Source: Actinomycetes bacterium (GTDB lineage Bacteria > Actinomycetota > Acidimicrobiia > Acidimicrobiales > SZUA-35). Taken from it: a DNA stretch of 32,605 bases. Shown in pieces: positions 1 through 32,605 of the stretch (its first letter is position 1; every line of letters starts with the position of its first letter). The translations under genes and the position numbers were made by a program. Below the pieces are notes generated by a model, which worked only from the letters and a program-made list of their open reading frames with translations, made no database searches and was not told where the DNA came from. The stretch spans positions 1 to 32,605 of the forward strand of contig JAJRQY010000025.1 in the NCBI GenBank assembly GCA_024280015.1, in the 5' to 3' direction.

Positions 1-202
1 GAACACGTCGAGGATTCATAGTTACTGTGGTGACAGATCTCCCGACGAGTTCGAACGGGCCTATAATGCTGTCCAGGCCGCTTTACCAGCGGAAACTATT
101 AGCACGTAACGGACGGCCTCCAACAGACCCAGGTTGCTTCAATACTGGACCATGCGCTACTGCACCGATGCGATACGCGCGCCAACGGATAGAGGGGTTG
201 GA
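1..202 (+). promoter_or_regulatory. Leader region upstream of the yjjI gene
   Basis: The first codons read E-H-V-E-D-S and then TAG at 19-21, so the tail of an upstream plus-strand gene could end here, but this is too short to identify. A perfect TATAAT hexamer lies at 62-67, with no good TTGACA-like box at the usual 16-18 bp. A possible TGACAG at 31-36 is too far away. The hexamer is therefore only a candidate -10 box for yjjI. GAGGGG at 192-197 is the likely ribosome binding site for the ATG at 203. Confidence 0.3.
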
Positions 203-1756
203 ATGAAGAACGACGAGCTACAACAGCAAGTTCGACAGATTGTGAATGACCCTGCACTCTCGTTCCATCTCCGGCGGCACTATCTTGCTGCGGCGGCTGA
301 GGCAGTGATGCCGTACCCGTTGTTGAGTGCCGATGCCAGTGAGGCGTTGGAGAAACGCATCATCTGCGACATGTTTGAGGGGCCAGCCCCATACCGGCCG
401 CGCTATGTCTTGCCGGACTACGCCAAGGCGTTGCGACAAGGCTCGGCCTTCTTGGAACTCGAAGCTCCTTCTGACTTCGACGATGCCCTCAGTTTCCTCT
501 TGATTCTCTACACCCAGGTCCCATCCATCACCGGCTACCCGGTGTTCCTCGGCGAGCTGGACTCCTTGCTGATGCCCTTCGTTGGTGACATATCCGACGA
601 TCATCTCCATAAATCGCTGCGCCGCTTCTGGATCTCGCTTGACCGCATGCTCCCCGACGCTTTCGTTCACACCAATATTGGCCCAACGGACAATCGGGTG
701 TTGAGAATGATCTTGCGGCTAGAACGTGAGTTGCTCCAAGTCGTGCCCAATGTGACCCTCAAGGTCGATCCCGAGCTGACTCCGGATGACCTGATTGAGG
801 ACGCGGTCCAGACGGTCTTTGCTTGCGGCAAGCCGCACTTCGTCGACGACCCGATCATGAAGCGGGACCTTGGCGACAATTATGGGGTCGTGAGTTGCTA
901 CAACTCGTTGAGGATTGGCGGCGGCGCCCATACCTTGGTCCGGTTGAACCTAAAGGAGGTTGCTCTCGGGCATCAGGGCAACACTGAAGAGTTTCTCGAG
1001 ACGACGCTTCCTCACTATGTGGAGTTGAATGCCGAGTTGATTGAGGCTCGGATCAAGTACCTGGTGGAAGAAGCGACGTTCTTCGAGCATGACTTCTTGG
1101 CAGTTGAGGGCTTGATCAGCTTGGACAAGTTCTCGGCCATGTATGGGATCTACGGACTAGCCGAAGCGGTAAACCAACTGATGGCCTGTGCGGGCAAAGA
1201 AGGGACCTACGGCCACGATCGGGAAGCGAACGAGCTGTCTTACCGAATCACCCGACGGGTCGCCGAACTGGTTGGCGATCGCGAGATGCCCTACACCGAT
1301 GGCAACAACGGACGGTGCTTGCTCCATTCCCAATCTGGGATTGATACCGATCTTGAAACCAGCGCCGGGACTCGAATCCCCATCGGGACCGAACCGGCCA
1401 TGTGGGAACATATCGAGGCCGTTGCTCCGCATCACGATCTGTTCGCTGCTGGAGTCTCAGACATCTTCCATGTTGAGGACACAGCCAAGCGCAACCCTCA
1501 AGCCATGGTCGACATCATCCGAGGCGCATTTGCCCGCGGCATGCGGGACTTCACCTTTAACCTGTCAACCAACGGCTTCATCCGGATCACCGGCTATATG
1601 GTCCGAGTTAGTGACCTCGAAGACTTCGAAGAAGATGGTGCACGCCATGGCAGCACAACATTCGCTGCCGGATCGGTCAAGAACTCTCATGTGCAATGCC
1701 GATCAATCAAGCGGGTCGCTGTCCGTGAACGAAACCCGGTTGGGCCACCTCAATAA
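203..1756 (+). CDS. yjjI: YjjI-family glycyl radical enzyme
   Basis: This encodes a 517-residue member of the YjjI (DUF3029) branch of glycyl radical enzymes, whose substrate is unknown. The frame is open from 134, but ATG 203 has GAGGGG just upstream and gives almost exactly the length of E. coli YjjI (516 aa, from memory). The C-terminal glycyl-radical loop reads R-I-T-G-Y-M-V-R, with the radical-bearing Gly at residue 464 (codon 1592-1594). The likely thiyl cysteine lies in V-V-S-C-Y-N-S-L, followed by the family-like G-G-G-A-H-T-L-V-R-L-N-L. The adjacent overlapping gene encodes the matching activase, which supports the call strongly. Such enzymes are destroyed by oxygen, so this implies function under anoxic or micro-oxic conditions. 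The reaction cannot be named from the sequence. Confidence 0.9.
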   Translation: MKNDELQQQVRQIVNDPALSFHLRRHYLAAAAEAVMPYPLLSADASEALEKRIICDMFEGPAPYRPRYVLPDYAKALRQGSAFLELEAPSDFDDALSFLLILYTQVPSITGYPVFLGELDSLLMPFVGDISDDHLHKSLRRFWISLDRMLPDAFVHTNIGPTDNRVLRMILRLERELLQVVPNVTLKVDPELTPDDLIEDAVQTVFACGKPHFVDDPIMKRDLGDNYGVVSCYNSLRIGGGAHTLVRLNLKEVALGHQGNTEEFLETTLPHYVELNAELIEARIKYLVEEATFFEHDFLAVEGLISLDKFSAMYGIYGLAEAVNQLMACAGKEGTYGHDREANELSYRITRRVAELVGDREMPYTDGNNGRCLLHSQSGIDTDLETSAGTRIPIGTEPAMWEHIEAVAPHHDLFAAGVSDIFHVEDTAKRNPQAMVDIIRGAFARGMRDFTFNLSTNGFIRITGYMVRVSDLEDFEEDGARHGSTTFAAGSVKNSHVQCRSIKRVAVRERNPVGPPQ

Positions 1757-2585
1757 CACTATTCCGTTCTCCCTGGTCGATGGACCGGGGAATCGGTTCG
1801 TCATCTTCCTCCAGGGTTGCAACTTCAACTGTGTCGCTTGCCATAACCCATACACCATCGCAACATGCAACGGCTGCGGCCTTTGTGTGGAAGAGTGCCC
1901 CGAGGATGCGCTCTCGTTGGGTTCTTTGGTCAAGCCCGATGTCGATCTGGACCGCTGCACCAGTTGCGAGATCTGTGTTGATGCCTGCATCTATGACAGC
2001 ACGCCGCTGAGCATGTGGGTTTCTGTTGCCGATCTTCTGGTTGAGATCAGACGTCACGCTCCATTCTTATCCGGGATCACGGTGTCGGGTGGGGAAGCCA
2101 CGCAGCAACCCGAATTCGTCTTCGAACTTTTTGCCACCATCAAGGCTGACGCAGAGTTGAGCCACCTCACAACCTTCGTTGACTCCAACGGGGCGACCCC
2201 GATCGCTATCTGGGACATGCTGGCGCCGGTCATGGACGGGGCAATGATCGACCTGAAGGCGTTCGATCCCGAAATCCACCGTGCATTGACCGGTTCCAAC
2301 AACGAACAGGTCTTGCAATCAATCAGCTACCTGGCTCGTCTGGGGCTTCTGCATGAGGTCCGAATGCTGATCGCTCAAGGCAGCAACGATAGCTCTGACC
2401 AGATGCATCGAACAGGTCGCTGGCTTCATGAAGTCAACGCGGATAGTCGCGTCAAGGTGATCGGTTTTCGTGATCACGGGACTCGACCAATGGCCAGTCG
2501 ATTGACCGAGCCGGACCATGGCCTGCTCACACGCGTTGCCGACGACCTTCGGAGGACAGGCGCCCGCGATGTCATCATTATCTGA
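1725..2585 (+). CDS. yjjW: YjjW-type glycyl radical enzyme activase (radical SAM)
   Basis: This radical SAM enzyme is expected to install the glycyl radical on the YjjI product. With the GTG start at 1725 it has 286 residues, close to E. coli YjjW. It begins with the family block I-P-F-S-L-V-D-G-P-G-N-R, then C32-x3-C36-x2-C39, which binds the SAM-cleaving 4Fe-4S cluster. An inserted 8-Cys ferredoxin domain follows (C-N-G-C-G-L-C-V-E-E-C-P and C-T-S-C-E-I-C-V-D-A-C), typical of glycyl radical activases. The sequence V-S-G-G-E-A-T-Q is the GGE SAM-binding motif. The start overlaps the end of yjjI by 32 bp in another frame, which indicates translational coupling. ATG 1689 in the same frame is an alternative start but would add 12 unconserved residues. 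Confidence 0.9.
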   Translation: MNETRLGHLNNTIPFSLVDGPGNRFVIFLQGCNFNCVACHNPYTIATCNGCGLCVEECPEDALSLGSLVKPDVDLDRCTSCEICVDACIYDSTPLSMWVSVADLLVEIRRHAPFLSGITVSGGEATQQPEFVFELFATIKADAELSHLTTFVDSNGATPIAIWDMLAPVMDGAMIDLKAFDPEIHRALTGSNNEQVLQSISYLARLGLLHEVRMLIAQGSNDSSDQMHRTGRWLHEVNADSRVKVIGFRDHGTRPMASRLTEPDHGLLTRVADDLRRTGARDVIII

Positions 2586-2660
2586 GACTACGAACAGCGG
2601 CTTTGGTCGATGTATTCGGTTCTTCTAGACGCTGCTAGGAGTCTCCGAAAGGGCGAACCG

Positions 2661-2969
2661 TCAGGCTTCTTCCCTGGGGATCGATCCCTTTACCTCACTA
2701 ACAGCCTTGTCAAAGGTCTTGGAGAGGGCATCGACAAACAGTCGGCCAGTGTCTCGCACGTCGTCTCGAACCGCTGGGTCCTTGGCAACGTTGCCGACAA
2801 CATCAACAGATTCCTCAATGGCGTTGGCTAGCCGCTGTAGCGCCGCCTTGACTTCGGAACCGCCGTCGTCGGCGAACTCTTCTTGGACATGGTACTTGAG
2901 CTTCAGGCCAAGACCGGATAGCTCATCAGCCACCTTGGACCACGCCTGCTTCATCTCTGAGTTACTCAT
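2661..2969 (-). CDS. Small acidic helical protein of unknown function
   Basis: This is a 102-residue soluble protein with no signal peptide, membrane segment, Cys or recognisable catalytic motif. The composition is charged and Ala/Leu/Val-rich, and the whole chain should be alpha-helical, probably forming a helical bundle or coiled coil. The ATG at 2969 is preceded by GGGAG four to five bases away, a good ribosome binding site. It converges on yjjW and lies downstream of the EAL gene on the same strand, about 60 bp apart, so the two may be cotranscribed. I do not recognise a named family and assign no function. Confidence 0.7.
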   Translation of the reverse strand: MSNSEMKQAWSKVADELSGLGLKLKYHVQEEFADDGGSEVKAALQRLANAIEESVDVVGNVAKDPAVRDDVRDTGRLFVDALSKTFDKAVSEVKGSIPREEA

Positions 2970-3028
2970 GAGGACTCCCTGTCAGTTGCTTTCTCACAAG
3001 GATAGATAGTCAACAGGGTTGGAAGTCG

Positions 3029-4384
3029 TCACTGCGTAATCGGTTGACGGCTCTTGAGGTAGGTGTCCATAGTTGCGTGGTCCATTGGTCGGGCAAAATG
3101 GAAACCTTGACCGATCGGGCACCCCATCTGGATCAGTAGGTCTGCCTGTTCCTGGGTTTCAACGCCCTGAGCGGTGACTTCCATGTTGAGCTTGTGAGCT
3201 AGGTCAATCAAGACACTCACCATGTGTGCGGCTTGTTCGTTACCAACGATCTGCCGGATGAGTGACCGGTCAAGCTTGACGGAATCGAACGGGAGCTGGT
3301 GAGCAACCGACAGGTCGACGTAGCCAGCTCCGAAGTCGCCGATGGCGGCGCGAGCTCCGAGGGCGACAAGTGATCGGATAATCCCGTTGACGTACTTCTC
3401 GCTCGATGGAGGACTTGGGCTGAGCTCGATCCCAATCTTGATGCGTTGGCTGACCTTGATGGCATCGACAATCTTGTTGGAGAACTCTGGATGCAAGACT
3501 TCGGTCGGCGATGTGTTGACCCAGAGAGTTACGTCGCCAATGAGTTGGCGCTCTTGCCAGTCCAAGGTCTGTACCAGGGCACGAGCCAGAACCTGACGGC
3601 TGAGCTGATGAAGAGCACCGATCTCCTCCGCTATTTGGACAAGGTCCAGGGCTAGGACCGGTCCCTTCCCCGGACGAGTCCAGCGAGCGAATGCTTCCAC
3701 TGCCTGGATCTCTCCTGTCTGTAGGTTGACCGCTGGCTGCAGAGCAACCGATGTGGAGTTGTCGAGGACAGCCGCCCGGAGCTCCTTCTCGATTTCGACG
3801 CTGCGACTGTGACGTACCCGCTGGTAGGGGTGGAACATCACGCCTCGGTGGGCATTGTCTGTTTCTTCCAACGCGAGGCTGGAGGCGTCAAGAAGGAGAT
3901 CGGCGTTTGGGTTCTCCTGATCGAGAAGCGCCGCCCCAATGGTTGGTGAGAGATAGTGAGGAAGTCCGTCGATGTCGAGAGGAGGAGAAAGGGCTTCGAT
4001 CAATTGGTCCACCAGTTCTTCACCTTCCAACCGGCGTCGCAGAGAAGGTACGTAGGCCTCAATTTCGGTTTCGGAAAGGGAGATTGCTGTCAACGTTGTG
4101 GCAACTGAGTGGAGACGCTGATAGATCTCATCAGCAACCTGGTTTCGTGCACCGTGCTCTCCTGCCCGGCGAGGCAGAGACCGATGCCGGATACGTAGGA
4201 CAAGGACCGTGCGGTCCTCGGCAAGTGCTTGTTCTATACCGCTCCGGAGACTCGCCGTGAGCTGATCGGGGGAGCGAGGACCGCTTGGTGGCTGCTTGGG
4301 CGCGCTTGTACTGATTGCTTGCCCGGAATGCAGGAGCCGAAGGCCGCCGCGTGGAGGTGTTGAACCGATCTCATTTGAACTCAT
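3029..4384 (-). CDS. Degenerate GGDEF-EAL domain protein, probably enzymatically inactive
   Basis: The 451-residue protein has a disordered Pro/Ser-rich N-terminus, a GGDEF-like fold at about 55-185 and an EAL domain at about 198-445. The GGDEF signature is absent: S-E-T-E-I-E-A occupies its place near 104-110. In the EAL domain, E230 (in E-A-F-A-R-W), N290, E320, K370 and Q426 remain. The metal-binding D-D-F-G is changed to G349-D350-F-G, and the A-E-G-V-E glutamate, which aligns with essential E352 of RocR, is Q406. I infer loss of c-di-GMP phosphodiesterase activity and a role as a c-di-GMP receptor or protein-interaction module. No membrane segment is present. It is divergent from the conservon operon across 205 bp, suggesting a shared signalling task. 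Family assignment is secure; inactivity is inferred. Confidence 0.88.
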   Translation of the reverse strand: MSSNEIGSTPPRGGLRLLHSGQAISTSAPKQPPSGPRSPDQLTASLRSGIEQALAEDRTVLVLRIRHRSLPRRAGEHGARNQVADEIYQRLHSVATTLTAISLSETEIEAYVPSLRRRLEGEELVDQLIEALSPPLDIDGLPHYLSPTIGAALLDQENPNADLLLDASSLALEETDNAHRGVMFHPYQRVRHSRSVEIEKELRAAVLDNSTSVALQPAVNLQTGEIQAVEAFARWTRPGKGPVLALDLVQIAEEIGALHQLSRQVLARALVQTLDWQERQLIGDVTLWVNTSPTEVLHPEFSNKIVDAIKVSQRIKIGIELSPSPPSSEKYVNGIIRSLVALGARAAIGDFGAGYVDLSVAHQLPFDSVKLDRSLIRQIVGNEQAAHMVSVLIDLAHKLNMEVTAQGVETQEQADLLIQMGCPIGQGFHFARPMDHATMDTYLKSRQPITQ

Positions 4385-4589
4385 CAGTCTCCCCTATTGG
4401 ATTGCAGTACCTGTCGGCTGTGCCGGAGAGGATCTGAGTGGTTGCCGGTGGCATCCCAGGCTCAGTCAGTGATCACCGTTGAGGTTCGAATCGACGTGAC
4501 AGCTCTTTGGCGCAAACCCTCAGTTTTGTGTCGGTGGGACCGATCGTGTCTCCCACAAGGTCGTTCTCTCGAACAAAGGGCTCCGTATC
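4385..4589. promoter_or_regulatory. Divergent intergenic region between the EAL gene and the conservon
   Basis: These 205 bp must contain both promoters. AAAGGG at 4575-4580 is the probable ribosome binding site for the GTG at 4590. I see no clear -35/-10 pair. A GTGATCAC palindrome lies at 4469-4476, and tRNA-like fragments at 4423-4511 do not fold into a tRNA. Confidence 0.35.
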
Positions 4590-7013
4590 GTGCGCATCCG
4601 CTCCAAACTTCTAATCCTCATGGCAATCCCTGCCCTCGTCGTCATGCTTGTCGCGGGTCTTGGACTTCGTAGTCAGTCTGTTGTGACTTCAGACGCTGCT
4701 GCAGCCAGCGTCTCGGTTCAACAAGCCGCTGTCATTCACAACTTGCTCGGTGCGATCACAACCGAACGCCTTGGGCATCTGGGTGTAGCAGGCATGGCCG
4801 GAGCTCAAGAGCTACACGGCGAGACTGATGCTGCCTTGGATGTTGTTGCTGCGTTTGCTACCAAGCATGGGGACAGCGAGCTTACAGCGGCGGTCCAAAC
4901 AGCACGAGAGATGATCCAGCAGGGCCGAGTCTCGGTGGACGGCATTGCTGGACTCGAGCCCTATTCGCAGGCCTACGTTGCCATTCGAGCAGTACCACAT
5001 GACTTTGCTGACACTCTCCAGACGAGCGAAACCCTGAGCCGGAGTCTGGCCACCGACCTTTTGGTCGCCGGAACAGAAGAGCAAAGCGCAGCATGGTTCC
5101 AGTATCTGGCCGCTACTGATCCTAAAGATGTAGCCCTCAACGAGGTCAGCCTGGCCTTTGCGCTGAGCCACCAGTCCTTCACCCATTCAGCCGACTTTGA
5201 TCCGATGCTCGGAGGAATGAACCAGGCCTCCATGACTTCACTTCGAGTACTGGAAACCATTGCCCTTGATGATCTTGCTGAAGGTCAGCTGTCGCTGAGT
5301 CCTGAGGAGATCTTGCCGGAGTTGCTCACCTTCACCCAGGACTGGTCAACTGTTGTTTCTGAGCGAGACGTTGCGGCGATCGCGGTCGCTGACGACCTTG
5401 CTGATGCTGCGAGCCTCCGGTCCACCCTCTTGATCGCTGCTCTTCTTGCCACCATGGCGCTCGGTGTTGCGGTCTTCATGATTTACCGGTCGATTGCTGA
5501 TCCGCTGGCAAACCTTGTTGACCGGGCTCACACTGTTGCCAACGACGAGCTGCCTAGCCTGGTCGACACCTTGCGCGACCCGGACAGTGTCGAAGACCTT
5601 CCGACGCCAACCCTGATTGAACAGAGCAGTGAGGATGAGCTTGGCGAGCTAGTAGAAGCATTCAACGGGATGCAAAGCACGGCCTACCAGCTTGCGATTG
5701 AGCAGGCGATCGGAAAGCGCAATGTTGCCGACATGTTCGTCAACTTTGGTCGCCGAAACCAGCTCTTGCTTCAGCGGATGCTGACCGTAATTACTGGTCT
5801 GGAACTTGATGAAGAAGATCCAGAGTCCTTGGAGGGCTTGTTCCAACTGGACAACATCGTTACCCGGATGCGACGCAACGCAGAAAGCCTGTTGATTCTG
5901 GCTGGTGCTCAGACGACCCGTCAGTGGACAGCCCCTGTTGAGATTACTGACACCGTGCGAGCCGCCTTTGGTGAAGTCGAGGCCTATGAACGAATTGACA
6001 TTGTTGCTCTCACTGATGTGAAGATTCGTGGCAGTGCCGTTTCTGACATCTCCCACCTTCTTGCTGAGTTGCTGGAAAACGCGTTGACCTTCTCTGAAGG
6101 TACGACCCCAGTGCTGGTTAGTGGCCAATTCGACAAGACCGGCTACCTCATCACCATCTTCGACCAGGGCATTGGTATGAATCTGGAAGAGCTAGAAGAG
6201 GCGAATCAGCGAATCAGCAATCCGCCGGCCCTTGACCGGGCACCAACACGGTTCCTTGGCCTCTTCGTTGTTGGTCGACTGGCTGAGCGCCACGGCATAT
6301 CTGCCCGTCTGGTTGAAGCTCCTGGAAGAGGACTGATGGCTCGGGTCCACTTGCCAAGGGAAATCCTCGCCACCGAGACTGCTGCGGTTGAACCGGAAAT
6401 TGCACCGATTCGATCTGGTGTCAGCGACGTGAGCCCGCTGGGGGCCAAGCAGAACATTGATGCTGAGTGGGAGGGTCTCGCTACGGACGGCCTACCTCAG
6501 CGTCCGGTCTCTTCTGATGATGGTGGCCTTCCGACTAGAGAACTAGCCGCCGGTAGCCCTCAAGTTACGAATACGGTTGAGGCCCTTCCGACCCGTTCGG
6601 TAGCCGTGGCTGAGACTGCTGCGGTCATTGCACAACCTGTTGCCCCCGCAGCTGTGGTTGCCGAACGTCCGACAGCTCAGGCTGAGCTGGCTGCACAGGC
6701 CGAGGCAGCTCCGGTTGCGCCGGCCCCACAGGCCGAGGCTGTGGCCGAGGTTAAACCGGTGGAGGATACAACGTTTGAGGTGGCCGAAGCCGAGGCCGAC
6801 TCGGAAGAGCTTGCTGGCCTGCCGACTCGGCGCCGTGGCGAGAACTTCGCCGATGAGGTCGATGCTGAGCCAACGGCAGCAACACCAGTTTCTGAGAAGC
6901 CGGCGGGTAGTGCCACAGACTTCTCTTCCATGATGACCGCTCTGAGTTCGGGGATTTCCCGAGGCTTGGAAGAGAGCACCGATGAAACCGACAACGAATG
7001 GAGCGGCAAATGA
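4590..7013 (+). CDS. cvnA: Conservon sensor kinase-like protein (nitrate-sensor type), CvnA-like
   Basis: This 807-residue membrane protein begins the conservon. It has one TM helix near 7-27, an extracytoplasmic nitrate/nitrite-sensor-type helical domain (about 35-270), a second TM (about 276-299), a HAMP-like linker, a dimerisation region and a HATPase_c domain (about 486-590). The N-box-like A-E-L-L-E-N-A and G1-like F-D-Q-G-I-G-M are visible. The family segment L-D-H-L-A-T-R-M-R-R-N appears here as L-D-N-I-V-T-R-M-R-R-N, so the usual His is Asn. The tail beyond 600 is long, Ala/Pro/Glu-rich and disordered. It carries four L-P-x-R motifs, as in actinobacterial relatives. The GTG start at 4590 is preceded by AAAGGG. 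The gene overlaps cvnB by ATGA. ATP binding is likely; phosphotransfer is doubtful. Confidence 0.9.
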   Translation: MRIRSKLLILMAIPALVVMLVAGLGLRSQSVVTSDAAAASVSVQQAAVIHNLLGAITTERLGHLGVAGMAGAQELHGETDAALDVVAAFATKHGDSELTAAVQTAREMIQQGRVSVDGIAGLEPYSQAYVAIRAVPHDFADTLQTSETLSRSLATDLLVAGTEEQSAAWFQYLAATDPKDVALNEVSLAFALSHQSFTHSADFDPMLGGMNQASMTSLRVLETIALDDLAEGQLSLSPEEILPELLTFTQDWSTVVSERDVAAIAVADDLADAASLRSTLLIAALLATMALGVAVFMIYRSIADPLANLVDRAHTVANDELPSLVDTLRDPDSVEDLPTPTLIEQSSEDELGELVEAFNGMQSTAYQLAIEQAIGKRNVADMFVNFGRRNQLLLQRMLTVITGLELDEEDPESLEGLFQLDNIVTRMRRNAESLLILAGAQTTRQWTAPVEITDTVRAAFGEVEAYERIDIVALTDVKIRGSAVSDISHLLAELLENALTFSEGTTPVLVSGQFDKTGYLITIFDQGIGMNLEELEEANQRISNPPALDRAPTRFLGLFVVGRLAERHGISARLVEAPGRGLMARVHLPREILATETAAVEPEIAPIRSGVSDVSPLGAKQNIDAEWEGLATDGLPQRPVSSDDGGLPTRELAAGSPQVTNTVEALPTRSVAVAETAAVIAQPVAPAAVVAERPTAQAELAAQAEAAPVAPAPQAEAVAEVKPVEDTTFEVAEAEADSEELAGLPTRRRGENFADEVDAEPTAATPVSEKPAGSATDFSSMMTALSSGISRGLEESTDETDNEWSGK

Positions 7014-7426
7014 GCCAGTCCGAATCTGAGCAGTTCTCGTGGCTGTTAGACAATTTTGTAACAGCAACGGTTGGGGTTGAAGATGCCCTCGCTGTCTCCG
7101 CAGACGGCATCAAGCTTGCCGCATCGGAAGGACTGCCAACGGCGACCGCCGATCAGTTCGGGGCCATCACTTCTGGCCTGGCCAGTCTGACTCTTGGCGC
7201 CGCCCGCTGCTTCGCTGAGGATGTTGTCCACCGTGTCATTATCGAGATGGATCGCAGCTACTTGTTGATTGTCAATATCACCCACGGCTCTGTCCTTGGA
7301 GTGGTAGCTCGCAAGGATGCGGACATTGGGCTTGTCGCCTATGAGATGACGGTGTTCGCCGAGCGAGCAGGCAGGGTCTTGACCCCTGAGCTGATTTCCG
7401 AACTTAAAAACACCCTGTCTGTTTGA
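7010..7426 (+). CDS. cvnB: Roadblock/LC7 domain protein, CvnB-like
   Basis: This is a 138-residue single-domain roadblock/LC7 protein. The family regulates Ras-like GTPases (MglB-type GAP or scaffold), and in conservons it is expected to act on the CvnD GTPase. Characteristic segments are F-V-T-A-T-V-G-V-E-D-A-L-A-V-S-A-D-G near the N-terminus and the final L-T-P-E-L-I-S-E-L-K helix. The frame is open from ATG 6998, but ATG 7010 is preferred because it gives a 4-bp ATGA overlap with cvnA and has GGAG six bases upstream. It is soluble, with no membrane segment. The partners lie immediately on either side. Confidence 0.92.
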   Translation: MSQSESEQFSWLLDNFVTATVGVEDALAVSADGIKLAASEGLPTATADQFGAITSGLASLTLGAARCFAEDVVHRVIIEMDRSYLLIVNITHGSVLGVVARKDADIGLVAYEMTVFAERAGRVLTPELISELKNTLSV

Positions 7427-7432
7427 TCGTCG

Positions 7433-7816
7433 GTGACTGAGCAAACCATGGCTTTGAATGATCCAGTTGAACCAGAAGTTGAGATGGAGCGGGACTTTGT
7501 CCGGCCGTTCTTAGCCACGGCTGGCCGAACGAGGAGCTCCTTGTCTGACTTGCGGATCGAGACCCTCGTTGAGGCAACGGCGAAGTTGGAAGACGGGCTG
7601 CGATTTGAGGCGGCGCGTGTTGCCAAGCTCTGTCGTGAGCCAAACTCGGTGGCAGAGATTTCAGCCAAGCTGAAGATCCCCCTCGGGGCCGTCAAGGTGA
7701 TCGTGGGAGATCTCGTCGGATCAAATCATGTTCGAACTCACAAGACCATCGAGGGCGAAACACCCGAAGACATGCAACTCATCTCGCGGCTTATCGCCGG
7801 CGTACGGAAGCTTTGA
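7433..7816 (+). CDS. cvnC: DUF742 family protein, CvnC-like
   Basis: This is a 127-residue DUF742 protein, the third conservon gene. Family hallmarks are V-R-P-F-L-A-T-A-G-R-T-R and L-R-I-E-T-L-V-E-A, followed by a winged-helix-like C-terminal half with the segment S-V-A-E-I-S-A-K-L-K-I-P-L-G. The role is not established; it is thought to be an adaptor or DNA-binding component of the complex. It starts at GTG 7433, six bases after the cvnB stop, with no clear Shine-Dalgarno, so translation is probably coupled. ATG 7448 is an in-frame alternative. The next gene starts one base after its stop. Confidence 0.9.
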   Translation: MTEQTMALNDPVEPEVEMERDFVRPFLATAGRTRSSLSDLRIETLVEATAKLEDGLRFEAARVAKLCREPNSVAEISAKLKIPLGAVKVIVGDLVGSNHVRTHKTIEGETPEDMQLISRLIAGVRKL

Positions 7817-7817
7817 T

Positions 7818-8411
7818 ATGACTGATCGAGTAGTAAAGAAGAATCCGGTTTCGGCCAAGTTCGTTGTCGCTGGCGGCTTCGGTGTCGGGAAGACGACCTT
7901 TGTCGGCACGATCTCGGAGATTGACCCGCTTCGTACGGAAGCCAAGATGACCTCCGCCAGTCTCGGTGTGGATGACACGTCCAAGGTGGCGACCAAGACC
8001 ACAACCACGGTCGCCATGGACTTTGGACGAATCACCATTGATGATGATCTGGTCTTGTACCTCTTTGGGACACCAGGTCAGGAACGCTTTAGCTTCATGT
8101 GGAATGATCTGGTCAACGGCGCTCTTGGTGCTGTTGTCCTGGTCGACTCTCGACGTCTAGCCGACTGCTTCTACGCGGTTGACTATTTCGAATCGAGAAA
8201 GATTCCCTTTGTTGTTGCCGTCAATGAGTTTGATGGAATGGTTGCCCACGAGATTGATGCTGTGGCCAAGGCGCTGCAAGTTGGCCCGGATGTCCATGTC
8301 ATTTCCTGCGATGCTCGCAGCCGTGATTCGGTCAAGAATGTCTTGCTGGATCTGTTCGAAGTCATTCTTGAACGCATGATGGCTGCGAATGCGGCGGCCG
8401 TTACTGCCTGA
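7818..8411 (+). CDS. cvnD: Ras-like small GTPase, CvnD-like
   Basis: This is a 197-residue ATP/GTP-binding protein of the conservon (Rab/Mgl-like) GTPase family. The P-loop is G-G-F-G-V-G-K-T at 19-26, the G3 motif is G-T-P-G-Q-E-R-F, the G4 motif is the family variant N-E-F-D-G instead of N-K-x-D, and a G5-like S-C-D-A-R is present. It should switch between GTP and GDP states under control of the roadblock protein and signal from the membrane kinase-like protein. The frame extends upstream to 7728, but ATG 7818 lies right behind the cvnC stop and begins the conserved sequence. It ends the four-gene operon. Confidence 0.93.
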   Translation: MTDRVVKKNPVSAKFVVAGGFGVGKTTFVGTISEIDPLRTEAKMTSASLGVDDTSKVATKTTTTVAMDFGRITIDDDLVLYLFGTPGQERFSFMWNDLVNGALGAVVLVDSRRLADCFYAVDYFESRKIPFVVAVNEFDGMVAHEIDAVAKALQVGPDVHVISCDARSRDSVKNVLLDLFEVILERMMAANAAAVTA

Positions 8412-8589
8412 GCCACTATTGGCAAGTTCCTGGCGTATTGACGACTGGAATCGACGTTCTCAGGGTTCATGGATGTATCGGGCCGCGAGCCAACCTTGGG
8501 ACCAAAGACGGTGCTTGGTAGGCCAGTCCAGTACTAAGGTCACCGTGGCCACCGCTGAGGTTGGCTTGAGCTTGCCGAAGGGGACAACA
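8412..8589. other. Intergenic region before the ferritin gene
   Basis: These 178 bp lie between the conservon and the ferritin gene. TTGACG at 8438-8443 resembles a -35 box, but no -10 box sits at the right distance. No convincing Fur, DtxR or IdeR box is visible. AAGGGG at 8578-8583 is the ferritin ribosome binding site. Confidence 0.35.
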
Positions 8590-9093
8590 GTGATTAGTGA
8601 GTCGATGGAAGGTGCTCTGTCTGAGCAACTGAATCATGAGTTCTACTCGGCCTATTTGTATCTGGCAATGTCGGCCTATTGCAGCCACAACAATTTCAAT
8701 GGAGCGGCCCAATGGCATCAACTCCAGTTTGAAGAAGAGCACCAGCACGCCACCAAGATCTACGACTACCTGATGGACCAGGGAGTCCACGTGCAGCTGC
8801 TTCCAATCCCGGCGCCACCAAGTGAGTTCGGATCGATTCTCGAGGTGTTCGAGGCATCGCTTGCCCATGAGCAAGACATGACGGGGCGGCTCAACGAATT
8901 GAGTGACCAGGCGCTCAAGGAGAAAGATCACGCAACGTACAACCTGCTCCAATGGTTTGTGAATGAGCAGGTCGAAGAGGAAGCTTCGGTTGGCGGCATC
9001 ATCGCCAAATTGAAGCTAGTCAAGGACGACGGCTATGGCCTGCTGATGATCGACAACGAGCTGGGCTCTCGTCCAGCTTCACCGGCAGCGTAA
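8590..9093 (+). CDS. ftn: Non-haem ferritin
   Basis: This 167-residue bacterial ferritin stores iron after oxidising Fe(II) at a dinuclear ferroxidase centre. Starting at GTG 8590, which has AAGGGG six bases upstream, the numbering coincides with E. coli FtnA: E17, Y24, E50, H53, E94, Q127 and E130 are all present. The four-helix bundle is complete, and the C-terminus is a short Pro/Ala tail. The longer frame back to 8389 has no family similarity. It is probably monocistronic. A hairpin follows its stop codon. Its position next to the conservon may be incidental. Confidence 0.95.
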   Translation: MISESMEGALSEQLNHEFYSAYLYLAMSAYCSHNNFNGAAQWHQLQFEEEHQHATKIYDYLMDQGVHVQLLPIPAPPSEFGSILEVFEASLAHEQDMTGRLNELSDQALKEKDHATYNLLQWFVNEQVEEEASVGGIIAKLKLVKDDGYGLLMIDNELGSRPASPAA

Positions 9094-9103
9094 CTTTTCG
9101 CCC

Positions 9104-9125
9104 GGTTCGCTATCTGAAGCGAGCC
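9104..9125. terminator. Hairpin between the ferritin and a convergent membrane-protein gene
   Basis: GGTTCGC (9104-9110) pairs with GCGAGCC (9119-9125) over 7 bp with one G-T pair and an 8-base loop. It lies between convergent genes, where a two-way terminator would be expected. No T-run follows on either strand, so it is at best a non-canonical terminator. Confidence 0.35.
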
Positions 9126-9133
9126 CCCTCGCC

Positions 9134-9550
9134 TCAAGCGAGTACAAATCCGGCAGTCATGGCAAGAGTTGCTAGGCCACTGGCACTAGCGATTCGCATG
9201 AACCGGGGAGTGTTGTACTTGAACAATCGAGGCCAAGTCGGTGGTGACTGGATATTCGACATTGCGGCAACTCCAGCGAATGAAGTAAGCACAATGAGCC
9301 AAGTGACCGACCAAGGAAATGAGTTGCCGGGTCTTGTTGCCAGGTGGCTACCCCACAGCCATGCGGCTGCCGCGAACAATGCGTAAGCCGCGGCATCGAC
9401 CACCCTGGTCACGCGGGCGGCATACATGCCAGCTCGACCGGTCTGTCGAGTCGCAAACCATAAGAGTTCGATGAGGATCTCCAAGACCACTTCAAGGATG
9501 ATCTCGATCAAGAACTCCACAACAAGTTCAATCAACGCGAAGCTGGGCAC
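9134..9550 (-). CDS. Small integral membrane protein of unknown function
   Basis: This is a 138-residue protein starting at GTG 9550. The N-terminus is strikingly repetitive in Leu, Ile, Val and Glu (residues 7-30, with evenly spaced Glu residues), forming an amphipathic or membrane-associated helix. About three TM segments follow near 50-68, 80-97 and 118-137. No catalytic motif or family was recognised. Start choice is uncertain because there is no good Shine-Dalgarno. The gene is convergent with the ferritin and divergent from the acetyltransferase, with a palindrome in the shared upstream region. Coding status is supported by the membrane-protein pattern but not by homology I can name. 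Confidence 0.55.
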   Translation of the reverse strand: MPSFALIELVVEFLIEIILEVVLEILIELLWFATRQTGRAGMYAARVTRVVDAAAYALFAAAAWLWGSHLATRPGNSFPWSVTWLIVLTSFAGVAAMSNIQSPPTWPRLFKYNTPRFMRIASASGLATLAMTAGFVLA

Positions 9551-9585
9551 GAGGAAAGACTAGGTGGCCCGTGCGGTACTCGGTC

Positions 9586-9607
9586 CCGGGTCAATATTGA
9601 GGCCCGG
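9586..9607. promoter_or_regulatory. Palindromic site in a divergent promoter region
   Basis: TCAATATTGA (9591-9600) is a perfect 10-bp palindrome. It is flanked by CCGGG (9586-9590) and CCCGG (9603-9607), which are themselves complementary. It lies between the divergent membrane-protein and GNAT genes. It could be an operator or an RNA hairpin. No regulator can be assigned. Confidence 0.35.
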
Positions 9608-9657
9608 AAGAGTGGCGCCTCGGCGCGGTACCTTCAGAGGCTTGGTTGGAGCAGAAG

Positions 9658-10155
9658 ATGATTGAAGCGAAGACCATAGTAGACCATCGGTTGATTCTGG
9701 TTCCCCTGTCGGTGATGGATGCTCCGGAGATGGTGCATCTCCTGGCCGATGAGTCTCTCTATGTCTTTACTGGTGGAGGACCACCCGATCTGGAGGCCCT
9801 CCAACGACGCTATGAGAGGCAGGTTGCTGGCCCAAACTCTGGTGAGGAAACATGGTTGAACTGGATCGTGCGCCTGGTGGACTCTGACACCGCCGCCGGG
9901 TACGTGCAGGCCACGATTTCTGGTGACACCGCTGAGATGGAATGGCTTATTGGAGTTGAGCACCAGGGTGAGGGCTACGCCAGCCAGGCCGCCGAGGCAA
10001 TGGACCGCTGGCTGGTCTCTTATGGAGTGAGCGAGTTCAGGGCCCACATCCATCCCGAGCATCGAGCTTCGCACCGGGTGGCTGAAGCGATCGGGCTTGA
10101 AGACTCCGGCCTTGCCGACGACGATGGTGAGATGGTCTGGTCTCGATCACTATGA
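9658..10155 (+). CDS. GNAT family N-acetyltransferase (RimJ/RimL type)
   Basis: This 165-residue acetyl-CoA-dependent N-acetyltransferase resembles the Acetyltransf_3 (RimJ/RimL/antibiotic acetyltransferase) group. It has the early strand segment H-R-L-I-L-V-P-L, the central beta-bulge region and the acetyl-CoA pyrophosphate loop G-V-E-H-Q-G-E-G-Y-A, which fits Q/R-x-x-G-x-G/A. A later H-P-E-H-R-A-S-H-R-V-A-E-A-I-G-L matches the usual 'N-x-x-S-xx-v-xe-klGf' region. ATG 9658 is chosen over TTG 9646 because GGAG sits six bases upstream. The nucleoside hydrolase gene follows after 34 bp, so they may form an operon. The acceptor substrate is unknown. Confidence 0.85.
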   Translation: MIEAKTIVDHRLILVPLSVMDAPEMVHLLADESLYVFTGGGPPDLEALQRRYERQVAGPNSGEETWLNWIVRLVDSDTAAGYVQATISGDTAEMEWLIGVEHQGEGYASQAAEAMDRWLVSYGVSEFRAHIHPEHRASHRVAEAIGLEDSGLADDDGEMVWSRSL

Positions 10156-10189
10156 ACGATGTGACATGCAGGATGACCTGGGAGAGTGC

Positions 10190-11320
10190 ATGAAGTTTTT
10201 CGAACTGGACGAAGCGACCAGGCTGTCTCGGTTGGAACCTCCATCGGGCAAGGTCTCCGTCATCATCGACACCGATACGGCCAATGAGATCGATGATCAG
10301 TTCACCCTTGCCTGGGCCTTGCTTCGAAGTGATGTGATCGACATCAAAGCCGTCATTGCCGAGCCGTTCTCCTTCGAGCATCATCGCCAACCACTGCTGC
10401 ATGCCGATGCCGTTCGCAAGGCCGAGCTGACATGCGATGACACCCAACCAGCTCGATCGACCGACGGGTCAGGCTGCTCAGGAAACCTTGACCAGCAGCC
10501 GTTCCTGGAGAACTACCTCGAATGGATCAAGCGGCTGGACCAACAAGGAACCGCAGTCGAGGATCTGCACTTCACCACGCCAGCTGAAGGGGTCGACCTG
10601 AGTGTGGCAGAAATCAAGAGAGTCTTTGACGCCGCCGAGGTTGACCATTCGGGACTGGTATTCCGGGGCGCCGACCGGTACATGAGTGGGCCGGAATCAG
10701 CCATCCAGTCGTCCGGTGTTGATCGAATCATTGAGATTGCCCACCAAGCCGATGAGGTTCTCTATGTCGTCGCCATCGGATGTCTGACCAATGTGGCCTC
10801 AGCCCTGCTACTGGCCCCCGACCTTGTTGGCAAGATCGTGGTGATCTGGACTGCCGGGTACCCCTCGACCGATGAGCGCTCAAACCAGGCTGCACTCAAT
10901 CTGGTGCAGGACGTGCACGCCACTCGAGTCGTCTTTGACAGCGGGGTTCCCTTGGTCTATATGCCGGGCTACCTCATTGGTCAACAGCTGTCGCTATCAC
11001 AACCGGAGATGCATGCCTGGGTCAAGGGTTCAGGGCCCCTCGGTGACCTCCTGGTCGATCTCTATGACAACAATCCGCTTCACCCATTAATGGGGATTGG
11101 CGATCACTATGGTCGGACCTGGGTGATCTGGGATCTGATCTGCCTGGCCTGGCTGCTTGACCCTGAACTGGTTCTGACCACCATCCGGCCGACACCAGAA
11201 CTCGGAGACGACTTGCGTTGGAACGCGAGCGAGTCAGGCACCCGACATGTCATGCGAGAGGCCATTGACGTCGACCGGGATGGCATCTTTCGAGACCTTT
11301 TCACTCGTCTGGGTCAGTGA
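10190..11320 (+). CDS. Inosine/uridine-preferring nucleoside hydrolase family protein
   Basis: This 376-residue protein of the nucleoside N-ribohydrolase fold is expected to cleave N-glycosidic bonds of nucleosides or analogues. The calcium-binding motif appears as I-I-D-T-D-T-A-N-E-I-D-D-Q-F-T-L-A, the longer variant of D-T-D-P-G-x-D-D. A G-C-L-T-N-V-A-S-A-L block and the N-L-V-Q-D-V-H-A-T-R-V-V-F region are also present. The late H-D-P-L-A motif is W-D-L-I-C-L-A here: the metal-binding Asp is kept but the catalytic-group His is Trp. Substrate preference therefore cannot be assumed. ATG 10190 is preceded by GGGAG. The gene converges on the dimethylformamidase-like gene with a 21-bp gap. Confidence 0.85.
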   Translation: MKFFELDEATRLSRLEPPSGKVSVIIDTDTANEIDDQFTLAWALLRSDVIDIKAVIAEPFSFEHHRQPLLHADAVRKAELTCDDTQPARSTDGSGCSGNLDQQPFLENYLEWIKRLDQQGTAVEDLHFTTPAEGVDLSVAEIKRVFDAAEVDHSGLVFRGADRYMSGPESAIQSSGVDRIIEIAHQADEVLYVVAIGCLTNVASALLLAPDLVGKIVVIWTAGYPSTDERSNQAALNLVQDVHATRVVFDSGVPLVYMPGYLIGQQLSLSQPEMHAWVKGSGPLGDLLVDLYDNNPLHPLMGIGDHYGRTWVIWDLICLAWLLDPELVLTTIRPTPELGDDLRWNASESGTRHVMREAIDVDRDGIFRDLFTRLGQ

Positions 11321-11341
11321 TGCACCGGTGGACTGCGTCCA

Positions 11342-12931
11342 CTATGTGAAGCGATCCAGGACATTCTTGGTGACTTGGGCGACCGCTGGGTCGTTGGCCA
11401 AGCCGAAGGCCCAATCGGTGGTTCCAATGGTGACAACCTGGCCCTTCGTCTTGCCGTAGGGCCAACAGGTAAGCATCACCGCGTTGCCGTGCCTGGCCTT
11501 GGATCGAGACTCCGCAGAAAGATCACCGTAGATACGGCTGGCGATGAACTCCAGGTCGCCCTGATCATTGAGGGCAGATATTGATGCCGGGTATTCGCCA
11601 ACAGTAAGGTTCGAACTAGGCACGAAAGCGACGATTTCCATGTCCTCAGGGCTTCCATCGCCGCCCGCTCGGATTGGCAGCTGGAACTGATCAAATTGGA
11701 TTCGACAACCAACGGTCTCATAGCCAACGGCGCCATCATGAGCACCCAGAAGGTCGCCATATCTGAGACCGGTGCCGGCAAACAGCCAATGGTCGTCGCG
11801 ATAGACCGTAAATGCACCTGAGCCCCGAGCTACAGATTTTCCGAAACGGTGGTACAAGCCATACGCGGAACCGGCCCCCAGGATGGACGTCTCCGGATGA
11901 CCAACAATTGGATCAGCCCACATGCCGGACATGAGCTCTGGGCGGTCAGACTTGAGTACTGGATCGTTGGTGTGAGCCTTGTACTTGTAGCAGGTCATGC
12001 TGGCCAATGGATCTGCCTGCTCAGGACTTGACGTGGAATCGTCCGGGGACGGTTCCAGTCGTACCTGCCAGAACATGGTGTTTCCCGAGAATGTGGCCCA
12101 GTTTCCGCCGTTGGCAACATGCTCTTCGATGGCCTTGCGTTGGGATGCTGACCAGTACTCGTCATGGCCAACGCTGAGGACAAGCGAACGGCGGTCGAGT
12201 AAGCCAGGCAACTCCTCCAGGTCTGATGAAATAGCGAAGTCGAATTGGTACCCGTTTGATTCGGCCCAGCTCACAAACCGTCGCTCGTAGTTGAACCAGC
12301 CAGCAGACCCAATGGCGGGCGGGTATCCGTTGGTTAGGCGATACTCCTGAAATCGATCTCCGTCCACATCGGCTTCTTCTCCCCACCGGGTTGGTCGGGC
12401 CTTGCGGTCATCACGGTCGACCTCGGGTCGATGCAGCATTCCTCGTCCGAATGGTCGTCGGAAGGAGACAGTGTGGCCTCCGGTGTACAGGCTGCAGCCT
12501 CCCCAGTTGTTGTAGGCATTCCAGGTGTTGGTTGCCAGCACAAGCAGGGGACGGTTCAAGTCGGGTGCGGACCGGACAACGAATCCGCAGTGGGCAATAT
12601 CGTGTCCTGGCGGAGCATCGTGTGCCTTGAGCGTCACCAAATAGAATCCGCTTCGCCAGTTTTCTTCGACGGGGAAGCTGACCGCCGCTGGCCAGCTACA
12701 ACCATTCGCGTCTGCCCCATTAGGTACTGGATGGAACCTGCTCGCAATCGTGCTGGCTTGCCAAACCGATTCGATGTCGTTGCCTTGGCGTTCGACCTGG
12801 ACATCGAAGAGGCCGTGGTGGGAGGAGACATGAAGGCTGACCGTGTCACCTACGGCGTAGCTCAGCCGTCCACAATATGCCTCGATGTCATCGTAGAATG
12901 CGAGGGGTTCTGGAGGTAGATGCTGCGTCAT
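11342..12931 (-). CDS. N,N-dimethylformamidase large-subunit-like protein
   Basis: This 529-residue protein resembles the C-terminal domain of the N,N-dimethylformamidase beta (large) subunit. That iron-dependent amidohydrolase cleaves dimethylformamide to dimethylamine and formate. Recognisable blocks are N-T-W-N-A-Y-N-N-W-G-G near 145-155, W-F-N-Y-E-R-R-F, the signature S-V-G-H-D-E-Y-W-S and a distal F-A-G-T-G-L. The separate small subunit of characterised enzymes is not visible nearby, so the true substrate may differ. No signal peptide is seen. ATG 12931 has AGGA about 10 bases upstream. It follows the O-methyltransferase gene by 11 bp on the same strand, indicating cotranscription. Confidence 0.8.
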   Translation of the reverse strand: MTQHLPPEPLAFYDDIEAYCGRLSYAVGDTVSLHVSSHHGLFDVQVERQGNDIESVWQASTIASRFHPVPNGADANGCSWPAAVSFPVEENWRSGFYLVTLKAHDAPPGHDIAHCGFVVRSAPDLNRPLLVLATNTWNAYNNWGGCSLYTGGHTVSFRRPFGRGMLHRPEVDRDDRKARPTRWGEEADVDGDRFQEYRLTNGYPPAIGSAGWFNYERRFVSWAESNGYQFDFAISSDLEELPGLLDRRSLVLSVGHDEYWSASQRKAIEEHVANGGNWATFSGNTMFWQVRLEPSPDDSTSSPEQADPLASMTCYKYKAHTNDPVLKSDRPELMSGMWADPIVGHPETSILGAGSAYGLYHRFGKSVARGSGAFTVYRDDHWLFAGTGLRYGDLLGAHDGAVGYETVGCRIQFDQFQLPIRAGGDGSPEDMEIVAFVPSSNLTVGEYPASISALNDQGDLEFIASRIYGDLSAESRSKARHGNAVMLTCWPYGKTKGQVVTIGTTDWAFGLANDPAVAQVTKNVLDRFT

Positions 12932-12942
12932 GAATCTGAGTC

Positions 12943-13602
12943 CTACTCGTTCGTCAGGGAGATCATGGACAGTCCGTCGCCAATGGGAAGCATGGCGACT
13001 TGGACTCGTCTGTCTGCCATCACATGGTCGTTAAAGTCTCGCAATGCGACGGTGTCTTTGTCCTGGTCTTCCTCGGAAGCGACTCGGCCACTCCACAAGA
13101 CATTGTCAACCAGGATCACTCCTCGCGGGCTGAGCATGGGAACAAGTTGTTCGAAGTAGTCGACGTAGCCAGTCTTGTCTGCATCGACGAAGGCCAAGTC
13201 GACAACAGTGTCTGGGCTGAAGGCAGCCAATGTCACGGAGGCTGGGCCGATCCGGAGGTCGATCTTGTCGGCCACTCCTGCCTCTTCCCAGTACGGACGG
13301 CCGATTGCTGTCCATTCAGCGGACACATCACAGGCAATCAGCTTGGCGCCCCCGGCTAAGGCCTTGGCCAATACCAGGGTCGAATAGCCAGTGAACGTCC
13401 CGATCTCGATCACCAACTTCGGTTGCAGCAGGGTGGTTAGCATGGCCATGAATTGGGCCTGGGGGTGGCCGATCTGCATGATTCCCGCGGACAGCTCCTG
13501 AGTCTGAGAAATCAGGCGTTGCTCGATTGCAGTCGGTTGACTGGTGTGAGACGACAAGTAAGCATCGACTGTCTTGTTCATAAACTTGCTGGTTGGGGCC
13601 AT
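12943..13602 (-). CDS. SAM-dependent O-methyltransferase (family 3, CCoAOMT-like)
   Basis: This is a 219-residue class I methyltransferase of the caffeoyl-CoA/catechol O-methyltransferase family. SAM-binding motif I is V-I-E-I-G-T-F-T-G-Y-S-T-L. The metal-binding region is F-V-D-A-D-K-T-G-Y-V-D-Y-F, followed by L-V-D-N-V-L-W-S-G-R-V. These Asp and Asn positions bind the divalent metal in the family. Length is normal. Start is ATG 13602; TTG 13605 directly in front is an alternative, and neither has a strong ribosome binding site. It is the first gene of a likely two-gene operon with the dimethylformamidase-like gene. The acceptor phenol is unknown. Confidence 0.92.
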   Translation of the reverse strand: MAPTSKFMNKTVDAYLSSHTSQPTAIEQRLISQTQELSAGIMQIGHPQAQFMAMLTTLLQPKLVIEIGTFTGYSTLVLAKALAGGAKLIACDVSAEWTAIGRPYWEEAGVADKIDLRIGPASVTLAAFSPDTVVDLAFVDADKTGYVDYFEQLVPMLSPRGVILVDNVLWSGRVASEEDQDKDTVALRDFNDHVMADRRVQVAMLPIGDGLSMISLTNE

Positions 13603-13656
13603 CAACCGAGACTAGTCCTGAGGGCTCCCGCTGGCCCAGTCCCAACCTGTAAGGCT

Positions 13657-14124
13657 TCAGATGGCGATCAGGGCAACGGCGACTAGGGCAGTGCCGAGGC
13701 CCAGAGCTGACCGAACGGTGAGTCGTTGATTCCAAACGATGCGAGCGAGGATGACGGTTGCCGCTGGAAACATTGACGTGATCACCGAAACTGCCGAGAG
13801 CGACCCCAATCGTGCGCCGGTGACAAAGGCAGCGTTGGCGATCACTGTCAGAATACCCGCTCCCGCGATTGCGGCCAGTGCCGGACGCGACCGGTTCACC
13901 GGGAGAATTGACCTGCCCGACAGGGCCGCAACGGAAGCTAGTACCGCAAACGCCACACCCCGAGCGGGAACCAGGGGCCATATTCCTGAAGCATCTCCGG
14001 TCCGACTGAGGCTGATAAGCATCGAGCCGAAGCCAACACCGGCGAGCGAGCCGAGGATGACGCCGTCTCTGATTGATTGGCGATCTCCTGATGATTGCAG
14101 AATGATAGCGAGGGCAATATGCAC
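13657..14124 (-). pseudogene. C-terminal half of an EamA/DMT-family transporter
   Basis: The 155-residue frame contains five hydrophobic helices ending in a typical last helix of an EamA repeat. Complete EamA exporters have two such repeats and about 280-300 residues. The frame closes with TAG only two codons upstream of the possible GTG start at 14124, and no first repeat is readable in the other minus-strand frames upstream. I therefore call it a truncated remnant. A single-repeat, small-multidrug-like transporter is possible but less likely, because the first residues look like the linker between the two repeats. Confidence 0.55.
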
Positions 14125-14158
14125 GTTCTAGCAATGTCCCCAGCATGCTGCCGCAATA

Positions 14159-14512
14159 GTGAGGTCGGAGATGCGCCTTGGGTTCATGTACCGGATAGTA
14201 CTTACTTCAAGGGCCGCACCGCCCCGTAGTGCGATCTACTACGTGCCCCTCGATCAGTTAACGCTGCCTTGCGGTTTGCTCTTGAAGGATCGAGTCCAGC
14301 CTTTGATCGTCGCCGCTGATGCTCGTAGCGGCCGACCCGGTTCAGCAGGTGAAGCCATGTCGGGCGATGGCGCCGTGGCCTGGATGGTCGGATCCGATGA
14401 TGATGTTCCAGTCCTGGCTGAGTGGTTGGGTGGGGCATCGGACACGGTGGGCACTCCTCAGCTCGGCCCCCCAATACGGCAAGGACTGGCCCGACTTAAC
14501 AACATCTTCTAG
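14159..14512 (+). pseudogene. Fragment resembling a KAS III / HMG-CoA synthase-like protein
   Basis: The whole stretch 14125-14569 has no convincing intact gene. Inside this 117-codon frame, I-V-A-A-D-A-R-S-G-R-P-G-S-A-G-E-A and the following G-D-G-A-V-A-W-M-V-G resemble a central block of ketoacyl-ACP synthase III/HMG-CoA synthase-like proteins. A segment P-V-L-A-E-W-L-G-G-A-S-D-T follows, also family-like. The flanks do not match, and both ends of the family are missing. It looks like a short relic of a much longer gene, abutting another truncated gene. The identification rests on a short resemblance from memory and is tentative. Confidence 0.35.
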
Positions 14513-14569
14513 GGTGTCGCTCCAATTTGCAACCCCGAAAATGTCGACCCGGACGAAAGGCAGTCTTCC

Positions 14570-15592
14570 ATGCGCGTGGTGTTCTCTATCCTTGACGCGA
14601 TGCCGCCAGGGGTGGTGACCCCGACATCGACCCCCAACCTCTGGGCTCAAGTTGTCGAAGGAGGTCGGGCACCGCTCGGTGGCCTGTCGTTGCCGATCTC
14701 TGTCACCTATTCCAACCATGCTGCTTTCATGACCGGTGTCGGTCCGGAGCGGACTGGTTTGTGGGGCAATGCCGCCTGGGTCGATGGCGGTTTCATGCCA
14801 ACCTACGACGCCGGACCGCGAGCAACGACGCTGTTTGACCGATGCAAGGATGCGGACCGACGAGCTGTGGTGGCCGTTGGAGACCACAAGCTGGTGACCA
14901 CGATGGGGGCAAACGTAGCGGATCAGACCTGGCCACCCACAGCCGAGGTCCCCAAGGGGACGAAGCTGGATGCGTTTGGCTATGTGGCGGATTCGGCTGT
15001 GGTGGAGGCAGATGGTGGTATGGATCTGGATGCGGACCTTGTGGTTCTGCATCTGAATGAGCCGGACACCACCCTGCATGTTCACGGCCCGCAAAGCAGG
15101 GAGTTCACGGAGCAGATTGGACGTTCCGATACGGCATACGGTCACCTGGTTGAACTCTTGAAACCGAGATGGAACGACACGGTTCTGATCACCGTGAGTG
15201 ACCATCAGCAGGAGCAAATCACCCACCCAGAGTCGGTCAACCTTCGTGGTGCTTGTGACCAGCAGGGTTGGGGTGCCAGCGTCATGCACGACGGAACGGC
15301 CGCCCTGATCGTTGGCGACATCGAGCCAGAGGTCGTCCGAGCCGTTGAAGGGGTTGAAGGCGTGACCCGTGCCGATGAGCAAACCTTGATTGCCTGGACT
15401 GAGCCGGGACGGATGTTCAGCATTCGAGCCCCAAGGATCAAGGGTAACCACGGAAGCCCTCGAGGTCGACCCCAGGTGGCCATCATCTCGGGAGGGCATG
15501 AGGTTGTTCCGGCCCTAGCCCGCGCCATCGAGGTTGATCAGCCGACGACGCTTAGCTGGGCACCGCTTATTCAACGCCTCCTTGGGCTGTAG
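14570..15592 (+). CDS. Type I phosphodiesterase/nucleotide pyrophosphatase superfamily protein
   Basis: This 340-residue protein belongs to the alkaline phosphatase-like superfamily, close to nucleotide pyrophosphatase/phosphodiesterases. Visible elements are the first metal Asp in I-L-D-A-M, a T-P-N-L block, and the nucleophile region V-T-Y-S-N-H-A-A-F-M-T-G-V, where Thr is the likely nucleophile. Metal ligands follow in E-P-D-T-T-L-H-V-H-G-P, V-S-D-H-Q and G-N-H-G-S. It should hydrolyse a phosphodiester or phosphonate bond using two metal ions. No signal peptide is visible, so it is probably cytoplasmic. ATG 14570 has AAAGG about ten bases upstream. It is convergent with the SRPBCC gene. 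Confidence 0.85.
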   Translation: MRVVFSILDAMPPGVVTPTSTPNLWAQVVEGGRAPLGGLSLPISVTYSNHAAFMTGVGPERTGLWGNAAWVDGGFMPTYDAGPRATTLFDRCKDADRRAVVAVGDHKLVTTMGANVADQTWPPTAEVPKGTKLDAFGYVADSAVVEADGGMDLDADLVVLHLNEPDTTLHVHGPQSREFTEQIGRSDTAYGHLVELLKPRWNDTVLITVSDHQQEQITHPESVNLRGACDQQGWGASVMHDGTAALIVGDIEPEVVRAVEGVEGVTRADEQTLIAWTEPGRMFSIRAPRIKGNHGSPRGRPQVAIISGGHEVVPALARAIEVDQPTTLSWAPLIQRLLGL

Positions 15593-15615
15593 CAGGTCGG
15601 TCCGGTGGGGTTCGC

Positions 15616-15632
15616 CTAGCTGCTGGGGCTAG
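15616..15632. terminator. Small hairpin between convergent genes
   Basis: CTAGC (15616-15620) and GCTAG (15628-15632) form a 5-bp stem with a 7-base loop, followed by a mildly T-rich stretch on the plus strand. It lies between the phosphodiesterase stop and the SRPBCC stop. It is short, so the terminator role is only plausible. Confidence 0.3.
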
Positions 15633-15642
15633 TTGTAGGGTT

Positions 15643-16137
15643 CTAACTGGCTGAGGTGACGTAGGCAACCAGCTTGTCGAGGGCCATGTTCCAGCCAGCC
15701 TCGCCTGGGGATCCGGCGGGAACGCCGACATGAGTCATGGTCATCTTTGTCGTGTCTCCAAGGTCTTCGAGGGTGACGATCACCTCGGTTGTTTCTGGGT
15801 GGCCTTCGGGCATGCCCATGCTGGTCGGGGAAATCACGTTTCCGTCTGCATCGGACATGCTCTCGGTATAGGAGAGCTTGTCGGTGGGATCAAGGGTGCG
15901 GAACTCACCAACAAACCACATGGTCATTGGCCCACCGGGAGTTTCCATCTCCATGCAGACGTGACGTCTACCGCCAACCCTGACATCCATGTCGGCAACG
16001 GGGATCGTTGCGCCCTGTGGCCCATACCAGGCCTTGAAGTGTTCGGGGCTGGTCCACATCTCCCACACCAAAGCTTGTGGCGCATTGAGGGTCCGTTCAA
16101 GGACGACGGAGTCTGGAGAGTTGTTGCTGTCAGTCAT
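15643..16137 (-). CDS. SRPBCC (AHSA1-like) domain protein
   Basis: This is a 164-residue START/Bet v1-like (AHSA1) protein. The N-terminal strand R-T-L-N-A-P-Q-A-L-V-W-E-M-W-T-S-P-E-H-F and W-Y-G-P-Q-G are hallmarks, as is the final G-W-N-M-A-L-D-K-L helix. These proteins bind a hydrophobic ligand in a cavity; the ligand is unknown. ATG 16137 lies inside the end of the arsR gene (ATGACTGA, 8-bp overlap), so the two are translated together. The open frame upstream of 16137 simply runs antisense to arsR's own frame and was rejected as coding. ArsR plus AHSA1 is a common pair, likely self-regulated. Confidence 0.92.
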   Translation of the reverse strand: MTDSNNSPDSVVLERTLNAPQALVWEMWTSPEHFKAWYGPQGATIPVADMDVRVGGRRHVCMEMETPGGPMTMWFVGEFRTLDPTDKLSYTESMSDADGNVISPTSMGMPEGHPETTEVIVTLEDLGDTTKMTMTHVGVPAGSPGEAGWNMALDKLVAYVTSAS

Positions 16138-16492
16138 TGGCTTTGTTCTCTTTCGGGTTGTCTTGAATCTGTTGGAGGTAGTCATCCATGCGGTTGAAAC
16201 GGGCTTCCCAGATGGGGCGGTACTGGTCGGTCCAGGCCGAGATCCCTGCGAGGGGAGAGGCTTCAAGCTTGCAGGGCCGGTACTGGGCGTGCTGGGTCTG
16301 GGATACCAGACCTGCTCGTTCGAGAACCTTGATATGGCGAGATATAGCAGGCAGGGTGACATCGAATGGTGCGGCAATCTCGTTGACACTCGCTTCACCG
16401 TCGGCGAGGCGCGTCAGGATTGCTCGACGCACCGGGTTAGCCAAGGCAGCGAACGTTTCACTGAGCCGATCTTCAGTCATAGTGGCAGTCAT
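16130..16492 (-). CDS. ArsR-family winged-helix transcriptional regulator
   Basis: This is a 120-residue ArsR/SmtB-type repressor. The winged helix covers about 10-80: the segment A-L-A-N-P-V-R-R-A-I-L-T-R-L, the recognition region P-A-I-S-R-H-I-K-V-L-E-R-A-G-L-V and the wing with Y-R-P-C-K-L. The metal-binding E-L-C-V-C-D box of classic ArsR proteins is absent; F-D-V-T is in that position. It therefore probably senses a small molecule rather than metal, as usual for ArsR proteins paired with SRPBCC partners. ATG 16492 and ATG 16480 are both possible starts. The 38-bp palindrome 11 bp upstream is the probable operator. Confidence 0.92.
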   Translation of the reverse strand: MTATMTEDRLSETFAALANPVRRAILTRLADGEASVNEIAAPFDVTLPAISRHIKVLERAGLVSQTQHAQYRPCKLEASPLAGISAWTDQYRPIWEARFNRMDDYLQQIQDNPKENKAND

Positions 16493-16502
16493 CGTGAATG
16501 CA

Positions 16503-16540
16503 TACTTTACCTATCGGTTAATTAACAGAAAGGTAAAGTA
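16503..16540. promoter_or_regulatory. 38-bp near-perfect palindrome, probable ArsR operator
   Basis: The left arm TACTTTACCTATCGGTTAA (16503-16521) and right arm TTAACAGAAAGGTAAAGTA (16522-16540) are directly adjacent reverse complements matching at 17 of 19 positions. The outer 9 bp and the central TTAATTAA are perfect. The site begins 11 bp upstream of the arsR start and lies between arsR and the divergent CDF-like gene, so it can control either or both. Its length suggests room for two repressor dimers. The symmetry is directly seen; ArsR binding is inferred. Confidence 0.75.
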
Positions 16541-16625
16541 CAGAAAAGAACTTGTCGTGTCAAGCCACGAGCGTTCCGCAGTGCCAGCTTGGATGGATCG
16601 GTGCTGATGTTAGGATTCCGTCAGC

Positions 16626-16659
16626 ATGACCGTGAGCACCTTATGACCGTGAGCACCTT
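16626..16659 (+). repeat. Tandem 17-bp duplication across a start codon
   Basis: ATGACCGTGAGCACCTT occurs twice head to tail (16626-16642 and 16643-16659) with no mismatch. The first copy's ATG opens a six-codon frame (M-T-V-S-T-L) that stops with TGA at 16644-16646, overlapping the ATG of the second copy as ATGA. The second ATG starts the CDF-like gene. The duplication has thus produced a minimal upstream ORF coupled to the main gene. Confidence 0.85.
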
Positions 16660-17431
16660 CCGAGTGGCAGAAATGGATTGTGGTGCCGAAGAGCAACTGG
16701 TGAGACTGAAACTTGCGACCCTTGATGGCGTGAATCGCGTGTCGGTGGATCTTGAGTCCCGCCAAGTCACCGTTGAGCATGAACTGGTACCAACCGTGGT
16801 TGACTCCGCGTTGCAGGAACTGAAGTTGGATACCACTCATCTCGATGACTCGGGCGAGATGGGAGAAGTCGTTGAGCCAGCGCGACAGCGCCGGGCACTG
16901 CTCATCGCGTTGCTCATCAATGCTGGCTTCTTTGTTGGTGAATTGATCGTTGGACTCCTCAGCCGCTCGATGGGGCTTGTTGCTGACGCGCTGGACATGG
17001 GGGCGGATGCCAGCGTGTACGCACTCAGCCTGGCCGCAGTTGCCGCATCGACATTGCGGAAGAAAGAACTTGCCCGGATTAGCGCCTATCTCCAAGGCGG
17101 TCTGGCCGTCGTTGGCCTATTTGAGGTGATCCGACGAACCCTCAGCGCTGTTAGCTTGCCTGACAGCAAGTCGATGATCATCATGTCCGTGCTCGCACTG
17201 ATTGGAAACGTCGTCACCCTGGTTGTGCTCAAGCGTGTCACCTCGGGTGAAGCTCATATGCAAGCAAGTTGGATCTTCACCGCGAACGACATCAAGGTAA
17301 ATGGTCTTGTCATTTTGGCTGCCGTGATCGTTGCACTAACGAACTCCGCCATTCCTGACCTTGTGTCCGGGGCATTCATCTTCCTGATCGTGGCCAATGG
17401 AGCACGTCGAATTCTGCAGCTTAGCAAGTAG
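16643..17431 (+). CDS. CDF-like cation transporter with N-terminal HMA-like domain
   Basis: This is a 262-residue membrane protein. An HMA-like N-terminal domain (about 1-70) contains M-D-C-G-A-E-E-Q-L-V-R-L, the single-Cys variant of M-x-C-x-x-C. About six TM helices follow with cation-diffusion-facilitator features. L-V-A-D-A-L-D-M-G-A-D-A carries the Asp residues of the transport site, and T-A-N-D-I-K-V-N-G matches the second site region. It is expected to move a divalent or soft metal out of the cytoplasm in exchange for protons. The extended frame from 16589 lacks family similarity. The start lies in a 17-bp tandem duplication that creates a short upstream ORF. It is convergent with the multicopper oxidase gene. 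Confidence 0.82.
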   Translation: MTVSTFRVAEMDCGAEEQLVRLKLATLDGVNRVSVDLESRQVTVEHELVPTVVDSALQELKLDTTHLDDSGEMGEVVEPARQRRALLIALLINAGFFVGELIVGLLSRSMGLVADALDMGADASVYALSLAAVAASTLRKKELARISAYLQGGLAVVGLFEVIRRTLSAVSLPDSKSMIIMSVLALIGNVVTLVVLKRVTSGEAHMQASWIFTANDIKVNGLVILAAVIVALTNSAIPDLVSGAFIFLIVANGARRILQLSK

Positions 17432-17444
17432 CCAAGAGTTGGGC

Positions 17445-18974
17445 TCAGCTCTCGCGTACTTCGATGGTTCCCATCATGCCGAGGTCTTCGTGGTCCAGAA
17501 TGTGGCAGTGGTAGACGGTCCGACCCATGAGACCGATAAACGGCACCAGGATCTTGACCGATCGATTGGCCGGAACGTTGATCGTGTCTTTCCAACCAGC
17601 ATTGACGTCATTGGCTAAAACAAAGGGCCAGACATGCAGATGGAAGGGATGATCCATGGGAGTCGTGTTGACAATCTCCCATTCCTCAACCGTCTCGAAC
17701 CGGACTCTCGAGTCGGTCCGGGCGCCGTCAAAAGCGTTGCCGTCAATGGTGAATGACATTCCTCCTCCCATCATCCCTCCCATTCCCATGCCAAGTGTGA
17801 GTACTCGCTTGGCAGTTGGTTCGAGAAGGCCCGGGTTGGCTTCGGGGTCGATCTGGTTGGGTAGAGATGCCGCTGGCCCGGTCCCTGTGACCGAGAGGAT
17901 GGCGATGGTCAGATCGGTGCTCCCACCAGCATCCCCGCGGTTTCCCATCATCCCTCCCATTCCCATGCCGCCGCGATCGTAAGGTAACGCTCGAAGTTCG
18001 TATTCTCCGGCTTTTTCTGGGGTGATGCCGAACTCGATACGTTCCCCTGGGGCGAGCAGGAGGTCACTAACTGGCCGTGGCTCGCTCAGTCGGCCCCCGT
18101 CGGTCCCGATCAGGTGAAGCTGATGCTCAGTTAGCGCCAGGCGGTAGTAGCGCGATGAACTCGCGTTTACCATTCTCCATCGCTCCAGTTTTCCGACCTC
18201 GGTGGTCATGGTCGGCGCTTGCACTCCATTGACCAGGACGGCGTCACCTTGGCGACCGGCCATGGCGTCCATGCCGCCAACATCGAGTATCCGCGAATCC
18301 GACCCAATCGGAGGATCAGAAAGAACCAGAACTCGTTCGGTGGATTGAGCAAGCCAGGGGAGATCGTCGAGGGAGTCTCTGACCAGGATGACCCCGGCGA
18401 GTCCGCCTGCAACCTGCTTGGCCACGGTTCCGTGGTCATGGGGGTGATACCAAAACATGCCGCTGCGTTGGCTGAGAGGTATGTCGTACTCATAGGTAAA
18501 CGTCTCACCCGGGGGGATGGAGACAAAGACATTGTCGGCGTTTCCTTCCGGCGACACGTGTAAACCGTGGGTGTGAAGATTCGTCTTCTCTTCCAACTCA
18601 TTCTCCAGATGAATGATGAGCTTGTCGCCCGGACGAATTTGGAGTGTTGGACCAGTTGTGCCGCCGTTGTAGGTCAGGGCGAATCGAGTGCCGTCCCTCC
18701 ACGGGATCTGACTAGCTTCGGCCCGAAGGGTTAGCTCGAGGATCCCGTCTTCGCTGGAGAGCACCGATGGTTGCGTCATGCTTCGACTGCCAGACAGGGC
18801 AGGGATGAGAGATTCTCCCGATGATCGTGTCCAAAACCAGATACCAAGGCCTGATGCACCAAGCCCAATCAAGGCCGCGCGGCGGCTGAGCCCGCGGCCT
18901 TGTCGGGTAGTAGGTGAAGGTGGAAAGGTTTGGCTATTGTCGAATGCCCGAGGCTCCGGGCTGTGACTGGACAT
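17445..18974 (-). CDS. Multicopper oxidase (CueO/laccase-like), Tat-exported
   Basis: This 509-residue three-cupredoxin multicopper oxidase probably oxidises Cu(I) or organic or metal substrates outside the cytoplasm. The N-terminus has a twin-arginine signal (S-R-R-A-A-L-I-G-L at 30-38, then a hydrophobic stretch). All copper-ligand motifs are present: H134-T-H136-G, H177-P-H179-D-H181, H442-P-F-H445-L-H447 and H489-C490-H491-xxx-H495-xxxx-M500. Two Met-rich segments contain identical G-M-G-M-G-G-M-M-G nonapeptides near 336-344 and 395-403, likely for Cu(I) capture. A 25-bp palindromic operator lies directly upstream, about 7 bp before ATG 18974. Its A/T ends can supply a -10 box, so the mRNA may be leaderless. 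Length and motifs are complete. Confidence 0.95.
   Translation of the reverse strand: MSSHSPEPRAFDNSQTFPPSPTTRQGRGLSRRAALIGLGASGLGIWFWTRSSGESLIPALSGSRSMTQPSVLSSEDGILELTLRAEASQIPWRDGTRFALTYNGGTTGPTLQIRPGDKLIIHLENELEEKTNLHTHGLHVSPEGNADNVFVSIPPGETFTYEYDIPLSQRSGMFWYHPHDHGTVAKQVAGGLAGVILVRDSLDDLPWLAQSTERVLVLSDPPIGSDSRILDVGGMDAMAGRQGDAVLVNGVQAPTMTTEVGKLERWRMVNASSSRYYRLALTEHQLHLIGTDGGRLSEPRPVSDLLLAPGERIEFGITPEKAGEYELRALPYDRGGMGMGGMMGNRGDAGGSTDLTIAILSVTGTGPAASLPNQIDPEANPGLLEPTAKRVLTLGMGMGGMMGGGMSFTIDGNAFDGARTDSRVRFETVEEWEIVNTTPMDHPFHLHVWPFVLANDVNAGWKDTINVPANRSVKILVPFIGLMGRTVYHCHILDHEDLGMMGTIEVRES
17766..17969. repeat. Two perfect 27-bp direct repeats within the multicopper oxidase gene
   Basis: Positions 17766-17792 and 17943-17969 are identical over 27 bp. 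Read on the minus strand they both encode the G-M-G-M-G-G-M-M-G motif. The lack of synonymous differences suggests recent duplication or gene conversion of a Met-rich metal-binding cassette. Confidence 0.9.
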
Positions 18975-18980
18975 GGGTGA

Positions 18981-19005
18981 ATATTACTACGTATCGTAGT
19001 AATAT
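18981..19005. promoter_or_regulatory. BlaI/CopY-type operator A
   Basis: ATATTACTACG (18981-18991), TAT (18992-18994) and CGTAGTAATAT (18995-19005) form a perfect inverted repeat of 11-bp arms. The core TACTACG TAT CGTAGTA (18985-19001) has the same 7-3-7 layout as four other sites in the window. It lies between the divergent multicopper oxidase and alpha/beta hydrolase genes. TAATAT at each end can serve as a -10 box in each direction. Confidence 0.85.
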
Positions 19006-19036
19006 CTTCGTCATAGCAGCAAGGAAACCGAGTCGG

Positions 19037-20005
19037 ATGGACACGAGGGAATTGCCGGCAAATCGTGGGATTCGGTGGCCCGTTTTCGGCCAAGGATCGC
19101 TTGTTCTTTCCTCGTTGGCCGGCTCGTGGTACCTGGTGCATCGCCGGTCGGGCATCGTGAAGAACTGGAAACGATCCAGTCATGCGATGGCACAGTTCGG
19201 GCCATTGAATGCACGTGTATTTGGTCAAGGCAGCCACACCACACTCCTGCTGCATGGCCTTGGAGCGACCAGCAACTACTGGCCCGCCACCTATGACGTT
19301 TTGGCTGAAGCTGGACGAGTCGTAGTTCCAGATCTGTTGGGTTTCGGTGGCTCGCTGGACATGGCCCGCAGCAGTTTCACCTTGGATGAGCATCTCGATG
19401 CTCTTGACGCCTGTTTGACGCAGGCGGCCCCAGAAACCAAACGCCTGACGATCGTGGCTCACTCCATGGGAGCGGGCCTTGGTGTCGCCTATGCAGGGCG
19501 GAGCTCGGTGCCTATTGCCAAGCTGGTGTGTGTTGGCGCACCGATTTTCGCTGGCAGGCAGAATGCACTGGAAATGATTGGAGACGAAGGATTCATGGCC
19601 AGGCTGCTTCTCTTGAATCAGACCTGGGCGAAACGTTTCTGTGCCTTGAACTGTGCCCACAGGACACTCGCGGGCCTGCTGGCAGCAGCAATGACCCCGA
19701 GATTCCCTATCGAGGTCTCGCGTCAAGCCTCACTTCACACCTGGAGTGCCTATCACGACTCATTGGAGAATCTTGTCCTTGACTTTGACTGGCAACGTCA
19801 CATTGAGGCCTTGGGAGAGATGCCGCTGGAATTGATCTGGGGTTCAGAAGACCAGATCGGAGACCCTGACCTTGCTCGACTCCTGATCCAAAGATTCGGT
19901 CGACCCTCTTCGGCTTCGGTGCAAACAGTTCCGCATCATGGGCATCACCTGGCCATCACTCATGCTGATCTGATCCTCTCCTCGGTGTCAACGCCGCCGA
20001 ACTAG
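19037..20005 (+). CDS. Alpha/beta hydrolase
   Basis: This 322-residue alpha/beta-hydrolase-fold protein has an oxyanion-hole region L-L-H-G-L-G-A-T-S-N-Y-W, the nucleophile elbow V-A-H-S-M-G-A-G (the usual G-H-S-M-G with the first Gly as Ala), the acid Asp in W-G-S-E-D-Q-I-G and the catalytic His in H-H-G-H-H-L. An N-terminal extension of about 50 residues carries a hydrophobic stretch that could be a membrane anchor. ATG 19037 is chosen because the operator lies just upstream; AAGGA at 19021-19025 is rather far (11 bases). ATG 19189, at M-A-Q-F-G, is an alternative that starts nearer the core. The substrate is unknown. Its promoter region holds operator A, so it may be co-regulated with the copper genes. 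Confidence 0.85.
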   Translation: MDTRELPANRGIRWPVFGQGSLVLSSLAGSWYLVHRRSGIVKNWKRSSHAMAQFGPLNARVFGQGSHTTLLLHGLGATSNYWPATYDVLAEAGRVVVPDLLGFGGSLDMARSSFTLDEHLDALDACLTQAAPETKRLTIVAHSMGAGLGVAYAGRSSVPIAKLVCVGAPIFAGRQNALEMIGDEGFMARLLLLNQTWAKRFCALNCAHRTLAGLLAAAMTPRFPIEVSRQASLHTWSAYHDSLENLVLDFDWQRHIEALGEMPLELIWGSEDQIGDPDLARLLIQRFGRPSSASVQTVPHHGHHLAITHADLILSSVSTPPN

Positions 20006-20027
20006 CTTTTTGAGATTCGGCGGAGGC

Positions 20028-20906
20028 CTATGCGCAGATGTGTTCGGCAATCCGAGCAAAGTGATGAACCTGGAGCCCACCACTCATGACGCTCAGAGCA
20101 ACAAGGACCGCACTCGTTGCCATCGCTCGGTGAAGGAGCCTCGGCTGGATTGGAGAACCGATCAGGGCTTCGACTCGAGTGGGAATAGAGGATCCTCCAA
20201 AGGATCCAACCAGACCGTGGTAGGTCGACGTGGCCAGTGCGGCTCGAGCAACAGCTGTTGCGACAAGATCATGGTCGCCGTCTACTTCCTGAGCAGCGGC
20301 TTCGTCAGCGCACTGCTCAGTGGCCAGTCGAAGCTGATCGACGAGAGGTCCAAGCCAAGGAAGAACGGCAACAGCGAGAGCGCCGACGAGTAAGAAACCA
20401 GCGTGGTGTTGTCGCAGATGTGCCCGCTCATGGGCGAACAGAACTTTTCGTTCCCGTGGGCTTAGTGCGGTTAGTAACCCTTGGGAGACGACGATGCAGC
20501 CAGGAGAGCCGGGAGCGGCATAGGCGATTGGTTCGTCAGTTTCGAGAATGGAGAGGCCAAGGCCCTGGGTTCCGGCTACTGCTCTTCGACGGATCGAAAT
20601 AACTGAGCGAACGCGAACAGCGATAACCAAGAGTAGGCCGAGAGAGGGGAGACCGATGGCGGTCCCGACCTGATGGTGAAGCGGGATGATCGGGCACCAC
20701 CTCACCAGCGCGGCGATTGGTCCCGTGGTAGCAAGAAGGCTAGCGGCAGTAACTACCAGGATGCCCAATGCTGTGGTGGCGGCCGCGGCAGCGAGAATGG
20801 TGGTCAGCACGAGGGTGGCGGCGGGTTGCATCGTCCAGCGAATCTTGCCAGCCCCGATACCAAGTAGAACGGCCGCTAGACCGGGAAGAATCAGCGAAAG
20901 GGTCAC
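20028..20906 (-). CDS. M56-family membrane metallopeptidase (BlaR1/MecR1-like)
   Basis: This is a 292-residue membrane protein with four or so TM helices and a zinc protease motif F-A-H-E-R-A-H (HExxH at 159-163). E197 in A-T-E-Q-C-A-D-E-A is the probable third zinc ligand. M56 proteins cut and inactivate BlaI-type repressors in response to a signal. Unlike BlaR1/MecR1 there is no C-terminal penicillin-binding sensor domain: the protein ends shortly after a last hydrophobic helix, so any signal must be perceived by the membrane or loop regions. GTG 20906 overlaps the BlaI stop (GTGA), showing tight coupling. It is convergent with the hydrolase gene. Confidence 0.92.
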   Translation of the reverse strand: MTLSLILPGLAAVLLGIGAGKIRWTMQPAATLVLTTILAAAAATTALGILVVTAASLLATTGPIAALVRWCPIIPLHHQVGTAIGLPSLGLLLVIAVRVRSVISIRRRAVAGTQGLGLSILETDEPIAYAAPGSPGCIVVSQGLLTALSPRERKVLFAHERAHLRQHHAGFLLVGALAVAVLPWLGPLVDQLRLATEQCADEAAAQEVDGDHDLVATAVARAALATSTYHGLVGSFGGSSIPTRVEALIGSPIQPRLLHRAMATSAVLVALSVMSGGLQVHHFARIAEHICA

Positions 20907-21262
20907 TTGCGTTTCCGATGGAGAATCTTACGAAGGGCTGCGGCATCCTCTTTGCTTAGGGTCTCGACAAAGGAGTTGAGGACGGCTGTTCTGTCACCGG
21001 CCTCTCCCAAGGAGTGTTGCATCGAGTCTGCATGGTGCTCGGCCTCAGACAGAACCGGGGAATAGACGTAGGTTCGACCAACACGGTGGCGGGTCAGTCG
21101 ACCCTTGTCCCAAAGGCGAGTAAGGACCGTCATGACGGTGGTGTAAGCCAACTCGGGTGCGACCGCTTCGTGGGTCTGAGCGGGTGAGGCGGCGCCATCG
21201 CTGGTCCAGAGAAACTCCATGACCGAGTCTTCGAGTGCACCCAATGGCCGCTTCTTACTCAC
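20903..21262 (-). CDS. BlaI/MecI/CopY-family repressor
   Basis: This is a 119-residue Penicillinase_R-family winged-helix repressor. The N-terminal block L-G-A-L-E-D-S-V-M-E-F-L-W, then A-Y-T-T-V-M-T-V-L-T-R-L-W-D-K-G-R-L and the wing R-V-G-R-T-Y-V-Y, are diagnostic. The C-terminal helices mediate dimerisation. It has no Cys at all and thus lacks the C-x-C...C-x-C metal site of CopY, so induction is more likely by proteolysis through the coupled M56 protease. GTG 21262 is preferred to GTG 21301 because AAAGGA lies six to seven bases upstream. It is the likely reader of the five 7-3-7 palindromes in this island. No such site is visible in its own upstream 164 bp. Confidence 0.93.
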   Translation of the reverse strand: MSKKRPLGALEDSVMEFLWTSDGAASPAQTHEAVAPELAYTTVMTVLTRLWDKGRLTRHRVGRTYVYSPVLSEAEHHADSMQHSLGEAGDRTAVLNSFVETLSKEDAAALRKILHRKRK

Positions 21263-21426
21263 TCTTGATCCTTTCGTTGGTTGGCATGGCTGTTGCTGCA
21301 CTGGATCGTAGTCGATTGGCCAGGAAACGTAGCAGGAAGGAATTGCCTGGTCCTATTCCGCTACCTGTCGACCCAGCTAGCTATCGGCGGCCATCCTCCT
21401 CGGAACCACTCTTTGCCACCGTACCT

Positions 21427-23001
21427 TCATGAAGCTGCGCTGACCAGGAAGGCCGTCGCGGCCGTAGCGAAGAGAAGTACCAGGGCTTCTCCGGTGACCG
21501 TTCGGCGGAACTCGCGGTCGAGTTCGACATTGTTTACATCGCGTGAAAGTTGGGGGATGAGGACTCTGTGGTTGTAGGCACCCATTCCAGCAGCAAGAGC
21601 TACCACGGCGGTCTTGAGCATCAGGAGGCGCCCCCAGGGGGTCGACCAGAGTTCTTGCGGGGAATCCAGAACAATGAAGGTCAGCAGGAGGCCAGCGCCT
21701 CCGACGAAGGCCAGCGCGATGGCAGCTACCACCGAAAAACGCAATGCTAGTTGGAGAGCCCTTAACTCGCGGTCAAGCCGGTTGCGGCGCCATAGAACCA
21801 GTGCCAGCATGATCAATCCGCCGGTCCAGACGGCTGCACCAGTGACATGGATCGTATTGACGATGGCTGTGACAACCCGGTCGCCCTTGCTGGCTGTATG
21901 TCCGTCGAAGGCGAAGGAAAGCACCAAGAGTGCCGAGCCCAGGAGAGCACCTGCAGATTCGGTGGTTGGCGCCCATGCGGCATCACCATCTTGGTGGTAG
22001 GGGAGAGAAGGCTGATTGTTCGGGCCTGGATCAGTAACCGACTCAGATCCGGCACGCAAGCGAACATCGACCTGCCCGATGCCAACGGCAACTAGTTCTT
22101 TGACAGCAAGAACAGGATCGGTGGCTCGGGTAGCGGGGTGGATATCCAGGCTGGTCTCTGACGCGAGGAGGTAGCCACCTCCAATTCGAAGGGCGATGGC
22201 AATTCCGAAGGAGGAGAAGAAGGTGGACCAGATGACGGAGGGGGACCAGATTCCAGACCAGGATCCCGATTCGACCACTAGTTGTGCTGCTGATGTGAGC
22301 ACCGGTCCGAGAATGGCGAGGACGCCGGCCCGACGAATCCAATAGACGACATGGCTGACGTCACCACTTGTTCCGCGCAAGACAAGCAGCGCAAAGGCAA
22401 GAGCGCCGACACCTAAAAGTGTCCCGGAAAGCCCAAGAAACCTACCCAATGCACCAAGTCGGGCTGCTCCCTGTGTGGCAGACGAATCGACTTGGAGAAA
22501 ACTATCGAGGTTGGTTGTGGTCGCTGGCAACTCGTTCAACGTTGGGCTTGTGGGCTCCGTCAGTGGGCCGGACCCGTTGCTTGCCGGGCCGACAGTTTCG
22601 ACCACGAACCGAAAACTTCCCTCGATTGGGTGCTTGTCTGGGGCCTTCACCTTCCAGCGAACGCCGATCTCTCCGCTTGGGAGAGGTGGCTCAAACTGCA
22701 AGATCCAGGTTCGGCCATCGGGTGAGGTTTCTGTGATGGGGGTGCGAAGTACGCCGTCTGAATCAAGGACTTGGAATCCGTCGCCCGATGGCTCGGCTTG
22801 TGCGGTGAAGACGAGCGTGATTGCGGCAACGGGTTGGCCAAGGACCGTTCCGTTGGCCGGGTCTGAAGACTCGAACCCTGTATGGGCCGAGGCGGGCGTT
22901 GGGCTGAGCGTCAAAATGACGGCGAAGGCCAGGGCAGCGATGAGACGCTTCGCTGGGCCCGTCGTCGGCGGAACATGGCGCCACGAGTTCGATTTGAGCA
23001 T
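21427..23001 (-). CDS. CopC-CopD fusion, copper resistance/uptake membrane protein
   Basis: This 524-residue fusion has a signal peptide ending in P-A-S-A, followed directly by mature H-T-G-F-E-S-S-D-P-A-N-G. The new N-terminal His is the expected Cu(II) ligand of the CopC domain, with a second ligand in D-K-H-P-I-E-G-S-F. CopC covers about 35-130, then comes a Pro/Thr linker and a CopD domain with about eight TM helices (about 185-524), including N-T-I-H-V-T-G-A-A-V-W-T-G-G. It should bind copper outside the membrane and pass it across or hold it. ATG 23001 has AAGGA four to five bases upstream; upstream TTG 23031 is less likely. The CopD part contains a roughly 60-residue hydrophilic insertion near the middle. 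Operator B lies 60 bp upstream. Confidence 0.92.
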   Translation of the reverse strand: MLKSNSWRHVPPTTGPAKRLIAALAFAVILTLSPTPASAHTGFESSDPANGTVLGQPVAAITLVFTAQAEPSGDGFQVLDSDGVLRTPITETSPDGRTWILQFEPPLPSGEIGVRWKVKAPDKHPIEGSFRFVVETVGPASNGSGPLTEPTSPTLNELPATTTNLDSFLQVDSSATQGAARLGALGRFLGLSGTLLGVGALAFALLVLRGTSGDVSHVVYWIRRAGVLAILGPVLTSAAQLVVESGSWSGIWSPSVIWSTFFSSFGIAIALRIGGGYLLASETSLDIHPATRATDPVLAVKELVAVGIGQVDVRLRAGSESVTDPGPNNQPSLPYHQDGDAAWAPTTESAGALLGSALLVLSFAFDGHTASKGDRVVTAIVNTIHVTGAAVWTGGLIMLALVLWRRNRLDRELRALQLALRFSVVAAIALAFVGGAGLLLTFIVLDSPQELWSTPWGRLLMLKTAVVALAAGMGAYNHRVLIPQLSRDVNNVELDREFRRTVTGEALVLLFATAATAFLVSAAS

Positions 23002-23060
23002 GGATTCCTTGGGGTAAAGCCTCGTGGTCAAATGACCGCTGTCTGCGCCGGGCGACAGAC

Positions 23061-23077
23061 TACTACGAGATGTCGTA
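23061..23077. promoter_or_regulatory. BlaI/CopY-type operator B
   Basis: TACTACG AGA TGTCGTA has the same 7-3-7 layout as operator A, with five of seven arm positions complementary. The right half is identical to the right half of operator C, 128 bp away. It lies upstream of the copC-copD start. Confidence 0.6.
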
Positions 23078-23188
23078 GATGTGGTGGGACCTCTCGGTTG
23101 AGGACGTTGAGGATCGTGTCCTCACATTTTCGCCGATCCATGTGCTTCTTTCGAGGCGCGCGCTGGGTGGGCCCCGTTGTTGCTAATC

Positions 23189-23205
23189 TACTACATACTG
23201 TCGTA
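23189..23205. promoter_or_regulatory. BlaI/CopY-type operator C with candidate promoter
   Basis: TACTACA TAC TGTCGTA matches six of seven arm positions. TTGCTA (23180-23185) and TATAGA (23204-23209) flank it with an 18-bp spacer and could be -35 and -10 boxes. However, the ribosome binding site AGAGGAG (23207-23213) overlaps that -10, so the promoter may instead lie further upstream. The site is 17 bp before the start of the DUF3105-like gene. Confidence 0.75.
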
Positions 23206-23221
23206 TAGAGGAGTTGGTTTG

Positions 23222-23881
23222 ATGGGAAAAGCGTCCAGGGGGCAGAAAGCCAAGAAGTCGGTTTCGACCGTTTCAAAGGTTGCGACCGGTCCACCCAACA
23301 AACGAACTATCCCTTGGTTCGGAGTCTCCATCGCTGTTGTTGTCCTTCTTGGTGGTGCGGTCGTTGGCGCGCTTGCTACCAAACGGGTGTCGACGGCCAA
23401 CGTGGCACCTCGCGCCCTTGTCGACCATTGGCATGACGCGTTCTCCGTTTACTCCTGCAATACGTTCTTGCCGCCGAACGCGAGTCCAGACCATGGCGAT
23501 GGCATCCACGGTCATGCCGACGGCCTGATCCATATTCATCCAACCAATTCCAACGCATCAGGTCCCAAGGCCACGCTTGGCGAGTATTTGGAAACGGTTG
23601 GAGCGTCTCTTACTGATACCCGCTATGAGCCCGGTCCTGGTGAGGGAGGGCTTGTTCTTGATGAAGTGGACGGTTGTGGTGGCCAGCCTGCGGAACTAAA
23701 GCTGGCGGTTTGGTCATTCGATGATCTTGAAGCAGCGCCGCGGATCATTGAAACGGAACTGGCTGACTACCTCTTCGAACAAGATGGAGAAGTGATCACG
23801 CTTGCCTTGGTCCCGCAAGGCGCAGAGATCCCTCAAAACCCGAATTCGGGCAACGTTGCGCAGCCGGGGGACGTGCCGTGA
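23222..23881 (+). CDS. DUF3105-like membrane-anchored His-rich protein
   Basis: This is a 219-residue protein with a short basic cytoplasmic N-terminus, one TM helix near 35-57 and an exported domain. That domain is rich in potential metal ligands: D-H-W-H-D-A-F-S-V-Y-S-C, then H-G-D-G-I-H-G-H-A-D-G-L-I-H-I-H-P. This pattern is seen in uncharacterised actinobacterial proteins; the assignment to DUF3105 is from memory. I infer copper or other metal binding outside the membrane. ATG 23222 has AGAGGAG eight bases upstream. It is the first of three same-strand genes, and operator C is just upstream, which places it in the copper regulon. Biochemical function is unknown. Confidence 0.8.
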   Translation: MGKASRGQKAKKSVSTVSKVATGPPNKRTIPWFGVSIAVVVLLGGAVVGALATKRVSTANVAPRALVDHWHDAFSVYSCNTFLPPNASPDHGDGIHGHADGLIHIHPTNSNASGPKATLGEYLETVGASLTDTRYEPGPGEGGLVLDEVDGCGGQPAELKLAVWSFDDLEAAPRIIETELADYLFEQDGEVITLALVPQGAEIPQNPNSGNVAQPGDVP

Positions 23882-23927
23882 CCACCGCGCCTGGCCGCCA
23901 GGTTAGGTTAACGGCAATGGCTGAATC

Positions 23928-24806
23928 GTGAGATGGCCTGGCCTGGTTTCTTGCAGTCTTGGCCTTTCTATGCTCCTCGCGGCGTGTGGTTTTGGCCGGT
24001 CCGACGTGGTGGCATCAGCCGGAGACCTTGGCCACATTCACGATCTGGCGTTCAATTCTGAAGGTCAGCTCCTGGCTGGCTCACATACTGGTCTCTACCG
24101 GATTGAGAGTGTTGATAGGGCTGTTCTCGTTGGGGCGGAGCAACACGACCTGATGGCGATGACTCGGAACAGCGACGGCGATCTGATTGCCAGTGGTCAC
24201 CCCGATCTTCGAGTAGAGAGCTACCGGGTTGAAGGACGACCACCTTTCCTTGGTTTGGCCAAAAGTGTTGATGATGGCAGCACCTGGTCTTCGCTGGAGC
24301 TGCTCGGTGACGCCGACTTCCACGCCTTGGTTCCGCACCGTGATGGTTTGTTCGCGGCTGAGACCATGGGACAAATCTGGTTCCTCAATCTGGATGGGGA
24401 GTGGAGTCAACGCGGCTCGATTGAGGCCAAAGACTTGGCAATCGATCCCAACGACTCCTCCCAACAGTTGGTGGTCGACTGGGACTCACAGGTTTGGGTC
24501 AGTGTGGACGGAGCACAGACATGGCAGGAGCTCGATGACGCGCCTGGCCTGGTTGAAGTCGAATGGCCAGAATCCGGAAGCATCGTGGGTGTGGATGAAG
24601 ATGGACAGTTCTGGCGCAGCAGTGAGATCTTGGGGCCCTGGCAGCAAGATGTGATGGGCCCACCTCAGGTTGAGACCTTCATGGTTGGTCTGGCAGGTAA
24701 GCGGTCTGGTACCTGGTGGATCACCGCGGTGGGAGGCGAGATCTCCAGTAGCTCGGATCAGGGAGTGACGTGGACCCCGGTCTATGTCCCACCGGTTGAT
24801 GGATAG
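23928..24806 (+). CDS. Beta-propeller (BNR/sortilin-like) lipoprotein, F510_1955-like
   Basis: This is a 292-residue lipoprotein: the signal peptide ends in L-L-A-A-C20, the lipidated Cys. The mature part consists of short beta-propeller repeats: G-H-I-H-D-L-A-F, L-L-A-G-S-H-T-G-L-Y-R-I, D-L-M-A-M-T, D-L-I-A-S-G-H-P and several D-x-G-x-T-W Asp-box-like motifs. This layout matches proteins annotated as F510_1955-family glycosyl hydrolase, a name that probably overstates the known function. No glycosidase active site is evident. It lies 46 bp after the DUF3105-like gene, probably in the same operon, and may be an extracytoplasmic scaffold or metal-related factor. GTG 23928 has no clear ribosome binding site. 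Confidence 0.8.
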   Translation: MRWPGLVSCSLGLSMLLAACGFGRSDVVASAGDLGHIHDLAFNSEGQLLAGSHTGLYRIESVDRAVLVGAEQHDLMAMTRNSDGDLIASGHPDLRVESYRVEGRPPFLGLAKSVDDGSTWSSLELLGDADFHALVPHRDGLFAAETMGQIWFLNLDGEWSQRGSIEAKDLAIDPNDSSQQLVVDWDSQVWVSVDGAQTWQELDDAPGLVEVEWPESGSIVGVDEDGQFWRSSEILGPWQQDVMGPPQVETFMVGLAGKRSGTWWITAVGGEISSSSDQGVTWTPVYVPPVDG

Positions 24807-24880
24807 AACGGCTGTCGTCGCTACGGAAGCGGCGTAGCTGGTGGTGGGTTCGCGGTTACTGTTGTGGGTCTGGCCGTGAT

Positions 24881-25600
24881 GTGGACATGAAACGAGGTGC
24901 GGAGTTGGCTCTTTCCAAGCGACGAGAGGTCGTTGTTGTTGGGGCCGTAGTTGTGCTGGCTCTGGGGCTGGCGGCGGTCCTGGGACTGAGTCCAGAACGC
25001 TGGGTTGACAATCCTGGCCGGAAAGCATCGAGCCTGAAATGGAGGTCGAGTGTCGCTCTAGCAGATACGGCCGTTGTACTCCTTGCTGCCATCTTGGCCT
25101 ACAGCTCGATCCGTTCTCTGGCCGGAAAGAGTCCCGCCCGTCATCTTCCCTGGCGACGAACAGTCGGTGTCGCCGCTGGAATCGCGGCATTCGTGCATCT
25201 CGTCATCGGCCTGTCTATTCACGGCGAGCTGGCTAAACCTTGGGAGTCCTTCTTCACCGGCTGGCCCAGTGCCAGTCAACCTGTTCCGCTCTTGCGGGGA
25301 AAAAGAGGGTTCGCCAATTGGGTTGGGTTCGGAGCGGCATCGCTGCTTGTAGGTCTGGTGGTGATCTCGAATCGGACATGGTTGCGGCGGCTTGGCGGAT
25401 CACGCTGGAAGAACGCACAACGAAGCACATACCTCGTCTTTGGCTTGGTCGGCATCCACGCTTTTTACTATTGGAAGGTTGAAGAGCGTCTACTTCTGCA
25501 CCGATTCATCATCACTGCACTTATGGGTATGGCGATCGTGCTGCAGTTGAGTGCGGTGCTCCGAGTTGGTTTGAGGACAACAAAGGCTGGCTCCAGTTGA
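24881..25600 (+). CDS. Ferric-reductase-like haem b membrane protein
   Basis: This is a 239-residue protein with about six TM helices, resembling the ferric reductase-like/MsrQ (YedZ) transmembrane domain. Likely haem-ligating His residues lie in A-F-V-H-L-V-I-G-L-S-I-H and V-G-I-H-A-F-Y-Y-W. The loop S-N-R-T-W-L-R-R-L-G and R-W-K-N-A-Q-R-S-T-Y are typical of the family. It should carry electrons across the membrane to an extracytoplasmic acceptor, perhaps Cu(II), Fe(III) or a thiol/methionine repair partner. Start is GTG 24881 or ATG 24887. It is the third gene of the operator C unit and ends 5 bp from the convergent ATPase gene. No flavin domain is attached. Confidence 0.8.
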   Translation: MDMKRGAELALSKRREVVVVGAVVVLALGLAAVLGLSPERWVDNPGRKASSLKWRSSVALADTAVVLLAAILAYSSIRSLAGKSPARHLPWRRTVGVAAGIAAFVHLVIGLSIHGELAKPWESFFTGWPSASQPVPLLRGKRGFANWVGFGAASLLVGLVVISNRTWLRRLGGSRWKNAQRSTYLVFGLVGIHAFYYWKVEERLLLHRFIITALMGMAIVLQLSAVLRVGLRTTKAGSS

Positions 25601-25605
25601 TGGCC

Positions 25606-27723
25606 CTACGGGCGGAGGTCGAGGCGGCGTAGCAACTGGGCATTGGCAGCAACGATGATGGTGGAGAGCGACATGGCCACCGCCGCGGCCGCCGGTGGCA
25701 GATTGAGGCCGATGAAGGAGAGTGCTCCGGCGGCAATAGGTATGGCGAGCAGATTGTATCCGGTCGCCCAAACCAGGTTCTGAATCATCTTCCTGTAGGT
25801 GGCAACGGAGAGATCGATAACGCCCGAAACGCTGCGAGGATCACTGGAGGCCAGAACGACTCCTGCCGCTTCGATGGCCACGTCAGTTCCGGCTCCGATG
25901 GCGATGCCAACGTCTGCTCTTGCTAGAGCAGGAGCATCGTTTACGCCGTCTCCGACCATTGCCACCCGCAAGCCTCTGGCTTGAAGCTCGGCAACTTTGG
26001 CATCCTTGTCTTCAGGAAGCACTTCAGCGAAGACCTCATCAATGCCTAGCTGATCGGCCACGCTCTGGGCCACCTGTGCGGCATCGCCGGTGATGAGAAT
26101 GACCTGCTTGCCGCGTGCGTGCAAGGAGTCGATGGCAATCTGAGATTCGGGTCGGATCTCGTCGGCCAGAGTGAGGGCCCCAATCACTTCCGCCTCGGCC
26201 ACGATGTAGAGAACCGAGCCACCATCACGCCTCCATCGATGGGTCCTGGTTGTGACTTCTGCTGGCTCCGTCAGGCCGAGATATTCCAGAAGAGCGGGCC
26301 CGCCGACGGAGATTCGAGCACCATCAACGGTGGCGGCAACGCCCCGACCTGTCAGGGTTTCAAAGTCTTGCCCCTTGGGTCTGTTGGCGATGTCCTTGGC
26401 GGCGGCAACGATGGCCTTAGCGACCGGATGCTCACTTTCTTCCTCCGCTGCTGCCGCCACGGCGAGCATGCCCTCGCTGGTCCAGCCAGAAATGGCGATC
26501 TGGTCGACAACTGCATGGTTTCCCTTGGTAAGTGTGCCGGTCTTGTCAAAGAGGACGGCATCGATATTGCGCATTGATTCCAGGGCCAAGCGGTCCTTAA
26601 CCAGGATTCCAGCACGAGCTGAAGTTGCCGTTGAAATGGAGATGACGAGGGGGATGGCGAGCCCCAACGCATGGGGACAGGCGATGACTAGAACGGTGAC
26701 TGTGCGGATAACTCCCTCGGACGGTTCTCCAATGATTGACCAGATGATGAGGGTCACAACCGCCGAACCGGTGGCCAGGTAGAACAGGGCAGCGGCCGCC
26801 CGGTCTGCCAGCGCCTGGGTTCGTGAACTGGAGGCTTGGGCACCCTCCACCATCCGTTGGATGCCAGCAAGCGTCGTCTCGTCTCCAACTGCGTTGATCT
26901 CGACACGGACCGAAGCGTCAGTCGAAACTGTCCCTGCGACGACTCGCTCGCCGTTGCGTCGACGGACTGGTCTGGACTCGCCCGTGATCATTGATTCGTC
27001 AATGAGTGCTCCGCCGCCGACGACTAGACCATCGGCAGGAATTCGCCCCCCCGGCCTAACCAGGACGATGTCGCCGAGGCGGAGTTCGTCAATGGAGACT
27101 TCCTCCAGCCCAGCATCAGTTTCTCGTTCGGCAAGGTCTGGTAGCAGTTCAGCCAGTGCGGCGAGAGCACCTCGGGCTTGGCCGATCGCCTTCATCTCCT
27201 GCCAGTGACCAAGAAGCATCACAACGATGAGAGCGGCCAGTTCCCACCAGAAATCGAGATCCCCGATGCCGAAGAAGGAGGCAAGCGACGAAACGTAGGC
27301 GACCGTGATGGCCAGGGCGATGAGCAGCATCATGGCCGGCTGACGTTGACGGGCCTCGTCCAAGCCGCCTTTGAGGAACGGGCGCCCTCCCCAGAAATAG
27401 ATGATGGAGCCGACGACAGGAGGAATCAGCGTGGGAAGTGTGCCCTCAATTGAGTAGCCAAACCAGCTCTGGATTTGAGAGGAGAAAGCCAAGACCGGTA
27501 CCGCGAGGGCCAGATTGATCCAGAACAGTCGGCGGAACATGTTTGGATCGTGGCCAGCGTGTTTGTCGTGGCCTGTGTGTTTGTCGTGGCCTGTGTGTTT
27601 GTCGTGGCCTGTGTGTTTGTCGTGGCCTGTGTGTTGGCTCGTGTCAGCCATGGGCGTTGGATCTTCATCGGCATGAGCTGCAACGTTCATCGAAGAGTGT
27701 TGGTGTTTGTCGGGTTCGGCCAT
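25606..27723 (-). CDS. copB: Copper-exporting P-type ATPase, CopB (P1B-3) type, with His-rich N-terminus
   Basis: This 705-residue P1B-type ATPase pumps copper out of the cytoplasm using ATP. The ion-path motif is C349-P350-H351, the CPH form typical of P1B-3/CopB rather than C-P-C. Other motifs are phosphorylated D393 in D-K-T-G-T-L-T, E-H-P-V-A-K-A (the HP motif of heavy-metal ATPases), T-G-E-S-R-P and G-D-G-V-N-D-A-P-A. Instead of a Cys-type HMA domain the N-terminus is cytoplasmic and His-rich: four identical T-G-H-D-K-H units followed by A-G-H-D. About eight TM helices are present. Operator D lies 31 bp upstream, between this gene and the divergent selenoprotein gene. Family call is certain; Cu(I) versus Cu(II) preference is not. 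Confidence 0.96.
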   Translation of the reverse strand: MAEPDKHQHSSMNVAAHADEDPTPMADTSQHTGHDKHTGHDKHTGHDKHTGHDKHAGHDPNMFRRLFWINLALAVPVLAFSSQIQSWFGYSIEGTLPTLIPPVVGSIIYFWGGRPFLKGGLDEARQRQPAMMLLIALAITVAYVSSLASFFGIGDLDFWWELAALIVVMLLGHWQEMKAIGQARGALAALAELLPDLAERETDAGLEEVSIDELRLGDIVLVRPGGRIPADGLVVGGGALIDESMITGESRPVRRRNGERVVAGTVSTDASVRVEINAVGDETTLAGIQRMVEGAQASSSRTQALADRAAAALFYLATGSAVVTLIIWSIIGEPSEGVIRTVTVLVIACPHALGLAIPLVISISTATSARAGILVKDRLALESMRNIDAVLFDKTGTLTKGNHAVVDQIAISGWTSEGMLAVAAAAEEESEHPVAKAIVAAAKDIANRPKGQDFETLTGRGVAATVDGARISVGGPALLEYLGLTEPAEVTTRTHRWRRDGGSVLYIVAEAEVIGALTLADEIRPESQIAIDSLHARGKQVILITGDAAQVAQSVADQLGIDEVFAEVLPEDKDAKVAELQARGLRVAMVGDGVNDAPALARADVGIAIGAGTDVAIEAAGVVLASSDPRSVSGVIDLSVATYRKMIQNLVWATGYNLLAIPIAAGALSFIGLNLPPAAAAVAMSLSTIIVAANAQLLRRLDLRP
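27559..27630. repeat. Four perfect 18-bp tandem repeats in copB
   Basis: The unit GTGTTTGTCGTGGCCTGT repeats four times without a mismatch. On the minus strand each copy encodes T-G-H-D-K-H in the His-rich tail of the ATPase. Identical codons in all copies point to recent slippage or expansion. Copy number is probably variable between strains and prone to assembly error. Confidence 0.95.
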
Positions 27724-27753
27724 GAGCTACCTGCTGCTTATGAGTAGACAAAG

Positions 27754-27770
27754 AACTACAAACTGTAGTT
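27754..27770. promoter_or_regulatory. BlaI/CopY-type operator D
   Basis: AACTACA AAC TGTAGTT is a perfect 7-3-7 inverted repeat, and its core TACA...TGTA is the classic half-site of BlaI/CopY-family repressors. It lies between copB (minus) and the selenocysteine thioredoxin-like gene (plus), 31 bp from each start. Confidence 0.85.
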
Positions 27771-27800
27771 TATCGACGCTCTTTCCCGTAGCGTAGTCCT

Positions 27801-28337
27801 GTGGTCCATTTGATCAGAAGACTTCACATTCGACTCTCCTTGGTCCTAGCGATGTTCGTCTTTGCCGCAGCCTGTTCTTCCGGTGCTTCGCAAGAGTCCA
27901 GTGGTTTGCCAGGAACGGCTGGCAATGACAGTGAGGCTGCGCTTGCGGTGTCACCAATATCGGGTGGTGGTCAGCTCGATTGGGGATCTCTCGAGGGTCA
28001 AGACACGGTCCTGTGGTTTTGGGCACCCTGGTGAGCGACTTGCCGAGCTGAAGCCCCTGCGGTCGTAGAGGTGTATGAAACCTATGGCGAACAAATCAAC
28101 TTTGTTGGGGTCGCCGGTCGAGACGACAGTGGACCAATTGCTGACTTCATCCAAACGTTTGATGTCGGCTCGTTCCCCCACGTGATCGATTCCGACGGGT
28201 CGATCTGGGCTGGATTCAACATCAATACCCAGCCATCGTTCGTTTTCATCAACAGCGATGGATCGGTCGAAACTCACGTCGGTGCACTCGGTGTGGAAGG
28301 TCTCTCCGAGCGTCTCGAGGGGTTACTCGCCTCCTAA
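27801..28337 (+). CDS. Selenocysteine-containing thioredoxin-fold lipoprotein (Mpt53/DsbE-like), TGA recoded at 28032-28034
   Basis: This is one 178-residue frame with a single internal TGA at codon 78. The N-terminus is a signal peptide with a possible lipobox (A-A-A-C25). The domain reads T-V-L-W-F-W-A-P-W, then TGA, then A-T-C81-R-A-E-A-P. This matches the W-x-P-W-C-x-x-C-x-A-E-A-P active site of Mpt53/DsbE-type thiol-disulfide oxidoreductases, so TGA replaces the first, nucleophilic Cys. Downstream the fold continues with no shift: I-N-F-V-G-V-A-G-R-D, then N-T-Q-P-S-F-V-F-I (cis-Pro loop). A nonsense mutation exactly here is possible but unlikely. GTG 27801 lacks a clear ribosome binding site. 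Operator D upstream suggests copper co-regulation. Selenocysteine is inferred; selA/B/C/D are not in the window. Confidence 0.85.
28035..28066 (+). promoter_or_regulatory. Candidate bacterial SECIS hairpin
   Basis: Directly after the TGA, GCGA (28035-28038) can pair with TCGT (28063-28066), CCG (28043-28045) with CGG (28060-28062), and GC (28047-28048) with GC (28053-28054) around a TGAA loop whose second base is G. The loop starts 14 bases after the TGA. The stem is interrupted and short, so this is a suggestive but weak bSECIS; bacterial elements vary greatly. Confidence 0.35.
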
Positions 28338-28349
28338 CTGTTGAGGGAC

Positions 28350-28388
28350 GCTCAGAGCCTTGGCTGCAGGATTCGACCTGGCTTGAGC
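28350..28388. terminator. Hairpin between convergent selenoprotein and cytochrome genes
   Basis: GCTCA (28350-28354) pairs with TGAGC (28384-28388), and after a bulged G, AGCC (28356-28359) pairs with GGCT (28380-28383), giving nine pairs. An inner CAGG/CCTG pairing is an alternative. It sits between the two convergent stop codons. No T-run follows, so it is a probable rather than canonical bidirectional terminator. Confidence 0.4.
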
Positions 28389-28393
28389 GAGTC

Positions 28394-28795
28394 CTACTGT
28401 TCGAAGCCCAACCGTTCTTGCTCGGACCGGACAAAAGCAATGACCGCGGAAATTTCTTCGTCGCTCAAACCAGGGATGGCGGGCATATCCCCAAAGTTCC
28501 AGTGGTGACTCGGTGTTCCGTTCTGGATGGCGGACTCGAAGGAGGGGTCAGGGTGGTGGCCCGGCTGATAGACGATCGAAAGATGTGATGGTCCTTTGTC
28601 GGTTCCGCGGAGGTCATCCCCGTGGCAAGACGCACAGCTCTTGGCATACACATCAGCACCCATCTCCAGGTTCCCTGCCGCAACTGGTTCAGACTCCGTT
28701 GTCGAGCAAGCTGTTGCCAACAGGCCAAGGGTGAGAGCAAGGCCAGTGATTGGTGACCTTTGAGGCCGCAATGCGTTGATCCGAAGAGACATCAT
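28394..28795 (-). CDS. Cytochrome c lipoprotein
   Basis: This is a 133-residue class I c-type cytochrome. The signal peptide ends in L-A-T-A-C30, a probable lipobox. Haem is bound covalently at C54-A-S-C57-H58, and M104 in G-D-M-P-A-I-P-G-L is the likely axial ligand. The short single-haem domain fits an electron carrier tethered to the outer face of the membrane. It may transfer electrons to or from the multicopper oxidase, the thiol oxidoreductase or the respiratory chain. ATG 28795 (or 28792) lacks a Shine-Dalgarno. Operator E ends 8 bp upstream, so a very short or leaderless transcript from a promoter inside the operator is plausible. It lies downstream of the mnh operon on the same strand. 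Confidence 0.93.
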   Translation of the reverse strand: MMSLRINALRPQRSPITGLALTLGLLATACSTTESEPVAAGNLEMGADVYAKSCASCHGDDLRGTDKGPSHLSIVYQPGHHPDPSFESAIQNGTPSHHWNFGDMPAIPGLSDEEISAVIAFVRSEQERLGFEQ

Positions 28796-28802
28796 GGGAT
28801 TC

Positions 28803-28819
28803 TACTACTCATAGTAGGA
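28803..28819. promoter_or_regulatory. BlaI/CopY-type operator E
   Basis: TACTACT CAT AGTAGGA shows the 7-3-7 layout with six of seven arm positions complementary. It lies 8 bp upstream of the cytochrome c start and downstream of mnhG. Read on the minus strand, TACTAT at 28816-28811 could be a -10 box. Confidence 0.65.
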
Positions 28820-28869
28820 GGCGAAGGATCGGTGGGCAATCCTAGGCTCAGGTGTAATTGGGACTAGAG

Positions 28870-29232
28870 TCATCGGTGATCGGACCGTTCTGATTCGGTC
28901 TGGCGCTGAGCTTTCCCAAGATCATCGAGCTGCATCCTCTCGGACAACTCCGGGACCGCCCCGTAGCTGGCTCGGCCGAGAAGCTGCATACCAAATGGTG
29001 CCGTGAGGAGCTGCAAAGTACCAGCTAGTAGAAGCTTCATTGTTGCCCCAGCGTCGCCGATCGCGAGACCGGCACCCGCCAACAAGAAAAGCAAGCCAAG
29101 AGTTGCCGGTATGGTCGCCGCATGCATTCGGGCAAGAACATCATCGAATTTATGGATGCCTACCGCTCCGAGCACACTCAGCCCAGCGCCGGCCAAAAGT
29201 AGTACCGAGGCAGCAATGTGGAGGATACTCAC
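28870..29232 (-). CDS. mnhG: Mrp/Mnh cation/proton antiporter subunit G
   Basis: This is a 120-residue membrane subunit with three TM helices and the family segment G-A-V-G-I-H-K-F-D-D-V-L-A-R-M-H-A-A-T followed by T-L-G-L-L. It is part of the hetero-oligomeric Mrp complex that exchanges Na+ or K+ for protons. The C-terminal 25 residues are hydrophilic and extended. GTG 29232 overlaps the mnhF stop (GTGA). It is the last gene of the operon. Confidence 0.93.
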   Translation of the reverse strand: MSILHIAASVLLLAGAGLSVLGAVGIHKFDDVLARMHAATIPATLGLLFLLAGAGLAIGDAGATMKLLLAGTLQLLTAPFGMQLLGRASYGAVPELSERMQLDDLGKAQRQTESERSDHR

Positions 29233-29495
29233 CCGACATCTCCCGATTCAATAAAGCGAGCCAACGTCACTGTTGATAGAAAGCCCAGAAGACTGGTGGC
29301 AACTATCAGATCCAGGTAGAGGTCAGAGTCGGTTCGCGCCGCTAGAACGGCGATGCCTGACACAACCGAGATCAGGAATGCGTCAAGCCCAAGGGCCCGG
29401 TCAGCAAGGCCGGACTTGGGCCGAACAATCCTTGCAACATTGAGTACGGCGGCAACGGCAAGTAGTACGAAGGCAATGGTCGTCGTGGTAGTCAT
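29229..29495 (-). CDS. mnhF: Mrp/Mnh cation/proton antiporter subunit F
   Basis: This is an 88-residue subunit with three TM helices: an N-terminal helix, then A-D-R-A-L-G-L-D-A-F (the conserved 'DRvvaldtl' region) and a final L-G-F-L-S-T-V-T-L-A-R-F. Length is normal for MnhF. ATG 29495 has AAAGGA five bases upstream; the longer frame from 29570 runs antisense-unlike into mnhE and was rejected. It starts 16 bp after the mnhE stop and is coupled to mnhG. Confidence 0.93.
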   Translation of the reverse strand: MTTTTTIAFVLLAVAAVLNVARIVRPKSGLADRALGLDAFLISVVSGIAVLAARTDSDLYLDLIVATSLLGFLSTVTLARFIESGDVG

Positions 29496-29511
29496 AGAAG
29501 TCCTTTTGGGG

Positions 29512-30024
29512 TCAAGGTTGAGTGAGGTGCCGCTTGGCCGAGGTTGTCGGAGATAGGGCGGCAAGAGCAAGATCTTCCAGCTGTGTGACGCTGGCGACTA
29601 GCTCATCGCGATCTCGCAGATCGAAGACATGGATATAGAGGGTTGTTTTCAGGCCTACAGCTTTCGTTTCGATCACAAGAGTTCCAGGGGTAAGCGAGAT
29701 CGCTGCCGCAACGACCGCGATCATTCCGCGACTCTGTGAGTTGATCGGCACCGCCACGACCGATGAACGCAACTGAGGCTCGAAGCGAACAATCTGCCGT
29801 GCCACTCCCACACTGGCCCGCACCAAGCTGGCGACAAAGAATCCAATGAAACGCACAAGGGCAAACGGCCGCACACCAATACCAAGATGTTGCTTGGGGC
29901 CCCACATCCAAACGACGAAGACAGCACTCAGCATCCCACTGAACAAATTGGCCCAGGACAAGTCACCCCAAAGTCCAAGCCAGACCAAGGTTAGCCAAAT
30001 TCCGAGAACCAAGCGATGCCTCAT
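29512..30024 (-). CDS. mnhE: Mrp/Mnh cation/proton antiporter subunit E
   Basis: This is a 170-residue subunit with two or three N-terminal TM helices, then a cytoplasmic beta-rich domain. The conserved A-A-A-I-S-L-T-P-G-T-L-V-I-E and L-Y-I-H-V-F-D-L are typical. ATG 30024 overlaps the mnhD stop as ATGA. Confidence 0.94.
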   Translation of the reverse strand: MRHRLVLGIWLTLVWLGLWGDLSWANLFSGMLSAVFVVWMWGPKQHLGIGVRPFALVRFIGFFVASLVRASVGVARQIVRFEPQLRSSVVAVPINSQSRGMIAVVAAAISLTPGTLVIETKAVGLKTTLYIHVFDLRDRDELVASVTQLEDLALAALSPTTSAKRHLTQP

Positions 30025-31502
30025 GGCAGGTATGTCGCTTGTAAGTATGGTCCTCTATCGATGAGTTCAACCGCCGCTCGCTCACTCAGGTCATAGAGGG
30101 GTCCAGCAGAAAGGGCAATGCCAAGTGTGACCGCGACGAGCGCGAGGGTGGCGGCAAACATCGGAACCGGGACCCGAGATGATTGAGCCTCTTGTTCGAG
30201 GGGGACGAAGGGTTCGCCCCAGAAAATGGCGTTCCAAATTTTCGTCATGGAGAACAAGGTGAGGAAACTCACAAGAAGGGCGACCGCCACCAGAAACCAC
30301 TGGCGACTGGCAACAGCGGCCTGTAACAGAGCAAACTTGCCGATGAATCCTGATAGGGGTGGAATCCCGGCAAGGCTCATCGAAACGATCAGGAATAGCG
30401 CGGCAATGACTGGGCGCGATCGCGCCACACCGGCTACGCGGTCCAGGCGGCTGGTTCCGACTGTTTGGACCACCACTCCCTCGATGAGAAACAGCGAAGT
30501 TTTCACCGGTATGTGATGCATGAGGTAGAAGATGGATGCGGCGAGACCAGCAACATCAAACAGGGCAATTCCCATGATCATGTAGCCGATCTGGCTAACG
30601 ATATGAAAGCTCAGGATCCGTTTCATGTGCTGTTGAGCTACTGCTCCAAGGACTCCGAAGAACATGGTTGCGCCAGCCACGACCATCAAAAGCCACCACG
30701 CCTCATCTCGAGGAAACAGCAAGAACTGCGACCGGACTATGGCGTAGACACCAACCTTGGTTAGAAGGCCAGCAAATACCGCCGAGACTGGTGACGGAGC
30801 CGTGGGATAGGAGTCGGGTAGCCAGAAGAACAGAGGGAAAATGGCGGCCTTACTTCCGAACACCACCAAGAGAAGCAAGCCAAGAGCAGAGCGGACTCCA
30901 CTGGGAATCCCTTCTAACTCGATTGCTAGAGCAGCCATATTGACGGTGCCTGTAGCGGCATAGATCAAGCCGAGTGAGGTGATGAAGAGTAGTGATGACA
31001 CCAAACTAATCACGATGTATGTCATCGCCGGTCGTATCTGTTCTCGCCGGCCGCCAAGAGTTAAGAGGGCATAGCTGGCCGTGAGCAAGATCTCAAAGGC
31101 GACAAAGAGATTGAAGAGGTCTCCGGTGAGGAAGGCCAGAGAAACGCCAGCCAACATCGCTTGATAGAGAGGATGAAAAACTGCTCCTGCATCCCGAGTC
31201 CTCGGATGCCCAAGCGAGTAGACCAGGACAACGAAGGTGGCGATGTGGGAAATCACCAACAACATGCTGGCGAACAGATCAACGACCAGAGCGATGCCTA
31301 CCTCTGGACTCCATCCGCCAACCGCTACTGCAGTCACTCCCTTGGTTTCAACTTGAATGAGCAATGCGATCGAAACAGCCAGAGTCACAGCAGAAGCGAG
31401 AACACTGATGATTGTTTGCAGTCGAGTCAAACGAAGAGTTAACAAGGTGAGGGCAGCCGCGCCCATCGGTACGAGAACGGGAAGGCCAATGAGGACTTTC
31501 AT
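30021..31502 (-). CDS. mnhD: Mrp/Mnh cation/proton antiporter subunit D
   Basis: This is a 493-residue polytopic protein (about 14 TM) of the proton-conducting NuoL/M/N-like transporter family. It contains the conserved L-F-V-A-F-E-I-L-L core Glu, G-S-K-A-A-I-F-P-L-F-F-W-L-P-D with the key Lys and the A-P-S-P-V-S-A-V-F-A-G-L-L-T-K-V-G block. With MnhA it forms the ion-translocating part of the antiporter. ATG 31502 overlaps the mnhC stop (ATGA). Length is normal. Confidence 0.96.
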   Translation of the reverse strand: MKVLIGLPVLVPMGAAALTLLTLRLTRLQTIISVLASAVTLAVSIALLIQVETKGVTAVAVGGWSPEVGIALVVDLFASMLLVISHIATFVVLVYSLGHPRTRDAGAVFHPLYQAMLAGVSLAFLTGDLFNLFVAFEILLTASYALLTLGGRREQIRPAMTYIVISLVSSLLFITSLGLIYAATGTVNMAALAIELEGIPSGVRSALGLLLLVVFGSKAAIFPLFFWLPDSYPTAPSPVSAVFAGLLTKVGVYAIVRSQFLLFPRDEAWWLLMVVAGATMFFGVLGAVAQQHMKRILSFHIVSQIGYMIMGIALFDVAGLAASIFYLMHHIPVKTSLFLIEGVVVQTVGTSRLDRVAGVARSRPVIAALFLIVSMSLAGIPPLSGFIGKFALLQAAVASRQWFLVAVALLVSFLTLFSMTKIWNAIFWGEPFVPLEQEAQSSRVPVPMFAATLALVAVTLGIALSAGPLYDLSERAAVELIDRGPYLQATYLP

Positions 31503-31912
31503 CGTTGCTCCAGGTCGTCACCCAGAACGGACAATTCGTACTCAACTCGGTGAACGGTCCGCTTCGGTGAATCCAGCCGGGCATCCTCTCGGTCGTCCTC
31601 CACCTCGTCATCATGGGTGAGCGTCCAACTCCGATAGGACACCGCAAGAAGGAAGACCAGTACCCCAAAGGTGATGACAATAGCGGTGAGGGCCATGGCC
31701 TGCGGAAGTGGATCGGCGTACTCGTTGGCCGGCACCGTAGATTCAACAAATGGGGGTCGCCCGGGAGGTCCTCCAGCGAATAGCAACATGAGGACCGATC
31801 CGTGGCCTAGCAGCGCTAGCCCGATGATGATCCGGCTCAGAATTCGGTCGAACAGGGCGTAGGTTCCGACGGCATAGAGGGCGCCAATGGTTAAGGCCAA
31901 TACCACACTCAT
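31499..31912 (-). CDS. mnhC: Mrp/Mnh cation/proton antiporter subunit C
   Basis: This is a 137-residue NuoK-like subunit with three TM helices. I-I-I-G-L-A-L-L-G-H-G-S-V-L-M-L-L-F and D-P-L-P-Q-A-M-A-L-T-A-I-V-I are signature segments. The C-terminal 35 residues are highly charged, longer than usual for MnhC. It begins 2 bp after mnhB and is coupled to mnhD. Confidence 0.95.
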   Translation of the reverse strand: MSVVLALTIGALYAVGTYALFDRILSRIIIGLALLGHGSVLMLLFAGGPPGRPPFVESTVPANEYADPLPQAMALTAIVITFGVLVFLLAVSYRSWTLTHDDEVEDDREDARLDSPKRTVHRVEYELSVLGDDLEQR

Positions 31913-31914
31913 AG

Positions 31915-32379
31915 CTACTGCCCCACCGCGGAGTTCCGGTCACGGGACTGTTCATCAATGGTGCTGTCCAGTCCGGTGAGGACGGCAACAACAAGTCCGA
32001 CGACCACCAAGAATACGCCGGTGTCAAAGGCCAAGACGGAGAAAATCTTCATCTTTCCCAGGACTGGCAGGACCCAGGCAACCTTCCCGCTTTCCAGCAG
32101 CTGGCCGTTGGCAAACCAGGGTGATACCGCGGTGACAATCGACAGAAGGAGTCCGGCGCCCATCAACGGCTCTGCGGACCAGGTCGGCTTTCTCTCCCCC
32201 TCAGGGTCAGCGGCCAGCGAACGCACAGCTAACCCAGCGCCAGCCACCAGACCCGCAATGAACCCTCCTCCTGGCTGGTTGTGGCCAGCGAACAAGAGGT
32301 AGATGGCGAAGATCATGATGGTCGGGACGATCAGGTCAGCACCGGTCTCCAACAACACCGTTCTTCTTGACCGATTCAT
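31915..32379 (-). CDS. mnhB: Mrp/Mnh cation/proton antiporter subunit B
   Basis: This is a 154-residue MnhB-domain protein with four TM helices. [18 protein letters not shown] is the family signature, and [11 protein letters not shown] is the conserved last helix. ATG 32379 overlaps the mnhA stop. Confidence 0.95.
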
Positions 32380-32605
32380 CGCGTCGTGCTTCGGTTTGGC
32401 GACGTAACAGTGTGCTGGGTCGCGAGCCCATCATCGGTTCTGGCTGCTCGAACCAACGACAGAACCCCTAGGGCAGCCGCTACCAGAACTGTGATTTCCC
32501 CCAGGGTGTCTAGGGCTCGGAAGTCGACAAGAATCGTGTTGACGATGTTGTCTCCACCGGCTTCAGTCGGAGCTAGTTCGACGTAGGCGGCCCGCGATGA
32601 GCGAC
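32376..32605 (-). CDS. mnhA: Mrp/Mnh antiporter subunit A, C-terminal end (partial)
   Basis: The last 75 or so codons of mnhA run off the right edge. They contain [20 protein letters not shown], the diagnostic MbhE-like C-terminal block of large MnhA proteins, then one TM helix and a hydrophilic tail. The TGA at 32378-32376 overlaps the mnhB ATG. The rest of this roughly 800-residue subunit must lie beyond the window. Confidence 0.93.

Follow-up and report, generated by a model that had tools for sequence, protein, structure and literature searches.

The frame at positions 27801–28337 (forward strand) of the window – the whole 32,605-nt stretch of DNA analysed here – raises two questions: is its single in-frame TGA read as selenocysteine (Sec), and what would a selenoprotein be doing among genes for copper handling? 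A preliminary description, made from the letters of the window, had proposed Sec at the nucleophile position of an Mpt53/DsbE-like oxidoreductase inside a copper island. Our analysis makes Sec at this position (U78) near certain, and we give a probability of roughly 0.6 to the whole reading, namely that the gene encodes an extracytoplasmic, copper-regulated, Sec-dependent thiol–disulfide reductase of the DsbF/Mpt53 type for envelope proteins under copper stress.

From the GTG at 27801 – or the in-frame TTG at 27810, the choice of start codon being uncertain – to the TAA ending at 28337, the frame contains one stop, the TGA at 28032–28034 (forward strand). With this codon read as Sec, translation gives a thioredoxin-fold, DsbF/Mpt53-like protein of 178 residues, in which U78 takes the first position of a UxxC motif (WFWAPW-U78-AT-C81) and is followed by an uninterrupted thioredoxin-like domain that keeps its cis-Pro region (TQPSF, with P145). 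The translation thus agrees with what was first described: a lone TGA at the first catalytic position of WAPWUATC in an otherwise open frame, with the fold and the cis-Pro region undamaged beyond it. Under the standard code the frame splits into short open reading frames, of which the second piece alone (88 residues) reaches listing length; ordinary annotation would shorten the Sec enzyme, on which no NCBIfam model scores at its cut-off. After a hydrophobic N-terminal stretch comes FAAAC (27861–27875, forward strand), which by its pattern we take to be a lipobox, with Cys25 as the candidate lipid-anchored residue. The pattern is present in all 42 alignment rows that extend to the N-terminus, and the enzyme is probably lipid-anchored.

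The same TGA recurs widely in the order, taken to be Acidimicrobiales since loci named as such join rows of the same order in the tree. Across 397 evenly sampled genomes, with a strong match defined as E 1e-30 or better, 66 strong matches were listed in 50 genomes (two of them from the genome of the window itself); 58 contain TGA – 55 one and three two – and eight have none. Among the matches listed for 148 relatives, there are tens of one-TGA copies and others with two. Recurrence in tens of genomes cannot be explained by a base error, and a TGA in 58 of 66 strong matches argues against both such an error and a local pseudogene. The TGA stands at the catalytic codon in all 67 Sec places that were read closely: 66 by strict motif (53 UxxC and 13 UxxU) and one, L027 (L numbers denote loci or alignment rows), whose motif starts with C rather than W and which is outside the strict motif counts and inside the 67-row hairpin alignment. 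The preliminary description would have been refuted by a TGA confined to one strain along with other disruptions; relatives carry the same TGA in otherwise open frames, and some homologues (L039, L043, L045, L074 and L080) have Cys at the catalytic place. A contig scan with WFWAP[WG]C back-translated using Cys codons kept 80 loci with Cys relatives; Cys motif places number 83, in 80 of the 85 loci given. Past the TGA, the window gene differs from each of seven homologues most at the third codon position and least at the second – 31, 23 and 55 differences by codon position over 99 codons in the comparison with L019 – while E84 is kept in 66 of 67 alignment rows and the cis-Pro in 49 of 67, the window included.

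Absent from the preliminary description, and found in the follow-up, is a bacterial SECIS hairpin at 28053–28072 (forward strand), for which an alignment of 67 rows, covariation, folding, a Cys control and places read later all provide evidence. Its arms (28053–28060 and 28065–28072) enclose a GGUC loop (28061–28064), 26 nt past the TGA. The loop is invariant in all 67 aligned Sec genes; the stem in the window has one C·A mismatch, at the fifth pair from the loop, which is unpaired in 46 of 66 distinct rows. Over the eight pairs, 83.0% of cells are paired versus 71.6% in shuffles, and 56 are changed on both sides versus 15.1; the covariation score is 0.311 versus 0.129 in shuffled data (none of 500 as high), and a slid alignment gives at most 0.105. 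Counted simply as pairs with any two-sided change, of which there are five, the hairpin is matched by 305 of 500 shuffles. GGUC together with all six core pairs occurs in 46 of 66 Sec rows versus none of the 83 Cys motif places, where GGTC by itself is found in eight and the six pairs by themselves in two. Among 22 Sec places outside the alignment that were read later, GGTC lies at the same offset in 20 – one of which, L244, probably represents the opposite end of the L087 gene, cut off by a contig end – and the six pairs are present in 18. The two places that lack GGUC, both distant, are L172 of the genome itself and a UPTC frame in L236, which by eye share a different hairpin, TCGAGCA-GTT-TGCTCGA.

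Taken singly, the window hairpin is only mildly stable (z −1.2 and −1.6; 27 and 19 of 200 shuffles equal it); minimum-energy folds of longer stretches that follow the TGA do not show it and are matched by shuffles, so the SECIS claim rests on comparison. Rfam gave no gathering-score match on the window – which says little, as it may lack a bacterial SECIS model – and at relaxed scores one miRNA match, at chance level. When a hairpin model was run on the genome (150 of 3160 candidates scored), the two strong places were both from rows used to build it; the model misses selD and L172, and its other places score E 0.5 or worse, without a convincing Sec gene. In the SECIS of Escherichia coli fdhF, a short stem likewise leads into a loop with the letters GGUC. 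The spacing from UGA to loop varies: 18 nt in fdhF, 26 nt in the window and 32 nt in the genome's own selD, where by eye the GGTC belongs to a hairpin with unrelated stem letters.

The machinery for Sec is encoded in the same genome (4.8 Mb in 175 contigs, 96.6% complete). Contig C15 carries selA (419 bits, cut-off 268), selB overlapping its end (271 bits, cut-off 242) and the tRNA-Sec gene, selC (Rfam 66 bits, gathering score 47; ARAGORN tRNA-SeC, anticodon tca), and there is a selD (L048; 375 bits, cut-off 125) with an in-frame TGA of its own; all four genes that the preliminary description had named are therefore present, each above its curated cut-off. A second match to the SelB model (C39, 203 bits) was rejected as SelB, its sequence being EF-Tu-like by eye. 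As the preliminary description had also held, TGA is a true stop elsewhere in the window: it ends 16 of the 24 other genes listed, the mnh junctions included (several gene names were given by eye). Decoding of UGA as another amino acid, through a code change or a suppressor, would account for the open frame and has a negligible probability in the face of these TGA stops, a tRNA-Sec with the tca anticodon found by both Rfam and ARAGORN, and the restriction of TGA to catalytic positions in the closely read genes. A plain nonsense change or sequencing error in a Cys enzyme, to which the break-up of the frame under the standard code might point, has as vanishing a probability, because TGA recurs in the open frames of relatives and is joined by a covarying SECIS, coding selection past the TGA and a full set of Sec genes. 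Pseudogene, base error and code change were accordingly all rejected, on SECIS covariation, the coding pattern, TGA conservation and the TGA stops.

The genome has further candidate Sec copies that the preliminary description did not include: a UPTC paralogue with a GGUC hairpin (L053, C165:60690–61139), a UPSC copy (L172, on C44) and a ResA-like frame with WASWUGC (L178, on C94), the last two having, by eye, different hairpins past the TGA.

As to the kind of protein, the window product exceeds the Pfam cut-offs for Thioredoxin, AhpC-TSA, Thioredoxin_8 and Redoxin (PF00578 37.2 bits, cut-off 26; PF00085 similar, at 37.6 bits), and its nearest solved relatives by sequence are Mycobacterium tuberculosis DsbF (1.1e-27) and Mpt53 (4.3e-25). 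The Mpt53/DsbE-like label given at the outset is borne out by the predicted structure (mean pLDDT 86.4), whose top matches are DsbF (3ios; Z 23.8, rmsd 1.0 over 128 residues) and Mpt53/DsbE (1lu4; Z 22.4, rmsd 1.1 over 126 residues), with ResA ranking below them (Z 20.8). These mycobacterial proteins share with the window protein the fold, 36–37% identity and the WFWxPW motif, but have Cys where it has Sec. In NCBIfam, the protein remains below the cut-offs of the ResA (59.9 of 170 bits), StoA (59.1 of 210), DsbE (33.1 of 123.15) and TlpA (27.2 of 230) models; it also scores 28.7 bits against a cut-off of 300 with WAxxUGC_long (NF041054), a selenoprotein that is likewise ResA-like with Sec but has UGC where the window motif is UxxC.

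The copper island proved to be real. Divergent from the Sec gene is a copper-translocating P-type ATPase (25606–27723, reverse strand; TIGR01511 554 bits, cut-off 397), and on the other side lies a cytochrome c gene (28394–28795, reverse; PF00034 over cut-off). Further off are a multicopper oxidase (17445–18974, reverse; three Cu-oxidase domains over cut-off), a CopC–CopD fusion (21427–23031, reverse; PF04234 and PF05425 over cut-off), and a repressor of the BlaI/CopY type (20903–21301, reverse), which belongs to the wider family (PF03965, 82.9 bits) and has as its best NCBIfam model CopY_TcrY (TIGR02698), at 45.1 bits against a cut-off of 121.95. Beside the repressor is a membrane peptidase of the M48/M56 type (20028–20906, reverse; PF01435 over cut-off, PF05569 under), a candidate BlaR1-like antirepressor. 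A protein resembling F510_1955 (23928–24806, forward; NF045728 130 bits, under the cut-off of 175) has homologues that recur in copper islands L186, L229 and L239 (the last belonging to island L188/L239). By way of a side observation, the N-terminus of the ATPase is His-rich, with four full TGHDKH repeats and one partial repeat at 27547–27630.

Between the divergent ATPase and Sec genes lies an exact palindrome, ACTACAAACTGTAGT (27755–27769, no strand assigned), a putative BlaI/CopY-type operator, and another, CTACTCATAGTAG, is found upstream of the cytochrome c gene (28805–28817). Palindromes of the form ACTACAnnnTGTAGT number four in the window at up to two mismatches, versus 0.43 expected, the exact one being that at 27755–27769. 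The related island L229 has five versus 0.15 expected, two of them overlapping and one lying between blaI and the Sec gene. At up to three mismatches, L186 has 11 versus 1.75 expected, none of them before its Sec gene, and L188 five (a number reached by 2 of 200 shuffles) versus 1.32 expected, including three with three mismatches in or near the stretch between an ArsR-type gene and the Sec gene. Judging from the sequence, a BlaI-type protein may bind at these palindromes. The copper-type operator that the preliminary description proposed for the Sec gene is plausible, the palindromes being its basis.

The function that we infer for the enzyme would run as follows. SelB would bring Sec-tRNA to the UGA at 28032–28034, and the selenol of U78 would attack envelope proteins (candidate substrates being cuproproteins, copper chaperones and cytochrome c) at mixed disulfides or at thiols oxidised by copper, with C81 as the resolving thiol and a CcdA-type membrane protein re-reducing the selenenyl-sulfide. 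The BlaI/CopY-type repressor, to go by its position and the palindromes, would switch the Sec gene on together with the genes for copper export and oxidation, so that thiol repair would rise at high copper.

Three other accounts of the enzyme accept Sec and depart from this mechanism. According to the first, the main task of the U-x-x-C pair is to bind Cu(I), the protein serving as a chaperone or sponge and not as a catalyst; the copper island would suit such a role, as would the selenolate, which is a soft ligand. We consider it very unlikely, given that the features of the catalytic fold (WFWAPW, E84 and, in the window as in most rows, the cis-Pro) are kept and that the majority of homologues are not in copper islands.

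The second, which we find doubtful, makes the Sec enzyme an oxidase or isomerase of oxidative folding, its copper neighbours reflecting the folding of cuproproteins, not repair. Its closest solved relatives, DsbF and Mpt53, do lend it weight, as does a UxxC motif with the cis-Pro kept: these mycobacterial proteins are described as oxidants and a role in oxidative folding has been proposed for them, and we know of no copper link for either. However, motifs of this type have a lower redox potential with Sec, which favours a reductant, and ccdA-like genes recur nearby. They are found in islands L186, L188 and L229, next to the Sec gene of L055 (where PF02683 is just over its cut-off) and next to the Cys gene of L080; apart from L055, these ccdA-like genes fall under the Pfam cut-off or have no match, and were assigned by kinship and an NPCG stretch. 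The genome of the window has one ccdA-like match (C100:30916–31593), which follows a Cys paralogue (C100:30353–30817); no ccdA frame of the NPCG type was found in the window itself, and searching the PDB with the CcdA-like protein yielded no match. A search for recurrent neighbours returned mostly antisense or chance clusters.

The third account, the strongest of the alternatives and itself on the unlikely side, takes the copper neighbourhood as incidental and the enzyme as a thiol reductase of general use in the envelope. It draws on the placement of most homologues, and of the genome's own paralogue L053, elsewhere: in a scan of 61 loci, the window included, 59 have the Sec motif, and among these 59 only the window, L186, L188 and the UxxU locus L085 have homologues of the window island within 7 kb, most Sec homologues thus sitting outside copper islands. 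By identity, moreover, L020 (59%) and L023 (61%) are closer to the window protein than is L019 (53%), and no copper genes were seen at their loci (L187 and L190, respectively), although absence of copper genes outside the islands is weak evidence because many loci are short. Set against this is the tree. In the first one, the window gene groups with L186 (row L019) and L188 (row L021) in a set of three (SH-aLRT 95). A later search added G259, with 57% identity to the window protein, whose surroundings, L229, hold genes for a ccdA-like protein, M56, blaI, CopC–CopD, cytochrome c, a multicopper oxidase, an F510_1955-like protein and CopA; these were inspected only once the copper pattern had been noticed. 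In the larger tree, the four copper-island members come together, although with a support of only 26, and the three rows nearest to the window by tree path are the other three of them, all in copper islands, with differing gene order. Palindromes in the divergent intergenic regions of the window and L229 also count against an incidental setting. The gene divergent from the Sec gene is of the CsoR type in L186 and of the ArsR type in L188, and a CopA is found close to L235, too, as it is to the UxxU gene of L085/L238.

Besides the proteins with UxxC, the family has a sister clade with two Sec residues in a UxxU motif, which both trees place by itself on one side of a branch (support 100; 11 of 100 rows in the first tree, 13 of 109 in the larger one). 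In all 18 UxxU proteins that reach the cis-Pro place – 12 in the alignment (L047, L061, L068, L070, L073, L076, L077, L079, L082, L085, L086 and L088) and six beyond it (L087, L236, L237, L241, L242 and L243), L244 ending before that residue – the cis-Pro is replaced by Arg, whereas the other 55 alignment rows have Pro (49) or Ser (six) and never Arg. The 18 cases count as one evolutionary event, not 18. The Ser rows are L063, L066, L069, L071, L074 and L075, five of them UxxC and L074 Cys. In the UxxU genes, the two UGAs start 9 nt apart; the loop follows the first at 26 nt and the second at 17 nt, the latter distance being close to that in E. coli, and one SECIS apparently serves both. Peroxiredoxins, too, have Arg at the cis-Pro place, according to a paper that adds that cis-Pro may bar metal binding (PMC2757866).

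Selenoproteins of this general kind were already on record, which the preliminary description did not mention. Prx-like thiol:disulfide oxidoreductases (pfam00578, UxxC/UxxU) are tabled as predicted selenoproteins (PMC9312934, PMC13188914), and they resemble the window family in PF00578, UxxC, a UxxU counterpart like the sister clade and a predicted thiol oxidoreductase function; their type member is WP_010940744.1. The available portions of the two papers name no Acidimicrobiia, copper island or DsbF/Mpt53 kinship. UXXC Prx-like proteins can be traced to a survey of the Sargasso Sea (PMC1088965). UxxU is also recorded for a distant group, Prx-like 2 (PMC2398784); proteins of this SelL kind are there called very distant from known Prxs, with no strong prokaryote homologue sequenced by then, and the reference list includes Shchedrina 2007, on UxxU of the SelL kind. 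They, like the sister clade, have two Sec residues in one UxxU motif, but the clade differs in its likeness to DsbF and in the Arg that stands in place of the cis-Pro. For Actinobacteria, 12 Sec families have been counted, with Symbiobacterium named as rich (PMC1794560). The window gene is therefore a new representative of an existing kind, thioredoxin-fold selenoproteins with UxxC/UxxU being known, and it comes with a copper-linked branch. Searches of the open-licence literature turned up no account of a branch in copper islands, nor of a DsbF/Mpt53 protein with Sec.

We tentatively suggest, with less confidence than for the reductase itself, that a Sec thioredoxin-like family radiated within the order, giving rise to a copper-island branch, which would be wired to islands of the BlaI/CopY or CsoR type for Sec-dependent thiol repair under copper stress, and to a UxxU/Arg clade of possible diselenide peroxidases, with one SECIS for two UGAs. 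Were this so, selenium use would be tied to copper defence, a Sec family would have multiplied within one actinobacterial order, and UxxC, CxxC and UxxU/Arg would be natural forms of one fold, matched closely enough to make the advantage of selenium over sulfur testable.

Two minor observations may be added. At L057 and at L081, in two genomes, two UxxC genes of the family lie in tandem. Near the start of the window (134–2585), there is a glycyl radical enzyme of the YjjI type (697 bits, cut-off 498) with a YjjW-like activase (222 bits, cut-off 250).
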